Origin: Haloferax sp. Atlit-12N
Lineage (GTDB): Archaea > Halobacteriota > Halobacteria > Halobacteriales > Haloferacaceae
NCBI RefSeq assembly: GCF_003383095.1
Contig: NZ_PSYW01000004.1
Coordinates: 62,001 to 126,000 of the forward strand
Reading direction: 5' to 3'
DNA length: 64,000 bases
Shown here: positions 1 to 64,000 of the stretch, in pieces
Position numbering within the stretch: position 1 is the first letter of the stretch
How the letters are laid out: each line of letters begins with the position of its first letter
The notes under the pieces: generated by a model
What the model saw: the letters and a program-made list of their open reading frames with translations, nothing else
Databases searched by the model: none
Told to the model about the DNA's origin: nothing
Position numbers and translations under genes: made by a program

Positions 1-697
1 GTCGGTCACCCCGAAGCCGGTTCGAGGGCCCCGAGATGCTTATCGCCCCGACGGGGTGGCCCTCGTTGTCGGTGACGGCGACGCCGACGGCGTGGAGTTT
101 CGGGACGATTTCCTCACGATTGAGCGCGAACCCGCGCTTACGAATCGTCGCCAGCTCCTCGAAGAGCGCGTCCGAGTCGGTTATCGTCTGCGGCGTCTTC
201 GCCGGGAGACCGTGTCGGTCGACGATGTCGCGGACGCGCTCGTCCGGGAACGCCGACAGGATGGCCTTGCCCGCGGCGAGTTGGTGGAGGTACGAGCGCG
301 TCCCCTCCCGCGCTGGCGTCCGGACCGAGTGCGCGCCGGCCGCGCCGTAGAGGTGGAACCCGCGGCCCTGCTCTTCCGTGACGCACCACACTTTCTCGCC
401 GGTCTGCTCGGCGAGTTCGTCCAGTTTCGGCTTGGCCACCTCGTACAGCTGGTGCTGGTTGCGCGCGTAGATGCCGAAGTCGAGGAGCCGAAGGCCGACC
501 CGGTAGCCGTCGTCGTCAGGAACGACGAACCCCTCGCGTTCGAGCGTCTTCAGATGCCGGTGGACCGTGCTCTTGGCCAACCCGAGCTCCGAGGCGAGCC
601 CCGTCGGCCCCATCGGCCCCCCTGATTTGAGCTGTTCGAGGATACCGAGCGACGTGGCGGCCGTCGTCACCGGTCGGCGCTGTTCGTCGTCTGTCAT
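1..697 (-). CDS. IclR family transcriptional regulator (3' end outside window)
   Basis: The reverse-strand frame opens with ATG at 697 and stays open to the window edge, giving 232 residues of a family that is usually about 250 long, so only the last residues are missing. An N-terminal winged helix (about residues 5-60, with the recognition helix ending LAKSTVHRHLKTLE) precedes an effector domain ending in GHPVGAISISGPSNRL, which is typical IclR. A TATA-like GATTTATCA lies about 26 nt upstream, which fits a leaderless start. The gene is divergent from the EthD gene at 841 and likely controls that catabolic region through the GTTCGAAC repeats between them; the regulatory target is inference. 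Confidence 0.9.
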   Translation of the reverse strand, partial: MTDDEQRRPVTTAATSLGILEQLKSGGPMGPTGLASELGLAKSTVHRHLKTLEREGFVVPDDDGYRVGLRLLDFGIYARNQHQLYEVAKPKLDELAEQTGEKVWCVTEEQGRGFHLYGAAGAHSVRTPAREGTRSYLHQLAAGKAILSAFPDERVRDIVDRHGLPAKTPQTITDSDALFEELATIRKRGFALNREEIVPKLHAVGVAVTDNEGHPVGAISISGPSNRLRGDR

Positions 698-731
698 CAC
701 CTATCTTCGGTGTTCATTCGTGATAAATCTT

Positions 732-769
732 GTTCGAACAGTTCGAACGGCAGTTCCACTCGTTCGAAC
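732..769. promoter_or_regulatory. Three GTTCGAAC palindromes, candidate IclR operator
   Basis: The perfect 8-bp palindrome GTTCGAAC occurs at 732-739, 741-748 and 762-769, and a related CTCGAAC lies near 784-790. They sit in the 143-bp divergent region, just upstream of the TATA-like element of the IclR gene. Three copies in 38 bp are unlikely by chance. Their position suggests autoregulation and control of the divergent EthD/TPP genes; this is inference. Confidence 0.5.
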
Positions 770-840
770 GACTCTGACGGCCGCTCGAACCGCGAATCGG
801 CGATAGAGCAAAGTATCGTCCGATTGGATAGCAGACGTGC

Positions 841-1161
841 ATGATTAAATTGGTGAATATGCTCGTCCGGGACGACGACTACACGCACGAGGAGTTCGTC
901 GAGCGGTGGCGGGGGAGCCACGCGGACCTCGCAAGAGAGCTTCCGGGACTCGTGAAGTACGCGACGAGCGTCCCGACCGACCCCGAGCGGTCCGAGTACG
1001 ACGGCATCGTCGAACTCTACTTCGAGGACATGGCAGCCCTGAAGGCGGCGTTCGACTCCGAGGCTGGCCAGCGCGTGAACGCCGACGCGGCGTCGTTCGC
1101 CGACATGGAACGGGGACCGACGCTCTACGTCGAAGAGACGGTCCACCTCGACAGGTCCTGA
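841..1161 (+). CDS. EthD domain protein, single domain
   Basis: This 106-residue protein matches the EthD/stress-responsive ferredoxin-like fold: an N-terminal MIKLVNMLVR strand, the EEFVERWRGSHADLAR helix with the W..xH signature, then PGLVKY and DGIVELYFEDMAAL. EthD-family proteins are small dimeric alpha-beta barrels found next to degradation enzymes; their activity is mostly unknown. It is the first gene of the divergent IclR-facing unit and is separated by only 4 nt from the TPP enzyme, so the two are probably co-transcribed. It is clearly paralogous to both halves of the protein at 5284-6009. Confidence 0.85.
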   Translation: MIKLVNMLVRDDDYTHEEFVERWRGSHADLARELPGLVKYATSVPTDPERSEYDGIVELYFEDMAALKAAFDSEAGQRVNADAASFADMERGPTLYVEETVHLDRS

Positions 1162-1165
1162 ACCC

Positions 1166-2860
1166 ATGAACACGAGCGAACGACTCGTCGAGAGCCTCGA
1201 ACGGCTCGGCGTCGAGCGAATCTTCGGCTACCCCGGCGGCCGCGTCATCGAACTGTTCGACCTGCTGCCCGAGTCGGACATCGACCTCGTGCGCCCCCGC
1301 GACGAGCGCGAAGCGAGCGTCATGGCCGAGATGCACGGTCGGCTGACGGGCGAACCGGGCGTCCTCGCCGGGCAGGGGCCGTGGATAGGGAGCCTCGGCC
1401 TCATCGGACAGATGGAAGCGCGCCTCGCCTCGTCGCCGATGGTCACCATCACCGAGGCCTCCGAGCGCGGGAACTACTCGACGCTCGCGCCCTACCAGCA
1501 GTCCCGCGGCGACTACGGCGGCCTCGAACTCCCGAAAATTCTCGACGCCGTGACGAAGGAACACTGGTTCCCGCGGACGCCGACCGAGACGGTTCGGAGC
1601 CTCCAACTCGCGTTCAAACACGCCGTCGCGGGTCGCCCCGGCCCGACGGCCGTCATCCTCGACGGCGACGCCGTCACCGAGGCGTTCCCCGACGAGTCCG
1701 TGCCGCCGGTCTGGGACGACGAGACGCAGACCAGAACGTGGACCGCCGCGCCGACGGCGCGCGACGTCGCAGCCGCCGCCGAGGCGCTCGAAGCGGCCGA
1801 GCGACCGGTCATCGTCTCGGGCAACGGCGTCCACGCGTCGGGCGCGTACGACGAACTCGCGGCGGTCGCCGAGGCCTACGAGGCGGCCGTCGTCACCTCC
1901 TACCTCGGGAAATCGACGTTCCCCGAGACGCACCGCCTCGCCGGCGGCGTCATTGGCTCGTTCGGTCACGAGGGCGCGAACCGACTCGTCAGCGAGGCCG
2001 ACGCGCTCCTCGTCGTCGGCTGTCGCATGAACCCGATGGACACCAACTGGCAGGCCCCCGACTTCATCCGCCCCGACGAGCAGACCATTATCCACGCCGA
2101 CATCGACCCGCGGAACGCCGGGTGGGTCTACCCCGCCGACGTGGGACTCATCGGCGACGCGTCCGAATCGCTGCGCGAACTCGCGGCCGCCGGCGGTACC
2201 GACAACGACTGGGCAGCGGACCGAGCGCGAGAGGCCCGCGAATCGTTCCACGCTCCCGAATGCGAGTCGGACGCCGCTCCTATCCTCCCCCAGCGGGCCG
2301 TCAAGGAAATCGAGCGCGTCGTCGACGAGGATACCATCGTCACCGCCGACTCGGGGAACAACCGCTTTTGGTTGCTCAACTACCTGCAGGTACCTGCCGT
2401 GCAGACGTACTACGGTTCCGGCGGCGTCGGCGGCATGGGCTGGGCGACGCCCGCCGCGGTGTCGGCCGCGCTGGCAACCGACAAGCACGTCGTCGGCGTC
2501 GCGGGCGACGGCGGCTTCGCCATGACGATGACGAGCGTCGAGACGGCGGTCGAACACGGCGTCGCGCCGACGTTCGTCGTCCTCAACGACACCAGTCTCG
2601 GGATGGTCAGACAGATGCAGCACGCGCCCGACGACATCGCGGGCGTCGAGTTCCACGACACGGACTTCGCGCAGGTCGCGGAGGCGTTCGGCGCGACGGG
2701 CGTCCGCGTCGAGACGCCGGACGAACTCGGCGACGCGCTGGCCGACGCGAAGACGCACAGCCTCCCGACGGTCATCGACGCCCGCATCGACCGCAGTCAG
2801 GACATGGCCGCGACGCTCCAGTCGTCGTTCTACGCGTCGGTCGGCGGGCTTCACGAGTAG
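1166..2860 (+). CDS. Thiamine diphosphate-dependent enzyme, acetolactate synthase-like
   Basis: At 564 residues this has the full three-domain length of the acetolactate synthase/benzoylformate decarboxylase family. The N-terminal Pyr domain (about 1-165) carries GYPGGRVIELFDLL and an activating Glu in the DEREASVMAE segment. The central domain spans roughly 185-340. The C-terminal PP domain has the ThDP/Mg motif GDGGFAMTM followed by NDTSLGMV. It begins 4 nt after the EthD gene. Being without a regulatory subunit gene and inside an IclR-linked region, it is more likely a catabolic 2-oxo acid decarboxylase or carboligase than the biosynthetic IlvB. The substrate cannot be read from the sequence. 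Confidence 0.85.
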   Translation: MNTSERLVESLERLGVERIFGYPGGRVIELFDLLPESDIDLVRPRDEREASVMAEMHGRLTGEPGVLAGQGPWIGSLGLIGQMEARLASSPMVTITEASERGNYSTLAPYQQSRGDYGGLELPKILDAVTKEHWFPRTPTETVRSLQLAFKHAVAGRPGPTAVILDGDAVTEAFPDESVPPVWDDETQTRTWTAAPTARDVAAAAEALEAAERPVIVSGNGVHASGAYDELAAVAEAYEAAVVTSYLGKSTFPETHRLAGGVIGSFGHEGANRLVSEADALLVVGCRMNPMDTNWQAPDFIRPDEQTIIHADIDPRNAGWVYPADVGLIGDASESLRELAAAGGTDNDWAADRAREARESFHAPECESDAAPILPQRAVKEIERVVDEDTIVTADSGNNRFWLLNYLQVPAVQTYYGSGGVGGMGWATPAAVSAALATDKHVVGVAGDGGFAMTMTSVETAVEHGVAPTFVVLNDTSLGMVRQMQHAPDDIAGVEFHDTDFAQVAEAFGATGVRVETPDELGDALADAKTHSLPTVIDARIDRSQDMAATLQSSFYASVGGLHE

Positions 2861-2949
2861 CACGCGTGACGAGTCGGCCGTCGCCGACCCGCTCGGTGGT
2901 CCGCTCCCCGGGAAACACTTTTCTCGCGCGCAGGTAGAACTACGATAGC

Positions 2950-3912
2950 ATGTCATCATCGACCGTGATGGTTACGGGCGGGACCGGTTTCATCGGCTCG
3001 TACGTCGCGTCGGACCTCGTCGCGGCCGGCCACGACGTGGTCGCCTACGACCGCTCGACCGACCCGCGCATCCTCGACAGACTCGGCGTCGCCGACGACG
3101 TGACGATACGCCGCGGCGACGTGACCGACCCGACCGACGTGTTCCGGGCGGTGCGAGAGTCCGGCACGACGCACATCGTCCACCTCGCGGCGCTCCTGAC
3201 GACGACGGCGCGAGAGAACCCGCGGGCCGCGCTCGACGTGAACATCCAGGGGACGAACAACGTCTTCGAAGCCGCGCGCGCCCTCCCCGAACAGGTCGAG
3301 CGCGTCGCGTGGGCGTCGTCGGCGGCGGTGTACGCCCCGCCCGCGAACTACGGCGGCGACTTCGTGAACGAGTCCGACCTCGTCTACCCCGACACGCTCT
3401 ACGGGGCGACCAAGGAGTACAACGAGCATCAGGCCCGAGTGTACTACGAGGACTTCGGCGTCTCGCACGTCGCGCTCCGGCCGACGGTCGCCTACGGCCC
3501 GTACCGCGAGACCGGCGGGTCCGCGTTCCTCGCGAACATCGTCGAGAAACCGGCGCTCGGCGAGCCGTTCAGCGTCGACTACGGCGACCAGATTATCGAC
3601 TGGCAACACGTCCGCGACATCGCGCAGGCGTTCCGCAAGGCGACGTTCGCGCCCGAAGACGACCTCACCCAACGCGTCTACAACGTCCGCGGGGAGTTGG
3701 CGACGATTCGCGAGGCCGCGGAGACGGTCCGGCGACTCCTCCCCGACGCCGACCTCACGGTCTCCGACGAGGGCGAACTCCCGTGGACCCAGGAACTCGA
3801 CATGACGAAGGCGCAAGCCGACCTCGGCTACGACCCGGAGTACGACCTCGAATCCGGGTTCCGCGACTACCTCAACGTGCTGCGGAAGGAAAACGGGTTG
3901 GAGCCGGTCTGA
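2950..3912 (+). CDS. NAD-dependent epimerase/dehydratase (extended SDR)
   Basis: The 320-residue protein opens with the Rossmann motif VTGGTGFIGSYVA (residues 8-20, GxxGxxG), keeps an Asp after the second strand (AYDRS) that favours NAD, and has the catalytic Tyr-Lys pair at Y151 and K155 in LYGATKEYNE. The C-terminal half resembles sugar-nucleotide epimerase substrate domains (RPTVAYGP, then WQHVRDIAQAF). It is on the same strand as the TPP gene, 89 nt downstream, so it may share the IclR-linked unit. It could act on a sugar nucleotide or on a catabolic hydroxy-acid intermediate; the context slightly favours the latter, without proof. Confidence 0.85.
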   Translation: MSSSTVMVTGGTGFIGSYVASDLVAAGHDVVAYDRSTDPRILDRLGVADDVTIRRGDVTDPTDVFRAVRESGTTHIVHLAALLTTTARENPRAALDVNIQGTNNVFEAARALPEQVERVAWASSAAVYAPPANYGGDFVNESDLVYPDTLYGATKEYNEHQARVYYEDFGVSHVALRPTVAYGPYRETGGSAFLANIVEKPALGEPFSVDYGDQIIDWQHVRDIAQAFRKATFAPEDDLTQRVYNVRGELATIREAAETVRRLLPDADLTVSDEGELPWTQELDMTKAQADLGYDPEYDLESGFRDYLNVLRKENGLEPV

Positions 3913-3964
3913 GCCGAGACCCGACGAGCCAAATCCAACCGCCGAAACGCCGCCGCGGAGCCGG

Positions 3965-4174
3965 TCACGGCCGCCGAGCGTCGTCGGCACCCTCGGTCTC
4001 GGGACCGTCCAGCAGGTCGCGGATATCGTCGGGGGACAGCAGGTCGACGAGGCTCTCGCCCGAGTCGTAGCGCTCGCGCTCGGCGGGGGTGAGATAGTCC
4101 GCGAGGTCGCGTTCTGTGAGCAGTTCCTCGAGTCTGTCGTCGAGGTCGTCCGGGTCGTAACCGGGGATGACCAT
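3965..4174 (-). CDS. Small acidic hypothetical protein
   Basis: A 69-residue protein starting MVIPGYDPDDLDDRLEE and rich in Asp/Glu with several predicted short helices (LTERDLADYLTPAERERYD, LLSPDDIRDLLDG). No motif was recognised. Its acidity and codon use match its neighbours, and it is the last gene of a same-strand row of four (tandem EthD, HD, cupin, this), 78 nt after the cupin gene, which supports it being real. A role as a small adaptor or antitoxin-like protein is possible, but nothing in the sequence shows it. Confidence 0.55.
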   Translation of the reverse strand: MVIPGYDPDDLDDRLEELLTERDLADYLTPAERERYDSGESLVDLLSPDDIRDLLDGPETEGADDARRP

Positions 4175-4252
4175 ACAACCGAATTGTCGCGAGCGCCCTT
4201 ATAACACGGCACTCGTCGCGTTTCCGACGAGTGCGGAGGGCGCGCCGCTTAC

Positions 4253-4630
4253 TCACTCCACGACGACGCCGTCGTCCTTCGCGTTCGGCGCGCCGACGAC
4301 GAACACCTCGCCCGCCTCGACGCAGCGCAGTTGCCGAACCTCCTCGGGCGAGACGACCACGAAGTCGCCCGGTTCGAGGTCGAGGGCGTCGGTCTCTTCG
4401 CCGTCGTCGCCGGCGAAGGCGAGTTCGAACGCGCCGGAGAGGACGTGATACAGCTCTTCTTGTTCGCGCTGGTAGTGCATCGGTCCCGACCCGCCCACGT
4501 CGAACGACCAGACCGACGGGCGCATCTTCCGCGGGCGAAGCTCGTAGCCGACGGCCTTGACTCGGGCGTCGGCGTTCTCCACGTCGTGCGGTTCGAGGTC
4601 GGCGAGGTTGACGCGCTCGTACATCGGCAC
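4253..4630 (-). CDS. Cupin-domain protein
   Basis: The 125-residue single-domain cupin has motif 1 reading MHYQREQEELYHVLSG (His, Glu and His ligands) and motif 2 LEPGDFVVVSPEEVRQLRCVEAGEVFVVG. In motif 2 the usual second-motif His is replaced by Arg (EEVRQLRC), so metal binding may be incomplete. The gene follows the HD gene by 59 nt on the same strand and probably belongs to one unit with it and the tandem EthD gene. Cupins in such clusters are isomerases, dioxygenases or sugar-binding proteins; no substrate can be assigned. Confidence 0.8.
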   Translation of the reverse strand: MPMYERVNLADLEPHDVENADARVKAVGYELRPRKMRPSVWSFDVGGSGPMHYQREQEELYHVLSGAFELAFAGDDGEETDALDLEPGDFVVVSPEEVRQLRCVEAGEVFVVGAPNAKDDGVVVE

Positions 4631-4689
4631 GAGCTACGAAGCGCGGGGTAATAGGTATGCTGACGAGTGTCGCGGCGGTTCGCGTCGGA

Positions 4690-5280
4690 CTACTGAGTCT
4701 GGGAGTATCGTTCGACCCACTCTTGGAGGCTGATTCCCATCGCGGCCTGCGTGATGGCGTTCGAGGACGCCGAGTTCGCGCTCTTGACGAGTTCGGCTTC
4801 GAGCGTCCGGGTCGGAATCTCGCCGATGAAATGGGGGATGGCGCGCTGGACCGCGAGCGGGCAGCCGACCTCGTGGGCGAGGGCGTAGCCCGAAAGCGAG
4901 TGCGGAATCTCCTGTGTCGCGTACTCGGGGTCGGGGTCGTCGAGCGCGTCGTCGTCCACGAAGTCGACGTACTCGTAGCACTTGCCCACGTCGTGGAGGA
5001 GACAGGCCGCGCGGACCACGTCGAAGTCCGGGTCCGCGCCGTGGAAGTCCCGCTGTTCCTCGGCGGCACGGACCGCGATGCGCGTCACGCCGCGGACGTG
5101 CTCGACGTTCGACACCTCGTGGATGTTCCACGCGTAGGGGATGTCTTCGATGTCGCGCCAACCGCCGCGGGCGAGACCGAGACACCACGCCTCGCTGACC
5201 CGGTCGCGGAGGCCGTCGTCCTCGATGTCGGCGAGTTCGGGGAAGGCGGCCTCGACCTGCGCGCGGTAGTCGTGCGACAT
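4690..5280 (-). CDS. HD-domain hydrolase-like protein
   Basis: This 196-residue protein carries the HD-superfamily pattern: NVEHVRGVTR with the first His, LLHDVGKCYE with the His-Asp doublet, and later His residues in IPHSLSGY and IPHFIGE. At the place where most members have the final metal-binding Asp it reads VKSANSAS, so the last ligand looks changed to Asn. Such proteins usually hydrolyse phosphate esters or nucleotides. It starts 3 nt after the stop of the tandem EthD gene, so the two are almost certainly co-transcribed, which hints at a job in the same degradative route. Confidence 0.8.
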   Translation of the reverse strand: MSHDYRAQVEAAFPELADIEDDGLRDRVSEAWCLGLARGGWRDIEDIPYAWNIHEVSNVEHVRGVTRIAVRAAEEQRDFHGADPDFDVVRAACLLHDVGKCYEYVDFVDDDALDDPDPEYATQEIPHSLSGYALAHEVGCPLAVQRAIPHFIGEIPTRTLEAELVKSANSASSNAITQAAMGISLQEWVERYSQTQ

Positions 5281-5283
5281 CGC

Positions 5284-6009
5284 TCAGCGGTCCCCCGTCA
5301 CGTCTTTCTGGACCGTCTCGCGGCCGACGAACCGCGGGCGGTCGCCGATGGAGAGGAAGTTGTCCACATCTTCGCGGGGCGCTTTCGCCTTCGGGTGGTC
5401 GGGGTCGTAGTCGCGCGAGGATTCGTGGCCGAGGCCCGCCCGGAGCGCATCGAGGCTCTCGAAGTAGAGTTCGGCGACACCGTCGAACTCGGCGCGTTCG
5501 GGGTCGGTCGGGACGACGCGGGCGTACCGGACCACGCCGGGAATCTCGCGGGCGAGGGGGACGTGCGTGTTCGCCCAGTGGTCGAGGAACTCGTCGTGGC
5601 TCATGCCGTCTTTGCGAACGAGAAACGCCGAGTGCTTGTAGAGGCCCGTCGTGTCGCCGCCGGTCTCGTCTTTCTCGACGACCTCCTCGCCGATGATTCG
5701 GGGGCGTCGCTCGACATCGAGGAAGTTGTCCACGTCGGCTCTCGCTTCTCTCGCCGTCCCTTTCGCCGGGTCGTAGTCGCGCGAGCCCTCGCTGCCGAGC
5801 GCGTCGTGGAGGGCGTCGAGGTCGTCGAAGTAGAGTTCCGCGAGACCGTCGAACTCGGAGGCTTCGGGGTCGACCGGAAGCACCGTCTGGTAGCGGACGA
5901 CGCCTTCGATGTCGCGGGCGATGGGCGTGTGATTGTCCTGCCAGTACGTGACGAACTCGTCGTGACTCATCCCCGCCTTGCGGACAAGCAGGGCTACGTG
6001 CTTGTACAT
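5284..6009 (-). CDS. Tandem-duplicated EthD domain protein
   Basis: Starting at the ATG of MYKHVALLVRKAGMSHDEF gives 241 residues made of two near-identical halves (about 1-118 and 122-241). Each contains LYKH/MYKH, LVRK.GMSHDEF, a W....H.P.AR helix, GVVRY, FDG.AELYF, a DYDP segment, DVDNFL and RPR. A single EthD domain is about 100 residues, so this is an in-frame fusion that makes the normal dimer within one chain. Upstream in-frame codons lie in A+T-rich promoter sequence and were not used. It heads the row EthD-HD-cupin-small protein, divergent from the M24 gene at 6110. Confidence 0.85.
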   Translation of the reverse strand: MYKHVALLVRKAGMSHDEFVTYWQDNHTPIARDIEGVVRYQTVLPVDPEASEFDGLAELYFDDLDALHDALGSEGSRDYDPAKGTAREARADVDNFLDVERRPRIIGEEVVEKDETGGDTTGLYKHSAFLVRKDGMSHDEFLDHWANTHVPLAREIPGVVRYARVVPTDPERAEFDGVAELYFESLDALRAGLGHESSRDYDPDHPKAKAPREDVDNFLSIGDRPRFVGRETVQKDVTGDR

Positions 6010-6109
6010 GCGTACACCTGCCGATTCACGTATAAGACAATAAATCATGAGGTATGTTCCCAACGCCTGTCTACAACAAATTAATGTGATAGTCACGAGT
6101 GGTGGACGT

Positions 6110-7384
6110 ATGCCTTTCCACGAGCGGGGGTTCATGAGCGGGACCCGCGGGACGATGGCCGTCGACTGGGAACAGCGCATCGACGTGAAGCGGATGCGCG
6201 AGGAGCGGAAGGACCGCGCCCTCTCGCGGATGCGCGAGGCGGGCCTCGGGAGCATGCTCCTCATCGACGACCCGAACATCCGGTACGTGACCGGGTTGGC
6301 GATGACCGGCGGGTCGGGCGCGGACCACTACTCGCTGCTTCTGGAAGACGGCACGGTCGTCCACTGGGACACCGCCGACCACGCGAGCAACCAGCGGTAC
6401 AACTGCCCGTGGCTGACCGACGTTCGCTACGCCTGTCCCGGACTGGGGAACGTCCCGCGGGCTTCCGGCCGCGACTCGGCCCGGTCGTTCCTCCTCGACA
6501 AGATGGCCCAGACCGTCGTCGACGCCCTCGACGAGTACGGCCTCACGAACGAGGCGATGGGCATCGACACCGGCCACGCGGGGTTGCTCGACGCCTTCGA
6601 ATCGAAGGGCATCGACGCCCGGCCAGCGGAGTGCGCGGCGGTGATGGAGGACGCCCGAAAGACCAAGACCGAAGACGAAATCGAGTGTCTGCGGCAGGTC
6701 GCAGCCATCTGCGAGGCGGGCTTTCAGGCCATCGTGGAGAACGCGAAACCGGGCGCGCGGGAGTCGGAGGTGTGGGGCGACGCCGTCCGCGAACTCTGGC
6801 GGCACGGCGCGATGGCGCAGGGCGGCTACCTCACGTCGGGGCCGAACACCTGGCCGAAGCATCAGGCGAACACCACGGACCGGCTGATTCGCCCCGGCGA
6901 CCTCGTTTACGCCGACTTCTACAACGTCGGCTACCTCGGCTACCGGTCGTGTTACTACCGGACCTTCTCGATGGGCGAACCGACCGACGAACAGCGCGAC
7001 GCCTACGAGACGGCCCGCGACAACCTCTACGCCGTCCTCGACGAAATCGAGCCGGGGAAGACCACCGACGAAATCGCGGCGGCGTTCCCGGACATGGCGG
7101 GCGAACACGCCGACTGGTACGACGCGGACGAACACTGGCAGTTGACGACCAACCACTGGGCCCACGGCCTCGGCCTCCAACTGTACGAAGTACCGCTCAT
7201 CTGGCGCGGCCTCTCGCCGGACCACCCCATCGAAATCGAGGCGGGGATGACGATGGCCGTCGAGACCCAAGAGCCGGCGGGGAGACAGGGCGTCCGCGTC
7301 GAGGAGATGGTCGTCGTCCGCGACGACGGCGTCGAACTTCTCAGCCAGTGGCCGGTCGAGGAGATGACGGTTATCAAGTCCTGA
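6110..7384 (+). CDS. M24-fold (creatinase/aminopeptidase P-like) hydrolase with altered metal site
   Basis: From ATG 6110 this is 424 residues with an N-terminal creatinase-type domain (about 20-185) and a C-terminal pita-bread domain. Recognisable M24 positions are D269 (LVYADF), H352 (HWAHGLGLQ), E385 (AVETQEP) and E398 (RVEEM). The second metal Asp, normally in GY.SD..R, is replaced by Cys in GYRSCYYR (C281). Loss of a ligand is seen in M24-fold enzymes that are not dinuclear metallopeptidases, such as creatinase, so peptidase activity should not be assumed. Its start has no in-frame ATG closer to the domain except one inside the N-terminus. The neighbouring hydantoinase genes suggest cleavage of a C-N bond in a small molecule. 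Confidence 0.8.
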   Translation: MPFHERGFMSGTRGTMAVDWEQRIDVKRMREERKDRALSRMREAGLGSMLLIDDPNIRYVTGLAMTGGSGADHYSLLLEDGTVVHWDTADHASNQRYNCPWLTDVRYACPGLGNVPRASGRDSARSFLLDKMAQTVVDALDEYGLTNEAMGIDTGHAGLLDAFESKGIDARPAECAAVMEDARKTKTEDEIECLRQVAAICEAGFQAIVENAKPGARESEVWGDAVRELWRHGAMAQGGYLTSGPNTWPKHQANTTDRLIRPGDLVYADFYNVGYLGYRSCYYRTFSMGEPTDEQRDAYETARDNLYAVLDEIEPGKTTDEIAAAFPDMAGEHADWYDADEHWQLTTNHWAHGLGLQLYEVPLIWRGLSPDHPIEIEAGMTMAVETQEPAGRQGVRVEEMVVVRDDGVELLSQWPVEEMTVIKS

Positions 7385-7410
7385 TTCCTGACACGACAGA
7401 TGGCCCGTTC

Positions 7411-7440
7411 ACAAATTTTAAAAATTGTAGAATTTGTTGT
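7411..7440. repeat. A+T-rich element with AAATTGTAG-type motif (site A)
   Basis: In the 222-bp gap between the convergent M24 and hyuB genes, an A+T-rich run contains AAAATTGTAGAATTTGT, and ACAAATT (7411-7417) is inverted as AATTTGT (7431-7437). The same core, GAAATTGTAG, is tandemly repeated near 13250 and appears again near 46290. It could be a terminator between convergent genes or a protein-binding site; the sequence alone does not decide. Confidence 0.35.
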
Positions 7441-7606
7441 CTAGATTCGTCTGAACACAGTTTCATCGGGCCAAATCTAGTCATGAGAGATTACGACACA
7501 GAATATCGAACGAGTAGTCAGTAGTATGGAATATCTATAACGGCTGATTACGGCGGGGGGAGGACTCCCTGTGTCCCCGCACCAAAGCCCAGCAGACCGA
7601 CCGCCA

Positions 7607-9214
7607 CTACTCCGCCTTGCCGTCCTCGCGGTCCCGTCGACGTGCGTCGGCGTCGCGGTCGTCGAGGTCACCGTAGCCGCCGCCGCCCGGCGTCCGAACC
7701 GTGACGGTCGTGCCGGCGGACACGTCGCGGGTCGTCTTCGACGGGACTGTCTCGCCGTCGACGAGGTTCTGTCCCGTCGCCCCGTCCTCGCCGCCCGCGA
7801 TGCCGCGGGGGGCGACCCGCCGGCGCTCGGTGAGAAGCGAGACGGTCGCGTCGGCCTCGACCGTGACCGACCGGACGATGCCGAGGCCGCCGCGGAACTC
7901 GCCGCGGCCGCCGCTTCCCTCGCGGAGGCCGTACGCCTCGACGAAAAGCGGGTACTCGGCTTCCAGCGCCTCGACCGGCGTGTTGAGCGTGTTGGTCATC
8001 CCGACCTGCACGCCGTCCATGCCGTCGCCGCCGGCGCGGCCGCCGAAGCCGCCGCCGATGGTCTCGTAGTAGGTGAAGCCGTCCGAACCGCCGGCGCGAC
8101 TGCCGATGGTCAGGTTGTTCATCGTCCCCTGTCCCTGCGCGGGAACGCGCTCGGGGGCCGCGTCGGCGAGCGCCGCGAAGACCACGTCGGTCACGCGCTG
8201 GCTGGTCTCGACGTTGCCGCCGACGACCGCCGCAGGGGCGTCGGGGTTGAGGAGCGAGCCGTCGGGAACCTCGACCGAGATGGGGTCGTAACAGCCCTGG
8301 TTCGGCGGGATTTCGGGGTCGGTGACGCAGCGAACGACGAAGTACACCGCGCTCTTGGCGACCGCGAGCGGGGCGTTGACGTTGCCGGCGACCTGGTCGG
8401 CGGTGCCGTCGAAGTCGAACGTGACGGTGTCGCCGTCGACCGTCGCGGTCACCTCGATGGGGATATCGTCGTCGGTCACGCCGTCGCCTTCGAGCACGTC
8501 GCTGGCACGATACTCGCCGTCGGGCAGGTCGCGCAGTTCCGCGGTGACGCGGTTCCGGGAGTAGTCCATCACGGCGTCGAACGCCGCGAGGACGCGGGAG
8601 CGGCCGTGTTCAGCCACGAGGTCGGCCAGTCGCTCCTCGGCACGCTCGTTCGCCGCGATTTGCGCGCGGATGTCGGCGCGGCGCTCGCCGGGGTTGCGGA
8701 CGTTGGCGAGGAGGAGCGACAGCACGTCGTCGTTGGTCTCGCCGCCGGCGACGAGTCTGACCGGCGGGAGTCGAAGCCCCTCCTGATAGATTTCGCGCGC
8801 GCCGGCGGGCATGCTTCCGGGCGTCATTCCACCCACGTCGGCGTGGTGCGCCCGCGAGACGGCGTAGCCGAGCACCTCGCCGTCGACCGAAAGCGGCGAC
8901 ACCATCGTCACGTCCGGGAGGTGCGTCCCCCCCTCGAAGGGGTCGTTGAGGACGAACACGTCGCCCGGTTCCGGGTCGTAGTCGAGGACCGTGTCCACGG
9001 CTTCGGGCATCGCGCCGAGGTGGACCGGGATGTGTTCGGCCTGCGCGACGAGGCGGCCGTCGGCGTCGAACAGCGCCGTCGAGCAGTCGCGACGCTCCTT
9101 GATGTTCGGCGAGTACGACGAGGTGATGAGCACCTGCCCCATCTCCTCGGCGACGCTCTCGAACTGGTTGCGCATGATTTCGAGCGTCACGGGGTCGACC
9201 TCGCGGTCGCTCAT
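7607..9214 (-). CDS. hyuB: Hydantoinase B/oxoprolinase family protein
   Basis: The 535-residue protein matches HyuB, the second subunit of the ATP-dependent N-methylhydantoinase/oxoprolinase/acetone carboxylase superfamily: it opens DPVTLEIMRNQFESVAEEMGQVL, then ERRDCSTALFDADGRLVAQAEHIPVHLG and NDPFEGGTHLPD, and ends with a glycine-rich TPGGGGYGD. Its ATG overlaps the hyuA stop by 4 nt (ATGA), so translation is coupled and the two very likely form one enzyme. It is the last gene of the Nramp-like/hyuA/hyuB operon. The family hydrolyses or carboxylates cyclic amides, amides or ketones; the substrate here is unknown. Confidence 0.93.
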   Translation of the reverse strand: MSDREVDPVTLEIMRNQFESVAEEMGQVLITSSYSPNIKERRDCSTALFDADGRLVAQAEHIPVHLGAMPEAVDTVLDYDPEPGDVFVLNDPFEGGTHLPDVTMVSPLSVDGEVLGYAVSRAHHADVGGMTPGSMPAGAREIYQEGLRLPPVRLVAGGETNDDVLSLLLANVRNPGERRADIRAQIAANERAEERLADLVAEHGRSRVLAAFDAVMDYSRNRVTAELRDLPDGEYRASDVLEGDGVTDDDIPIEVTATVDGDTVTFDFDGTADQVAGNVNAPLAVAKSAVYFVVRCVTDPEIPPNQGCYDPISVEVPDGSLLNPDAPAAVVGGNVETSQRVTDVVFAALADAAPERVPAQGQGTMNNLTIGSRAGGSDGFTYYETIGGGFGGRAGGDGMDGVQVGMTNTLNTPVEALEAEYPLFVEAYGLREGSGGRGEFRGGLGIVRSVTVEADATVSLLTERRRVAPRGIAGGEDGATGQNLVDGETVPSKTTRDVSAGTTVTVRTPGGGGYGDLDDRDADARRRDREDGKAE

Positions 9215-11226
9215 TCGCCGTCACCCCCGCTGGTGAGGACGAGCGTTCCGTCGGCCCCGACCGTCCCGCCCCACGCCGGCGGCACGACGACGGTACTCTC
9301 GTGCTGTTCGAGGATGGCCGGCCCCTCGACGGTCGTCCCCGCGCCGAGGCCGTCGCGGTCGTAGACGGGCGTCTCGCGGAATTTGCCGTCGAAGAAGGCC
9401 TCGCGGGTGTCCTTTCGGGCGTCGCCGCCGCCGCGGTAGGTCACGTCGAGCGGGTCGCGCTCGACCACGGCGGTCGCCCGGACGTTGACGAGTTCGACAG
9501 GGTCGTCGAGGCGGTAGCCGTAGGCGCTCTCGTGGGCCTCGTGGAACCGCGCTTCGACCGCCTCGGTGTCGAACGTCTCGCCGACGGGGACGGTCAGTTC
9601 GAAACTCTGTCCGACGTACCGGAGGTCGGCGGCGCGCTGGACCGCCGCGTCGGCGGGGTCGGCTACGTCTTCGAGCGTGTCGGCTTCGAGGTCGGCGTAG
9701 GCGGCGTCGACCGCCTCGGCGTCGAGGCCGGACAGGGGTCGGCGGAGCGTCCGCACCGAATCGTGTTTCTGGTCGGCCGCGAGCAGGCCGTACGCCGAGA
9801 GGACGCCGCAGGCCCGCGGAACCACCACGGTCTCGATGTCGAGGCTCTCGGCGAGCGCGGCGGCGTGCATCGGCCCGGCACCGCCGAAGGCGACGAGGCC
9901 GAACTGTCGCGGGTCGTGGCCGCGCTCGACCGTCACGGCGCGAATCGCCCGCGTCATGTTGGCGTTGGCGACGCGGTAGACGCCGCGGGCGGCCGTGAGT
10001 GCGTCGTCCAGCCCGGCCTCGTCGGCGAGTCCCGCGAGCGCGTCGCGGGCGGCGTCCACGTCGAGAGAGAGTTCGCCGCCGAGGGCGGAACTGCCGCCGA
10101 TGTAGCCGAGGACGACGTTCGCGTCCGTCACGGTCGGGTCGGTGCCGCCGCGGCCGTAGCAGGCCGGACCGGGGTTCGCCCCCGACGAGCGCGGCCCGAC
10201 CCGGAGCGCGTTGCCCGAGTCGACCCACGCAATGGACCCGCCGCCCGCGCCGACGGTGTTCACGTCCACCATCGGCGTCTTGATGGGCCGGCCGTTGATT
10301 TCGGCGTCGGTGGTCCGCTCGACTTCGCCGTCGCGGACGAGGCTCACGTCGCTGGAGGTGCCGCCCATGTCGAAGGTGACGAGGCCGGCGAGGTCGTCAC
10401 CGGAGCCGGTCGCGGTCTCCGCCGCACCAACGACGCCCGCGGCCGGGCCGGACATCGTGGTCGTCACGGCGTGTTCGCGCACGGTCGACGCCGGGGCGAT
10501 GCCGCCGTTAGCCTGCATGATTTTCGGGACCGGGACGCCGAGGTCCGTGGCCCGCGATTCGAGGCGGCCGAGGTAGCTGTCGATGGCCGGCGTCACGTAG
10601 GCGTCGACCGCGGTGGTCGAGGTGCGCTCGAACTCGCGGAACTCGGCGAGCACCTCGTGGGAGGCGGAGACGGGCGCGTCGAGTTCCTCGCGGAGCACGT
10701 CGGCGACGACGCGCTCGTTTTCGGGGTGCTGGTAGGCGTGCAGGAGCGAGACGGCGACGCTCTCCGCGCCGGAGTCACGGATGTCGTCGGCGAGCGCGCG
10801 AACCTCCGACTCGTCGACTTCGGTCTGAACGCCCTCGACCGTCGCGCGCTCCGTCACCTCGAACCGGCGGCGGCGCGGAACGAGGGGGTCGGGCTTGTCG
10901 GCGGTCACGTCGTAGAGGTCGGGGCGGGCCTGTCGGCCGATTTCGAGCACGTCGCGGAAGCCCTCGGTGGTGACGAGCGCGGTCTTCGCGCCGTCGTCTT
11001 CGAGGAGCGCGTTGACCGAGACGGTCATCGCGTGGGTGAACGCGTCGACCTCGGCCGGGTCGATGCCGGCGTCGTCGCAGGCCTTCTCGATGCCGCGGAC
11101 GACGCCGACGCTCTGGTCGCCCGTACTCGGAACCTTCGCGGTGACGAGGCGGCCCTCGGGAGTCAACAGCGCCACGTCGGTGAAGGTGCCGCCGACGTCG
11201 ACGCCGATGCGGGTTTCTGCGTCCAT
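9211..11226 (-). CDS. hyuA: Hydantoinase A/oxoprolinase family ATPase subunit
   Basis: Starting at the ATG of MDAETRIGVDVGGTFTDVALL gives 671 residues, the expected HyuA length. The N-terminus carries the actin-like phosphate-binding segment GVDVGGTFTD and the centre a second set, TMSGPAAGVVGA and TFDMGGTSSDVSLV, followed by VGAGGGSIAWVD. This subunit uses ATP to activate the substrate, and HyuB completes the reaction. Its start overlaps the stop of the Nramp-like gene as TGATG, and its stop overlaps hyuB as ATGA, so all three are translationally coupled. An open frame continues upstream over the transporter gene but is an out-of-frame shadow. Confidence 0.93.
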   Translation of the reverse strand: MDAETRIGVDVGGTFTDVALLTPEGRLVTAKVPSTGDQSVGVVRGIEKACDDAGIDPAEVDAFTHAMTVSVNALLEDDGAKTALVTTEGFRDVLEIGRQARPDLYDVTADKPDPLVPRRRRFEVTERATVEGVQTEVDESEVRALADDIRDSGAESVAVSLLHAYQHPENERVVADVLREELDAPVSASHEVLAEFREFERTSTTAVDAYVTPAIDSYLGRLESRATDLGVPVPKIMQANGGIAPASTVREHAVTTTMSGPAAGVVGAAETATGSGDDLAGLVTFDMGGTSSDVSLVRDGEVERTTDAEINGRPIKTPMVDVNTVGAGGGSIAWVDSGNALRVGPRSSGANPGPACYGRGGTDPTVTDANVVLGYIGGSSALGGELSLDVDAARDALAGLADEAGLDDALTAARGVYRVANANMTRAIRAVTVERGHDPRQFGLVAFGGAGPMHAAALAESLDIETVVVPRACGVLSAYGLLAADQKHDSVRTLRRPLSGLDAEAVDAAYADLEADTLEDVADPADAAVQRAADLRYVGQSFELTVPVGETFDTEAVEARFHEAHESAYGYRLDDPVELVNVRATAVVERDPLDVTYRGGGDARKDTREAFFDGKFRETPVYDRDGLGAGTTVEGPAILEQHESTVVVPPAWGGTVGADGTLVLTSGGDGE

Positions 11227-12443
11227 CAGAACACCCCCATATCGGTCGCGACCATATAGAGCGTTCGGAGGCCGAGCCAGACGACGACGAGCGTCACCAG
11301 CCCGCCGACGACGTTCTGGAGCGCGGTGTTGGCGTACGACCCGAGGATGTCGCGGTCGTTCATCACGTAGATGAGGAAGACGGCGACGATAGGCAGGAGG
11401 ATGCCGTTCGCGACCTGCGCGAAGACGATGGCCTGCACGGGACTGTAGCCGACCGCGGAGAAGACGATACCTACGAGCAGAATCGAACCCCAGACGGCGC
11501 GGAACTTCGTGGATTTGAGGTCGGTGTCCCAGCCGAGCGCCCCCGCCGTCGCGTAGGCGCCGGCCAGCGGAGCGGTCGTCGCGCTGGTGAAGCCCGCGGC
11601 GAACAGCCCGATGCCGAAGAACACCTTCGCCTGCGTGCCGACGAGCGGTTCGAGCTGTTCGGCCATCGTGCTGACGTTCTGGATGTTCGTCCCGACGGGG
11701 AACGCCGCCGCGGCGGTGACGAGAATCGAGATGGTGATGAAGCCGCCGAGGACGATAGAGAGAATCGTGTCGGCCCGCGACTCGTTCAATTCCTCGGGGC
11801 CGGCCCACCGCTCTTGGACGCTCCCGGCGTGGAGAAAGAGGTTGTAGCCGACGACGGTCGTCCCGATGAGGCCGGTGATGAGGAACGCCGACCCCTCCGG
11901 GACGCTCGGGACGAACCCGCGGGCGAGCGCGCCGAGGTCGGGACCGATGAGAATGGCGTCGATGAGGAAGGAGACGGCCATGATGGAGACGAGGCCGACG
12001 AGCGCTTTCTCGATGAGTTTGTACTTGCCGGACCACAGAAGGGCGCCGGCGACGAGGCCCATCGCGGGCCCCCAAAGGTTAGCGCTGATACCGGTCAGGC
12101 CCTCAAGTCCGGCCGCGCCGCCGAGGATGTTCCCGGTCTCGTAGGCGGCCGTACCGATGCCGATAGCACTGACGACGAGCACGATACTCACCCCGGACAG
12201 TACGGGGTTGTCGAACTGCCCCCGGAGCGCCTCGCCGAGCCCCTCGCGGGAGACAAGGCCGAGTCGGGCGCTCATCTCTTGGAGGACGACGGTGGCGATA
12301 ATCGAGAAGGCGATCGTCCAGACGAGCGCGTAGCCGAATCGAGCACCCGTCACGCTCGCGGTCGTGACCGTGCCGGGTCCGATGAACGCGGCGGCGACCA
12401 TCGCGCCCGGGCCGATAGATTTCAAGCGTTCGATGAAGTTCAT
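11226..12443 (-). CDS. Nramp-family membrane transporter with changed metal motifs
   Basis: A 405-residue polytopic protein of the Nramp fold with about 11 membrane segments. In classical Nramp metal transporters TM1 reads DPGN; here the same place reads GPGT (residues 22-25, after AAAFI). TM6, normally MPHNLYLHS, reads GYNLFLHAG (199-207), so both the TM1 Asp and the TM6 Met ligands are missing. This argues against transition-metal transport. Its stop shares a base with the hyuA start (TGATG), so it is the promoter-proximal gene of the hydantoinase operon. Import of the enzyme's organic substrate is an attractive inference; a different ion is the alternative. Confidence 0.85.
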   Translation of the reverse strand: MNFIERLKSIGPGAMVAAAFIGPGTVTTASVTGARFGYALVWTIAFSIIATVVLQEMSARLGLVSREGLGEALRGQFDNPVLSGVSIVLVVSAIGIGTAAYETGNILGGAAGLEGLTGISANLWGPAMGLVAGALLWSGKYKLIEKALVGLVSIMAVSFLIDAILIGPDLGALARGFVPSVPEGSAFLITGLIGTTVVGYNLFLHAGSVQERWAGPEELNESRADTILSIVLGGFITISILVTAAAAFPVGTNIQNVSTMAEQLEPLVGTQAKVFFGIGLFAAGFTSATTAPLAGAYATAGALGWDTDLKSTKFRAVWGSILLVGIVFSAVGYSPVQAIVFAQVANGILLPIVAVFLIYVMNDRDILGSYANTALQNVVGGLVTLVVVWLGLRTLYMVATDMGVF

Positions 12444-12608
12444 GGTTCTACCTGTGAGGTGGATTGACGTATCAAACTCTGGTTGATAAATCCCGGTTGA
12501 GAACGCCGTGTACGGTGGGGAGAGCTCGTATGAAGGAGTATGAACGAGTATGAAATCAGCGGTGAGTATAGACCAGCGACCGAACCGGGTCGGCGCGGAG
12601 TTCGAACC

Positions 12609-13154
12609 TCACCGGACCTCGGTGAGAAGCACCTTCGAGACGCCCTCTTCGACCTCGATATCGAACGGGGACTGCTCGGTGCTGAGCGCGATGAACCGCG
12701 ACATGAACCACTTGATCGACTCGGTGGGAAAGACGACGTGATAGGTGTCGCCCTCGGAGGCGCGGACCGTGAGAAAGCCGCAGAACGACAGCCAGTCGAG
12801 GAGTTCGCCCAGCGATTCGAACCGGTCGCGGTACTCGTGGGCGTGGAACGCTGCGACCCGGTCGACGGCGTCGAGGAACGCGGGGTCTGGGTCGCCGTCG
12901 TCGTCCTCCACGTAGTCGAGAAACGTGTGCAGGAAGTCCACGTCGAGGAGGACGTGCTCGCCGCTCGACAGCATCTGGTGGTAGGCTTCGAGGTTCGGCC
13001 CGGCGTCGGTCGTCGCCGCCTCGAAGTTAGCCGCGTAGAAGACGAGCGCCTCGCGGACGAGTTCGCTCTGCGCCTTGTCGGTCCGACCGGCGAGCCCGTC
13101 AAGCGCCGACTGGGCGTCCTCGTCGAGCGACACCGTGATGCGATTCGTGACCAT
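12609..13154 (-). CDS. Ribbon-helix-helix (CopG-like) regulator with C-terminal extension
   Basis: The 181-residue protein starts MVTNRITVSLDEDAQSALD with a classic RHH strand-helix-helix (about residues 3-48, including SELVREALVFYAANF), followed by roughly 130 residues with a strongly acidic stretch and a predicted alpha-beta domain ending VSKVLLTEV. The C-terminal part was not recognised and may sense a ligand. It follows the kinase gene at 13282-15495 on the same strand, 127 nt apart, with the repeated GAAATTGTA element between. It is probably a DNA-binding repressor; the target is unknown. Confidence 0.75.
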   Translation of the reverse strand: MVTNRITVSLDEDAQSALDGLAGRTDKAQSELVREALVFYAANFEAATTDAGPNLEAYHQMLSSGEHVLLDVDFLHTFLDYVEDDDGDPDPAFLDAVDRVAAFHAHEYRDRFESLGELLDWLSFCGFLTVRASEGDTYHVVFPTESIKWFMSRFIALSTEQSPFDIEVEEGVSKVLLTEVR

Positions 13155-13247
13155 GAGTGTCTAACTCTCGGAGGGGTTCTTAAGGATGTGCGGACGACCG
13201 CCACGAGCCACGAGCGCGTGACGAACCGGGCGCAGTCGCCCGAAAAG

Positions 13248-13270
13248 TGTGGAAATTGTAGAAATTGTAG
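13248..13270. repeat. Tandem GAAATTGTA repeat (site B)
   Basis: The 9-mer GAAATTGTA occurs twice back to back (13252-13260 and 13261-13269) in G+C-rich surroundings, directly after the kinase stop and about 100 nt before the ribbon-helix-helix gene start (reading the minus strand). It resembles sites near 7411 and 46290. It may be an upstream control element of the RHH gene or a transcript-end signal of the kinase gene. Confidence 0.4.
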
Positions 13271-13281
13271 ACGGAGCTGTG

Positions 13282-15495
13282 TCAGTCGTCGCTCCGCTGT
13301 CGCTGCACGGACGGCCTCGCGGCCGTCGCCGACTCGGTGAAGACGAACCGAGCGCCACCGGTCGAACCGCGCTCCGCGGTCGGCGTCCAGTCGTGGGCGG
13401 CCGCGATTCGCTTGACGATAGCGAGGCCGAGGCCGCCGCCGCGGCGCTCGCTCACGCCGGTCTCGAAGCACTCCGCGGGCGAGCGGTCGTCGGGAAAACC
13501 GTCGCCGTCGTCCTCGACGTAGAAGCCGTCATGAGTCCGACCGACAGTCACCGTCACCTCGGAGCCACCGTGGTCGACGGCGTTCTCGAACAGGTTTTCG
13601 AGGAGCTGTCGGAGCCTGCTCTCGTCGGCCGCGACGGTCGGTGACGCGCCGCCGTCCGTCCGGTCGAACCGCAGTTCGGCGTCGGCGGTCGGGACGGTCT
13701 CCCACGCCCGCTCGGCCGCGTGCCAGAAGTCGAGCGGCTCCGTCTCGACGACAGTCTCGCCTTGCGTGGCGAGCATCGTCAGGTCCGAGAGCAACTCCTC
13801 GACGCGGTCCAGACTCTGACCGAGCTTTCGGAGGTCCTCGGGGTCCGCGTCGTCGGGCGACTCGGCGACGATGTCGAAGTAGCCCCGGGCGGTCGTGAGC
13901 GGCGTCCGGAGATCGTGGGAGACGACGCGCGTGAACTCGCTGAGACGCTCGTTCTGCCGTTCGAGCAGACGCTGGCGGGCGTTGCGTTCCGTCACCTCGC
14001 GCTGGAAGCCGATGTAGTTCGTGACGCTCCCGTCGTCGTCGCGGACCGGCGTTATCTCGCATTGGTTCCAAAACGGCGTCCCGTCGCGGCGGTAGTTGAG
14101 GAGTTCGATACTGCACGGCACCTCGTCGGCGATGGCTTCGCGGAACCGCTCGCAGTCCTCCTCGTCGGTGTCCGGTCCCCGCAGGACGCGGTGGTTCTCG
14201 CCGAGAACCTCGTCGGCGTCGTAGCCGGTGAGCTCTTCGAAGGCGGCGTTCGCGTAGACGATGGGACAGTCGTCCTCGCTCGGGCCCGTGATAGTGATGC
14301 CGACCGAGGCCTCGTCGATGGCGCGGCGCATCAGCGACAGTTCGGCCTCCTGTGCCAGTCGCTCGGAGATGTCCCGGAGGATGCCCGTCGTGCCGACGAC
14401 CTCGAAATCGTCGTCGTGCAGGAGCGCGAGATGACACTCCATGGGCACGCAGTCACGGCCGTCGCCGTCCGCCGCGAGGAGCGTCGTCTCGAAGGTGAGC
14501 CGGTCTGTCTCCGCGCCGTCGCCGAGCGACGCCCGGAGCGACTCGTAGGTCTCGTAGTCCGCGTCGGGGAGGTACGACGAGAGGTGCGAGCCGAGGACGC
14601 GCTCGCGGTCGTGGCCGACGAGGTCGGCGAAGGCGTCGTTGACGTGCTCGATGCGGTCGTCGGCGTCGAGGGAGTAGACCGGGTCGCCCGCGGCGCGGAT
14701 GATGTGCTCGTCACGTGCGAGTTCGTCCCGGCGGGCCTGCTCGTCGGAGATGTCCCGGAGGATGCCGACCGAGCCGCGGAACTCCTCGCCCTCGTAGGGC
14801 AGATACCCCATGTGGTCGCGGCACGGCACCGCCTCGCCGTCGGCGGTCCGTATCTCGATTTCGAACTGGGTCGTGTCGGGGCCGCTCGACGAGAGAATCC
14901 CCCCGAGCTCGCCGGCCGCCTTCCGCACGTCTCCGTCGTCCTTCACGAGTTCCGGGCCGCCCCCGAGAATCTCCTCGACGGCGTAACCCGAGAGGTCCGC
15001 GAAGGCGTCGTTCACGTAGGTGAACTGCCCGCGCTCGTCGACGACGTACACGGGGTAGCCGAGGGCTTCGAGGACGGTCTCGTAGCGCTCCGCGCGACGG
15101 GTCGCCCGGTGCTCCGAGACGCTGTTTTCGATGCGGTTGACGAGCAGTTCGTACTGCTCGGAGGAGGGCTGTTTCTGCAGGTAGTCGGTGACGCCCGCGG
15201 AGATGGCGTCGCTCGCGACCTCCTCGCTCCCCTTGCCAGTAAAGAGGATGAAAGGGAGCGAGCCGTGTTCCTCGCGGACCGTCTCGAGGAGTTCGACGCC
15301 GGTCATCGCCGGCATGTCGTAGTCGCTGACCACGCAGTCGATGTCAGAATCACAAACGATATCGAGTACGGCTTCGGGATCCGCACAGGTCGTCACCTCG
15401 AACGAAGAGAGCTTTCGAAGGTACGTCTCGCCGAGGTCCAAGAGCGCCGAATCGTCGTCTACGTAGACGACGTGTGGGGATTCCGAGGCAGTCAT
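13282..15495 (-). CDS. Receiver-PAS-PAS-PAS histidine kinase
   Basis: The 737-residue protein has an N-terminal receiver (about 8-125; acidic D13-D14 and phospho-acceptor D58 in VVSDYDMPAMTG), three PAS domains (roughly 135-250, 255-375 and 380-505, each closing with a GILRDIS or QREVTERN-type PAC tail), a HisKA H-box FTRVVSHDLRTPL and a HATPase with NLFENAVDHG, DDGDGF and GGGLGLAIVKRI. No membrane segment is seen, so it is probably a cytoplasmic sensor. Haloarchaeal proteins of this hybrid order are common and rarely assigned. No output regulator is beside it, apart from the RHH gene downstream. Confidence 0.92.
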   Translation of the reverse strand: MTASESPHVVYVDDDSALLDLGETYLRKLSSFEVTTCADPEAVLDIVCDSDIDCVVSDYDMPAMTGVELLETVREEHGSLPFILFTGKGSEEVASDAISAGVTDYLQKQPSSEQYELLVNRIENSVSEHRATRRAERYETVLEALGYPVYVVDERGQFTYVNDAFADLSGYAVEEILGGGPELVKDDGDVRKAAGELGGILSSSGPDTTQFEIEIRTADGEAVPCRDHMGYLPYEGEEFRGSVGILRDISDEQARRDELARDEHIIRAAGDPVYSLDADDRIEHVNDAFADLVGHDRERVLGSHLSSYLPDADYETYESLRASLGDGAETDRLTFETTLLAADGDGRDCVPMECHLALLHDDDFEVVGTTGILRDISERLAQEAELSLMRRAIDEASVGITITGPSEDDCPIVYANAAFEELTGYDADEVLGENHRVLRGPDTDEEDCERFREAIADEVPCSIELLNYRRDGTPFWNQCEITPVRDDDGSVTNYIGFQREVTERNARQRLLERQNERLSEFTRVVSHDLRTPLTTARGYFDIVAESPDDADPEDLRKLGQSLDRVEELLSDLTMLATQGETVVETEPLDFWHAAERAWETVPTADAELRFDRTDGGASPTVAADESRLRQLLENLFENAVDHGGSEVTVTVGRTHDGFYVEDDGDGFPDDRSPAECFETGVSERRGGGLGLAIVKRIAAAHDWTPTAERGSTGGARFVFTESATAARPSVQRQRSDD

Positions 15496-15665
15496 CGATA
15501 GTTACCAAATAGTAACTACCGGGACGACACATAAGTTCGACCTCTATAGTTAGGGACCTATGGAGACAGGGTCGATTTCGAATCTAATAACGAAGAACCG
15601 CGTGTGACGGAGGCGACCGAGTTCTGACGGGCGGCGAGCGACCGCCGGTCGAACTCGGCCGTCCG

Positions 15666-16946
15666 TTAGAACTCGCCGGCGACGATGTCGGCGACGCGGC
15701 CGCGGTCGAACAGGCGTTCTCCCGCCGGAATCTTGGGGTACGACTCGCCGTCGCCGTAGCCGGGCCACGCGCCGAAGCGGTCGGGAAAGAGCTGTTTGGC
15801 GGTCATCTCCAGCTGGAACAGGTTCATAATCGGTCCCTGCATCCCGTTTCCGGACGGGTAGTACCGACCGTCGCGGAACGCAGGCACCTCGTCCGCGAGG
15901 GGGTCCGAAAGCACCTCTTCGCGGTTCGAGCGAAACGAGTCGCCAAGCGCGGTCCCCCAGTACCGGAGGACGACGTCGGGCGCAGTCTCGACCATCGCCC
16001 CGTAGTCGTACGACCCGTCCGACCCGGTCTGGGCGTCGGTCGCCGCGAACGCGTTCTGCATCCCGAACGGGCGGAGGTGCGCCCAGAGGTAGCCGTCTCC
16101 CGTGAAGTCGTACGGCCAGAACGTCCCGCCAGTGTCGGCGACGACCGCGAGGGACGGTCGCTCGGACGCCGGCGGGAGGTCCGCCCGTATCCGGGCGACG
16201 AGGTCGTCCCGGAGCGACTTGAACGCCCGGTAGCGCTCTTCCTCCCGGAACACCGCCGCGATGTGACCGAGGTACTCCCAGAGCGTGTAGTGCTCGTAGC
16301 GGTCGCGGCAGGGTTCCGGCGGTTCGGCGTTCGTCCGGCTGTAGTAGTTGCCGAACCACGGGCCTACGTCGGTCGCGATTGACGCCACCTCGTCTTCAGT
16401 CCAGTCGAAGGAGGGACTCCGGAGAAGACACGGGTCGAGGAAGTGAACATCGCTGTCCAGTTCGTAGAACAACTCCCTATCGAGGGCGTTCGGATTGGAC
16501 GCCGGCGTGACGCGGCCGAGTTCCTCCCACTCGAAGTCCACGCCGTCGAGCGCGTCGTAGTAGTAGTCGACCGTGTTGCCGAACAGTTCCTTGTCGTAGC
16601 CGATGCCAGTGATGGCGTCGCCGTGGCCGAAGGCGACCGCCGCGTCGGCCGAGACCGGGTAGTAGGTCAGGGCACGTTCCGGCACGGCGTCGAACTCGAC
16701 CGCACCGACCGGGGCCATCGACACCGAGTACGACCCGTCGCTCGTCTCGGTTTCGGTCGGAGGTTCCGTCTCGGCGGTCGACGCCGTCGCGGTCGCATCA
16801 CCCGTCACGCCGGCGGTCTCGGTCGTCGTCGAATCCGTTGAATCGCCCGTGCAACCGGCGAGCAGTCCGCCCGCGGCGACCGCGCTTCCGTACTTGAGAT
16901 ACCGTCGCCGCGTTGGCTCCGGTCGGTGGCTGTCTTCGTCTGCCAT
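15666..16946 (-). CDS. Iron-type ABC transporter substrate-binding lipoprotein
   Basis: The 426-residue protein starts with a Tat lipoprotein signal: TRRRYLKYGSAVAAGGLLAGC, twin Arg followed by a lipobox Cys near residue 35, then a Thr/Glu-rich linker. The mature part reads like the TroA/FhuD-type binding family (VPERALTYYP, AVAFGHGDAI, then a C-terminal LFDRGRVADIVAGEF). It shares this end and the middle ELDSDVH segment with the proteins at 36702 and 38053. No permease or ATPase gene lies beside it, so it must serve a transporter encoded elsewhere. A perfect DtxR-like palindrome sits at its start codon, which points to an iron or siderophore ligand and iron repression. Confidence 0.88.
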   Translation of the reverse strand: MADEDSHRPEPTRRRYLKYGSAVAAGGLLAGCTGDSTDSTTTETAGVTGDATATASTAETEPPTETETSDGSYSVSMAPVGAVEFDAVPERALTYYPVSADAAVAFGHGDAITGIGYDKELFGNTVDYYYDALDGVDFEWEELGRVTPASNPNALDRELFYELDSDVHFLDPCLLRSPSFDWTEDEVASIATDVGPWFGNYYSRTNAEPPEPCRDRYEHYTLWEYLGHIAAVFREEERYRAFKSLRDDLVARIRADLPPASERPSLAVVADTGGTFWPYDFTGDGYLWAHLRPFGMQNAFAATDAQTGSDGSYDYGAMVETAPDVVLRYWGTALGDSFRSNREEVLSDPLADEVPAFRDGRYYPSGNGMQGPIMNLFQLEMTAKQLFPDRFGAWPGYGDGESYPKIPAGERLFDRGRVADIVAGEF

Positions 16947-16949
16947 ATT

Positions 16950-16965
16950 TTTAGGCTAGCCTAAA
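16950..16965. promoter_or_regulatory. DtxR/IdeR-like iron box TTTAGGCTAGCCTAAA
   Basis: A perfect 16-bp palindrome with core TTAGGCTAGCCTAA lies 3 nt upstream of the substrate-binding gene start. The minus-strand order is TATA-like CTTTATTA, palindrome, ATG, so a bound repressor would cover the start of a leaderless transcript. The core matches the known DtxR-family consensus TTAGGNTANNCTAA. The same arrangement recurs at 38032-38045. Confidence 0.75.
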
Positions 16966-17057
16966 GTAATAAAGATGCTTCGGACGTTCGGCTGTCGGGG
17001 AGAGTCTCCCGCGACGACCCGAAAGCGACACCTCCGTCCAACGAGAACCCCCTGAGC

Positions 17058-17657
17058 ATGACGCGGGACGGGCGCGCCGAGGAGCTGGAGCCGGCGAAGC
17101 GGCGTATCATGGAGGCGACGTACAGGGCGCTACAGAAACACGGCTACGGCAATCTGACGATGCAGGACATCGCCGACGAGTTCGAGAACAGCAAGGCGCT
17201 CCTGTACTATCACTACGACGGGAAAGACGAGCTACTGGTCGACTTCCTCGACTACGTGCTCGCGGAGTTCCTGAACGGCCTCCCGCGAGGGGACCGCACG
17301 CCCAGAGAGGAACTCGAAACGGTGGTCGAGACGCTCCTGCCCGAAACGCTCTCGGAGGAGGCCTACCGGCTCCAGCTCTCCATGTTCGAACTGCGGATGA
17401 ACGCCCGGCACGACGAGGACTACCGCGAGGGGTACCGCCACATCGACGAGGAACTCACGGCGCACCTGCGGGATATCATCGAACGCGGAATCGAAGCCGG
17501 CGAGTTCGAGGCGGTCGACCCCGACGCCGAAGCCGAACTGTTCCTCTCGATTCTGACCGGGACGCGCGCCCGCCGACTGACGGTGTTTGAGCCCGACGAG
17601 CCAATCGAGTCGCTCCGGGCGGCTATCGACTCGCACATCGACCGCATCTCGGCGTAG
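17058..17657 (+). CDS. TetR/AcrR family transcriptional regulator
   Basis: The 199-residue protein has a TetR N-terminal domain (about 13-60: RIMEATYRALQKHGYGNLTMQDIADEF, then SKALLYYHYDGKDELLVDFLDYV) and an all-helical ligand domain. The length is typical. It is divergent from the iron-type binding lipoprotein across a 111-bp gap, so it may act on that gene as well as on itself, but the iron box there belongs to a different family of repressor. Alternatively it may control the DUF1028 gene 94 nt downstream. The inducer is unknown. Confidence 0.9.
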   Translation: MTRDGRAEELEPAKRRIMEATYRALQKHGYGNLTMQDIADEFENSKALLYYHYDGKDELLVDFLDYVLAEFLNGLPRGDRTPREELETVVETLLPETLSEEAYRLQLSMFELRMNARHDEDYREGYRHIDEELTAHLRDIIERGIEAGEFEAVDPDAEAELFLSILTGTRARRLTVFEPDEPIESLRAAIDSHIDRISA

Positions 17658-17751
17658 CGACCTCGACCCCGGCATCGACCCCGACCGAACGTGGCCGGCT
17701 GGTCCACCGGAACGTGAACCCTTATTCGCCCGGCGTCCGTCGGTTCCGACC

Positions 17752-18741
17752 ATGACACCGCGACCGTCGACCTTCTCAATCGTCGCCCGCGACCCCGAAC
17801 AGGACGCCGTCGGCGTCGCCGTCCAGTCGAAGTTTGTGAGCGTCGGCTCCGTCGTCCCGTTCGTCAGCGCTGACGCCGGCGCAATCGCCACCCAGAGCTT
17901 CGCGAACGTCGCCTACGGCCCCGACGGATTGGACCTCCTGCGCGAGGGGCACTCGGCCGAGGAAGTCGTCGCCGAACTGACCGACGCCGACGACGAGGCC
18001 CCGAGCAGGCAGGTCGGCGTCGTGGGGACGGACGGGAGCATTGCGGCGTTCACCGGCGACGAGTGCTTCGACGTGGCCGGCGACATCCAGGGAGACCACT
18101 ACACCGTTCAGGGGAACATCCTCGAAAACGAGGCGACACTCGACGCGATGGCCGAGGCGTTCGAGACGACCGACGGCAGCCTCCCAGAACGCCTGCTCGC
18201 GGCGCTCCACGCCGGCAACGACGCCGGTGGCGACAAGCGCGGTGAGCAGTCGGCGGCGATGTACATCGCCAAGCCCGAGGGCGGCTACGACGGCGGCAAC
18301 GACCGCTGGGTCGACGTGCGCGTCGACGACCACGACCACCCGATAGACGAACTCGAACGCGTGTTCAAGCTGTACGACATCACGCTCTTGGAGCGCGAAG
18401 CGCCCGCCGAAACCATGTCGCTGTCGGGCGAGACTGCCGAGGCGGTCCTCGAAACGCTCTCCGAACTCGGCTTCTACGACGGGACGACGAGCAGCGAGTT
18501 CGACGACGAGGCCGTCGCGGCGCTCGAATCGTTCCGAGGCATGAACAACTTCGAGAACCACTCGCTTTCGGTCCTCGAAGACGCCATCGCCCGCGGCTGG
18601 GACGACGTTGATAGCGGGGAGACAGCAAGCGAGGGCGAGGGCGAGGCAGCGGACAAAGACGATTCGCCGGACGGACTCGACGGAGAAGCGCGGCTCATCG
18701 AAGCGATTTGGCAGGGCCTCAGCAGGCTCGATAGGAAGTAA
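17752..18741 (+). CDS. DUF1028 protein with C-terminal peptidoglycan-binding-like region
   Basis: With the ATG of MTPRPSTFSIVARDPEQ as start it is 329 residues. Residues 5-215 match DUF1028: FSIVARD, GVAVQSKF, TQSFANVAYGP and AMYIAKPEGGYDGGNDR. The family has an Ntn-hydrolase-like fold and unproven activity. The next part (about 235-285, AEAVLETLSELGFYDG and ALESFRGMNNFE) resembles the putative peptidoglycan-binding helical domain often fused to DUF1028, odd in an organism without murein. A low-complexity acidic linker (ETASEGEGEAADKDDS) precedes the end. It follows TetR by 94 nt on the same strand. The longer upstream frame overlaps the TetR gene and was rejected. Confidence 0.85.
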   Translation: MTPRPSTFSIVARDPEQDAVGVAVQSKFVSVGSVVPFVSADAGAIATQSFANVAYGPDGLDLLREGHSAEEVVAELTDADDEAPSRQVGVVGTDGSIAAFTGDECFDVAGDIQGDHYTVQGNILENEATLDAMAEAFETTDGSLPERLLAALHAGNDAGGDKRGEQSAAMYIAKPEGGYDGGNDRWVDVRVDDHDHPIDELERVFKLYDITLLEREAPAETMSLSGETAEAVLETLSELGFYDGTTSSEFDDEAVAALESFRGMNNFENHSLSVLEDAIARGWDDVDSGETASEGEGEAADKDDSPDGLDGEARLIEAIWQGLSRLDRK

Positions 18742-18863
18742 TCGGAGAAAATCAGTCGCGTCGTTCGTCGTGTTCGTTCGTTCGTCGAAGCGCGCCGGGT
18801 GCGATGGCGTTGGTGGGTCACCGCGGCGCACCGACAGGGCCGCGCGGGGAAGGACGGTCCCGC

Positions 18864-19385
18864 TCAGCCGAGGAGGTACTTGAGCGCGGGGCGCTGGCGG
18901 ACGAACTCCATCTTCTCGATGATGGTGTCGAGGCCGAGGATGCGGCCCGCGGCGAGGGTGCCGACGATGACGAACATCATCAGCCCGAACAGGTCACCGT
19001 TGACCAAGCCGTGGCCCCAGTCGGCGTTCCCGAGGTAGAAGAACACCATCAGGACGCCGCCGAAGAAGGCGGCGAGCCGGACGAGTGCACCCACGATGAG
19101 TCCGAGGCCGATGAGCGTCTCACCCCACGGAATCATGAAGTTCGTGAAGTCGAGGAGCCACGGAGTCGCGGCGGCCCACGCGAAGAAGCCCTGCAGCGGC
19201 GAGGCGTCGGGGGCGTTCGCGAGGTAGCCCGCGGCGTTGAAGCCACCGATCTTCGTCACACCGGCGTGGAAGAACCAGTAACCGGTGATGAGGCGGGTCA
19301 ACACGAGCACGTAGCCCGTGACGCCCTGCGAGTAGTCGAAGTCCATCTTGTTCCCCAGCATCTCGATTTGTGAGTTAGCGGCCAT
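18864..19385 (-). CDS. DoxX family membrane protein
   Basis: The 173-residue protein has four predicted membrane segments and DoxX-family features: the N-terminal region LVLTRLITGYWFFHAGVTKIGG, then WGETLIGLGLIVGALVRLAAFFGG and an MMFVIVGTLAAG helix. DoxX/TQO-small proteins are linked to thiosulfate:quinone oxidoreductase in Acidianus and to redox or thiol stress elsewhere. In haloarchaea the role is not established. It stands alone, 144 nt downstream of the pgsB-like gene on the same strand, and is probably transcribed separately. Confidence 0.85.
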   Translation of the reverse strand: MAANSQIEMLGNKMDFDYSQGVTGYVLVLTRLITGYWFFHAGVTKIGGFNAAGYLANAPDASPLQGFFAWAAATPWLLDFTNFMIPWGETLIGLGLIVGALVRLAAFFGGVLMVFFYLGNADWGHGLVNGDLFGLMMFVIVGTLAAGRILGLDTIIEKMEFVRQRPALKYLLG

Positions 19386-19529
19386 TGTCTTTCACCTAAC
19401 AAGTGAACGAACGACCCCCCAGAGCATATAAAGAGAGCGTGATTTCCGAATCTAAGGAATCGAGAACGACCGAAATCGAAAGTGTGGGCCACGATACCGT
19501 CCAGTTCTGTCGTCGTTCGAACTCGGAAC

Positions 19530-21167
19530 TCAGCTGTCGGTCGAGTCGAGCACGGTGTGGCTCGGGACCGCCGCCACGGAGTCCGCACCCTCGGCGACCG
19601 TCGTATCCCTGTACGCCGCGATTCGCTCGGCGATGGCGACCTCCATGTCGCGCATGAAGTCGTCGACGGTGTTGCCCATCAGGACGACCGGGTCGCCCTC
19701 GGCGAGCATCTCGTCGAGGACCACGCCGGCGTCGTCGTCGGGGGTGTGTTGGGTTGTGGGCACGTCGACGGCGCGGGCGAACGCGCCGGTCTCTGCGCCG
19801 CCGACCCTGACGCGGTCGATGCAGTCGCGCTCGGCGAGGAGGTTCACGTACTCGGCGAACGAGGCCGTCCGTCCCCGGCGGTCGATGCGAAGGTAGACGA
19901 ACGGGAGGATTTGCTCGTCGTCCTCAGTGAGGGCGCGGCGGACGAGTTCGGTGCTCTCGACGTCGTTGACCTCGGCGGCGTTGTAGACACGGCCACCGGG
20001 GACGCGTGACCACTCGGGTTGCATCGCGTCGAGGTAGGCGTCGAGTTCGCCTGCGGGGAGCGGGTCTTCGCCGAGCCACTCCAACACGGCGTCGATGGCG
20101 TGGACGGTCTCCGCGCCGATGAGGTCCGCGTGGCGCGGCGGGACCTCGACCTGCTCGATGGTCGCACCGCGGTGTTCCAGTTCCTCGCGCATATAGTCGT
20201 GAATGACCGGATGTTGCTCGCCGCTGATGACGTGGGTGTCCGCCGGGACTGCCCGGGCGAGCGACCGAGCGATGTCCTGTCGTCGCCGGCCGAGCGTGTC
20301 GTTGTGGTCGTTTCGGACGTTGGTCAACACGAGCACGTCGGGGTCGACGAACGTCCGGTTGACGAGCCCCGTCGTGTACTCGGTAATCGCCTGGTTCTCG
20401 AAGATACCGATGTCGTCTGGGGCGTAAGCGTCGAGTTCGGGGGCGAACTCGCCGATGACGTTGATGTTCTCGTAGAGCGTCGTCCGCGGACCGAGCCGCG
20501 AAATAGGGTAGACTTCGCCGTTGTGGATGACGACGGGGTAGTTACCCGTTATCTTGGTGAACGTGTCGTAGCCCCGGCGGTTGAACACGTCGTCGAGGCG
20601 GCGGGTCGTCGAGGACTTCCCGCGCGACCCGGAGACGACGATACGGGTGTCGAAGCGGTCGAGTGCCTCGCGGTGGCGGCGGCCGCGGGAAAGCTCAGAG
20701 AGCAGTTCGCGTATCGACGGCAGGCCGACGCGAACCGGGTCGGGGTCGGCCTGCCAGTCGTGCTCCGCGCCGACCATGAACACCGGGAGCGCGCCCTTCG
20801 CGACCGCGGCGAACCGCGTAATCGACTCGCGGGCGGCGTCCTCGGAGGGGTACTGCTGGGCGCTGTGTGCGAGCGTCTCGTCGTCAGTCTCCAGTCGCCA
20901 GACCCAGTCGTGTCCGTCGGCGGCGTACTCGCCGGCGGCGTCGGGGTAGCGCTCGGTCACGAACGCGGCCGACCGAACTGCCGGTCCCGCGAACGTCGCC
21001 GCGGCGTCGCCCTCGGCGACGGCGCTTCTGACGCGGTCGACGGCCATCCGGGCGTCTTTCGAGCGGTCGTAGTGGCTCCCGCAGTGGGCGACCGGTTCGC
21101 TCCCGTCTCGGAGCCGCCAACACCAACCGAAGCCGCGGCCGTAGACCTCAAAAGCGGTGTCGCTCAC
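19530..21167 (-). CDS. pgsB: PgsB/CapB-like Mur ligase with N-terminal YegP-like repeats
   Basis: The C-terminal about 370 residues match the poly-gamma-glutamate ligase PgsB/CapB: P-loop VVSGSRGKSSTTRRL (residues 177-191), KITGNYP, GIFENQAITEYT, LVLTNVRNDHNDTLG and VGNxxDD-like VLMGNTVDDFM. The first about 125 residues are extra and hold two copies of a pattern known from DUF1508/YegP proteins (FGWCWRLRDG.....GSHYDRSKDAR at 13-40, HDWVWRLETDDE...QQYPSEDAA at 86-112). The gene overlaps pgsC by 4 nt. The expected reaction is ATP-driven addition of glutamate to a gamma-linked chain on the inner membrane face. The true substrate may differ. Confidence 0.85.
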   Translation of the reverse strand: MSDTAFEVYGRGFGWCWRLRDGSEPVAHCGSHYDRSKDARMAVDRVRSAVAEGDAAATFAGPAVRSAAFVTERYPDAAGEYAADGHDWVWRLETDDETLAHSAQQYPSEDAARESITRFAAVAKGALPVFMVGAEHDWQADPDPVRVGLPSIRELLSELSRGRRHREALDRFDTRIVVSGSRGKSSTTRRLDDVFNRRGYDTFTKITGNYPVVIHNGEVYPISRLGPRTTLYENINVIGEFAPELDAYAPDDIGIFENQAITEYTTGLVNRTFVDPDVLVLTNVRNDHNDTLGRRRQDIARSLARAVPADTHVISGEQHPVIHDYMREELEHRGATIEQVEVPPRHADLIGAETVHAIDAVLEWLGEDPLPAGELDAYLDAMQPEWSRVPGGRVYNAAEVNDVESTELVRRALTEDDEQILPFVYLRIDRRGRTASFAEYVNLLAERDCIDRVRVGGAETGAFARAVDVPTTQHTPDDDAGVVLDEMLAEGDPVVLMGNTVDDFMRDMEVAIAERIAAYRDTTVAEGADSVAAVPSHTVLDSTDS

Positions 21168-22330
21168 GACCCGTCACCTCCCGAGAGCACCGACGCCGAG
21201 AGCACGGCGTCGTCGTCCGGTTGCCGCACGGTCTGGACATACGCGAAGGCGAACGCGCCGAGCGTGACGACGACCCCGGCGGTGACCACCGGCACCGAAA
21301 GCGCCTGCGGGAAGCCGTTGGGTCCGGGGGCCGCGAGCGCGCGGACGAGAAGCAGCATCGGGACGAACACGGCGAGTTGGAGCGGGGCGACGAGCTGCCG
21401 CTCTTTCGGCGCGGTCGCGTGAGCGTTGTACGCCATGACGCCCGCGACGACGCCGACGAAGAACGCCGCGAGGCCGCGCGAGATAGGGAGCAAAACGGTG
21501 AACCCGAGAGTAACGACGACGGCGAACGCCGACCCCGCACCCAAGAGCACCCGCCCGTACCGGAGCGTCCGGCGGTGGACGGCCGTGATGAAGAGATACG
21601 ACAACGCGGCGACGACGACGTAGAGAACGAACAACCAGCGGCTCTCGACCGTGAACACGGCCACGAGTGCGGCGGCGATAACGCCGGTCCGCACGTCGAA
21701 CTGTGAGCGAAGCCACTCGGCGGCGAGCATCCCGACGACGAGCACGAACACGAGGCTCTGGCGAGGCATGAGCGACGACTCGGGCGAGTCGAGCACGACC
21801 GCCCCGCGGAGGACCGCAATTTCTGAAGTCTCGCTGAACAGCACCGCGGGCGTGAGCCCGCCGACGGCCCGCGCGATTCCCGGCGAAACGAGCGCCGCGC
21901 CGACGGCCACGAGGCCGGCGAAGACGACGAGCATCGCGAGCGCGTCGTTCCGGCGGTGGCCCGGTTTCATCTGGTGGTAGTTGTAGGCAGCCAGCCCCGG
22001 CAGGATGCTGCCGACGAAGGCAATATTTCGAACGTCGCCCGAGAACTGAGAGAGCGTCGCCAACAGCGTCACCGGGATGAGTGTCCCGACGAGAATCGCC
22101 GCGAGGAGTTCGCTGCGGCCGTAAATGAGCGTCCGGCGCTTCAAGAAGTCGAGACCGACGTACGCGAGCAGGGTGCTCAGGAGGAACACCGGGAACATCG
22201 CGAAGTTCTTGAGCGTGTAGACGGCGAGCACGCCGAGCGTAATCGTGCCGCCGAGTCGGTAGCCGCGAAGTTGGGTTACGCCGGCGACGACGAGGAAGCC
22301 GAACGCAGCGACGAGAGTGGCGATTAGCAT
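21164..22330 (-). CDS. pgsC: PgsC/CapC-like membrane protein, internally duplicated
   Basis: This 388-residue membrane protein is more than twice the usual PgsC size (about 150). The N-terminal half matches PgsC: LRGYRLGGTITLG, KRRTLIYGR (64-72), GSILPGLAAYNYHQMKPGHRR (108-127). A second copy of the same layout follows: VHRRTLRYGR (251-260) and GVVAGVMAYNAHATAPKERQ (293-312), with matching spacing. It therefore looks like two PgsC units fused head to tail with a linker of membrane segments. It starts 34 nt after the receiver gene and ends overlapping pgsB, so it is in one operon with them. PgsC is thought to form the membrane part of the poly-gamma-glutamate synthase. Confidence 0.85.
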   Translation of the reverse strand: MLIATLVAAFGFLVVAGVTQLRGYRLGGTITLGVLAVYTLKNFAMFPVFLLSTLLAYVGLDFLKRRTLIYGRSELLAAILVGTLIPVTLLATLSQFSGDVRNIAFVGSILPGLAAYNYHQMKPGHRRNDALAMLVVFAGLVAVGAALVSPGIARAVGGLTPAVLFSETSEIAVLRGAVVLDSPESSLMPRQSLVFVLVVGMLAAEWLRSQFDVRTGVIAAALVAVFTVESRWLFVLYVVVAALSYLFITAVHRRTLRYGRVLLGAGSAFAVVVTLGFTVLLPISRGLAAFFVGVVAGVMAYNAHATAPKERQLVAPLQLAVFVPMLLLVRALAAPGPNGFPQALSVPVVTAGVVVTLGAFAFAYVQTVRQPDDDAVLSASVLSGGDGS

Positions 22331-22364
22331 GACGAGACACCGTGGTTACGAGCGTGTAGTCGGC

Positions 22365-22739
22365 TCATGAGAGGATTCGTTCGACGCGGGCGCGCAGTTC
22401 GAACGGTCTGAAGGGTTTGGTCACGAAGTCGGTAGCATCGAGGTCGAGCGCCCGGAGCACGTCGGCCTCGCGCCCGCGGGAGGTGAGAACGACGACAGGG
22501 AGCGACGCGAGGTCGTCGTCGTCCGCCCCGCGAAGTCGTTCGAGCGTCCCGAACCCGTCGAGTTCGGGCATCATCACGTCGAAGATGGCGAGGGCGGGGT
22601 CCGGCGCGTCGTCGTCGGTCAGATACGCCCACGCGGCCTCACCGTCCTCGACGGGCACCACGTCGTACGCCGAGAGCGTCTCGACTATCATCTGTCGCAT
22701 CGGTTCGTCGTCTTCGGCAATGAGTATCGTGTGTGTCAT
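22365..22739 (-). CDS. Single-domain response regulator receiver
   Basis: The 124-residue protein is one receiver domain: acidic pair D10-D11, phospho-acceptor D54 in AIFDVMMPELDG, T86 region VVLTSRG, and the conserved Lys in FVTKPFRPFELRARV. There is no DNA-binding domain, so it must signal by protein contact, as many haloarchaeal receivers do. Its ATG overlaps the stop of the upstream kinase gene by 4 nt and its stop is 34 nt from the pgsC start. The kinase, receiver, PgsC and PgsB genes therefore form one operon, which suggests that the receiver controls the polymerase directly. Confidence 0.93.
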   Translation of the reverse strand: MTHTILIAEDDEPMRQMIVETLSAYDVVPVEDGEAAWAYLTDDDAPDPALAIFDVMMPELDGFGTLERLRGADDDDLASLPVVVLTSRGREADVLRALDLDATDFVTKPFRPFELRARVERILS

Positions 22740-25387
22740 TCGTCTGGTTCCTCGGAATCAGTCGTCTGCGGCCGTCCCGGCTGCGTCACGAACTCGAACC
22801 GCGCGCCGCCCTCGGCCGATTCGGTGAGCGAGACAGACCAACCGTGCGCATCGGCGATGTCGCGGACGATGGCGAGGCCGTAGCCGGTCCCCCGCGGCGT
22901 CGTGGTGTAGCCGTGGTCGAAGACGTGTTCGCGCGTCTCCTCGGGGATGCCGACGCCGGTGTCCTCAACGTAGAACCCGATTCGGTCGTCGAGCGCGCCG
23001 ACGCGGACGGCAAGCGGGTCGTCCGACGAAGCAAGCGGGTCGTCCGACGAAGTTCCACTACCCGTCGAGCCGTGCTCGACAGCATTCCGAAAGAGGTTCT
23101 CGAAGAGCCTGAGCAGGCGGCCGTCGTCGCCCTCGACGACGAACAACTCCTCGCGGACGAGTGTCGCGTCGTCGGTGTCGACGAAGCGCCACGCGTGGTC
23201 GACGACGCGGGCGAGGTCGACGGGTTTGGCGTCGACCACGGGCGTCCGCTGGCGTGCGAGGTCGAGGACTTCCTCGACCAGTCCAGACATCCGCTCGACC
23301 GCGTTGGCGGCGCGTTCGAGGTGCGCCCGCTCGCCCGACTCCATCCCGAGGTCGAGGTAGCCGGTCGCCACCGCGAGCGGGTTGCGGAGGTCGTGGGCGA
23401 CGATGGAGACGAAGTCGTCGAGTCGCTCGTTGGCCGCCGCGAGGTCGGCCTCGCGGTTGCGAAGTTCCTGTTCGCGAACGGTCGCCGAGAGCGCGGTGGC
23501 GACCGTGGAGCCGAGGAGTTCGAGCAGGTCCACGTCCACCTCGAGGAACGCGTCGGCGTCGGTCGAGACGACGAGGAGACCGTGGCTCCCGAGCGGGACG
23601 CGGAGGGCCGACGCTGCGTCCGACTCGGGGGGAAGGAGTCGGTCATCGACGGCCGCGGAGTCAACTCGGGTGATCGCGTCCGACTCGGAGCCGCCCGGGA
23701 CGGTCTCGATTCGAACCGCCGACTCGAACCCGTCGCCCGTCGAAGCGGCCGGCGACAGGCCCCCGCCGTCGTCGGCGAGCCAGATGGCGGCCTCGGTGCC
23801 GGGGACGAGTTCGGGGACGACCTCGACCGCCAGCGACGCGACCTCCTCGACGCTCTCGGTGAGGATGAGGTCCCGCGTGACCGCCTGTAGCGCCCGGAGA
23901 CCGTCCTCCAACCGGGCGCGGTCGGTGACGTCGATGGCGACGCCGAGGAGCTTCGACACCTCGCCGTCGTCGTCGAAGACGGGGCGGTACCACACGTCGT
24001 AGACCGCGCCGCGGTACTCGATTCGCGTGTCGACCGCCTCACCCGACAGGCCGCGGGCGATGGCGTCGGTGGCCGCGGGCGTGTCGTCGTACAGGTCGAA
24101 GGCTGACTGCCCGACCACCTGGCCGGGTTCGCGGCCGAGCGACTCCAGACCGGCACCCTCGGACAAGGTGAACACGCCCTCGGAGTCGAACGCCGAGAGG
24201 ATGACCGGCAGGTTCTGCAGCAGCGTCTCGAGGCGCTGGTTGGTCGATTCGAGGGCCTGGAGGTAGCGCTTCCGCGTCGTCACGTCGCGGAAGTAGACCG
24301 ACAGTCCCGACGGCGAGGGGTACGCGCGAATCTCGAACCAACTGTCGTGCTGCTCGGCGTAGGTCTCGAACGTCACCGGCTCTTGGGTCCGCATCGCCTC
24401 GTGGTACTTTTCGTACAGTTCGGTGTCGGCGACCGACGGGTAGCGGTCCCAGATGCGCTCGCCGAGGACCGGCTCTCGAACCTCGCCGAAGACGGTTCTC
24501 GCGCGGTCGTTGAAGTAGACGAAGCGCCAGTCGGTGTCGAGAGCGAAGAAGGCGTCCGTCATGCGTTCGAGCAGTTCGCCCCGTTGGGTGGTGGCGACCT
24601 CGCGGTCGGTCACGTCTCGCGGGATGCCGACGACGCCGGTCACCTTCTCACCGTCGGCGGCCGGCGAAAGCAGGAGTTCGAACAACCGCGGGTCTCCCTC
24701 GGCGTCGACGAACCGAACGTCGAGGCGCTCGGTGGTCCCCTCCGAGAGGACCCGTGAGACGGCGTCGCGGTACCGCTCGTACTCGCTCGCGGGGAACAGG
24801 CCGGCGTCGACGAGCGATTCGAACTGCTCGCCGCGGAGCGACTCGGAGGTGCTGCCCGTTATCTCCTCGATTCGGGGGTTCACGTACTCGACGCGGCTGT
24901 CCTCGTCGAGGACGAACGCGCCGTCTTCCATCGCCTCGACGATGACGCGGTGACTCCGTGTGCCGGGGCGGGAGTCACCGACGTCCGGGTTCACGAGCGA
25001 CCGGACAGACTCGACGAGTTCCGCGTGGGAGTCGTCGGCGTCGTCGCGGACCAGATAGTCGTCGACGCCGAGCGAGACGGCGCGGGCGGCGAAGGCCTCG
25101 TCGCCAGCGGCGGCGTAGACGACCACCGGGTACTCGGCGCGAGAGCCGCCGTCGGAGGAAACGAGCGCGTCCAAGTCGGTTCCGTCAGGGAGAGAGGCGG
25201 CGGCGACGAGACAGGAGACGGGCCGGTCGGCGAGCGCAGAGCGCGCGGCGTCGGCGCTCTCAGCATGCGCGACCGGACGCTCGAAGGCGTCCCGAAGCGC
25301 TGAGACGACCGAATCGGAAGCAGCGCCGTCGGCCGCAACGTAGAAAATCGCGCCGGCGGAGATGCTCCCTGAACTCGGGGGAAACAT
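22736..25387 (-). CDS. Multi-PAS/GAF histidine kinase, first gene of pgs operon
   Basis: Starting at the ATG of MFPPSSGSISAGA gives 883 residues; the open frame upstream is a shadow over the acyl-CoA synthetase gene. Order of parts: a degenerate receiver-like region (about 12-132, lacking a clear phospho-Asp), three PAS domains (about 145-265, 272-375, 385-500; PAC ends such as GIPRDVTDRE and GVAIDVTDRA), a GAF-like domain (about 505-640), HisKA with H-box VSIVAHDLRNPLAVATGY and HATPase with NLFRNAVEHG, DTGVGIP and GTGYGLAIVRDI. No membrane segment. The stop overlaps the receiver gene by 4 nt. A 21-bp tandem duplication lengthens a loop of the ATPase domain. Confidence 0.9.
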   Translation of the reverse strand: MFPPSSGSISAGAIFYVAADGAASDSVVSALRDAFERPVAHAESADAARSALADRPVSCLVAAASLPDGTDLDALVSSDGGSRAEYPVVVYAAAGDEAFAARAVSLGVDDYLVRDDADDSHAELVESVRSLVNPDVGDSRPGTRSHRVIVEAMEDGAFVLDEDSRVEYVNPRIEEITGSTSESLRGEQFESLVDAGLFPASEYERYRDAVSRVLSEGTTERLDVRFVDAEGDPRLFELLLSPAADGEKVTGVVGIPRDVTDREVATTQRGELLERMTDAFFALDTDWRFVYFNDRARTVFGEVREPVLGERIWDRYPSVADTELYEKYHEAMRTQEPVTFETYAEQHDSWFEIRAYPSPSGLSVYFRDVTTRKRYLQALESTNQRLETLLQNLPVILSAFDSEGVFTLSEGAGLESLGREPGQVVGQSAFDLYDDTPAATDAIARGLSGEAVDTRIEYRGAVYDVWYRPVFDDDGEVSKLLGVAIDVTDRARLEDGLRALQAVTRDLILTESVEEVASLAVEVVPELVPGTEAAIWLADDGGGLSPAASTGDGFESAVRIETVPGGSESDAITRVDSAAVDDRLLPPESDAASALRVPLGSHGLLVVSTDADAFLEVDVDLLELLGSTVATALSATVREQELRNREADLAAANERLDDFVSIVAHDLRNPLAVATGYLDLGMESGERAHLERAANAVERMSGLVEEVLDLARQRTPVVDAKPVDLARVVDHAWRFVDTDDATLVREELFVVEGDDGRLLRLFENLFRNAVEHGSTGSGTSSDDPLASSDDPLAVRVGALDDRIGFYVEDTGVGIPEETREHVFDHGYTTTPRGTGYGLAIVRDIADAHGWSVSLTESAEGGARFEFVTQPGRPQTTDSEEPDE
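23011..23052. repeat. Perfect 21-bp tandem duplication inside the kinase gene
   Basis: The same 21 bases occur at 23011-23031 and 23032-23052. On the coding strand each copy gives SSDDPLA, so the duplication is in frame and extends a loop between the N-box (NAVEHG) and the next strand of the HATPase domain. The copies are identical, which suggests a recent slippage event. Confidence 0.9.
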
Positions 25388-25503
25388 GTTAGATACGAGA
25401 TATTCGGAGAGCCAATAATATCTTGCGGGCGAAGCGGCCGGCTCACCGGGAGACGGTGGTCGAACGCGACCGGATGAGCGGACGGTCGAAGCGCCGTCGC
25501 CGC

Positions 25504-27120
25504 CTACCCCTGTCCGACCATCCGCTCTTCGTCGTCCCACTCGCGCTTGCGGAGTTCGTACTTCTGAATCTTTCCGGTCGCGGTTTTGGGAATCTCCTCG
25601 ACGAACTCGAACTCGCGGATGGCCTTGTAGCCGGCGAGGCGGTCGCGGGTGTACTCGGTCAACTCCTCGGCGGTGACGCCGGGGTTGTCCACGTCGCCGT
25701 TCGCTGGGACGACGAACGCCTTCGGCGTCTCGCCCCACTTCTCGGACGGCGCAGGGATGACCGCCACGTCGCCGACGGCGTCGTGGTCGAACAGCGTGTC
25801 CTCCAGTTCGACCGAGGAGATGTTCTCGCCGCCGGAGATGATGATGTCCTTCTTGCGGTCCTGAATCGCTATCATGCCGTCCTCGTTGACGACGGCGAGG
25901 TCGCCGGTGTGGTACCAGCCTTCGAGGCGGTCGTTGAACGCGTCGTGGGTCTCGTCGGGCTTGTTCCAGTACTTCTCCATCACCTGATTGCCGCGGACGA
26001 CCACCTCGCCGATGGTAGCGTCGTCGCGCGGGACCTGCTCGCCGTCCTCGTCGACGACGCGCAGGTCGGTCCCGAGCGGGGCGACGCCCTGCCGCTGTTT
26101 GAGCGAGAAGCGCAGGCCACCCTCGTCGGGGATGAGGCGGTTCGCGTCCGAGGTGGCGATGAGCGGGCCGGTCTCGGTCGCGCCGTAGAGTTGGGTGAAC
26201 TCCCAGCCGAACTCGGATTCGGTGTGACGAATCGTCGCGCTCGGCGCGGCGCTCCCGGCGGCGGTCACGCGGACCGGGTTGTCGCCGGTGTAGGCCGGGT
26301 CGTGCTCCTCGGCGTACTCCCGAAGGATGGACAGCACGGTCGGCGCACAGCAGAAGAAGGACACGTCCTCGGTGGCGATGGCGTCGAACACCTGCTCGGC
26401 GTCGACCCCGCGGGTGCAGACGTGTTTCGCGCCGCGGCCGGTGACGGCGTAGATGTGGCCCCAGCCGTTGACGTGGAACATCGGGAGCGTCCAGAGGTAG
26501 ACGTCGTCGTCGGTGATGTGGTGGTGAATCGTCACCAGTTGGGCGTGGAGCGACTCGGTGCGATGGGTCCGACAGACGCCTTTCGGGTCGCCGGTCGTGC
26601 CCGAGGTGTAGTTGATGGTGATGAGTTCGTCCTCGGACATCTCGGGGCGCTCGTAGTCGTCGGCGTCGGCCTCGTCGAGGAACGCCTCGAAGTCGAGCCA
26701 GTCGCCGTCGACGGCGGCGGGGTCGTTCGTCACGAACACCTCGGCGGGCACGTCGTCGCGGACGGCTTCGATTTTGCCCGCGTACTGGTAGTCGGCGTAG
26801 ACCACGCTCGCGCCGGAGTCCGAGAGCAGGTACTCGTAGTCCTCGGTCGTGAGTCGGTAGTTCAGCGGGACGTGGAGCGCGCCGCACTGCATCGCGCCGA
26901 AGGCCGCTTCGAGGTGGTAGTGCGTGTTGGGGTCGAGCACCGCGACCCGGTCGCCCTTCTCGACGCCGCGGGATTGAAGCGCCGCCGAAAACCTGTCCAC
27001 CCGCTCGCCGAACTGCGCGTAGGTAAAGCGCTCACCGTCGACGCCGACGATGGCCTCGTAATCGCCGTAGTACGTCCGAGCCCGGTCGAGGAAGTCCGTC
27101 ACGAGTAACTGTTTCTTCAT
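25504..27120 (-). CDS. Acyl-CoA synthetase (AMP-forming)
   Basis: The 538-residue protein is a full-length ANL-superfamily ligase: the P-loop TINYTSGTTGDPKGVCRTHR (about 165-185), the QLYGATETGP acyl-site motif, YHTGDLAVVNEDGMIAIQDRKKDII with hinge Asp, and the C-terminal lysine in PKTATGKIQKYELRKREW. It activates a carboxylic acid to acyl-AMP and then acyl-CoA; the medium- or long-chain preference cannot be read. It is upstream of the pgs-operon kinase on the same strand but separated by 116 nt, and probably has its own terminator. It is divergent from cobQ. Confidence 0.9.
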   Translation of the reverse strand: MKKQLLVTDFLDRARTYYGDYEAIVGVDGERFTYAQFGERVDRFSAALQSRGVEKGDRVAVLDPNTHYHLEAAFGAMQCGALHVPLNYRLTTEDYEYLLSDSGASVVYADYQYAGKIEAVRDDVPAEVFVTNDPAAVDGDWLDFEAFLDEADADDYERPEMSEDELITINYTSGTTGDPKGVCRTHRTESLHAQLVTIHHHITDDDVYLWTLPMFHVNGWGHIYAVTGRGAKHVCTRGVDAEQVFDAIATEDVSFFCCAPTVLSILREYAEEHDPAYTGDNPVRVTAAGSAAPSATIRHTESEFGWEFTQLYGATETGPLIATSDANRLIPDEGGLRFSLKQRQGVAPLGTDLRVVDEDGEQVPRDDATIGEVVVRGNQVMEKYWNKPDETHDAFNDRLEGWYHTGDLAVVNEDGMIAIQDRKKDIIISGGENISSVELEDTLFDHDAVGDVAVIPAPSEKWGETPKAFVVPANGDVDNPGVTAEELTEYTRDRLAGYKAIREFEFVEEIPKTATGKIQKYELRKREWDDEERMVGQG

Positions 27121-27315
27121 TCATGATAGACCGAGCAGTCGAGCGAACTAAACGCACCACTTCCGGCAACATTTCACAGAATCGACGTGACCACCACAGT
27201 ATGGCGGGGGACGTCGTCGGCGAGTGGTTTGGACCCTCCACTGGAGGAGGTTCGGACTCCCCTTCGCGCCGCCGAAACGAACACCTTTGAACCGCGCGGC
27301 CCTGACTCCCGGCAG

Positions 27316-28839
27316 ATGACGACGCCGACCCTCCTCGTCGCGGGGACCGCGAGCCACGTGGGCAAGAGCACCGTCGCGGCCGGACTCTGCCGCCTGTTCG
27401 CCGACCGCGGCCTCTCGGTCGCGCCGTTCAAGGCGCAGAACATGAGCAACAACGCCCGCGCGGTCGCGACCGCCGACAGCGACGACTTCGGCGAAATCGG
27501 CGTCTCGCAGTACGTGCAGGCCCGCGCCGCGCGGGTCGCGCCGACGACCGACCACAACCCGGTCCTGCTCAAGCCCCACGGCGACGGCACCTCGCAACTG
27601 GTCGTCCACGGCCGAGCGGTCGGTCTCAACTCCGCGGGCGACTACTACGCGACCCACTGGGAGGACGCCCGCAAGGCGGCGGTCGAATCGCATCGTCGGC
27701 TGGCGACCGAGTCGGACGTGGTCGTCGCCGAGGGGGCCGGCTCTATCGCCGAGATAAACCTCCACGACCGCGATTTGGCCAACATCGAGACCGCCCGCTT
27801 CGCCGACGCCGACATCCTCATCGCGGCCGATATCGAGCGCGGCGGCGTCTTCGCCAGCCTGCTCGGGACGCTCGAACTGCTCCCCGAAGACGTACGCGAG
27901 CGGGTCGTCGGCGCGGTCATCACGAAGTTCCGCGGCGACCCGAGCCTCCTCGAACCGGGGCTCGACGAAATCGAGGAGCGAACCGGCGTGCCCGTCCTCG
28001 GCGTGCTTCCCTACGACGACCCCGGTCTCCCGGAGGAGGACAGCCTCGCGCTCCCCGCGGAAGGCGAGCGCGCCACCGTCGGCGACGACGACGGCGTCGC
28101 GGCCGAGCACGCTGTCACCATCGGCGTGCCGCGACTCCCACGCATCTCGAACGCGACGGACTTCGGCCCGCTGGCCGAGACGCCGGGCGTCCGGGTCGCC
28201 TACCTCCCGCTCGACGCGACGCTGGACGGCATCGACGGGGTGGTCCTCCCCGGCAGCAAGAACACGGTCGACGACCTGCTCGCGCTCCGCGACGCCGGCT
28301 TCGACGACGAACTCGCCGGCTTCGACGGCCCGGTCGTCGGCATCTGCGGCGGCTACCAACTGCTCGGCGAGACCATCGAGAACGCCGACATCGAGGGGAC
28401 GGCGGCCGACGAGACGGTCGAAGGGTTCGGGCTGCTGCCGATAGTCACGCGATTCTCCCGCGACAAGCGAGTCGAACCCGTCTCGGTCGAGTTCGACGGC
28501 GCGGGACCGCTGGCCGGCGCGACGGGGACCATCGACGGCTACGAGATACACATGGGCGACAGCCAAATCGTCGGCGACGCGACCCCGGTTTCGGGCGACG
28601 GCGCGGCGCTCGGGCGAGTCGCAGGGACGTACATCCACGACCTGTTCGCCAACGACTCGCCGCGGAACGCGTTCGTGGACGCCGTGTACGAGTCGGCCGG
28701 GCGCGACCGGCCGGCGTCGGAGACGGCCGAAGCCGACGCGGACGCCGGCGCGTCGGGCGACCCCTACGACCGTGCCGCCGCGCTCGTCGACGACAACCTC
28801 GACGTGGCGGCGCTCTGCGACGTACTCGGGCTAGAGTAA
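27316..28839 (+). CDS. cobQ: Cobyric acid synthase
   Basis: From the ATG of [23 protein letters not shown] the protein is 507 residues. It has the BioD-like ATP-binding domain ([10 protein letters not shown] at 9-18, [23 protein letters not shown]) and a C-terminal class I glutamine amidotransferase domain with the Cys in [12 protein letters not shown] and a late His in GTYIHDLF. It amidates cobyrinic acid a,c-diamide to cobyric acid in adenosylcobalamin synthesis (symbol also cbiP). The upstream in-frame extension covers promoter sequence; a TATA-like CTTTGAA lies about 26 nt before this ATG. The last part before the end holds an acidic insertion (about 465-485). No other cobalamin gene is in the window. 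Confidence 0.93.
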
Positions 28840-29013
28840 GGGGAGTCGCCGGTAGTCGCCGGGAGGGCAGTCACCGCATCGGCGACCGGTCGCCAGCGAG
28901 CCCGGTAACACGTCTGTAACCACCTGACACCACCGTCAGCGAGCGTTTAACACCCGATAGGCGCTACACACGTTCGTCGGAGCACCCACCGAACTCCACC
29001 ACCACACTCACAT

Positions 29014-29670
29014 ATGTCTCAACAGAAATCCGACTACGCAGACGACGCCGATATCGACGCCGAACTCGACCAGCTCCCCGACGACGAGGTCGTCGAAGCG
29101 ACCGTCGAGAACCTCGAAGCGAGCGGGTTCGACGTCGTCGTCGTCGATACGGCCGACGAGGCGCTCGAAACTCTGCAGTCGCACATCCCCGCCGACGTCT
29201 CCGTGATGAACGGCCACTCGACCACCCTCGAAGAAATCGGGTTCGACGACTACCTGAGCGAGGGCGACCACGAGTGGGAGAGCCTGCCGGACCAGATTTG
29301 GAGTATCGACGACGACGCGGAGCGACAGGCCGCCCGCCGCGACTCCCAGACCGCCGACTACTTCCTCGGCGGCATCAACGCCATCTCGCAGACGGGCGAC
29401 CTCGTCGCCGCGGACCTCTCCGGGAGCCGCATCGGCGCGTACCCCTTCGCCGCCAGCAACGTCGTCATCGTCAGCGGCGTCAACAAAATCGTGCCGACGC
29501 TCGACGACGCGCTCGACCGCCTCGAATCCGTCGCGTACCCCCTCGAAAACGAGCGCGCGAAGGAGGCCTACGGCGTCAAGTCGATGATTGCGAAGCAGCT
29601 CATCTTCCGGCAGGAAGTCGAGGAGGGCCGCACCACCGTCATTCTCATCCGCGAGCAACTGGGCTACTAA
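29014..29670 (+). CDS. LUD-domain (LutC/YkgG-like) protein
   Basis: The 218-residue protein matches the LUD/DUF162 family: VMNGHSTTLEEIGFDDYL near residue 68, AISQTGDLVAADLSGSRIGAYPFAASNVVIVSG, and the signature NKIVPTLDDALDRLESVAYPLENERA. In bacteria LutC-type proteins belong to lactate-utilisation complexes, but here no LutA or LutB gene is adjacent and the N-terminus is a short acidic tail, so the role is open. A TATA-like GTTTAAC lies upstream with a leader of about 65 nt. The gene is followed by a 7-bp stem hairpin and then the left end of the inserted element at 29866. Confidence 0.85.
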   Translation: MSQQKSDYADDADIDAELDQLPDDEVVEATVENLEASGFDVVVVDTADEALETLQSHIPADVSVMNGHSTTLEEIGFDDYLSEGDHEWESLPDQIWSIDDDAERQAARRDSQTADYFLGGINAISQTGDLVAADLSGSRIGAYPFAASNVVIVSGVNKIVPTLDDALDRLESVAYPLENERAKEAYGVKSMIAKQLIFRQEVEEGRTTVILIREQLGY

Positions 29671-29828
29671 GTCCGACTCGCCGTTCCCTCGACACGTTCC
29701 CACGCTCCTCCGGGGAGCTTCCTGCGCCCGGGCAATCCATCACCATCACCACCACCACACCGGGCACCCCACCACAATTCCCCCGGAATCCACCGTTTTG
29801 CGGTCCCGCATCGTGAGCCGCGTCTGTT

Positions 29829-29845
29829 GCCGGCGAAACGCCGGC
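29829..29845 (+). terminator. Perfect 7-bp stem hairpin after the LUD gene
   Basis: GCCGGCG (29829-29835) is followed by AAA and its exact complement CGCCGGC (29839-29845), about 160 nt after the LUD stop and 12 nt before the target-site repeat of the insertion. No T-run follows, so it may be an RNA-processing or stability hairpin rather than a true terminator. Between the LUD stop and here no gene is seen; a CAT/CAC run near 29739 is low complexity. Confidence 0.35.
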
Positions 29846-29857
29846 TCGAACTGAATA

Positions 29858-29865
29858 GTTCTCGT
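29858..29865. repeat. Left copy of 8-bp target-site duplication GTTCTCGT
   Basis: GTTCTCGT lies directly outside the left inverted repeat and is repeated perfectly, in direct orientation, directly outside the right one (36459-36466). One base (29866 left, 36458 right) separates each copy from the 14-bp perfect inverted repeat and is taken as the first element base. Confidence 0.75.
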
Positions 29866-29895
29866 TGCTCTGTTGAAATCATTAGACCTTGACAG
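29866..29895. repeat. Left terminal inverted repeat of the element
   Basis: GCTCTGTTGAAATC (29867-29880) matches the right end perfectly in inverted orientation. The next 15 bases (ATTAGACCTTGACAG) match the corresponding right-end bases (CTCAGTCACTGATAG) at 9 of 15 positions, so the repeat decays inward. The stretch from here to 29968 holds no gene that I recognise. Confidence 0.75.
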
Positions 29896-29968
29896 AATCC
29901 GCGTGGCACAGACAGAGGGTGTATCAGTCATTACTGAGACCATCGAGACACTGGTAAGTCTGGGCGGC

Positions 29969-30529
29969 TTACTGAATACTAAACAGAGCGAGACAGGTTA
30001 TCCAGTCGTCAGTACTTGGGTCGGGAACGTTAATCTCTGCAGTGTACGTACCTGAACCGATGGCCTCTGCTTCGTTGATGTATCCCACGGCCTCTTCAAA
30101 CGACCACGCCACCGTATCCTCGGGTGCGACTGTTACCTTTCCGCTGCTGGAAGATTTCTGTTCAATCCCAGTCCATCCGGACGAATCTTTGAATCGTATT
30201 GTCCACGAGAACGGATTGAATGTTAGTTCTGTCTCAGAGGTGTTATAGAAGGTCAACGTAATCAACTCAGGAGATTTACCAACTGTCTGTGAGGGAAGTA
30301 GATACACCGAGGCAGAATCGGTCTCAACCGTGTGCGAACAGATACTGTTGTTTTGGTCCCCGTATGGAGGACAGTCATACTCCGCGATTTCTTCTGCTGA
30401 CGCTGGTGGGGCAGGAGTAACCGTTTGTCCGACTGACTGCTGTGGACTGAGAGTATTACAGCCACTTAGGAATACAATCCCTGAACCAGCCAATTGGAGG
30501 GCCGCACGACGAGACCAAAATCGTGCCAT
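29969..30529 (-). CDS. Tat-exported lipoprotein of unknown function
   Basis: The 186-residue protein starts MARFWSRRAALQLAGSGIVFLSGC: twin arginines, a hydrophobic stretch and a lipobox Cys near residue 24, so it is probably a Tat-exported lipid-anchored surface protein. The mature part has CPPYGDQNNSICSH, with two Cys that could pair, and a beta-rich stretch (LITLTFYNTSETELTFNPFSWTIRFKD) that resembles immunoglobulin-like folds of haloarchaeal surface proteins. No family was recognised. Its A+T-richer codons match the inserted element rather than the flanks. It is the leftmost cargo gene, and its 3' end lies about 100 bp inside the left end. Confidence 0.75.
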   Translation of the reverse strand: MARFWSRRAALQLAGSGIVFLSGCNTLSPQQSVGQTVTPAPPASAEEIAEYDCPPYGDQNNSICSHTVETDSASVYLLPSQTVGKSPELITLTFYNTSETELTFNPFSWTIRFKDSSGWTGIEQKSSSSGKVTVAPEDTVAWSFEEAVGYINEAEAIGSGTYTAEINVPDPSTDDWITCLALFSIQ

Positions 30530-30865
30530 GGCAATTCATAAAAAACCAATCTTGTTAGTTCTTCTGTGAATTAGGTAGAACCGTCTGCAACATACACGCC
30601 GTGTATGTAGCACGGCCGCTGAGTTCTATTCAGGTGCTGTCAGAAGCGTCGTGCAAGATCGAGAGGATATGTGCAGTACAAGGATTCCAGCAAGTTCATT
30701 GCAGACTCCGACACATCCCATCGTCGCCTTAGGACTCTAAGACATGTCCTCTGCCGATTCACAGCTAGAGTGGACGAGCCCGGAACACGTCGCAACCGTT
30801 GCTGTTACTCTTTATATAGGAGATACTGGTAGTGTCCACTTGGATTATCGAGGTACGACCCCGAC
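30530..30865. other. 336-bp gap with palindrome and element-end-like sequence
   Basis: No credible gene is seen. It holds the promoter side of the lipoprotein gene (minus strand), the 19-bp palindrome at 30590-30608, and strings AGCACGGCC (30609-30617) and TCTATTCAG (30625-30633) that both recur together at the right end of the element (36405-36420). It probably includes decayed insertion-sequence remnants. A TATA-like TTTATATAGG near 30811-30820 may be fortuitous. Confidence 0.5.
30590..30608. promoter_or_regulatory. 19-bp palindrome ACATACACGCCGTGTATGT
   Basis: Two perfect 9-bp arms flank one central base. It lies about 60 nt upstream of the lipoprotein start (minus strand) and could be an operator for that gene or a structural remnant of a mobile-element end. 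It is not followed by a T-run, so a terminator is less likely. Confidence 0.4.
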
Positions 30866-31582
30866 TCACACCGCCTCACGCCGACTCGCGCGTAACAGGA
30901 GGATGCCGAGGCCGACGAACCAGACAATCTGGGTAATCCCGAAGATGCCGCCGCCGACTTCGCCGAGTGCCGGGATGGCTGAGAGGATGCCTGCCGTACC
31001 GACCACGAGACCGACGTAGTTCAGCGCTCGGTGTAGTGCCCGTGCCCGTAGTGCGACCACGCTCACCAGAAGGGTCCAGATACCGCCGACGATCTCGTTG
31101 CCGCCACCGAGCCCGTCGATGACCGGACTGACCGCCAGCCAGACCGTCGTCGCTTGGGTCGGATCCGTGCCGTACAGATCTACGACGACGCCCGTGGCGA
31201 TGTTGGCGACCATCCCACTAGCGATGACGAGCCCGGCCCAGATCAGTCCGAACGCGGTCGTTGCCCCCATCAGCATCGGTGCGTTGTTCTTAAGGCGCGC
31301 GTGGAGTGACAGGACGAGCGCTACCAGAACGACGCCGAAGACCACGTAGATGAGTAGGTACATCGCGTACAGACTCGTCTGGTTCGCCACGAACAGTTCG
31401 ACCTGCTGGCGTGGCGCGGTAACGTTCGCAAAGTCGAGGACCACGAGGAAGTACACGATGCCGGCTACGTAGATCGCCGCCTCGGTGAGCGCTGCCAGAC
31501 CACCGACCCGCAGGTAGTTCCACCGACTCACACTGGCCGGCCGCTCAATACTCTCGACTGCTTGATTAGTAGACGATGCCAC
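30866..31582 (-). CDS. DUF4386-family membrane protein (copy 1)
   Basis: The 238-residue protein has about six to seven hydrophobic segments (LRVGGLAALTEAAIYVAGIVYFLVVL, YAMYLLIYVVFGVVLVALVL, FGLIWAGLVIASGMVANI, IVGGIWTLLVSVVALRA and others). Its layout and the charged start before the first segment resemble DUF4386/DUF998-like integral membrane proteins. It is distantly similar to the protein at 32660-33424. No catalytic motif is seen and the role is unknown. It is a cargo gene of the inserted element and stands alone on its strand, with the cupin gene 176 nt upstream. Confidence 0.7.
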   Translation of the reverse strand: MASSTNQAVESIERPASVSRWNYLRVGGLAALTEAAIYVAGIVYFLVVLDFANVTAPRQQVELFVANQTSLYAMYLLIYVVFGVVLVALVLSLHARLKNNAPMLMGATTAFGLIWAGLVIASGMVANIATGVVVDLYGTDPTQATTVWLAVSPVIDGLGGGNEIVGGIWTLLVSVVALRARALHRALNYVGLVVGTAGILSAIPALGEVGGGIFGITQIVWFVGLGILLLRASRREAV

Positions 31583-31758
31583 TATATACCACTGAGGCTA
31601 CAATAGCTATCTGAGGAGATAAGGGTGCTGCAGGTGCCTCCACTCGTCAATCATACTGTCCTCGTCCCTGTCCAGACGATTCAGACGAGCTCGCCGTTTT
31701 GCCCGATAGTCGAGAAACAAGATCGTCCACAGCATACCGGGTGTGTCTGGACTGCGGA

Positions 31759-32337
31759 CTACCTGATCGGATTCTGACCGAGCACTGTCGAGATCTTGGC
31801 GAGCACGCTCAAGAGGGGGCGCTGCAGCCACCAGGGGATCACCGCGAGACGCACGTCCGCCCGGTAGTGGGATAGCACCGCCGCCACCGCGAGTAAGTCC
31901 GGCTCCCCACCTGCACTGGCTTCATAGAGCGCCCGAATCGCGCCTTCGAATTCGCCTGGCGGGCGTAGCGTCGTCCGAACGACAAGCGTGTCGGTGCCGC
32001 TGTTTCGGATACTATGGGCCTCACCAATCTCGATAGTCAGCGACTCGCCAGGAAGCAAAGTGTGGATTTCGCCGCGTACCGTTACGTCGGCTTGACCCGC
32101 TACGACCTCCGAGTGAGCCTCCGCCCTCGGGTGAAGACGGGCGGGCCCACTGTCGATTCCCGGTGGAAGAACACCTTCCATCAGCAAGTACGCGCCTTGT
32201 TCGTCAACACTGTCTTCAAGGAACGAGATAGACGCGCCTGTCGACACGTCCTCAATGGTATTCGGATACCCAGGTAGATCGTCGTTGCTAGATCCATCTG
32301 GTACCATCGACTGTTGCGTGTCTGTCCGAGATTCCAT
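31759..32337 (-). CDS. Cupin-domain protein with C-terminal helical tail
   Basis: Starting at MESRTDTQQSM gives 192 residues (a further in-frame ATG lies 14 codons upstream). The central part is a cupin: LHPRAEAHSEVVAGQADVTVRGEIHTLLPGESLTIEIGEAHSIRNSGTDTLVVRTTLRPPGEFE, with His/Glu ligands in motif 1 and H in GEAHSI. The last about 60 residues (LLAVAAVLSHYRADVRLAVIPWWLQRPLLSVLAKI) are helical and partly hydrophobic, so the protein may touch the membrane. Small cupins of this kind often sit beside DUF4386 proteins and dehydrogenases in bacteria; the substrate is unknown. It is divergent from the DUF4386/dehydrogenase pair. A 74-codon frame over its 3' end at 31607-31831 is not convincing. Confidence 0.75.
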   Translation of the reverse strand: MESRTDTQQSMVPDGSSNDDLPGYPNTIEDVSTGASISFLEDSVDEQGAYLLMEGVLPPGIDSGPARLHPRAEAHSEVVAGQADVTVRGEIHTLLPGESLTIEIGEAHSIRNSGTDTLVVRTTLRPPGEFEGAIRALYEASAGGEPDLLAVAAVLSHYRADVRLAVIPWWLQRPLLSVLAKISTVLGQNPIR

Positions 32338-32659
32338 CCGATCTAGTAGCACTCCGGCCAGCCTAACCATTCCGCACATTCTGTCCCATACGTACTCCTC
32401 TCAGTCCCTTTGATTTGGACGAGTCACTCATTAGCGTATTAACAAGTACCAGGAGCCGACGATGGTAGCAACAAATCTCTAACTGACGGTTATGTATATC
32501 TAATACAACTGCCAGTTGACGCAAACGATTATTTCGTCTCACATCCTTCGTCTACAGTGATCCTTAGCAGACATACACAGTTGATTGGACTGCGATTCTC
32601 GTCATATCGCCATCCCAGTATCTGGTGTCGCTCAGTCAGGATTCCAAGGGGTACACCTA
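32338..32659. other. 322-bp divergent promoter region with two dyads
   Basis: Between the cupin (minus) and DUF4386 (plus) genes no coding sequence is seen. AACTGACGGTT (32481-32491) and AACTGCCAGTT (32507-32517) are two versions of one 11-bp dyad with centres 26 bp apart, on either side of a TATA-like TATGTATATC. This is the layout of a repressor controlling one or both divergent transcripts. Confidence 0.45.
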
Positions 32660-33424
32660 ATGTCAACTACAACCGCAGAGCCCGTCGGTGTCGAGCAGAC
32701 GCCGAACAAACGACCGATCTCAACCAAGAGGATAGCCCGAATAACCGGGCTCCTCTATCTACTGATCTTCGTCACTGCTGGCTTTAGCGAGGGGTTCGTC
32801 CGCGCCTCGCTCATCGTCCCCGGCGATGCGACAGCGACTGCCGCAAACATCGTCGCTTCCGAGCAACTGTTTCGGCTCGGTATCGTCAGCGACTTGATCG
32901 CCTTTTCAGCTGACGCCGTCGTAGCAGTCCTACTCTACGTTCTCCTCAGACCGGTGAGCCGAACGCTCGCAGTGATGGCCGCATCCTTACGCCTGATTGC
33001 CCACCCGGCGATAGCGAGCATCAACATGCTCAACCAGTACATGGCACTCCAGCTGCTGCGCGGCGAGGAGTACTTGACCGTCTTCAGTCCCGAACAAATT
33101 GACGCGCTCGTCTTGCTCTTCCTCACCGCACACACCTACGGCTACCTGATCGGTGGGATATTCTTCGGACTGCACCTCATCGTCTTAGGCTACCTGCTCT
33201 ACAGATCCAGCCTGTTCCCAGCGATTCTCGGTGGGCTAGTCGCCCTCGCAGCAATCGGGTACCTGACCGAGAGCTTCACGTTCTTCCTCATCCCCGCCTA
33301 CGAACCGGTCGCCACCACGATTGTCATCGTGACTGCCGTCGTCGGTGAAATCGCCCTCGCCCTGTATCTCGTGGTCAAGGGCGTCAGGACGGAGCGGCCG
33401 GCAACCCAGGAGGCGGTCCAATGA
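32660..33424 (+). CDS. DUF4386 domain membrane protein (copy 2)
   Basis: With the ATG of MSTTTAEPVGVEQTPNKRPIS as start, the protein is 254 residues with a soluble N-terminus and six to seven membrane segments. It matches DUF4386: KRIARITGLLYLLIFVTAGFSEGFVRASLIVPGDATATAANI, ALVLLFLTAHTYGYLIGGIFFGLHLIVLGYLLYRS and a final LALYLVV helix. The function of the family is unknown. Its stop overlaps the start of the dehydrogenase gene by 4 nt (ATGA), a pairing also typical of bacterial genomes, which supports lateral transfer of the pair. A longer upstream frame with a TTG start was not used. Confidence 0.88.
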   Translation: MSTTTAEPVGVEQTPNKRPISTKRIARITGLLYLLIFVTAGFSEGFVRASLIVPGDATATAANIVASEQLFRLGIVSDLIAFSADAVVAVLLYVLLRPVSRTLAVMAASLRLIAHPAIASINMLNQYMALQLLRGEEYLTVFSPEQIDALVLLFLTAHTYGYLIGGIFFGLHLIVLGYLLYRSSLFPAILGGLVALAAIGYLTESFTFFLIPAYEPVATTIVIVTAVVGEIALALYLVVKGVRTERPATQEAVQ

Positions 33425-34452
33425 CGGCCAGGAAACAGCGGGCCGAATCGCCCCACTCGACGACCGGTCACGAACCGACCACGATGACTGCGGTCGTCTA
33501 CTCGGAATACGGAGGTCCTGAGGTGCTCCGACTGGACGAGGTAGACCTGCCCACGCCGGGCGACGACGATGTCCTGGTTCGCGTGATGGCTCGATCCGTC
33601 AACGCTGGTGACTGGCACCTGCTGCGCGGAACGCCGTTCCTCGTCCGTCTCGTTTACGGCGGCTACCGCAAACCGAAGTTCCCCATTTTGGGCGTCGATA
33701 TCGCGGGACGGGTCGAAGCCGTCGGCATGAACGTCGTTGACTTCCAGTCCGGTGACGAAGTCGTCGCCGATCTCTCAAAGAACGGGTTTGGCGGGTTCGC
33801 AGAGTACGTCAGTTTGCCAGCCAGCGCTGTCGTGCGCAAGCCGGCCACGGTCTCGTTCGAGGCAGCAGCGGCAGCCCCAACTGCAGGTGTTGCCGCTCTA
33901 CAGGCACTCCGAGATGTCGGGAAGCTCCAATCAGGTGAAACCGTCCTCGTCAACGGTGCGTCGGGAGGCGTGGGAACTTTCGCCGTGCAGATCGCTAAGT
34001 TCCTCGGCGCAGAGGTCACAGCGGTGTGTAGCACAGCGAAGATGGAGACTGTCCGTGCTATCGGGGCGGACCACGTCATCGATTACACGCAGGAGGATGT
34101 TACCGAACGCGAGACAGAATACGACCTCATCCTGGACGCGGCAGGTACCCATTCGATGCGATCGTACGCACGAGTCCTTCGCCCGACAGGACGATACGTC
34201 TTCGTTGGAGGACCCACGCGACGATTCGTGACCGCACTCCTCGCGGGGCCAATGCTCTCTATGACGGGCGGAAAACGGTTCCGTACCTTCATGCTCAACC
34301 CCGACCGGGACGACCTAGCATTCGTGATGGAGCTCCTCGAATCCGGGGATGTCGAGCCCGTTATCGACCGACAGTATCACTTGGGCGAGGTGCCAGCGGC
34401 CATTCAGGATCTCGAAGCAGGTCGTGTTACCGGAAAACTCGTCGTCGTGTAG
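33421..34452 (+). CDS. NAD(P)-dependent quinone oxidoreductase-like dehydrogenase (MDR family)
   Basis: The 343-residue protein is a zinc-independent medium-chain reductase: an N-terminal GroES-like domain (VVYSEYGGPEVLRLDEVDLPTPGDDDVLVRVMARSVNAGDWH, then PILGVDIAGRVEAVG) and a Rossmann domain with VLVNGASGGVGTFAVQIAKFLGAEVTAVCST, where GxxGxxG binds the nucleotide. HYxx-type zinc ligands are missing, so a quinone or enal reductase is likely. It is coupled to the DUF4386 gene through a 4-nt overlap. The first about 20 residues are an extra polar tail and MTAVVYSEYG could be an alternative start. It is probably an oxidative-stress or detoxification enzyme carried by the inserted element. Confidence 0.9.
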   Translation: MTARKQRAESPHSTTGHEPTTMTAVVYSEYGGPEVLRLDEVDLPTPGDDDVLVRVMARSVNAGDWHLLRGTPFLVRLVYGGYRKPKFPILGVDIAGRVEAVGMNVVDFQSGDEVVADLSKNGFGGFAEYVSLPASAVVRKPATVSFEAAAAAPTAGVAALQALRDVGKLQSGETVLVNGASGGVGTFAVQIAKFLGAEVTAVCSTAKMETVRAIGADHVIDYTQEDVTERETEYDLILDAAGTHSMRSYARVLRPTGRYVFVGGPTRRFVTALLAGPMLSMTGGKRFRTFMLNPDRDDLAFVMELLESGDVEPVIDRQYHLGEVPAAIQDLEAGRVTGKLVVV

Positions 34453-34760
34453 AAATTCGAGATACACGTAATAATTCCTTCTGATGAGTTTGGAAATGAA
34501 ACCGATTAGGAGAGCCGTTTAGATGCCAACAGAAGCAAAGATTGACCAAACCCTTGAACCTCGGAGTTGATTGCTGCATTGCGTGCATACAGAGCGCGCG
34601 TCCGTAACTGTCGCTATGGCTTATCCACTGAGCCGATACTGAGTTCGTCAGCCTGGAGCTGTCGCGCTTCTGTTCCTCCAATCAGTTGTTCTCGGCCGAA
34701 GTGTCGGCCACCCAGTGCCAGTTCGTGAAGAACAACTGGTCGCCTACTGTCGGTCGGTGT
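34453..34760. other. 308-bp gap, possible gene remnant
   Basis: No complete gene. On the minus strand the flavodoxin frame continues in phase past its stop for about 46 codons (TPTDSRRPVVLHELALGG onward to SVDKP), without a start of its own. This could be chance or a remnant of a once longer neighbour. A+T content is that of the inserted element. Confidence 0.4.
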
Positions 34761-35330
34761 TCAGGCTGCTTTGACCGCCTCACCCAGTCGCTCCTCAACG
34801 AACACAGCGAACTCACCGGCAAAGGACGCGACCGATTCCCAGTCGGTGAGTTCGGCGTCTCCTGACTCGTCCATCTCGAATTCCTGGTTTCTCACGATGA
34901 ACTTCAGCAGCGCTCGCTTGAGAAAGCCGTACTCTGAGAAGCGTAGCGCGCCGCCGAAGAGAGTGATTCTATCGGGCTGCCAGTTCGTGTCGTCGATAAA
35001 CTTGTCGAGGTATCCCGTCGCCTCCGAGAGCCCCTCTTCATTCTTCGCCCCGGACGCACCGGAGACTTGGAAGAATCCGTTCGGCTTTCTCACCAGTACG
35101 TCGCGGTTCGTTTTGACCCACCTCCGAACTGACTTCTGTTGTCTCCCATAGTGGACTGACGCACCGACCAAGACGGCGTCAAACTCGTCAAGATTGAGTT
35201 CGGGATCGATCTCCGCGACGTTCACCGTTGTTGCCTTGTGGTCGCGGGCTTTGAATCCCTCCGTGATGCTGTCGGCTATCTTTGCGGTCTGTCCCTCGCC
35301 AGTTCCAAACACAGTGAGAATGGTGGCCAT
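34761..35330 (-). CDS. Flavodoxin-domain protein (HemG-like)
   Basis: Beginning at MATILTVFGTGEGQTAKIADSITEGF, the 189-residue protein has the FMN phosphate-binding loop TVFGTGEGQTAKIA and VLVGASVHYGRQQKSVRRWVKTNRD, as in menaquinone-dependent protoporphyrinogen oxidase HemG and its flavodoxin relatives, then FGGALRFSEYGFLKRALLKFIV. HemG-type enzymes oxidise protoporphyrinogen IX, but haloarchaea have other haem routes and no haem gene is near, so a general electron-transfer or quinone-reducing role is as likely. It belongs to the cargo of the inserted element. The annotated start avoids an upstream ATG nine codons earlier, because the fold starts here. Confidence 0.85.
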   Translation of the reverse strand: MATILTVFGTGEGQTAKIADSITEGFKARDHKATTVNVAEIDPELNLDEFDAVLVGASVHYGRQQKSVRRWVKTNRDVLVRKPNGFFQVSGASGAKNEEGLSEATGYLDKFIDDTNWQPDRITLFGGALRFSEYGFLKRALLKFIVRNQEFEMDESGDAELTDWESVASFAGEFAVFVEERLGEAVKAA

Positions 35331-35653
35331 ACCAGAGATAGCGTCGCCATCAATCAAATACTAGCTGCAGATCTTCGTGGGCAAACAACCTGTCATTGAT
35401 GCTCTACGCTGCGTCATTATTCTGATTTTTTATCGAGCAGAACTCTCCAGTGAATCCCGTCGCTCACTTGATCCTCTGTACACAGAGCAACTCGACGACC
35501 TACTCGAAGTCTACCAGAAGGATGTGACCAACTCGGCGCGCGAACTACACAACCATTCCCGGTGATCAGAGCCGTGACTTTGTCCGTAATGGTGAGGAAA
35601 TGGGACACGAGAAAAGGGTGTTCTTAAGAAACGAGTACCTTCGAAAGACCACA
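35331..35653. other. 323-bp gap without a clear gene
   Basis: A 62-codon plus-strand frame (35377-35565) whose last part reads LDPLYTEQLDDLLEVYQKDVTNSARELH lacks a convincing start and may be a remnant. Otherwise nothing was recognised. The base composition matches the inserted element. Confidence 0.35.
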
Positions 35654-36238
35654 TCACAGCCGCCGCTTGTTGTTCTCATCGTATGCTCGGAGATCCTGCG
35701 CCGCGAGTGTGACCGTTCGTTCGATCCGCTTTTGCCTGGTCTCGTCCGTCTTAGCCTCCTCGACGGCCGCGATGAAAGCATACTGGTCCGAATTCGAGAA
35801 GTTCTGGAAGTTCTCCCAGGCGGTTTCATCCGCACGCAGCGCTGCCTCAAGTTCGGCCGGGACCTTGTGGTCGTCGCCGAGGCGATAGGCAGCCGCCCAC
35901 TCGCCCGTTTCCTTCGCCACTTCGACGAGTTCCATTCCGGCCGGGGTCATCTTTCCCGCCTGGATCATCGCGCCGACCCGCTCCTTGTTCGCCTTCGACC
36001 ACTTGCTGTCGGGGCTCCTGGGCGTGAACCGACGGGTGTATGTCTCATCGTCGATGCCTTTGACCAGGCCGTCGACCCACCCGAAGCAGAGCGCTTCCTC
36101 AACTGACTCGTCGTATCCAATACCAACTCGCTCGGCATCGGCCTTGTAGTAGCCGACCCACAGTTCCTCTGCCGTGTCGTGGTGCTCTTCTAGCCAGGTA
36201 CGGAACTCGTTCTGAGACTCGAAGAACATCGGGTCCAT
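35654..36238 (-). CDS. YdeI/OmpD-associated (bacteriocin-protection-like) protein
   Basis: The 194-residue protein matches the YdeI family: FFESQNEFRTWLEEHHDTAEELWVGYYKADAER, GIGYDESVEEALCFGWVDGLVKGIDDETYTRRFTPRSPDSKWSKANKERV, and the C-terminal helical YdeI repeat with LRADETAWENFQNFSNSDQYAFIAAVEEAKTDETRQKRI. In bacteria members are linked to resistance to antimicrobial peptides or surface stress, with the mechanism unknown. Full length and intact. It is the rightmost cargo gene of the inserted element, with its start about 220 bp from the right end. Family members are mostly bacterial, consistent with transfer. Confidence 0.9.
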   Translation of the reverse strand: MDPMFFESQNEFRTWLEEHHDTAEELWVGYYKADAERVGIGYDESVEEALCFGWVDGLVKGIDDETYTRRFTPRSPDSKWSKANKERVGAMIQAGKMTPAGMELVEVAKETGEWAAAYRLGDDHKVPAELEAALRADETAWENFQNFSNSDQYAFIAAVEEAKTDETRQKRIERTVTLAAQDLRAYDENNKRRL

Positions 36239-36388
36239 GCAGTAAGAAAGGCACCATATATCAAGAACCCTACTCTAAATGTGAGCACTAATGAGGATTC
36301 TTAGAGGATTCGGGGTGAGATAATGTCTACAGTAACACCGTCGCTACTACTGACCGCCCCGAACACGTCTTAGCATAGCGACCTCCCG

Positions 36389-36417
36389 TGCTGAATTCGC
36401 GCACTCTATTCAGCACG
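36389..36417. repeat. Hairpin near right end of the element
   Basis: GTGCTGAAT (36389-36397) is inverted as ATTCAGCAC (36409-36417), a 9-bp stem with an 11-nt loop. It overlaps TCTATTCAG and AGCACGGCC, which also occur near 30609-30633. It is probably part of a mobile-element end or an insulating terminator. Confidence 0.45.
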
Positions 36418-36428
36418 GCCTCAACAAA

Positions 36429-36458
36429 CTATCAGTGACTGAGGATTTCAACAGAGCC
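36429..36458. repeat. Right terminal inverted repeat of the element
   Basis: GATTTCAACAGAGC (36444-36457) is the exact inverse of the left-end 14-mer at 29867-29880, and 36429-36443 continues the match imperfectly. It is followed after one base by GTTCTCGT. Confidence 0.75.
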
Positions 36459-36466
36459 GTTCTCGT
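36459..36466. repeat. Right copy of 8-bp target-site duplication GTTCTCGT
   Basis: Identical to 29858-29865 and in the same orientation. Removing 29866-36466 would restore a gap joining the LUD hairpin region directly to the promoter of the zinc-finger gene at 36534. Confidence 0.75.
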
Positions 36467-36533
36467 GAGTGTCACGGACCGCGATATATCGAACCGGAGA
36501 AATGTTCTTACGACTGGAGCCGAATCGTCGGAT

Positions 36534-36677
36534 ATGCCCGAATCCGCGTACCTGCTCGATTCGTTCGACGAAGAGGACTGCACCTACTGCGACGGCGACC
36601 TCGTGACGGGGAGCTACAAGGACAACGACGCCATCGTCTGCGACGACTGCGGGACGCCCGCGGTCCAACTCTGGTAA
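36534..36677 (+). CDS. Small zinc-finger protein, HVO_A0556-type
   Basis: The 47-residue protein has two CxxC pairs, CTYCDGDLVTGSYKDNDAIVCDDCG, and ends TPAVQLW, the pattern of the short haloarchaeal zinc-finger family typified by HVO_A0556. The four Cys should bind one zinc. The function is unknown; small haloarchaeal zinc-finger proteins have been linked to regulation and biofilm or motility traits, but I cannot extend that here. The ATG is preceded by A+T-rich promoter sequence. The gene lies immediately right of the inserted element, so the insertion is in its upstream region and may have changed its expression. Confidence 0.8.
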   Translation: MPESAYLLDSFDEEDCTYCDGDLVTGSYKDNDAIVCDDCGTPAVQLW

Positions 36678-36701
36678 GCGGTCGCCGGACCCCCGGTCGG
36701 C

Positions 36702-37958
36702 TCAGTCGTCGGTGACGATGTCGGCGACACGCTCGCGGTCGAACAGTTGCTCGTCTTCGGGGATTTCGGGATAGGCACCGCCGGTGTACTCCGGCCACGC
36801 GCCGAACTGGTCGGGGTGGAGCTGTTTGGCCGTCATCTCAGTCTGGAACAGGTTCATAATCGGCCCCTGTACCGGCGTCCCCGAGGGGTAGACGCGGTCG
36901 TTCTGGACCGCGCTGAGTTCGCTCCCGATGGGGTGGTCTTCGAGGGTTTCGCGAGTCGACGCCACGTCGTAGTAGGAGTCGATACCGTAGCTGTGGAGCA
37001 ACACGTCGGGGTCGATTTCCAGCATCGTCTCGAAGTCGTAGGAGGTCTCGAACGTCACGTCGCCGGCCGCGAAGGCGTCGGTGACGCCGAGCGGGCGGAT
37101 GTGCGAGGTCGCGAAGCCGGGGGCGTTGATTTTCGTCGGGTAGAACGTCTCGTCCATGTAGATGACGACGCCGACGGTCGGCCGCTCCGACTCGGGCGGG
37201 AGGTTCGACTGAATCGTGTCGATGAGGTCGCTGTGGACCGCTTCGAGCGCCGCGTAGCGGTCTTCCTCCTGGAACACCTGTCCGACTTTCTCGACGATTT
37301 CCCAGAGCGTGTAGTACTGGTAGTCGGCGGCGTACGGCTCGGGCGGCTGGGCGTGCGTGCGACTGTAGGCGTTGCCGAACCACGGCGCGACCTGCTCGCG
37401 AATCTCCTCGACGTCCGACTGGTCCCAGCCGTCGAAACTGGTCACGAGCGCCGGGTCGACGAGGTGGAGGTCGGAGTCCAGTTCGTAGACGAGTTCCTTG
37501 TCGATGTTGACGTTCCCGGACCCCGAGTTGAGTTGCGTGAGCTCGCTCCGGTCGAACGAGACGCCGTCGAGGCGCTCGTAGTAGGCGTCGAGCGTCCGGC
37601 CGCCGGCGTCGCTGTCGAAGCCGAGGGAGTTCACCGCGTCGCCGTGGCCGAAGGCGACCGCCGCGTCGGCGTAGACGAGGTTGTACACCATCACGTCCTC
37701 CGGGACCGACTCGAACGTCACGTCACCCGCCGGTGACATCGACACCGTGTACCCGGCCTGTTCGGCCTCCGTCTCTGTCTCGGTAGATGCTTCGGTCGTG
37801 GCCTCCGTCGCCGCGGCCGTCTTGGTCGCGTCCGGAGATGGCTCGGCGTCGTTCTGCCCGGCACAGCCGGCCAGCAAGCCGCCCGCGAGAAGCGCGCCGC
37901 CGCCCTTGAGGTACGCTCTGCGCGTGCGCGTCGCCTGGTCGACGAGGTCTTGGTCCAT
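36702..37958 (-). CDS. Iron-type ABC transporter substrate-binding lipoprotein
   Basis: With the ATG of MDQDLVDQATRTRRAYLK as start it is 418 residues (a GTG four codons earlier is possible). The Tat lipoprotein signal reads TRRAYLKGGGALLAGGLLAGC, followed by an Ala/Thr/Glu linker. The binding domain (VPEDVMVYNLVYADAAVAFGHGDAVNSLG, ELDSDLHLVDPALVTS, QNDRVYPSGTPVQGPIMNLFQTEMTAKQLHPDQFG) and the C-terminal LFDRERVADIV match the proteins at 15666 and 38053. It is divergent from the latter, and they share an 94-bp control region with a DtxR-like box. No permease or ATPase is near. A ferric siderophore or iron complex is the probable ligand. Confidence 0.88.
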   Translation of the reverse strand: MDQDLVDQATRTRRAYLKGGGALLAGGLLAGCAGQNDAEPSPDATKTAAATEATTEASTETETEAEQAGYTVSMSPAGDVTFESVPEDVMVYNLVYADAAVAFGHGDAVNSLGFDSDAGGRTLDAYYERLDGVSFDRSELTQLNSGSGNVNIDKELVYELDSDLHLVDPALVTSFDGWDQSDVEEIREQVAPWFGNAYSRTHAQPPEPYAADYQYYTLWEIVEKVGQVFQEEDRYAALEAVHSDLIDTIQSNLPPESERPTVGVVIYMDETFYPTKINAPGFATSHIRPLGVTDAFAAGDVTFETSYDFETMLEIDPDVLLHSYGIDSYYDVASTRETLEDHPIGSELSAVQNDRVYPSGTPVQGPIMNLFQTEMTAKQLHPDQFGAWPEYTGGAYPEIPEDEQLFDRERVADIVTDD

Positions 37959-38031
37959 GGTTTTAGCCACTCCCAGACGGATAAATCCGTTTCGGGATTT
38001 CGGACGGCCTAAATCGGTACGCCTATATGTA

Positions 38032-38045
38032 TTAGGTGGACCTAA
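38032..38045. promoter_or_regulatory. DtxR-like iron box TTAGGTGGACCTAA
   Basis: Six-base arms TTAGGT and ACCTAA flank a central GG. It lies between a TATA-like CCTATATGTATTA and the ATG at 38053, so it covers the expected leaderless start site. The sequence continuing into the start, CCTAAAAATA, is the same as at the 16950 box. It also lies upstream of the divergent gene starting at 37958, whose own TATA-like element is near 37980. Confidence 0.7.
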
Positions 38046-38052
38046 AAATACG

Positions 38053-39288
38053 ATGGCAGATAGCGACGGACCAACGCGCAGGAAGTTCTTGACCTACGGC
38101 GGTTCGGTCGCCGCCGGCGGACTGCTCGCCGGCTGTACCGGTTCGTCCGAGTCGGACGCGACGGCGACGGACGCGGCCGCGACGGACACCACCACGACCG
38201 CCGAATCGACGGCAACGAGCGAGTCGACCGCGGAGTCGACGGCCGAAGGCGACTCGTACACGGTGTCGATGGCCCCGATGGGCGACGTGACGTTCGAATC
38301 GGTCCCCGAAAGCATCTTCACGCGACTAACCCACCACGCGGGGATGGCGTTCGCGCTCGGTCACGGCGACGCCGTCAACTCGATGCACGCCCCGGACTAC
38401 TACGACGCGCTGTGGAACCAGTTCACGCCGCGACTCCCCAGCGTCGAACTCGACTGGACCGGGCTGTACTCGTCGTGGGAGCCATCGAAAGAGCGGCTCT
38501 ACGAACTCGACAGCGACGTACACCTCGCCGACCCCGCCAGCGTCTCCGCGCTCGGCAGTTGGAGCCAGGACGACCTCGACGAAATCGAGGAGAACGTCAG
38601 TCCGTGGTTCGGCAACAGCTTCAGCGCGCGGCACCAAGCGCCGCCGACCGAGTGGACCGACGCCTACGAGTACTACGGCCTCTGGGAGATATTCGCCAAG
38701 GTCGCGCAGGTGTTGCAGGAGGAAGCGAAGTACGAGGCGCTCACGGCGGTCCGCGAGGAACTGCTCGCGGCGATTGCGGCGGACCTCCCCGCTGAGGACG
38801 ACCGCCCGACCGCCGTGCTCCTCGGCCCGAGCGACCTCGAGTCAATCTATGCGTACAACCTGAGCACGCCGGGCTTCCTGACCGCCCACACTCGCCCGCT
38901 GAAGCCGGTCAGCGCGTTCGGCGACGACGTGGAATCCGGCTCGACCGTCGACTTCGAGACACTCCTCGAAGCCGACCCCGACGTGATTCTCACGCTCGGC
39001 GGGATGCACCCGAACACGAGTATGTCCGACATCCGGACGGGCTTCCAGGACGACCCCGTCGGAGCCGAAATCGCAGCGGTGCAGAACGACCGCGTCTACG
39101 CGCAGGGCGGTCGCTATCAGGGGCCGATACTCAACCTGTTCCAGTTGGAGATGACCGCCAAACAGCTCTATCCCGACCAGTTCGGCACGTGGCCGGAGTA
39201 CAGCGAGGGGCCGTACCCCGAGATTCCCGAGGAGGAACAACTGTTCGACCGACAGCGCGTCGCGGACATCATCAACGGAAACCTCTGA
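38053..39288 (+). CDS. Iron-type ABC transporter substrate-binding lipoprotein
   Basis: The 411-residue protein begins MADSDGPTRRKFLTYGGSVAAGGLLAGC, a Tat lipoprotein signal, with a Thr/Ser/Ala linker to about residue 70. The domain repeats the features of the two other copies in the window: SMAPMGDVTFESVPES, MAFALGHGDAVNS, ELDSDVHLADPASV, QNDRVYAQGGRYQGPILNLFQLEMTAKQLYPDQFG and LFDRQRVADIINGNL. It is divergent from the gene at 36702, and the iron box lies directly before its ATG, which predicts derepression under iron limitation. It is probably one of several exchangeable receptors for a common Fe-type ABC transporter encoded elsewhere. Confidence 0.9.
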   Translation: MADSDGPTRRKFLTYGGSVAAGGLLAGCTGSSESDATATDAAATDTTTTAESTATSESTAESTAEGDSYTVSMAPMGDVTFESVPESIFTRLTHHAGMAFALGHGDAVNSMHAPDYYDALWNQFTPRLPSVELDWTGLYSSWEPSKERLYELDSDVHLADPASVSALGSWSQDDLDEIEENVSPWFGNSFSARHQAPPTEWTDAYEYYGLWEIFAKVAQVLQEEAKYEALTAVREELLAAIAADLPAEDDRPTAVLLGPSDLESIYAYNLSTPGFLTAHTRPLKPVSAFGDDVESGSTVDFETLLEADPDVILTLGGMHPNTSMSDIRTGFQDDPVGAEIAAVQNDRVYAQGGRYQGPILNLFQLEMTAKQLYPDQFGTWPEYSEGPYPEIPEEEQLFDRQRVADIINGNL

Positions 39289-39435
39289 GCCGGCGACCGG
39301 CGGTGTCGGTACCACCGTCGGCGTCGGCGACACGGTACGCGATGGATGTTTTTTGCAGTCGGGGACGACGGTCGCTCGTCGGCCTCGGATTCGACGCCCG
39401 CAGTTCTGTCCGATAACAGACGAGAGCGCGCCCGC

Positions 39436-41022
39436 TCAGTCGGCGAGGCCGGTGTCCGCTAGAGCCGCGCGAATCGCGCCGAACCGAACGAGGTCGGCCG
39501 CGGTCTCGAGTTCGCCGTCGAGGCGGCGGTCCTCGTCCAGTGGCGGCACCACGGACCGAACCGCGTCGCGGACGGCACCCGTTCCGGTCCCGAGTTCGAG
39601 GCCCTCGTCAAGGAACTCCGCCGCCTGCGAGCCGCAGAGGAGTTCGACGCCGACGATGGTCGCGGCGTTCTCGGCGACCGTGCGGGCGTTGAGCGCGCTC
39701 TGACCGCTCATGCTCACGTGGTCTTCCTGCCCGCCGCTGACGGGCGTCGAGTCGATGGAGGGGCGACCGAGCGAACGGCACTCATTGAGGAGCGCCGCGG
39801 CGGTGTACTGCGCAATCATGTAGCCGGAGCGAAGCCCGCTGCGCTCGGTCAGGAACGGCGGGAGATAAGACTCCTGTACGTCTGGGTTGAGCATCCGGTC
39901 GGTCCGTCGCTCGGAGATGGCCGCGAGTTCGGTCAGCGCGCCGGCGGCGTAGTCGAGGCGGAGCGCTAGCGGTTCGCCGTGGAAGTTGCCGGCGGAGACG
40001 ACGGCGGCCACGTCGGTGCCGGGGGCGCGCTCGTCCACCGCGCCCGCCGGGAAGACGAGTGGGTTGTCCGTGACGCTGTTGAGTTCGACCTCGACGGCCT
40101 CGCGGAGGTGCGAGACGGCGTCTCTGACCGCGCCGTGGACCTGCGGGAGACAGCGAATCGAGTAGGCGTCCTGCACGCGCTCGCAGTCCTTGTGCGATTC
40201 GAGAACGGTCGATCCGGCGGTGAGCCGGCGAATCGCGGCCGCGCTCTCCTGCTGGCCGGGGTGGGGGCGAACCTCGTGGATGGCGGGGTCGCAGTTCGCC
40301 GTGGTTCCCATCGTGACTTCGGTTGCGAGCGCGCCAGCGGCGTCGGCCGCCTCGACGGTTCGCTCGGCGTCGACGACGAACAGCGCGGCGAGGCCGACCG
40401 TGAGTTGCGTCCCGTTGATGAGCGCGAGGCCCTCCTTGGAGGCGAGCGTCACCGGCTCCAAGCCGGCGGCGCGGAGGGCCTCGTCGCCCGGTAGTCGCTC
40501 GCCGTCGACGCGGGCCTCGCCCTCGCCGATGAGGACGAGCGCCATGTGCGCGAGGGGCGCGAGGTCGCCGCTCGCGCCGAGGCTCCCGCGGGAGCGGACG
40601 ACCGGCTGGACGCCCTCGTTGAGCATCGAGACGAGCAGGTCGACCACCGAGGGTCGGATGCCCGAAAATCCCTTGGCGAGCGTGTTAGCCCGGCTGACCA
40701 TCATCGACCGGACCTCCTCGCGGGTGAGTTCGCGGCCCGCGCCGGCGGCGTGGCTGCGGACGAGGTTCGTCTGGAGGCGCTCGATGTCCTCGCGGTCGAT
40801 GTGCGTCTCCACGAGGTGGCCGAAGCCGGTGTTGACGCCGTACACCGGTTCGCCGGAGTCGAGGACGGATTCGACGCGCTCGCGCGACTCGCGCATCCGC
40901 TCGCGCGACTCGGCGGCGAGTTCGACCGGGGCGTCGTGACGGGAAACGGCGGCCACGTCTTCCGGCGTCAGCGACGCGCCGTCGAGGACGACCGAATCGG
41001 GGAGGCGTGGGCGGTCACTCAT
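39436..41022 (-). CDS. hutH: Histidine ammonia-lyase
   Basis: The 528-residue protein is a complete HutH: GVNTGFGHLVETHIDREDIERLQTNLVRSHAAGAG, the MIO prosthetic-group triad Ala-Ser-Gly in RGSLGASGDLAPLAHMALVLIGEGEA, QDAYSIRCLPQVHGA and SLGRPSIDSTPVSGGQEDHVSMS. It removes ammonia from histidine to give urocanate, step 1 of histidine breakdown. Its ATG overlaps the end of hutI by 8 nt, and it is the last gene of the hutU-hutG-hutI-hutH operon. Although it catalyses the first step, it is encoded last. Confidence 0.97.
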   Translation of the reverse strand: MSDRPRLPDSVVLDGASLTPEDVAAVSRHDAPVELAAESRERMRESRERVESVLDSGEPVYGVNTGFGHLVETHIDREDIERLQTNLVRSHAAGAGRELTREEVRSMMVSRANTLAKGFSGIRPSVVDLLVSMLNEGVQPVVRSRGSLGASGDLAPLAHMALVLIGEGEARVDGERLPGDEALRAAGLEPVTLASKEGLALINGTQLTVGLAALFVVDAERTVEAADAAGALATEVTMGTTANCDPAIHEVRPHPGQQESAAAIRRLTAGSTVLESHKDCERVQDAYSIRCLPQVHGAVRDAVSHLREAVEVELNSVTDNPLVFPAGAVDERAPGTDVAAVVSAGNFHGEPLALRLDYAAGALTELAAISERRTDRMLNPDVQESYLPPFLTERSGLRSGYMIAQYTAAALLNECRSLGRPSIDSTPVSGGQEDHVSMSGQSALNARTVAENAATIVGVELLCGSQAAEFLDEGLELGTGTGAVRDAVRSVVPPLDEDRRLDGELETAADLVRFGAIRAALADTGLAD

Positions 41023-42253
41023 GGACGACCACCCCCGATTTCAGCACGGTCGAAACGGGGTTCGTGTCGAACCGGTACGAGAGGTGTGACGCGGTCGGCA
41101 CGTCGAGTACGATAGCGTCGGCCGGAGCGCCCGCGCGAAGCGTTCCCGTGCCGTCGTCGAGGTCGAGCGCGCCCGCGGCGGCGCTCGTGACGCCCCGAAT
41201 CGCTTCGTGAGGAGTCATTCGCATACCGACGCTCGCGAGGGTGGCGACGAATCCCATGCTTCGAGAGAAGCAGTTCGGGTTGAAATCGGTGGCGAGCGCG
41301 ACCTCGTGGCCCGCGTCGAGGAAGGCGCGGGCGTCGGCGTAGTCGGCTCCGAGACCGAACGCCGTGCCGGGGAGCATCACGGGAGTCACGCCGGCTTCGA
41401 CGAGCGCGTCTCGGCCCGCGTCGTCGGTGTGGAGCAGGTGGTCCGCGCTGGCCGCGCCGACCGCGGCCGCCACGTCGGTGCCGCCGATGGCGGCGAACTC
41501 GTCGGCGTGAATCTTCGGCGTGAGGCCGTGGTCGCGACCCGCCTCCAGAATCCGACGGGACTGCTCGGCGGTGAACACGCCGCGCTCGCAGAACACGTCG
41601 CAGAACTCGGCGATGCCCTGTTCGGCGACCGCCGGGAGTTGGTCGGCCACGACCGACTTGGTGTACTCCTCGGTGTCCACACCGCGCGGGACGGCGTGCG
41701 CGCCCATGAACGTCGGAATCACGTCTACCGGGTGGTCCGAGCCGGCCGCGTCGATGGCCGAGAGCATCCGCAGCTCGGTCTCGGTGTCGAGGCCGTAACC
41801 GCTCTTCACCTCGACCGTCGTCGTCCCGTGGGTGAGCATCGCGTCGAGGTGTTCCGTGAGGTTCGCCACCAACTCGTCGTCGGAGGCCTCGCGGACCGCG
41901 TCGACGGTTCGGAGGATACCGCCGCCGTCGGCGAGAATCTCCTCGTAGGTCGCGCCGCGGAGCTTCGCCACGAACTCGTCGGAGCGGTCGCCCGCGAACA
42001 GCGCGTGGGTGTGCGGGTCGACGAAGCCCGGCAGGACCGTCTTGCCGGTCGCGTCGATGGCCGTCTCGGCGTCTTCCACAGGGTAGTCCGCGAGCACCTC
42101 GTCCGCGGGGCCGACGGCGACGACCTCGCCGTCGAGCGCGGCGAACGCGCCGTCTTCGAGGACGACGACGCCGGTCCCATCGTCGGGGCCGACGACCAGT
42201 TCGGCCGCGTCGTGGACGACTGTGAGGCCGGCCGTGGAAGCCGTGTTAGTCAC
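41015..42253 (-). CDS. hutI: Imidazolonepropionase
   Basis: The 412-residue amidohydrolase has the metal-binding start [50 protein letters not shown], and [23 protein letters not shown], as in bacterial HutI of similar length. It opens the imidazolone ring to formiminoglutamate, step 3. Its N-terminus overlaps the end of hutG by 8 nt, and its 3' end overlaps hutH, so translation along the operon is probably coupled. Confidence 0.97.
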
Positions 42254-43205
42254 GCGACGTCACCCCCGCGAGGAAGTGGGCGACTGCACGGGCGGCCGCG
42301 CTGACGGTTCGACCGTCTTCGTCGTCCAGCGGCGGCGCGCACTCCACGACCTCGAAGCCGACGACGCGGGGGTCGGCCGCGACGCGGCGGAGCATCGAGA
42401 ACAGTTCGCGGGTAGTGACGCCGCCGGGGGTCGGCGCGCTCGCGCCCGGCGCGGCCGTCTGGTCCAACACGTCCACGTCGAGGCTGACGAAGACGCGGTC
42501 GCAGGCGGCCAGCGCATCGAGGGCGAAGTCGGCCGTCTCGACTGGGCCGCGGCCGACCTCGTCGGCGGTGAGGATGGTGCCACCCGAGTCGCGCAGGAAG
42601 TCGGCGTAGGCCGTCGAGGTCTCGAAGTGTCGCGCACCGACCACGGCGAGGCGGTCGAGTCCGGCGTCGAACAGTTGGCGGTAGGGCGTCCCACTCGTCG
42701 GCCCGTCGGCGGGGTCGCGGCAGTCGAGGTGGGCGTCGAAGCTCACGGCCCCAACCGAGTCGTCGCCGCCGAGAAGCGGCGTGACGTTCCCGACCGTCAG
42801 GGAGTTGTCGCCGCCGAGGAAGACCGGGAGCGCGCCGCGCTCGTAGACGGCCGCGGCTTCGTCGGCGACGATAGCCTGTACGTCAGCGACGTGGTTCTGG
42901 GGGTCGTCCCCGTCGTTGTACGCCTCGACCGGGAGGTCACCGAGGTCGGCGACGCCGGCGACGCCGGCGACCGGCCCCTCGTCGAAGTGGTGGGTCTTGA
43001 CGCCGGCGAGGGCGCGCCGAATCGCGGCGGGGCCCTCGCGGGCACCGCGCCGGCCGATGACGGCCCCGTCGTACGGCTCGCCCACGAGGACGGCGCGGAA
43101 GTCGCCCACGTCCTCGATTTCGGTCGAGGTGACGACGTGTCCGAACTGCTCGTCGTTCGGGTCCGACGATGTTCCCTCCCACGCGGGCGGGTCGGTTCGG
43201 GTCAT
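42246..43205 (-). CDS. hutG: Formimidoylglutamase (arginase/agmatinase family)
   Basis: The 319-residue ureohydrolase-fold protein carries the binuclear Mn motifs [21 protein letters not shown] (SFDAHxD), and [24 protein letters not shown]. This is HutG, which splits formiminoglutamate into glutamate and formamide, the last step of the four-gene route. In the first motif the usual GGDHS reads GGDNS, so the His ligand is Asn, a change worth noting but also found among HutG proteins. Overlaps are 4 nt with hutU and 8 nt with hutI. Confidence 0.93.
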
Positions 43206-45028
43206 TCGTCACCTCGGTCGATGGATTCGCCGGACTCGGTCGCGTGGCCGCCGTCTTCGGCCGCGCGGTCGGCACGTTCGGCGCGGTCGGTCGCGTCGTG
43301 GTCCCGCATCGGGATTCGGACGTTCGACCGGGTCGCCTCGTCTAGTGCGTCCTCGTAGCCGGCGTCGGCGTGGCGGATGACGCCCATGCCGGGGTCGGTC
43401 GTGAAGACGGCGCGGGCCTTCTTCGCCGCGAGGTCGGTGCCGTCGAGAACGACGTGGTTGTTCGTGTGCAGCGAGTTGCCGATGCCGACGCCGCCGCCGT
43501 CGTGGACGCTCACGATGTCCGCGCCCGCGGCGGTGTTGAGGAGCGCGTTCAGGATGGGCCAGTCGGCGACCGCGTCGGTGCCGTCGCGCATCGCCTCGGT
43601 CTCGCGGTACGGGCTGGCGACCGACCCGGCGTCGAGGTGGTCGCGGGTGACGACGACCGGCGCGGAGACCTCGCCCGAGGCGACGAGGTCGTTGATTTTG
43701 AGCGCGAAGCGGGCGCGCTCCGTGAGCCCCTCGTCGTCGGTGGTGTAACCGAGCCAGCAGACGCGCGAGGGGAGCCCCTGGAACGACACCTGCTCCTGTG
43801 CGAGGTCTATCCAGCGCATGAGCGACTCGTGTTCGGGGAACAACTCTCGAATCGCCTCGTCGGTGCGGTGGATGTCGGCGGGGTCGCCGGAGAGCGCGGC
43901 CCACCGAAACGGCCCGCGCCCGCGGCAGAACATCGGTCGGATGTACGCCGGGACGAAGCCGGGGAAGTCGAAGGCGGTCGTCATTCCGCGGTGGTTCTGG
44001 ACCTGCCCGCGGATGTTGTTGCCGTACTCGAAGGCGATTGCGCCCGCGTCCTGCAGGTCGAGGATGGCCTGCACGTGGCGCTCCATCGTGTCGAGGCTGG
44101 CGTCGACGTAGGCTTCGGGGTCGTCCTCGCGGAGCCGGTCGGCCTCCGCGACGGTGTAGCCGCTCGGGTAGTAGCCTTCGAGTTCGTCGTGGGCGCTGGT
44201 CTGGTCGGTGACCACGTCCGGAATCTCGTCGCGCGCGAGCAGTTCTTCGAGCATGTCGGCGGCGTTCATCTGGACGCCGACGCTGTAGGGTTCGCCCGCG
44301 TCGATGGCGGCCTTCGCGTTTTCGAGCGCCTCGTCCAGCGAGTCGGCGAACTCCATCAGGTAGTCCGTCTCGACCCGGCGCTCGATGCGGTCGGCCTGCA
44401 CCTCGGCGGCGATGCAGACCCCGTGGTTCATCGTCACCGCGAGGGGCTGTGCGCCGCTCATGCCGCCGAGGCCGCCGGTGACGACGAGTTTGCCTCGAAG
44501 GTCGGCGTCGTAGTGCTGGCGGGCGAGTTCGGCCAGCGTCTCGTAGGTGCCCTGAATGATTCCTTGCGTGCCGATGTACGCCCACGACCCGGCGGTCATC
44601 TGGCCGTACATGATTTTCCCTTCGGCCTCCAGTTCGTGGAAGTGCTCCCAGTCGTCCCAGCGGCCGACGAGGTTGGAGTTGGCGATAAGGACGCGCGGGG
44701 CGCGCTCGTGGGTCGGGAACTTCCCGACCGGCTTGCCCGACTGGACGAGGAGCGTCTCGTCGTCGTCGAGGTCGCGGAGTTCGGCGAGAATCGCGTCGTA
44801 GGCGTCCCACGAGCGGGCGGCGCGGCCGGTCCCGCCGTAAACGACGAGGTCCTCGGGGCGCTCGGCCACCTCGGGGTCGAGGTTGTTGTTGAGCATCCGG
44901 AGCGCCGCCTCCTGTCGCCACCCCTTGCACTCGATGTCCGTCCCGGTGGGCGCGCCCTGGTACGCGCGCCACTCGTCGCTCGGGTCGCCGAGTCGGTCCC
45001 GACGCGCCGACGATTGCTGGTCGTGCAT
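43202..45028 (-). CDS. hutU: Urocanate hydratase
   Basis: Starting at the ATG of [20 protein letters not shown] gives 608 residues, slightly longer than the usual bacterial HutU (about 555). The motifs [40 protein letters not shown] (the NAD-binding GxGxGG region) and [17 protein letters not shown] are diagnostic. It adds water to urocanate to give imidazolonepropionate, step 2, with tightly bound NAD. It is the first gene of the operon, divergent from the Bat-type regulator at 45116. The open frame further upstream crosses the promoter and was excluded. An acidic and His-rich C-terminal tail ([20 protein letters not shown]) extends the protein. Confidence 0.97.
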
Positions 45029-45067
45029 ACCATAGACTTCGGGCGCGAGACGGGTAGCGATTCCCCC

Positions 45068-45090
45068 ACCACACGGTGCGTGGTTTATAT
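45068..45090. promoter_or_regulatory. hut divergent promoter: inverted repeat plus TATA
   Basis: ACCACACGGTGCGTGGT (45068-45084) is an imperfect 17-bp dyad with arms ACCACRC. It abuts TTTATAT (45084-45090), a TATA box 26 nt before the regulator ATG at 45116, so that mRNA is probably leaderless. The dyad lies in the 87-bp gap between hutU and the regulator and is the best candidate operator for both. Confidence 0.6.
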
Positions 45091-45115
45091 GTGCACGCCG
45101 AACCACAGTCCGCGC

Positions 45116-45766
45116 ATGTACGAGGCGAGCCTCCGAATCAGGGACGACAGCGCCTACGCGGCGGCGACGGCGGGCAACGCCGCGAGCGTCGAACTGTGGT
45201 GCAACGAACACTGCGACATGCTCCACGTGAGCGGCGGGGTCGGAAGCGACGTGCTCGACCGCGTCGGCGACACCGTCGGCGTAGCGGCGTCGGTCGAGCG
45301 CGGCGACGAACTCGTCGTCGTCACCGCAGACTGTCTCCGAGACCACGAGATAGACCACATCGAAGGCTACGTGCGGAGACACGGCCTGCTCCTCGTGCCG
45401 CCGCTTCGCTACCGCGACGGGGCCAAAGTGTGCCGCCTGCTCGCCGTCTCCGCCGACGACCTGACGGCGTGCTTCCGCGACCTCGTGGACAGCGGCTTCG
45501 ACGTGAGCGTCGAGTCCAAGCGCGCGGTGTCGTTCGCCAGCGGGAGCGGCCCGCTTTTGGCCCCCGCCGACGCGATGCCCGCGCTCACCGGCCGCCAGCG
45601 CGAGGCGCTCCGACTGGCCCACGCCGGCGGCTACTACGACCTCCCGCGCGGCATCGAGACCGCGACCATCGCCGACGAGATGGGCGTCTCGCGGCGCACC
45701 GCCGAGGAACACCTGCGCCGGGCGGAGCGAAAAGTGATGGACTCGGTCGCGCAGTACGTGCTGTAA
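45116..45766 (+). CDS. Bat-type HTH regulator, probable hut operon regulator
   Basis: The 216-residue protein ends in a HTH_10 domain (about 150-210): [52 protein letters not shown], as in bacterio-opsin activator-like proteins. The N-terminal about 145 residues form a sensor part ([35 protein letters not shown]) without PAS or GAF signatures; the Cys and His cluster [10 protein letters not shown] could bind a metal or ligand. It is divergent from hutU across 87 bp, so control of the hut operon is the natural inference. Longer upstream frames run antisense to hutU and were rejected. Confidence 0.88.
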
Positions 45767-45769
45767 GGC

Positions 45770-46171
45770 TCAGTCGCCGGCGGGCGCGGCTTTCAGTTCC
45801 AGCGTGTAGCCGAACGGGTCGGTGACGTACACCGCGGGCGCGACGCCCGTCGCCCCGAGGGGTTCGAGCTGGCGGTCGATTTCGACGCCCGCCGCTTCGA
45901 GGTGGTCCCGGAGTTCGTCGATGTCGTGGGCGAACTCGATGGCGACGTGGTCGAAGGCGGTCCCAGCCGGCGGTTCGAAGTCCTCGGCCGGCCGGAGGTG
46001 GATGACGCTCGCCGGGGTGAGTCGCACGGAGAAGAAGGGCTTTTCGCCCGGCTCGTACAGGTCGCGGTTCTCGATGTCGAAGCCGAGCGCGTCGCGGTAG
46101 AACTCGACTGCGGCGTCGAGGCCGTCGGCGGGGATGCGGAGGTTCACGTGGTCGATTGCCGTCGCGTCCAT
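45770..46171 (-). CDS. VOC (glyoxalase/bleomycin-resistance fold) protein
   Basis: From the ATG of MDATAIDHVNLRIPAD the protein is 133 residues with two beta-alpha-beta-beta-beta units: DHVNLRIPADGLDAAVEFYRDALGF, HLRPAEDFEPPAGTAFDHVAIEF, and a final PAVYVTDPFGYTLELK. His and Glu at the usual metal positions (H in DHV, H in DHVAIEF, E in TLELK) are kept. VOC proteins include glyoxalases, dioxygenases and isomerases; no substrate is evident. It is convergent with the regulator gene, only 3 nt apart. An extra in-frame start 16 codons upstream is possible but less likely. Confidence 0.85.
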   Translation of the reverse strand: MDATAIDHVNLRIPADGLDAAVEFYRDALGFDIENRDLYEPGEKPFFSVRLTPASVIHLRPAEDFEPPAGTAFDHVAIEFAHDIDELRDHLEAAGVEIDRQLEPLGATGVAPAVYVTDPFGYTLELKAAPAGD

Positions 46172-46490
46172 GCTCGAATCGTCGCGACTGTGGGTGGTAA
46201 AAATTTGTGCGGCGGCCATCGAGGTCAGAGGGGAGTTCCGAACTCAATTGAGTAAACTATATTGTGTTTAAAACTGTAAAATTTTTAGAAATTGTGAAAT
46301 TTGTGAAAATTGTAGCAGTTCATGCGGATTGGTAGCCATTCCAGAGCATAACATCGCCTTCGTAAAACCTAAAAGTAAACTCTATAGGGTTTATTTATTC
46401 ATAGCTCGACGTTCAGAACCGCGACACCGACAACCGGAACCGACGTTCCGCAATCGTAACCCATTGGTAGCAGGTCGGTGTACGGAGGGT
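46172..46490. other. 319-bp A+T-rich gap with repeat site C
   Basis: No gene. It contains a perfect 12-bp palindrome ACTCAATTGAGT (46243-46254), an A+T-rich stretch AGAAATTGTGAAATTTGTGAAAATTGTAG-like over 46288-46315 that repeats the AAATTGTAG theme of sites A and B, and an imperfect inverted pair AAAACCTA (46364-46371)/TAGGGTTT (46385-46392) overlapping a TATA-like TTTATTTA. The last probably drives the MFS gene. Confidence 0.45.
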
Positions 46491-47678
46491 GTGAACCAAC
46501 AGCCGACATCCGACGAGCGCTTGCTTGCGGGCTACCCGGGTCGGATGTTAGTCACCGTGTCGCTGGCGTGGGCGGTCCTCCAGACGGGTCGGTTTCTCTT
46601 GTCGCCGCTGCTGCCGACTATCATCGAGGAGCTCCAGATAACGGAGGCGACCGCCGGCATCGCACTGGCGCTGTTTCAGGGCGTCTACGCCATCACGCAG
46701 TACCCCGGCGGTGAGTACTCCGACCGGTGGACGCGAACGACGCTCATCGTCCCCGGACTGGGCATCCTCGTCCTCGGGTTCGCCACGTTCGGCCTCGCCG
46801 GCGGACTCGCAGGCTTCGTCGCCGCCGCGGTCATCACGGGACTCGGGAAAGGGCTGTTCGCCATCCCCTCGCGGGCGCTCCTATCAGACCTGTTCGTCGA
46901 ACGCCGCGGCCGGGCGCTCGGCCTCTACGCCGCCGGCACCGACCTCGGCGGCCTCGTCTCGTCGGGGCTCGCCATCCTCGCGCTGACCTACGCGACGTGG
47001 CGGACGCCGTTCCTGCCGGTCGCCGTCGCCCTCGCCGGACTCACCGTCCTCTACGCGTTCTGGTCGAGAGACGGCTACGCCGTGGGGTCGCCCGAACTCC
47101 ACGTTTCGGGGACGCTCCGACGCCTCTTCGCCAGCGCGGAACAGCGCCGGACGCTCCTCGCGTTCGGGCTGTTTTACTTCATGGTCGGCGGCTTCATCAA
47201 CTTCTTTCCGACCTACCTCATCGAGGCGAAAGGTTTCGACCAGCAGTTGGCGAGCGCGACGTTCGCCATCGTCTTCGCCGTCGGCATCACCATCAAGCCC
47301 GTCGCCGGCGGCCTGAGCGACCGGTTCCGACGCGAATCAATCGCCGTCGTCGGGATGCTCGCGGCCGCGGGGGCGCTCGCCGTCCTCTCGGCCGTGGAGG
47401 CGCGCCCGCTCATCTACGTCTCCGTCGTCGCGCTCGCGGCCGGCTACAAGACGGAGTTCCCCCTCGCGGACGCCATCATCATGGACAACGCGCCCGACGC
47501 CGACCGCGGAGCCGACCTCGGGGCCGCGCGGGCGCTGTTCCTCGGCGCGAACGCGCTGGGGCCGGCCTACGTCGGCATCGTCGCCACCTACGCGAGCTAC
47601 GTCGCCGCGTTCGCGGGGCTCGCGGTCTGTCTCGTCGTCGCCGCCGGACTCCTCTACTGGGACGCGCGCAAGCGGTGA
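46491..47678 (+). CDS. MFS transporter
   Basis: A GTG start preceded by GGAGG gives 395 residues and about 12 membrane segments, normal for the major facilitator superfamily. Landmarks are GGEYSDRWTRTTLIVPGLGI (the loop 2-3 motif, G.xxDRxxR-like), GLGKGLFAIPSRALLSDLFVERRGRALGLYAAGTDLGG and the mirrored GGLSDRFRRESIAVVG in the second half. The substrate is not readable; the closest feel is to anion or drug-type MFS proteins. It stands alone. The frame is open 54 codons further upstream through A+T-rich promoter sequence with only TTG starts, which argues for the GTG. Confidence 0.88.
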   Translation: MNQQPTSDERLLAGYPGRMLVTVSLAWAVLQTGRFLLSPLLPTIIEELQITEATAGIALALFQGVYAITQYPGGEYSDRWTRTTLIVPGLGILVLGFATFGLAGGLAGFVAAAVITGLGKGLFAIPSRALLSDLFVERRGRALGLYAAGTDLGGLVSSGLAILALTYATWRTPFLPVAVALAGLTVLYAFWSRDGYAVGSPELHVSGTLRRLFASAEQRRTLLAFGLFYFMVGGFINFFPTYLIEAKGFDQQLASATFAIVFAVGITIKPVAGGLSDRFRRESIAVVGMLAAAGALAVLSAVEARPLIYVSVVALAAGYKTEFPLADAIIMDNAPDADRGADLGAARALFLGANALGPAYVGIVATYASYVAAFAGLAVCLVVAAGLLYWDARKR

Positions 47679-47799
47679 CCGGTCGTTCGGAGCGTGAAAA
47701 TCGTGGAAAACAGCCGTCTCGAAATGGCGTTCGCGGGTGCCTCTGTGCGGTCGTCGGTCGATGCGGCGGAAGCGGTATGACGTCGAGCCGAGTGCCTAC

Positions 47800-47883
47800 T
47801 CAGTCGTCGAGTTTCGCTTTCGTGTAGGCTTTCAATCCCCCCTGTTCGACGAGCGATTGGAGGAACTCGGGGACGCCTCCGCC
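47800..47883 (-). pseudogene. Remnant of an aconitase-swivel (LeuD-like) C-terminus
   Basis: The last 27 codons before a TGA read GGGVPEFLQSLVEQGG and then LKAYTKAKLDD. This is the typical tail of small subunits of 3-isopropylmalate dehydratase-like enzymes (...ILE.GGL..Y.K..L). The frame upstream continues for about 68 codons with unrelated sequence and no start or fold of the family. I read it as the 3' scar of a deleted gene. It is short, so chance resemblance cannot be excluded. Confidence 0.4.
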
Positions 47884-48488
47884 TCGTAGGTCTCGTCTCG
47901 TGGTGAACCGAGTCGACAGAACGTGGAGTGAAATCACACACTTACGCTTGTAACGCCGATTCAGGAGAGCCGATTCCGACAGCGGTAACACGGGGCGACG
48001 GCCTCGCGAGTCAGCGGCTTCGAGGTGGTTCGTTTTTCCAGCGAATATATAAGAAATCCATATACAGTTTGTAATTTGATAATTCACTTCATTACTGACG
48101 TCGAAACGCGAAGAGAGTTGGCAGTCAACCGTAGTAACACCACTGTGGACCGGCCGAGAGAGTGCCTTTGGTACCCTGAGTGAACTGTGCTTTTCAGCCC
48201 CAAACGAATATTTTTATGGCGTTATGTTCACAACGTCATCGCCGAACTGTCCCGAACAGTTGGCGCTGAACGTCCGTTCGACTCGATTTATCACGCAACC
48301 ATTTATTGTCTGGTTCATATATCAGTACATCAGATTATTGAATAACGTATCAGATCAGTATTGATATATCAGGTGTGACTCCAGCGACTGCCGAGAGGGG
48401 ACGTGGCAGCGGTCGAGAGCGCCGCCGCTCGGGGCGGTCGGCTACGCCGGGGGACCGCGCGTGACCCGGTTGCCGGCCGCGGAGTGAG
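47884..48488. other. 605-bp A+T-rich gap, no intact gene
   Basis: The 3' scar is followed by an A+T-rich stretch without coding character, including the repeated ATCAG elements at 48317-48372. The last about 115 bp, next to the GMP reductase-like gene 3' end, return to high G+C. The jump in composition suggests a deletion or insertion site. Confidence 0.45.
48317..48372. repeat. ATATATCAG direct repeats with three more ATCAG units
   Basis: ATATATCAG occurs at 48317-48325 and 48364-48372, 47 bp apart. ATCAG units also occur at 48329-48333, 48349-48353 and 48354-48358, so five copies lie in 56 bp. The right copy sits in the palindrome TGATATATCA. The setting is A+T-rich and non-coding, which fits a protein-binding array or an iteron-like element. 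Confidence 0.4.
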
Positions 48489-49577
48489 TCAGTCGGCCAT
48501 CGGGGCCTGCAACTCGCGTTCGGCCTCCTCGTCGACTTCGACGGGGCCCTCGGCGAAGACGACGCCGTGAGCGCCCTCTCGTTCCTTCGCGCTCGCCGCG
48601 ACACGGACGAACGACGCCTTCTCGCGGGCGTCCGGGATAGTGTGACCGCCGCAGTAACTCACACCCGAGCGAACTCCACCGAGGAACTCCTCAACGAGCG
48701 GTTCGACCGGTCCCTTGTGGGGCGTGAGCGCCTCGACGCCCTCGCCGGCGTCCACGTCGCTCTGTTTGTCGTCGCGGTCGTCTGCGGCCTCCGTGGAGGC
48801 CATCCCACGGGAGCGCTTGTACGTCTCGCCGTCGACCTCGACGACCTGACCCGGTGCCTCGTCGGTCCCGGCGAAGAAACTGCCCATCATGACGGTGTCC
48901 GCGCCGGCCATGAGCGCCTTCGCGGCGTCGCCGGAGGTCCGAATCCCCCCGTCGGCCATGACGTGGATACCGAGGTCGTGCGCCCGCTCGGCACACTCCG
49001 AGACAGCCGTGAGCTGCGGATAGCCCGCGCCCGCGACCTCGCGAGTCGTACAGTGCGACCCCGGCCCGACGCCGACTTTCACGCAGCCCGCGCCGGCCTC
49101 CCAGAGGTCTTCGACGGCCGCCGGCGTGACGACATTACCCGCGACGATTTCGGGGTCGAACTCGTCGCGAATCCGCGCGACCGCGTCCAGACACCGCTCC
49201 ATGTGGCCGTGGGCGATGTCCATGACGATAGCGTCCGCGCCGGCGTCGAGGAGCGCCTCGGTCCGGTCGAGGTAGTCTTCGTTGATACCGACCGCGCCCG
49301 AGACGGTCCCGCCCGCGTCGGCGACGCGGCGGACCTGTTCGGCCTGCCCGTCAACGTCGAGGAAGCGGTGGACGACGCCGAGGCCGCCGAGCCCGGAGAG
49401 CGTCTCCGCGAGGTCCGCTTCGGTGACGGTGTCCATGGCCGCGCTGACGAGCGGCGTGTCGAGGCGCAAGCCCGGCGTCACGTTGGTCGAGAGGTCCACG
49501 TCGCTCCGGCTGTCGACCGGGGAGCGCTGTGGAACCAGCAATACGTCTCCGTAAGAGAGTCCTGTGCGAATCTCCAT
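48489..49577 (-). CDS. GMP reductase/IMP dehydrogenase-like enzyme without CBS domains
   Basis: The 362-residue barrel protein has the family motifs [68 protein letters not shown] with the catalytic Cys, and [26 protein letters not shown]. The paired CBS domains of normal IMP dehydrogenase are absent. The flap segment between RGMAS and [11 protein letters not shown] is short, as in GMP reductases. In the active-site loop the usual Ile/Val before Cys is His (GSHCTTR). It is therefore more likely a GMP reductase (GMP to IMP plus ammonia) or a divergent purine-salvage enzyme than GuaB. It stands alone, 421 nt from glmU. Confidence 0.85.
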
Positions 49578-49998
49578 CGTAACCCTCCACAGCCGAAGGG
49601 TGGAACGGTAATAACGCCCACGAACGCGGTTCGCCTCGCCGCGGAACGAAACTATTACGCGCTGGCGCTCGTCTGTTCACTAACACACGGCGCCGCGTCT
49701 CGTGCGAATCACCAACCCATCGTAACCCCAAGACATTCGCCGTTCGCGGGCCGTGTGGCTCGAACCGTCCGGGAGCGACAGCGTCGCGAGGGAGCGAAGT
49801 ATCGGACTCGAACCTGGGCCGGAGTTCGCAAGCGTTTTGTCAGACTGATAGTGACAGATAGTTGCCGTACCGACCGCACCACCTCGAGTCGGTACCGGTA
49901 GGTGGAACAGAGGCAACCCACAGCGTCGCGATTGGTCCTCGCCTCGCACTCACTTCCCGGACCGAAGGAATTTCTTCCGGGCAGTTCCTTACGCAGGT
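49578..49998. other. 421-bp gap between divergent genes
   Basis: I see no gene in either strand; the open frames present lack family features and haloarchaeal codon bias. The region serves as divergent promoter for the GMP reductase-like gene (minus) and glmU (plus); no clear TATA box or riboswitch-like fold was recognised. Confidence 0.5.
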
Positions 49999-51246
49999 AT
50001 GCAGACTGTCATTCTCGCCGCCGGCCGCGGCACCCGGATGCGTCCGCTCACGGACCGCCGACCCAAGCCGATGCTCCCCGTGGCCGACCGGCCGCTCGTC
50101 GCGCACACCGCCGACGCCGCCGTCGCGGCCGGCGCGACGGACATCACGCTCGTCGTCGGCTACGAGGCCGATGACGTGCGCGACTACTTCGGTGACGAGC
50201 GCGGCGGTATCCCGGTCGAGTTCGCCGTGCAGTCGGAACAGCGCGGAACGGCCGACGCGGTCCGCGCCGCGGCCCCTCATCTCGACCCCGACGAACCGTT
50301 CGTCGTCCTCAACGGTGACGCGCTGTACGACGTGCCGTCGCTTTCGACACTGTACGAGGGAACGCCCGCAGTCGGGTCGTTCCGCGTCGACGACCCGAGT
50401 TCCTACGGCGTCCTCGACACCGACGACGAGGGCTTCGTCACCGGCGTCGTCGAAAAACCTGAGCACCCGCCGTCGGACCTCGTTAACGCCGGTGCGTACG
50501 TCTTCCCGGCGGAGGCCCACGGCTGGCTCGATGTGGACGAGAGCGACCGCGGCGAACTCGAACTGACCGACGTACTCGCAGCGACCTGCGAGGCCTACGA
50601 CGTGCGCGGCGTCGCGTTCGACCGCTGGCTCGACGTGGGCCGACCGTGGGAGCTTCTCGAAGCCAACGAGTGGAAACTCGGCGAACTCGAACCGCGAATC
50701 GACGGCGACGTGTCCGAACGCGCCGAACTCGACGGGCCGGTCGTCGTCGAGGAGGGCGCGACGGTTCGCTCCGGAGTGGTCATCGAGGGGCCGGTCCTCG
50801 TCCGCAGCGGGGCCACCGTCGGGCCGAACGCCTACGTCCGCGGGCACACGCTCGTCGGCGAGCACGCCAAGGTCGGCCACGCCGTCGAGGTGAAAAACAG
50901 CGTCCTGATGGAGGGCGCGACGGTCGGCCACCTCTCGTACGTCGGAGACAGCCTCCTCGGCCGCGACGTGAACTTCGGTGCGGGGACCAAGGTCGCGAAC
51001 CTCCGCCACGACGGCGAACCGGTCCGGCAGATGCTCAAGGGCGAACTCGTCTCCTCGGGCCGTCGGAAGTACGGCGTCGTCCTCGGCGACGAGGTGAAAA
51101 CCGGCATCAACGCCTCGCTGAACGCGGGCGTCAGAATCCCCACCGGCGGCACGGTCAAACCCGGCGAGTCCGTGCTCTACGACCGCATCGACGACGGCGC
51201 GAGCAGCGAGGCGGACGGCGACTCGCCGACCCCCGACGACGACTGA
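49999..51246 (+). CDS. glmU: Bifunctional GlmU-type UDP-GlcNAc pyrophosphorylase/acetyltransferase
   Basis: The 415-residue protein starts with the nucleotidyltransferase signature MQTVILAAGRGTRMRPLTDRRPKPMLPVADRPL and VLNGDALYD, then carries a left-handed beta-helix with hexapeptide repeats (about 235-385). It keeps the GlmU acetyltransferase core: EVKN (K299) and GHLSYVGDSLLG with H311 where bacterial GlmU has its catalytic His, then GAGTKVANL and SSGRRKYGVVLGDEVKTGINASLNAGV, as in the archaeal Sulfolobus-type enzyme. It should acetylate glucosamine-1-phosphate and add UMP to give UDP-GlcNAc. It ends in a short acidic tail. glmS is 5 kb downstream on the other strand. Confidence 0.9.
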   Translation: MQTVILAAGRGTRMRPLTDRRPKPMLPVADRPLVAHTADAAVAAGATDITLVVGYEADDVRDYFGDERGGIPVEFAVQSEQRGTADAVRAAAPHLDPDEPFVVLNGDALYDVPSLSTLYEGTPAVGSFRVDDPSSYGVLDTDDEGFVTGVVEKPEHPPSDLVNAGAYVFPAEAHGWLDVDESDRGELELTDVLAATCEAYDVRGVAFDRWLDVGRPWELLEANEWKLGELEPRIDGDVSERAELDGPVVVEEGATVRSGVVIEGPVLVRSGATVGPNAYVRGHTLVGEHAKVGHAVEVKNSVLMEGATVGHLSYVGDSLLGRDVNFGAGTKVANLRHDGEPVRQMLKGELVSSGRRKYGVVLGDEVKTGINASLNAGVRIPTGGTVKPGESVLYDRIDDGASSEADGDSPTPDDD

Positions 51247-51349
51247 CCGAGACGCCACGAGAACGCTCGCCCACCGTTTCGTGACATTAGGATAACATTT
51301 AATTCTCCAAACAGTTATCAGACACAACAGCGAAGAATCACGACAGTAC

Positions 51350-52747
51350 ATGGACGGGACCGAGGGGGAATCACCGACGATACGCGTGCTCTACGTCGAC
51401 GACGACGAGGGGCTGTTGGCGCTGACGAAGCGGTTTCTCGAATCGACGGACGACGGTATCGAGGTCGAGACGACCGACTCGCCGCGGCGGGGGCTGGCGC
51501 TCCTCGAGAGGGAGTCGTTCGACGCGGTCGTCTCCGACTACCAGATGCCCGAGATGTCTGGTCTCGAACTCCTGTCGGTGCTCCGCGACGAGCGCGGCTC
51601 CGACATTCCCTTCGTCATCTTCACCGGGCGGAGCCGCGAGGAGGTCGCCATCGAGGCGCTGAATCTCGGCGCGGACAGCTACCTCCAGAAGGGCGGCGAC
51701 CCGACGGCGCAGTACGGTGTCCTCCGGCAGACACTCGTCAGAATCACGGAACACAGGCGCGCGGAGCAGCGGCTCCGAGAGCGCGAGGCGCATCTCCGCG
51801 TCACCCTCGACTCCATTGCCGAGGGCGTCGTCGCCACCGACGCCAGTGGGACGGTCACCCAGCTGAACCGAACGGCCGAGGAGATAACCGGCTACGACGC
51901 CGACGTCGCCGTGGGCGAGCCGCTTTCTGACGTGTTCCACCTCGTCGACGCGGAGACCGGCGAACGCATCGACCCGATGCAGCGCGTCGCCGAGGCGGGC
52001 GGACCGGTCGAGCTCGGCGCGGGAACGAAACTCGTCACGAGCGACGGTGACGAGCGGTACATCGAAGACAGCATGTCGCCCATCAGGACCGACGACGGGG
52101 AGGTCGAAGGCGTCGTCGTCGTGTTCCGCGACGTGACCGAGGCGTACCGCGAACGGGAACGGCGAGAGCGCCAACGGCGGGCGCTCATCGACCTCGCGAC
52201 CGACGAGACGGTCATCGCGGGGTCGTTCGAAGACGCCCTCCCGCGCATCACAGAGACGATGGCGACGGTGTTGAGCGTCGAGCGGGCGAGTGTCTGGCTG
52301 TTCGACGACGCCGAGACGCTCCGCTGTGTCGACCAGTACGACCAGGTGTCGGGCGAGCACACGGCCGGGGCGACGCTAACTGCGTCAAACTACCCGTCGT
52401 ACTTCGAGGCGCTGGCGGCGAATCGGTCGCTCGGCGTCGACGACGTTCAGACCGAACCCGCGACCGCCGAACTGCGGAACGGCTACCTCGAACCGAAGGG
52501 CATCACGTCGATGCTCGACGCGACAGTCAGGTCGGGCGGCGAAGTCGTCGGCGTCGTCTGTCACGAACACGTCGGCGAGCCGCGGCAGTGGCGGACCGAC
52601 GAACTGCGGTTCGCCGCGGAGGTCGCCGACAACGTGGTTATCGCGCTCATGCGGGCGACCGACGTCGGCGCGCTCCCGGCGAACGGCGAGGAGGACGGAG
52701 CGGGGGAGGCGAACGCGGACGAGAGCGCTGACGAAAACGAAGAGTGA
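51350..52747 (+). CDS. Receiver-PAS-GAF protein without kinase domain
   Basis: The 465-residue protein has a receiver (about 11-130; D17-D19 acidic pocket, phospho-acceptor D63 in VVSDYQMPEMSG, K near QKGGD), a PAS domain (about 145-262: TLDSIAEGVVATDASGTVTQLN ... GVVVVFRDVTEAY) and a GAF domain (about 270-440: ALIDLATDETVIAGSFEDALPRITETMATVLSVERASVWLFDD). It then stops with an acidic tail (EEDGAGEANADESADENEE). Neither HisKA/HATPase nor DNA-binding domain is present, so it must pass its signal by protein contact. A TATA-like element with a short leader precedes the ATG. No partner gene is adjacent. Confidence 0.9.
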   Translation: MDGTEGESPTIRVLYVDDDEGLLALTKRFLESTDDGIEVETTDSPRRGLALLERESFDAVVSDYQMPEMSGLELLSVLRDERGSDIPFVIFTGRSREEVAIEALNLGADSYLQKGGDPTAQYGVLRQTLVRITEHRRAEQRLREREAHLRVTLDSIAEGVVATDASGTVTQLNRTAEEITGYDADVAVGEPLSDVFHLVDAETGERIDPMQRVAEAGGPVELGAGTKLVTSDGDERYIEDSMSPIRTDDGEVEGVVVVFRDVTEAYRERERRERQRRALIDLATDETVIAGSFEDALPRITETMATVLSVERASVWLFDDAETLRCVDQYDQVSGEHTAGATLTASNYPSYFEALAANRSLGVDDVQTEPATAELRNGYLEPKGITSMLDATVRSGGEVVGVVCHEHVGEPRQWRTDELRFAAEVADNVVIALMRATDVGALPANGEEDGAGEANADESADENEE

Positions 52748-52961
52748 ACCGACCGACGCCGGGTCGACCCGCCCGAGTCGGCCGACGCCGGGTCTACTTT
52801 TCGTCCGTTCGGAACCCCATCCGGTCAGTTCTCGTGACCGAATTCGAATATCGAACCCCCGATTCGGGTCGGGGGTTGAAAAACGCCGATTCCACGGAGA
52901 ATCCGGCGAAATCGGCGCATCACCGTGAAATCTAAAATGCCCGTAGCTCCAAAGAACGTGT

Positions 52962-53405
52962 ATGTCGAACAGCAGCCGATTCGTCGTCGCGACGCACGTG
53001 CTGACTAACTTGGCGGTGCGGAGCGACGAACGGCTGTCTTCCGACCGTCTCGCGTGGAGCGTCAACACGAACCCGGTGGTCATCCGTCAGCTTCTGTGTT
53101 CGCTCCGGGAGGCGGACCTCGTCGATTCCAAGCGCGGCCCGACCGGCGGCTTCACGCTGGCCCGCGAGCCGGACGCCATCACGCTTCGCGACATCTACGA
53201 GGCGGTGGAGGACGCCGAGCCGTTCTGCTTCCACACGAACGAACCGAACGACGAGTGCACCGTCGGCGAACACATCCAGCCGGTCCTCGGCGAACTGCTC
53301 GAACCGGCGATTCAGGCGATGCTCGACGAACTCGACTCGGTTACCGTCGCGGAAGTCCACGAGGAGATTTTCGAGACGGCTGACGGCGACCCGCTCGAAG
53401 TGTAG
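52962..53405 (+). CDS. Rrf2 family transcriptional regulator
   Basis: The 147-residue protein has the Rrf2 winged helix (about 1-80): SSRFVVATHVLTNLAV, SSDRLAWSVNTNPVVIRQLLCSLREADLVDSKRGPTGGFTLAREPDAITLRDIYEAVE. The Fe-S ligands of IscR/NsrR-type members, normally three Cys, are only partly present: FCFHTNEPNDEC has two Cys plus a His. So it may bind a metal or redox cofactor in another way or work without a cluster. Convergent with the HxlR gene, 11 nt apart. The target is unknown. Confidence 0.9.
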   Translation: MSNSSRFVVATHVLTNLAVRSDERLSSDRLAWSVNTNPVVIRQLLCSLREADLVDSKRGPTGGFTLAREPDAITLRDIYEAVEDAEPFCFHTNEPNDECTVGEHIQPVLGELLEPAIQAMLDELDSVTVAEVHEEIFETADGDPLEV

Positions 53406-53416
53406 TGTAGCGGCGC

Positions 53417-53785
53417 TCAGGCCGTCGACTGGACCGTCTCGGCTTCGGCCGACTCTTCGTGCTCGGCGTCGAGCCACTCGGTGGCCCACTCCTGTATCTC
53501 GTCGAACACCGGGCACAGCGAGACGCCCTTGTCGGTCAGCGAGTAGTACGTCGCGACCGGCGCGTCCTCTTCCATCCGGCGGTCGACGAAGCCGTGTTCC
53601 TGCAGGTCGTCGAGGACGCGAGAGAGCGTCCGCGAACTCGCGCCGGTCGAGCGCTTCAGTTCGTTGAACCGCTTTTCACCGTCTTGGAGGTCGTGGAGGA
53701 CGATGAGACGCCACTGCGACCCGATTTGCTTCAGCGAGTCGATGATGGGACAGGGGGCGTCGTCGAGGTTCATATCCGTGGCCAT
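53417..53785 (-). CDS. HxlR family winged-helix regulator
   Basis: The 122-residue protein has the HxlR features: the N-terminal Cys in DAPCPIIDSLKQIGSQWRLIVLHDLQDGEKRFNELKRSTGASSRTLSRVLDDLQEHGFVDRRMEED, then YYSLTDKGVSLCPVFDEIQEWA. The CPI Cys near the N-terminus is the redox- or aldehyde-sensing position in several family members. An ATG four codons in is an alternative start. It is convergent with the Rrf2 gene, and both are small redox-type regulators. Targets are not visible. Confidence 0.92.
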   Translation of the reverse strand: MATDMNLDDAPCPIIDSLKQIGSQWRLIVLHDLQDGEKRFNELKRSTGASSRTLSRVLDDLQEHGFVDRRMEEDAPVATYYSLTDKGVSLCPVFDEIQEWATEWLDAEHEESAEAETVQSTA

Positions 53786-53935
53786 ACCCTTTCCTCGGTT
53801 CCGACCCTCTTTAGCGGTTCGGTCAGTTTACCTGCTTTCGAAACGTTACCTGATTCGTCTGCGGACCGAGCGACTGGCTGACCAACCGACGACCACCAAT
53901 CATCGACCGACTGGCCCACTTGACCGACTGCCCGC

Positions 53936-54292
53936 TCAGGCGAGCAGCTGCGAGAGGAGGAGAAACACGCGCTTGAGGTTCTTCGAGAGGCTCGACTGGT
54001 TCTCCGAGTAGAGTGTCACCTCGTCGTCTAGCGCGTGAATCTGCAGGCACCGACCCCGGTCGGACAGGTCCTTGAGTTCAACTCCGCGGACCGAGTCGAG
54101 CGAGACGATGAGGTAGCGGTACTCCTCGTCTTGGATGTCGGCGTTACAGTGGTCGCCGTAGACGTGGATGCTCCGCTCTGTGACCGCGAGTTCGTAGCCG
54201 ATGTAGCTCATCCCGGCGATTTCGGCCCCGGCACGGCCGCCCTTGACCTTGCCTTTCAGGTGCGAGGCGTCGAGGAGGATTCCGTCAACCAT
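53936..54292 (-). CDS. Conserved-looking hypothetical protein, PH-like beta fold
   Basis: The 118-residue protein (MVDGILLDASHLKGKVKGG start) is predicted mostly beta, with a final helix (LSKNLKRVFLLLSQLLA). A pattern of strands such as IGYELAVTERSIHVYGD, YRYLIVSLDSVRGVELKDL and CLQIHALDDEVTLYSE resembles small PH-like/bacterial PH domains, but no family was recognised with confidence. It lies between the HxlR and DICT genes on the same strand, with gaps of 150 and 90 nt, and gives no operon clue. Confidence 0.6.
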   Translation of the reverse strand: MVDGILLDASHLKGKVKGGRAGAEIAGMSYIGYELAVTERSIHVYGDHCNADIQDEEYRYLIVSLDSVRGVELKDLSDRGRCLQIHALDDEVTLYSENQSSLSKNLKRVFLLLSQLLA

Positions 54293-54382
54293 ACCGCCCG
54301 ATTCCGGGCGGACGTTCCTAAGTATTCGCGCCTAGTTCTCTGAATTGATTCTCACCGAGAGAGCTGGACTGTCAAGGTCGGA

Positions 54383-55162
54383 TTAGCGCCCGTATTTCAG
54401 TCTTGCGGTTATCTGACGACGGCCGAGCCCGTCGCCGCCCGAGCCATCGGATTCGATAATCGAGTACGACGAGACGAGGTGGTTAACGATGTAGTCGACC
54501 GTCGAGGGGTCGTACGTCCAGAAGCCGGTGAAGCCGAACCCCGGTTCGGTCTCCTCGGCGACGAGCGCGCACTTGTAGTCGCCGACGCCGTTGCCGTCGT
54601 AGGCGACGAACCAGGAGCGCCGAATCTCGTCGGAGCGCGCGAGGTGCAGTTGGAACTGGTCGGCCTGCGGGACCTCGCCGTTCGGGTAGATGTACGCGTG
54701 GACCGACAGGTCGTCGCGGCCGCCGAGACGGCGGTACGTTTCGAGTTGGGGATGGAGGTTCCCGCCGGACTGAAAGCCGGAGTGGAGTTCGCCCGCGCCG
54801 ACGCGCCACGCGCGGTCCTCGATTTCGCGGGTGGCGTTGAGCATCTGCCGACGGTCGTAGGAGGTAAACAGCGTCTCGTCGAGGTGGTCGAGAACCGGCG
54901 CGTACGAGTCGCGTTCGAACCCCGGTTCGACGTCCTCGGGGCGCGTGAGGAGGTCGTCGACCGAGACCGCCGTATGGAACTTGTCACCAGTCCCCAGCAC
55001 CGCGTAGTTCGAAGGGCCCTCGTCGGAACTCGCAGACACCACCGAGACGTTTCGATCCGCAAAGTGCTCGGCGAGTCGCTCGACGACGCCGGGAGTCGGA
55101 TTGAACACCGTCAGTGTTCGCTCCGAGGCGGCGACGCCGGAGATGAGTTCGCTGAGAGACAT
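54383..55162 (-). CDS. DICT sensory domain protein
   Basis: The 259-residue protein matches the haloarchaeal DICT family (domain found in diguanylate cyclases and two-component systems): LSELISGVAASERTLTVFNPTPGVVERLAEHFADRNVSVVS, GDKFHTAVSVDDLL, REIEDRAWRVGAGELHSGFQSGGNLHPQLETYRRLG, LHLARSDEIRRSWFVAYDGNGVGDYKCALVAEE and GFWTYDPSTVDYIVNHLVSSY. It is all sensory, with no output domain, so a partner must carry the signal onward. It stands alone on its strand, 163 nt from the divergent small gene at 55326. The ligand or stimulus is unknown. Confidence 0.85.
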   Translation of the reverse strand: MSLSELISGVAASERTLTVFNPTPGVVERLAEHFADRNVSVVSASSDEGPSNYAVLGTGDKFHTAVSVDDLLTRPEDVEPGFERDSYAPVLDHLDETLFTSYDRRQMLNATREIEDRAWRVGAGELHSGFQSGGNLHPQLETYRRLGGRDDLSVHAYIYPNGEVPQADQFQLHLARSDEIRRSWFVAYDGNGVGDYKCALVAEETEPGFGFTGFWTYDPSTVDYIVNHLVSSYSIIESDGSGGDGLGRRQITARLKYGR

Positions 55163-55325
55163 TATCGGTTACACAGAACGCTACAACAGGTTATTATTCT
55201 TTGCAATAATATGGGTTCGAGACCCGGCAGTTCAGTACGCGAGACCGAGTGACATCCGGTGGTAAGGAGTCGCTACCAGAGATGTGCGGATTCCTAACTA
55301 TCCCCCGCGAGTGTGTAGGTTCAGT

Positions 55326-55559
55326 ATGATTTCCGACGCCCCTCACACCCGCTCGCCCGTGGAAGTCGACGACGAGTCCGGGACGGACGCCAGTTCGTGG
55401 TTCACCGCCGAGGTGCCGGATATCGTCGCCGGGCTCGAAGCCTCGCAGTCCATCGGACCACTCACCGCCGCGGCCGCCCACGAACTTATCGCGGTCGGAC
55501 GCGCAAGGGACGCGCTCGCGCTCGTCCTCGGCGAAGTCGACGGGTCGTGGCGGCGGTAG
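55326..55559 (+). CDS. Small hypothetical protein
   Basis: With ATG 55326 this gives 77 residues: an acidic N-terminus (PVEVDDESGTDASSW) and a helical stretch (DIVAGLEASQSIGPLTAAAAHELIAVGRARDALALVLGEVDG). No motif was recognised; the composition and codon use are those of its neighbours. It is divergent from the DICT gene. It is plausible but unproven; the 61 bp after it belong to a convergent gap to the winged-helix gene. Confidence 0.5.
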   Translation: MISDAPHTRSPVEVDDESGTDASSWFTAEVPDIVAGLEASQSIGPLTAAAAHELIAVGRARDALALVLGEVDGSWRR

Positions 55560-55619
55560 AACAGCGAGAGCCCGCGAGAAGGCGACGCGGCGAACGAACC
55601 GGAAGCGGCGGTCGGCGAA

Positions 55620-56180
55620 CTACTCCTCACGCGAATTCGTGTCTCTGACGTACAGTTCCACCAGCGAATCGAGCAGGTGCGGTGCCAGTCGGAACCGAAC
55701 GTCCACGCTGTTCTGCTCGCGGTCGTACGCGAGCTGTTGGACGTCTATCGCGGCTAGAAGCGTGCGCATCGCGTCGACGACGTAGTTGCTCGACCCCGCC
55801 TCGACGCGGAGGCTGTCGCCGAGGTGAATCGAGAGGCCGTCGACGACCGTCTCGTAACACGTCTTGCTCGGCGCGTTGACTCGCTGCGTTCGCTCGATGA
55901 GCCCGAGGCTCGAAAGCGTCTCGAGGCGGCGGTAGATGGTCGATTCGGAGACCTCGCAGTTCTCCGCGAGTTCCTCCGCGGTCATCGGCGCGCGGTTGCA
56001 CGCCAACAGCACGTCCCGCGAGACCTCGTCACCGAGCGCGTCGAGGAGGTCGTCGTCGGACGACTCGGGAGGGATGTCGGTCTCGTCCGTCGCCGGGGAA
56101 GCGTCGCTCTCGTCGGTCAGCGGGCCCGGAGGGTCGTCTGCGGCCGAAAGAACGTCGTCCACGAGGTCGCGTCGGGTCAT
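55620..56180 (-). CDS. Winged-helix (ArsR-like) transcriptional regulator
   Basis: The 186-residue protein has an acidic, probably disordered N-terminus (to about 40), then a winged helix: LLDALGDEVSRDVLLACNRAPMTAEELAENCEVSESTIYRRLETLSSLGLIERTQRV (about 43-100), which is the ArsR-like haloarchaeal type, and a C-terminal region (about 105-185) with predicted helices (VVDAMRTLLAAIDVQQLAYD). No metal-binding Cys pair is present. It lies 194 nt downstream of glmS on the same strand, so probably a separate transcript. The target is unknown. Confidence 0.85.
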   Translation of the reverse strand: MTRRDLVDDVLSAADDPPGPLTDESDASPATDETDIPPESSDDDLLDALGDEVSRDVLLACNRAPMTAEELAENCEVSESTIYRRLETLSSLGLIERTQRVNAPSKTCYETVVDGLSIHLGDSLRVEAGSSNYVVDAMRTLLAAIDVQQLAYDREQNSVDVRFRLAPHLLDSLVELYVRDTNSREE

Positions 56181-56374
56181 CGCGTGTTACCTGACGCGGG
56201 CAGGTAATATGTAATCGGTGCCTACAGTCGAGATAATCTTCGCTTATCGCCGAACGTTCGCGAACACCTGAAAATAGTGGGTCGGACGCAGAAATCGAGC
56301 GTCGACGGCGGATTAACGGGAGCAAAATACGGAGAGCCGGCGGGGTTACCCACCACGTCACGTCGCCGCGCTAC

Positions 56375-58192
56375 TCACTCGACGGTGACGCACTTGGCGA
56401 GGTTACGCGGCTTGTCGATGGGCCGTTCGAGCAGGTCCGCCGCGTGGTACGCGACGAGCTGGAGCTGGACGTTGGCGAGGACACCGGCGATGTCGGGGTG
56501 CGTGTCCGGAATCCGGAGCACGTGGTCGGCGAACTCGGTCACCTCGCCCGAGCGGTCGCTCGTGATGGCGATGACGGGCGCGCCGCGAGCTTGGACCTCC
56601 TTGACGTTGCTCAGCGTCGCCTCGTCCTCGTGGCCGGTGAAGATGGCGAACACCGGCGACAGCGGCGTGACGAGCGCCAGCGGACCGTGTTTGAGCTCCG
56701 AGGCGGCGAACCCCTCGGCGTGTTCGTAGGATATCTCCTTGAACTTCAGCGCGCCTTCGAGGGCGACGGGGTGGGCGACCCCGCGGCCGATGAAGAAGTA
56801 CGCGTCGCTGCCCTCGTACTCGATGGCGATTTCGCGGGCCATCGAGGTGTCGAGCACCTCCTGCACGTCGCCCGGGAGCCGCGAGAGAGCCTCCATCAGG
56901 TCGCGCGCGGCGGGCGACTTCGCACCGGTCACGTCCTCGACGATGCGCTCCGTGAGGAGCGTCAGCGCCGTCACCTGCGACGAGAACGTCTTGGTGGCGG
57001 CGACGCCGATTTCGGGACCCGCGCGGATGAGCAGTTCGTCGTCGCACTCGCGGGTTATCGACGAGCCGACGACGTTCGTGACCGCGAGGGTCCGCGCGCC
57101 GGCGGCGCGGGCGCGGCGCAGGGCGTCGAGGGTGTCGGCGGTCTCTCCCGACTGGCTGACCGCGACGACGAGCGTGTCGGGCGTCACCGGCGGCTTGATG
57201 ACCGAGTACTCGCCCGCCATGAACGCGTAGGCGGGGATGCCCCGGGAGTTGAGCAGCGACGCTGCGTACATTCCGGCGTGGTGCGAGGTGCCCATCGCGA
57301 GGAGGTGGACCTGCTTCACGTCGGCGAACGCCTCCGGCGGGAACTCCTCGAGTTCGACGCCGCCGGTGTGAGTGTTCAGGCGTCCCTGGGTGGTCCGCCG
57401 GAGCGCGCCGGGCTGCTCGTGAATCTCCTTGTACATGTAGTGCTCGTAGCCGCCCTTCGTCGCCGTCTCGGGGTCCCACTCGACGTGTTCGATGGGACGG
57501 TCGACCGCGCGGCCGGCCGAGTCCGTGATTTCGTAGCCGTCCGAGCGGGTGACGACGAAGTCGCCGTCGTGGAGGTAGACGACGCGCGCCGTGTGCTGGA
57601 TGAACGCGGGCACGTCGCTGGCGAGGTAGTACTCCCCGTCGCCGACGCCGAGGACCAGCGGTGACCCGGAGCGGGTCGCGAAGATGGCCTCCTCGTCGCC
57701 GATGATGGCCGCGATGGCGTAGCTCCCCGAGAGGCTGCCGACCGCGGCGCGGAACGCCTCCTCGGGGGTCGCGCCGTCGCGGAGGTTCTCCTCGATGAGG
57801 TGCGGGACGACTTCGGTGTCGGTCTCGCTGCTGAAGACGTGGCCGCGGGATTCGAGGTCGCTACGGAGCGACTGGAAGTTCGAGATGATGCCGTTGTGGA
57901 CGACGGCGATGCGGCCCGACTCGTCGGTGTGGGGGTGGGCGTTGCCGTCGGTGACGCCGCCGTGGGTCGCCCAGCGGGTGTGGCCGATGCCGTAGTCGCC
58001 GGCGATGGGGTTCTGCTCGACGGCCGCGACGAGTTCGGAGACCTCGCCGACGCGCTTCGTCAGCGAGATGCCCGAGCCGTTTTTCACGGCGATGCCGGCC
58101 GAGTCGTAGCCGCGGTACTCCAGCCGCTGGAGTCCGTCGACGAGCGAGTCAACGGAGTTGTCCGCGCCGATGCAGGCGGTGATTCCGCACAT
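56375..58192 (-). CDS. glmS: Glutamine-fructose-6-phosphate aminotransferase
   Basis: The 605-residue enzyme is complete: N-terminal glutaminase with catalytic C2 (MCGITACIGADN), GHTRWATHGGVTDGNAHPH, and two SIS domains (HLLAMGTSHHAGMYAASLL; VAVSQSGETADTLDALRRA; ELKHGPLALVTPLSP), ending KPRNLAKCVTVE, the family C-terminus. It makes glucosamine-6-phosphate from fructose-6-phosphate and glutamine, the committed step to UDP-GlcNAc. Its ATG overlaps the stop of the nucleotidyltransferase gene at 58192 as TGATG, so translation is coupled to that enzyme. Confidence 0.97.
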   Translation of the reverse strand: MCGITACIGADNSVDSLVDGLQRLEYRGYDSAGIAVKNGSGISLTKRVGEVSELVAAVEQNPIAGDYGIGHTRWATHGGVTDGNAHPHTDESGRIAVVHNGIISNFQSLRSDLESRGHVFSSETDTEVVPHLIEENLRDGATPEEAFRAAVGSLSGSYAIAAIIGDEEAIFATRSGSPLVLGVGDGEYYLASDVPAFIQHTARVVYLHDGDFVVTRSDGYEITDSAGRAVDRPIEHVEWDPETATKGGYEHYMYKEIHEQPGALRRTTQGRLNTHTGGVELEEFPPEAFADVKQVHLLAMGTSHHAGMYAASLLNSRGIPAYAFMAGEYSVIKPPVTPDTLVVAVSQSGETADTLDALRRARAAGARTLAVTNVVGSSITRECDDELLIRAGPEIGVAATKTFSSQVTALTLLTERIVEDVTGAKSPAARDLMEALSRLPGDVQEVLDTSMAREIAIEYEGSDAYFFIGRGVAHPVALEGALKFKEISYEHAEGFAASELKHGPLALVTPLSPVFAIFTGHEDEATLSNVKEVQARGAPVIAITSDRSGEVTEFADHVLRIPDTHPDIAGVLANVQLQLVAYHAADLLERPIDKPRNLAKCVTVE

Positions 58193-59361
58193 CAGTGGGT
58201 CACCTCCACGCGCTCGCGAACGTCGCCGTGTAAGACCGTGCCGGGGCCGACGACGGCCTCCGCGCCGACGCGACTACCCGCTGTGAGCGTCACGTTCGCG
58301 CCGACCTCGGCGCGGTCGCCGATGATGCTGCCGAGACGGCGGTCGGTGTAGAGCCGGCCTTCGAGAATGACGTCCGCCCGGCCGCCGGGCGAGACGACGC
58401 CGTCGCCGACGGTCGCGCCGGGGCCGACGACGGAGTCGCGGAGGACGACGCCCGCGCCGACCCGCGCGTCGGTCGAGAGGATAGAGCGCTCGATGACGCT
58501 GTTCGCGCCGACCGATACGTTGTCTTGGAGGCACGAGCCGGCGCTGATGACCGCGCCCGGTCCCACGTCGCAGTCCTCGCCGACGACGACGTGGTCGCCG
58601 ACGAGCGCGTGCTCGTGAATCCGCGCCGACTCGGCGACTGCGGAGTCGTGTCTGCGCGCGAGGAGCGTCTCCGTCACGGAGAGGAGTCCCCATGGGTGCG
58701 AGGGGTCGAGCCAGCCGCCATTGACGAGGACGGACGTGACGTTCCCGTCGAGGTAGTGAATCACGTCGGGAAGCCGCGTCTCTCCGTCGTGCGGCGGGAT
58801 GTGTCGGAGCGCCTCGAAGACGGCGTCGTCGAAGACGTAGACGCCCGCGTTGACGAGGTACCCCTCGCTGTCGACGGCGTGTTCGTCGATGTCGGCGATG
58901 CGGCCGTTGTCCTCGACGACGACGCCGTACTCCTCGGGCGTGTCGGACTCGGCGACCGCGACCGTCGCCACCGAGTCGGTCGTCGAGAAGCGTTCGAGCA
59001 CCGCCGAGACGATGTCGGCGTCGACGACGTTGTCGCCGTTGCAGACGACGAAGGGACCGGAGACGAGACCCTCGGCGAGGAGGAGCGCGTGGCCGCTACC
59101 GAGACGCGAGTCCTGGTGGACGAACTCGATGTCCGCGTCGGAGTAGGTCGCAGAGAGGTGCGACTGGATGCGGTCGGCGCGGTGGCCGACGACGACGACG
59201 ACGCGCTCGATACCCGACTCGAACAGCGCGTCGAGGACGTACTCGACGACCGGCCGGTTAGCGACCGGGAGCATCGGCTTCGGTTGGAAAGTGGTGAGCG
59301 GGCGGAGCCGTCGCCCCTCGCCGGCCGCGAGGACGACCGCTTCGGTGATGCGATCGTTCAT
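58192..59361 (-). CDS. Sugar-phosphate nucleotidyltransferase with beta-helix, lacking GlmU acetylase motif
   Basis: The 389-residue protein has the nucleotidyltransferase start (about 1-230): VVLAAGEGRRLRPLTTFQPKPMLPVANRPVVEYVLDAL, VCNGDNVVD, and a C-terminal left-handed beta-helix (about 240-385) with hexapeptide repeats (GPGAVISAGSCLQDNVSVGANSVIERSILSTDARVGAGVVL). Unlike the glmU at 49999, it lacks the GHLSYxGD acetyltransferase signature and the EVKN lysine. So it is expected to transfer a nucleotide (UMP or dTMP) but not to acetylate. The stop overlaps the glmS ATG by one base. It heads the glmS transcript; a TATA-like CTTTATGA lies about 60 nt upstream. Confidence 0.88.
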   Translation of the reverse strand: MNDRITEAVVLAAGEGRRLRPLTTFQPKPMLPVANRPVVEYVLDALFESGIERVVVVVGHRADRIQSHLSATYSDADIEFVHQDSRLGSGHALLLAEGLVSGPFVVCNGDNVVDADIVSAVLERFSTTDSVATVAVAESDTPEEYGVVVEDNGRIADIDEHAVDSEGYLVNAGVYVFDDAVFEALRHIPPHDGETRLPDVIHYLDGNVTSVLVNGGWLDPSHPWGLLSVTETLLARRHDSAVAESARIHEHALVGDHVVVGEDCDVGPGAVISAGSCLQDNVSVGANSVIERSILSTDARVGAGVVLRDSVVGPGATVGDGVVSPGGRADVILEGRLYTDRRLGSIIGDRAEVGANVTLTAGSRVGAEAVVGPGTVLHGDVRERVEVTH

Positions 59362-59814
59362 TCGCGACCCCCCGCGAGCGACGGACGTTCGGAACGTGAC
59401 CGTGACGGTGAGTGAGTCATAAAGGGAACAGGGACCGCGACGGGGATTGTTATACAGAGGGTTCCCCGAACCGGTCGCGCGTTAGGGTCGCGTATGAGAC
59501 TGTTGCAAACGGCGAAAGCCAGCTTAAATCGGAAGGGAAACGGGTTCGGACGCTCCTAATCGGTGGGGCTCTCCCGGCGGTGTCGCGGCGTGCCGAAGCC
59601 GCCACGTCGGTTGCACGGTCTGCGAACCGCACCCGCGGGTTGAGAGCGGGAACGGGAGCGCGAGAGTCAGAAGCGGGGTGGGAGGCGAGAGCGTCTAAGA
59701 GAGCGACATCGACGGGCGAGCGGCGAGCAAGGCCGCCGCTGTCAGAACGCAGACCGAAGTAAAATCCGAGTTGTTCGTCGATATCGTTCGCGACGCGGGC
59801 GCGTGGGGACCGAC
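59362..59814. other. 453-bp gap upstream of the nucleotidyltransferase gene
   Basis: No credible gene. Open frames here (such as 59412-59762 on the plus strand) are Arg/Ser-rich with no family features, as expected for G+C-rich non-coding DNA. The left part holds the promoter of the minus-strand nucleotidyltransferase-glmS unit. A conserved small RNA cannot be ruled out. Confidence 0.45.
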
Positions 59815-60465
59815 TCAGAGGTCGAGGCGGTCTTTGTACGACTCCATCGCGGTGATGGCCATGAGCGTCGCGGTGCTCAGCACGGCCCAGCCGGCGGCCG
59901 GAATCTGTTCGAGACCGGGGACGCCGAGCAGGCCGGCGGAGACGGTCGCGGCCACGCCGGCGGCGATGGCGAGGTTCCGTTTCGGCGACGCGGCGAGCGG
60001 CGCCGACTGCTCGTCGTCGGTCTCGGTGCTGACGACGTCGCCGTCGAGGTACTGGTCGAGCTGCTTCGCGGTGTCGAGAAGCGTGATGTCACCGCGGTTC
60101 TTCTCGAAGTCGACGATGCCCGCCGAGTCCATCTTCGGGAGGTGACATTGGTACAGACCGATGTACACCCGCTTTCGTTGGCTCGACGACAGCGCCTTTA
60201 TCTCGATGCCGTTTTCCTTCGCGGCGATGAACTCGGCCATGTCGCCGAGCTTCGCCTCGCCGTCGTTCTCCTTGAGATACCGGAGCGCGTCGCGCCGGCG
60301 CTGGTTCTTCAGAATCTCGAAGACGATGTCCTTCGAGAGCGCTTCGATTTCGGGTTGTTGTTGCTGCTGTTCGGAAAGCGCGTGAGAACCACCAGTCTCC
60401 GCGAGTTGTTCGTTCGTCGTCTGGTCAACAACGTCGGTGTCAGCTTGTAATGAATCGGTAACCAT
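59815..60465 (-). CDS. DUF7344-type regulator with C-terminal membrane helices
   Basis: From MVTDSLQADTD the protein is 216 residues: a Gln/Glu-rich linker (about 30-45), a winged-helix-like DUF7344 domain (about 45-140: LSKDIVFEILKNQRRRDALRYLKEN, AEFIAAKENGIEIKALSSSQRKRVYIGLYQCHLPKMDSAGIVDFEKNRGDI) and two hydrophobic segments (LAIAAGVAATVSAGLLGV; AAGWAVLSTATLMAITAM). A membrane-tethered DNA-binding regulator is the natural reading; this architecture is widespread in haloarchaea and not characterised. It is a paralogue of the gene at 60926. ATG 60465 has no close RBS; an upstream in-frame start six codons earlier is possible. Confidence 0.85.
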   Translation of the reverse strand: MVTDSLQADTDVVDQTTNEQLAETGGSHALSEQQQQQPEIEALSKDIVFEILKNQRRRDALRYLKENDGEAKLGDMAEFIAAKENGIEIKALSSSQRKRVYIGLYQCHLPKMDSAGIVDFEKNRGDITLLDTAKQLDQYLDGDVVSTETDDEQSAPLAASPKRNLAIAAGVAATVSAGLLGVPGLEQIPAAGWAVLSTATLMAITAMESYKDRLDL

Positions 60466-60925
60466 TGTTCCTTCCTCCCCCACTGTGTAGTCGGGTGCTA
60501 CCGAATGACGTGGTCAGTCGAGAGGGGAGACCACGTGACGTTTGCACAGACCACAACCTTTGGATGCGCCCCACCAAGCGCGCCCCAGATTCAGAGGGTC
60601 AACAAGTCAATAGGTTAAACGAGGATATATACTTGTCTGAGAATCCCACACTCTGATTTCTCCGACTGTTAGGATCGCAAAATCTGCGAGTAAAGTAGTT
60701 GTAACAATCTATTCTAACTCAGACTTTCAATGTATCCGACAGTAGTGTCGTGCGACCGGAAAGCAGCAGAGTGGCCCGGTTTTTCACCTGTGAGAACCGC
60801 TATCGGACGCGACACCAAACTCGACTGAGAGTTAAGTACACGGATACGATAATTCGGCAGTAGCACCGACTGAGAATACGCGAGAGCTCCGGAGTAGCTG
60901 TCCACGGCAGTCGCGAGGTGACGGA
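60466..60925. other. 460-bp gap between the two DUF7344 genes
   Basis: A+T-richer than the coding regions. I see no gene; ATATATAC near 60627 is a TATA candidate for the downstream minus-strand gene only if a long leader is assumed. No repeats of note were found. Confidence 0.45.
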
Positions 60926-61459
60926 TTATTCCACGAGCGCTTCGAAAGCGTCGGCCGAGGTACCCTCGCGTTGCTCGGAGAGGTACTGCGCGAGCACCAG
61001 CACGAGGAGCGCCGCAGAGACGAACACCGCGATTGCGCTCCACGAGACGAGCGCGAATCCCGGGAGTCCACCCCACACTCCGAGTATGAGCACCCAACTG
61101 AGCGCGCCGAGAAGCGCGTAGTACCGACTCCACGACTCGCGCGCGTCGGGTTGCATCCAGAAGAACCCCCGCTTGGCGACGTTCGGGACGAGTTCGACGG
61201 ACCGCTCCTCGTCGTCGTAATCGACCAGCCCGGCGCTCTCGAGCTTCGGGAGGTGCGTCTGGTACAGCGAGATATACACGCGCTGTCGCTCTTCGTCGGT
61301 CACGTCCTCGACCGCCGTGCCGTTCTCTCGAGCCGCGACCATCGCCGCGAGTTGCTTCAACGAGATTGCTTCGCCCGCGCGGTGAAGGAAGTAGAGAATC
61401 TGCCTCCGGCGCGAGTTACTGAGGATGCGAAAGAGCTCGTCTTTTGATAGTGTTGTCAT
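60926..61459 (-). CDS. DUF7344-type regulator with C-terminal membrane helices (paralogue)
   Basis: Starting at MTTLSKDELFRILSNSRRRQ gives 177 residues. The DUF7344 domain (about 4-105) closely follows the paralogue at 59815: RRRQILYFLHRAGEAISLKQLAAMVAARENGTAVEDVTDEERQRVYISLYQTHLPKLESAGLVDYDDEERSVELVPNVAK. Two membrane helices follow (YYALLGALSWVLILGVWGGLPGF; SAIAVFVSAALLVLVLAQYL). The shared RVYISLYQ.HLPKLESAGLVDY block is the signature. It is probably a membrane-bound transcription regulator; the targets are unknown. The frame extends 48 codons upstream, over promoter sequence that includes no family features. Confidence 0.85.
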   Translation of the reverse strand: MTTLSKDELFRILSNSRRRQILYFLHRAGEAISLKQLAAMVAARENGTAVEDVTDEERQRVYISLYQTHLPKLESAGLVDYDDEERSVELVPNVAKRGFFWMQPDARESWSRYYALLGALSWVLILGVWGGLPGFALVSWSAIAVFVSAALLVLVLAQYLSEQREGTSADAFEALVE

Positions 61460-61805
61460 CGTCGTGTGCGGGGGGTTCTCGCATGCGATGCGAAAGAAGA
61501 CCAGGCCCGGTTGGGTCGTAATACACCACAACCAACCTTTGTTATCGTGACGTTTCCGGGAGGCACCGACCGAGTTTCTAACGAGAATTAAGCTCATCTT
61601 CACGGGATATTTACTGGGCTGCAGACGGTCAGCGGGAGGGAGTTATCTCGGTCTCGGAGATGATTACGTATCTCGTTGGTTTCGAGAAAAGTCCTCGCGC
61701 CGGAATGGGAGCAAACTCTCGACAACGGCGGTAAGGAACCCAATTGTCCAGTATAGAGGTGGCTAACAATACCCGATGGAGGCGATACTTAGATTCGAGA
61801 CAACA
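61460..61805. other. 346-bp divergent gap
   Basis: Between the DUF7344 gene (minus) and the PadR gene (plus); no coding sequence is recognised. The right half is A+T-rich and includes ACTATA-like strings, so promoters of both genes probably lie here. No clear operator dyad was seen. Confidence 0.45.
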
Positions 61806-62084
61806 ATGTTCGAATTGACAGGCTTCCAGCGCGACCTGCTGTACGTGATTGCCGGCGCAGAGCGCCCGTCCGGGCAGGAGATTAAAGAGATGATCAGCAA
61901 GGACGTCGGGGAGGTGAACCATGGTCGGCTCTACCCGAACCTCGACGCCCTCGTTGAACAGGGGTACGTGAACAAGGGACAGCACGACCGTCGAACGAAC
62001 TTCTACGAGATGTCCGAGAAGGGCCGCGAGTCCATCGTCGAGCGCCGAGACTGGGAAGACCGTCACGTCGGATTCCTCGGATAG
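61806..62084 (+). CDS. PadR family transcriptional regulator
   Basis: From MFELTGFQRDLLYVIAGAERPSGQEI the protein is 92 residues, a compact PadR winged helix: the GQEIKEMISKD recognition region, VNHGRLYPNLDALVEQGYVNKGQHDRRTNFYEMSEKGRESIVER. Haloarchaeal PadR proteins of this size often start with this LTGFQRDLL sequence and carry no C-terminal dimer helix. An earlier in-frame ATG 10 codons upstream exists. Its target is unknown. After its stop, a frame shifted by +1 stays open for about 100 codons with acidic and then Arg-rich sequence, perhaps a lost extension. Confidence 0.85.
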   Translation: MFELTGFQRDLLYVIAGAERPSGQEIKEMISKDVGEVNHGRLYPNLDALVEQGYVNKGQHDRRTNFYEMSEKGRESIVERRDWEDRHVGFLG

Positions 62085-62681
62085 CACGCCGCCGTCTCCA
62101 CAACTGAGCGACGAACCGTCCGTTCGAACACCCGAGGGCGCGAGTGGGACGCTCGCCCCGGAAGAAACCGAAGACGAGAACAACTCAACTCGTCGCTGGT
62201 GGCCGCATCGGTCCCCGCGGTCTCGTTCGGTCCTCTCCCCTTTTCGACGCCGATTCGAGTCGAGCGACCGCAGCGGCGCTGAGCCGACCGTGTTCGACGA
62301 GGCTCGACGCCCGCCGCCGCGGCTCCCGACCCGTCCGCCGCGGTTTCGAGGTGCATAGACGCTCGGACGCCCGAGAGAGCGGCCGCAGCGAACGTCACCA
62401 GATCATCTATCAGAAGTTAGTACATTCGGTCGTCGTCAAAAATATCACAAGAAGGACATTCAAATCGACACCGCAAATCAGACATTAATGCAGCCATAAG
62501 AAATGGATTAATTTGAGAATAAGAGGTCGCTGTCGGTCGTTTTTCTGGTCAAATTGAATCACCATAATTCGTCGGCGATTCGAACACTAACGATAGCAAT
62601 AGTATCGTCGATAGATATTCATGTATTCCTACTAATGTAATTATCGCAACATTTATGCGTGTAATCCGCAACCCCTGAGAC
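62085..62681. other. 597-bp gap, no gene recognised
   Basis: The first about 270 bp are G+C-rich with the +1-shifted open frame (62068-62358, no start codon) noted for the PadR gene. The rest is A+T-rich and ends with a clear promoter: ACATTTATG near 62650, about 28 nt before the ATG at 62682, which fits a leaderless transcript of the Tat protein. Confidence 0.5.
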
Positions 62682-63104
62682 ATGGTAAGTGAACGGTCCA
62701 CCGGGCAGGACCCAGAAACGACGACGACTGACGACGACGTCGGTAGACGCAAGTACCTCGCGCTGTGCGGGTCGGTATCGGCCACCGGTGCACTCGCGGG
62801 GTTCTCTGGGCTCGGCTCGGCGACGGAACAAGCCGACGAACCGGTCGACGACGACGGGCACACGCTCGTCGTCGCGGGCACCGGTCCCGTCTCTTCGTTC
62901 GAAGTGACGGTCAGCGGCTCTATCTCACCGCTCCAATCGAACGGCGCGCTCAGCACGACCGGGACGGTCGGTCCCGCCGCCGAGGGAACCGTCGACGACG
63001 ACTCGCGGCGCTACCAGTTCGCGGGCGACATCACCAACTTCCAATCGACCGACGCGGTGTCGGTCTACGTCGACGGCGTCCGCATCCCCAACGACTCGTT
63101 CTGA
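62682..63104 (+). CDS. Tat-exported small beta-rich protein
   Basis: The 140-residue protein has a Tat signal after an acidic N-terminus: GRRKYLALCGSVSATGALAGFSGLGSA, with RRKYL as twin-Arg motif and a probable cleavage after GSA rather than a lipobox. The mature domain (about 45-140) is beta-rich: HTLVVAGTGPVSSFEVTVSGSISP, SRRYQFAGDITNF and AVSVYVDGVRI. The pattern VAGTG....FEVTVSG is common in secreted haloarchaeal proteins of unknown role. A TATA-like ACATTTATG lies 28 nt upstream. It is convergent with the NosL-like gene. Confidence 0.8.
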   Translation: MVSERSTGQDPETTTTDDDVGRRKYLALCGSVSATGALAGFSGLGSATEQADEPVDDDGHTLVVAGTGPVSSFEVTVSGSISPLQSNGALSTTGTVGPAAEGTVDDDSRRYQFAGDITNFQSTDAVSVYVDGVRIPNDSF

Positions 63105-63150
63105 GGCCGTCGGAACCCAGTTGTTTTCGAAGCGACCGACAGCGGCGGCG

Positions 63151-63762
63151 CTACGAGCGCATGTAGCCGCTGAGCCACTCGGGCGTCACGTCGTCGAACG
63201 ATACGGTTTCCCCGCCGTGTTCGGCGACGAACTCGTCGGCGTCGGACTCCGACGAAAAGGGAATCAGGTCTTTACCCATGCCTCCGAGTACGTCGCTTTC
63301 GACGACGTACGTCATCTCGGTGGCATCGCCGAACGTGTCCGCGCCGGTGTGCGTCGAGATGAACGTGTCGCCGCCCTCGGTCGAGAGCTCGTAGTCGGCC
63401 GTCGAGTAGTCCGTGACGTACACCGCCGTCGCCTCCCAGCCCTGTTCTCGGCGTTCGAAGTAGTACGGGAACAGCCCCATGCTGAGGGTGTGGAACCACG
63501 CTGGGTTGTCGTGCCCCTCGGGCGCGTTGTCGCGGTAGAAAATCTGTCCGTTCGGGCCGGCGTGGAGGCCGATGACCATCCCGCCTTGGTCGTCTTCCTT
63601 CCCGCCCGAGAGGTCGACCGGTTCGGGCGTCGGCCCCGCGTTCGAACCGCCGCCGAGACAGCCCGCGAGGGCCGCGAGCGCGCCGAGTGAAACGGCTTTC
63701 GTCGCGGCGCGGCGCGTGAGGGTGCCGTTCGGGCGGTCGCGGGGCGGAGAGTCGTTGTGCAT
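63151..63762 (-). CDS. NosL-like lipoprotein
   Basis: From MHNDSPPRDRPNGTLTRRAATKAVSLGALAALAGC the protein is 203 residues with a Tat-like signal and lipobox (LAALAGC). The domain resembles haloarchaeal NosL-family proteins: GKEDDQGGMVIGLHAGPNGQIFYRDN, AVYVTDYSTADYELST, ESDVLGGMGKDLIPFSSESDADEFVAEHGGETVSFDDVTPEWL. NosL binds copper for nitrous oxide reductase assembly; no nos gene is in the window, so a general copper-handling or orphan role is possible. The Cys-Met copper pair of classical NosL is not evident except for Met in GGMV and GGMG. Confidence 0.8.
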   Translation of the reverse strand: MHNDSPPRDRPNGTLTRRAATKAVSLGALAALAGCLGGGSNAGPTPEPVDLSGGKEDDQGGMVIGLHAGPNGQIFYRDNAPEGHDNPAWFHTLSMGLFPYYFERREQGWEATAVYVTDYSTADYELSTEGGDTFISTHTGADTFGDATEMTYVVESDVLGGMGKDLIPFSSESDADEFVAEHGGETVSFDDVTPEWLSGYMRS

Positions 63763-63878
63763 CGTCGCTCTACGCGAAGTTCGAGCGTCATGGTACATAA
63801 ACCGTGAGAACGGTCGCTCGCGTGCGCGAACTGAACTACCCTCGCCGAGGAGGCGGACGGGTCACAAAAACGAGCGGG

Positions 63879-64000
63879 TCAGGCGACGACGCGCGCGCCC
63901 TCGACGAGCGAGCGAACGTCCTCGAACAGTCGGTCGGCGTCGTCCTCGTCGCGGGCTTCCGCGGTGATGCGGACCAGCGGTTCAGTCCCGCTGGCGCGGA
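63879..64000 (-). CDS. glmM: Phosphoglucosamine mutase, C-terminal end only
   Basis: The last 40 codons of a gene that enters from the right edge read RASGTEPLVRITAEARDEDDADRLFEDV and then RSLVEGARVVA, followed by TGA. RASGTEPLVR is the phosphate-binding loop of the phosphohexomutase C-terminal domain, most like archaeal GlmM. This enzyme converts glucosamine-6-phosphate to glucosamine-1-phosphate, the step between glmS and glmU in this window. A phosphomannomutase is the alternative, because the loop is shared. Confidence 0.8.
   Translation of the reverse strand, partial: RASGTEPLVRITAEARDEDDADRLFEDVRSLVEGARVVA

Follow-up and report, generated by a model that had tools for sequence, protein, structure and literature searches.

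The insertion sequence ISHla2 (IS5 family, Halorubrum lacusprofundi and relatives) encodes its transposase in about 1.2 kb, carries the terminal inverted repeat (TIR) GGCTCTGTTGAAATCC and generates an 8-bp target duplication. The locus described here shares this TIR and duplication length, with ISHla2 as its presumed transposase source, whereas it spans 6.6 kb and contains seven cargo genes but no transposase. Mobile insertion cassettes (MICs), such as the Aeromonas qnrS2 element (PMC5444012), likewise carry passenger genes between IS- or MITE-type ends, lack a transposase and are mobilised in trans; in contrast to these, the haloarchaeal interiors appear to be exchanged at fixed sites and occur as serial cassettes with a conserved boundary. 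TIME-COMPs, Tn3-derived miniature elements, also mobilise the genes lying between non-autonomous ends, but comprise two whole Tn3-family mini-elements (PMC13367494, PMC4133298) compared to the ends found here, which are single, of IS5 type and about 65 bp long. The MITEs of Haloquadratum are transposase-free as well and have TIR and duplication length in common with a family transposon, with families of at most about 520 bp that are non-coding with one exception (PMC3119063). Integron arrays, including those of archaeal integrons, resemble the present system in their head-to-tail cassettes and conserved intergenic separator (PMC9668308), whereas here attC boxes are lacking, no integrase was found in the elements examined, and the outer ends are of IS5 type with a target duplication. 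Searching the literature for either ISHla2 or the TIR sequence yielded no result.

The element spans positions 29866–36458 (6,593 bp, TIR to TIR) of the window, i.e. the whole analysed stretch of 64,000 nucleotides from Haloferax sp. Atlit-12N. As outlined in a preliminary description of this DNA, its ends contain the perfectly inverted 14-mer GCTCTGTTGAAATC (29867–29880 on the plus and 36444–36457 on the minus strand), without a further copy in the window with two mismatches allowed, and the inverted similarity extends imperfectly inward over 29 nt at 79% identity. The 8-mer duplication GTTCTCGT is exact and present on both sides (29858–29865 and 36459–36466), but is separated from the 14-mer by one base, a T on the left and a C on the right, instead of lying immediately outside it as had been thought. 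We count this base as TIR, because other copies show it to be part of it, and comparison with sister copies sets the TIR at 16 bp (GGCTCTGTTGAAATCC); the left copy, TGCTCTGTTGAAATCA, differs from this at positions 1 and 16. The left end (LE; 29866–29930, plus strand) consists of this TIR and an inner segment (GACAGAATCCGCGTGGCACAGACAGAGGG), is common to other elements of the genome and scored 63.8 bits against the LE profile, and the right end (RE; 36387–36458, minus strand), an inner segment followed by the 16-bp TIR, reached 75.9 bits against the RE profile. The G+C content is 56.5% in the interior and 66.8% in the rest of the window, in line with the A+T-richer interior described before.

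Using the joined flanks as a query, we detected the uninterrupted site in Haloferax relatives. Four of them (G004, G010, G012 and G014) exhibited a single GTTCTCGG exactly at the junction, the empty site that the preliminary description had anticipated, and in G002 the corresponding site is diverged. Together, these empty sites, the TIRs and the 8-bp duplication support a probable insertion of the 6.6-kb element by transposition. The preliminary description had considered either a passenger element that lacks a transposase and is moved in trans, or a composite unit with lost transposases. The former is the most likely reading; the latter was rejected as unlikely, since the borders are formed by single TIR ends and not by two full IS copies. 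Passenger genes between IS ends without a transposase also place the element within the definition of a MIC.

The first cassette encodes a lipoprotein-like protein of 186 aa (29969–30529, minus strand), followed by an internal cassette boundary (30596–30678, plus strand; 46 bits against the boundary profile and recovered in a second analysis), in which an RE-inner half is fused to an LE-inner half without a TIR. This boundary parts the lipoprotein cassette from a redox/stress-like block, which starts with a membrane protein of 238 aa (30866–31582, minus strand), forming a separate module in several other Haloferax genomes and having a paralogue in the same genome, and a cupin-domain protein (31759–32379, minus strand; Pfam Cupin_2 4e-9). 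These are followed by a DUF4386 membrane protein (32660–33424, plus strand; Pfam 2.7e-60) and a dehydrogenase of the MDR / NAD(P)H quinone-oxidoreductase type (33421–34452, plus strand; Pfam ADH_zinc_N_2 and ADH_N, best NCBIfam TIGR02824, below its cut-off). A weak RE-inner remnant at 34548–34609 (plus strand; RE profile E 5e-4, no match by the boundary profile) may represent a decayed, inverted boundary ahead of the module formed by a HemG-like flavodoxin-domain protein (34761–35330, minus strand; Pfam Flavodoxin_5 3e-31) and a YdeI/OmpD-associated family protein (35654–36238, minus strand; Pfam OmdA 3e-20). Pfam thus confirmed each of the cupin, DUF4386, MDR reductase, flavodoxin and YdeI families named previously, and gave no family for the lipoprotein-like and 238-aa membrane proteins. 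Neither the open reading frames nor the Pfam/NCBIfam search revealed a transposase among the genes inside 29866–36458, again as described. In other Haloferax, the flavodoxin/YdeI module and the membrane/cupin module are each found apart from the other. Halopiger xanaduensis has the YdeI gene as the sole cargo between such ends (duplication CGGTGATC), and on a Salinirubellus plasmid the corresponding genes are present but differently arranged.

The 6.6-kb element belongs to a large haloarchaeal family in which cargo is swappable and an internal boundary separates cassettes, and for which our inventory is a sample from searches and fetched stretches, not a census. Across all sampled loci, 49 end pairs showed identical 8-mers at exactly the same offset (8/8), a few of these pairs being orthologous copies of one insertion, and 7 pairs showed 7/8 duplications, compared to 0 and about 1 in shifted controls (five per end pair), which bears out the earlier view that the 8-mer match exceeds chance. 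Family members range from 124-bp MITEs up to 6.6 kb, with cargo including merA and an arsenic transporter, RelBE-like, HicA, MNT and Nudix genes; copies with different cargo, for which the preliminary description had suggested a search, occur in the same genome and beyond. Within the same genome, a 770-bp RelBE-like unit, a 2.8-kb MNT-type compound and a 124-bp MITE share the LE and RE, and a second multi-gene element of 6.0 kb (G000:C1:880891-886898, duplication ACGTTGTC) encodes DUF4386 and MDR proteins of its own together with paralogues of the membrane and cupin proteins. In Haloferax lucentense, plasmid pSVX82-3 holds merA and an arsenic-resistance transporter between such ends (duplication GAACAGCA). 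The 72-bp RE of a sibling element (C4:137063-137134) matched 116 of the 148 sampled family genomes and was present on 93 plasmids; the exact RE pattern occurred at only 8 loci in genome contigs, and RE and boundary queries gave no match to phage sequences. Family membership, swappable cargo and the internal boundary had been missed in the preliminary description.

To identify orthologous sites, ends were clustered on their outer flank. At several such sites the flanks, duplication and ends are kept and the interior is completely different. At site B, the interior is a RelBE-like cassette in the host genome and, in H. marisrubri, an ORF of 249 aa unrelated to it, with both genomes sharing the flanks and a duplication pair with the same mutual mismatch (GGGAAATC/GGAAAATC). 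Here, 75 identical bases run from the duplication into the LE, followed by an abrupt loss of identity, and on the right side identity ends about 55 bp inside; the LE matches at 65/65 positions between both genomes, a match found nowhere else in the sample. Site C (467 compared to 1,541 bp) and sites F and G, with shared flanks and differing interiors, display a similar pattern, and the copy of H. marisrubri at site D has acquired additional cassettes next to each of its two ends. The compared genomes are mostly drafts, so that misassembly at the 60-bp ends may affect individual cases. The host genome does not contain the alternative cargo of sites A and B, which argues against a mis-joined swap between two cargoes of its own assembly.

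The LE and RE profiles also detected internal copies without a TIR, fused head-to-tail as a 93-bp sequence consisting of an RE-inner half, a 23-nt centre and an LE-inner half. A profile of this boundary identified 58 distinct full copies in the sampled loci, with no matches of at least 15 bits in shuffled sequence of equal size. The boundary-to-boundary spacing is 270–1,861 bp, and neighbouring boundaries have the same orientation in 30 of 31 cases.

Based on these data, our preferred reading, to which we assign a probability of roughly 0.75, is that a non-autonomous IS5-type (ISHla2-type) shell is moved in trans and that its cassettes are swapped and chained, probably by homologous recombination between ends and boundaries. 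The foremost alternative is that these are plain mobile insertion cassettes, built once and moving as a block without any cassette exchange, with arrays arising from adjacent or nested landings and subsequent deletion of the abutting TIR palindrome. The whole outer shell fits this account, a 123-bp MITE and a 712-bp element in the same genome indeed form a compound sharing one outer duplication (AGAAATAA), and the boundary centres faintly resemble the LE TIR (GAAACCT compared to GAAATCCT). However, the centre is exactly 23 nt long in about 39 of 47 usable boundaries and has its own consensus, unlike scattered deletions, and interiors differ where duplication and ends agree. Furthermore, one cassette is common to shell and array: a RelBE-like cassette located between two boundaries in another genus is 92% identical to the site B cassette within its TIR shell, with the homology ending inside the boundaries. 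We therefore regard the block-wise account as rather unlikely.

An integron-like site-specific system, in which a recombinase acting on the 93-bp boundary excises and inserts single cassettes and the IS5-type shell merely spreads the array, would agree with the head-to-tail arrays of 5–9 full boundaries separating genes on complete plasmids from Haloprofundus and Haloarcula, for instance at about 62,600–70,500 of plasmid unnamed2 (NZ_CP083668) in Haloprofundus halobius, as well as with the fixed length of the boundary and its intergenic placement, as none of 32 boundaries overlaps an annotated gene by >30 nt, even though coding annotation covers about half of the sequence. Against this, the attC-type boxes R'' (RYYYAAC) and R' (GTTRRRY) were both present in 0 of the 58 boundaries, folding was no better than for shuffles (z 0.6 to −1.6), and co-variation was weak, with one compensatory pair and a p of 0.07 between the two halves. 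An integrase or recombinase gene was not found inside the elements examined, and a phage-type integrase near one array (L307) has no counterpart beside the other arrays read. Membership in the integrons is not supported, with attC boxes absent and folding unconvincing, and we consider such a site-specific system unlikely.

At the site of the 6.6-kb element, H. marisrubri and H. denitrificans have lost the LE and retain an RE in the same position and orientation, with other cargo comprising a DUF7387 gene, taken here as a HicB-like partner, together with the neighbouring genes. One insertion followed by exchange and independent insertions could both have led to this situation, since the REs of these two genomes are not singled out by RE similarity and the three genomes occupied at this site do not form a clade in the flank tree. 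The same two observations, REs that are not each other's best match and occupied genomes that are not monophyletic, would suit a more general explanation of the same-site/different-cargo pairs as independent insertions at hot spots. This is disfavoured at site B by the identical duplication mismatch and the 65/65 LE unique in the sample, as fresh insertions would give identical duplications, rendering hot spots distinctly improbable as the general cause.

For the outer shell, we could trace the likely transposase. The same TIR, together with 8/8 duplications, bounds elements that encode an IS5-family transposase (NF033579, PF01609), among them more than 15 sampled IS5_2/PF01609 elements, and most transposase-bearing elements contain an extra passenger ORF. 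The nearest named IS is ISHla2 (81.7% protein identity), whose own locus shows the TIR; a 1,193-bp copy with an 8/8 duplication (L261) is inferred to be ISHla2 from its length and ends. The distal end is of the cargo type in the transposase elements L112/L248 and L255 and of the MITE type in L256, and such mixed elements indicate that the ends are interchangeable and that a single transposase would accept transposase-, cargo- and MITE-type ends. The 6.6-kb element, with its identical TIR, its 8-bp duplication and no internal transposase, fits a non-autonomous member of the ISHla2-type IS5 family. An ISHla2-type transposase is present in most other Haloferax sampled and gave no match in the host assembly, a draft of 104 contigs that could miss one. 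Since the ends match IS5 elements while the host assembly lacks such an enzyme, the best reading is that the element was mobilised in trans by an ISHla2-type transposase, either external or from an unassembled copy. Mobilisation by IS6, suggested by the look of the TIR, which resembles IS6 ends, or by IS1595, as the preliminary description had guessed, is hardly credible: both families can make 8-bp duplications, but the IS6-type transposase PF13610 is absent from the host genome, none of its 29 loci across the genus has these ends as an inverted pair at its borders, and these ends together with the 8-bp duplication belong to many IS5-family transposase elements of the ISHla2 type.

In the preferred reading of a trans-mobilised shell with exchangeable cassettes, the enzyme, an ISHla2-type transposase supplied from another replicon or by a mating partner, would cut at GGCTCTGTTGAAATCC and insert the unit with an 8-bp duplication. 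Transposition would thereby move the outer shell, which carries gene cassettes whose edges would be the inner 45–65 bp of the ends. With the insertion site itself unchanged, one cassette could then take the place of another or be joined to it in a row, the meeting point of two cassettes leaving the 93-bp boundary, most likely through homologous recombination in which conserved end or boundary segments of an incoming element pair with those of the resident one. Tentatively, this may extend to a haloarchaeal cassette-array system, in which 93-bp-bounded cassettes are captured, swapped and chained within IS5-type shells, doing the job of an integron by an unrelated mechanism, a possibility that we rate somewhat below even. 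The family links scattered, unannotated haloarchaeal genes, among them toxin-antitoxin-like pairs, metal resistance, regulators and redox enzymes, to one mobile platform, which gains a likely transposase and whose cargo is seen to differ at fixed sites. If exchange at the 93-bp boundary holds true, archaea would own an integron-like mode of gene capture built from transposon ends.

A second multi-gene element is found in the host genome of the transposase-less element, spanning 6.0 kb (locus L274:2892-8899, corresponding to G000:C1:880891-886898) and flanked by the duplication ACGTTGTC. Its cargo includes paralogues of genes of the 6,593-bp element, and it contains two internal boundaries between cassettes. 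The version present in H. marisrubri extends to 9.4 kb and has additional cassettes, comprising HicA-like and Imm49-like genes as well as, judged by eye, a PAS-type kinase.

The same type of shell carries metal-resistance cargo on the Haloferax lucentense plasmid pSVX82-3 (NZ_CP104744.1), where an element at L190:647-4070, flanked by the perfect duplication GAACAGCA, encodes a mercury reductase (MerA), an arsenic-resistance transporter and an HTH regulator. The gene of an OB-fold DNA-binding protein of ~300 aa (L305:12486-13382 and L292:1108-2007) directly adjoins a cassette array in Haloprofundus and adjoins the merA element in Haloferax.

We further observed a MITE subfamily of 124–125 bp at about ten places (L054, L194, L202, L203, L206, L210, L215, L218, L219, L230), exhibiting the TIR of the target element's family and perfect 8-bp duplications. 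In a compound element (L022:229-3049), one end is that of a 123-bp MITE and the other that of a 712-bp element; the two share a single outer duplication, AGAAATAA, and enclose an MNT-type nucleotidyltransferase gene.

Among the autonomous ISHla2-type elements, no extra ORF was seen in the 1.2-kb L111, and many others (L082, L108, L112–L115; 1.4–1.8 kb) contain an additional ORF adjoining the transposase that differs between elements.
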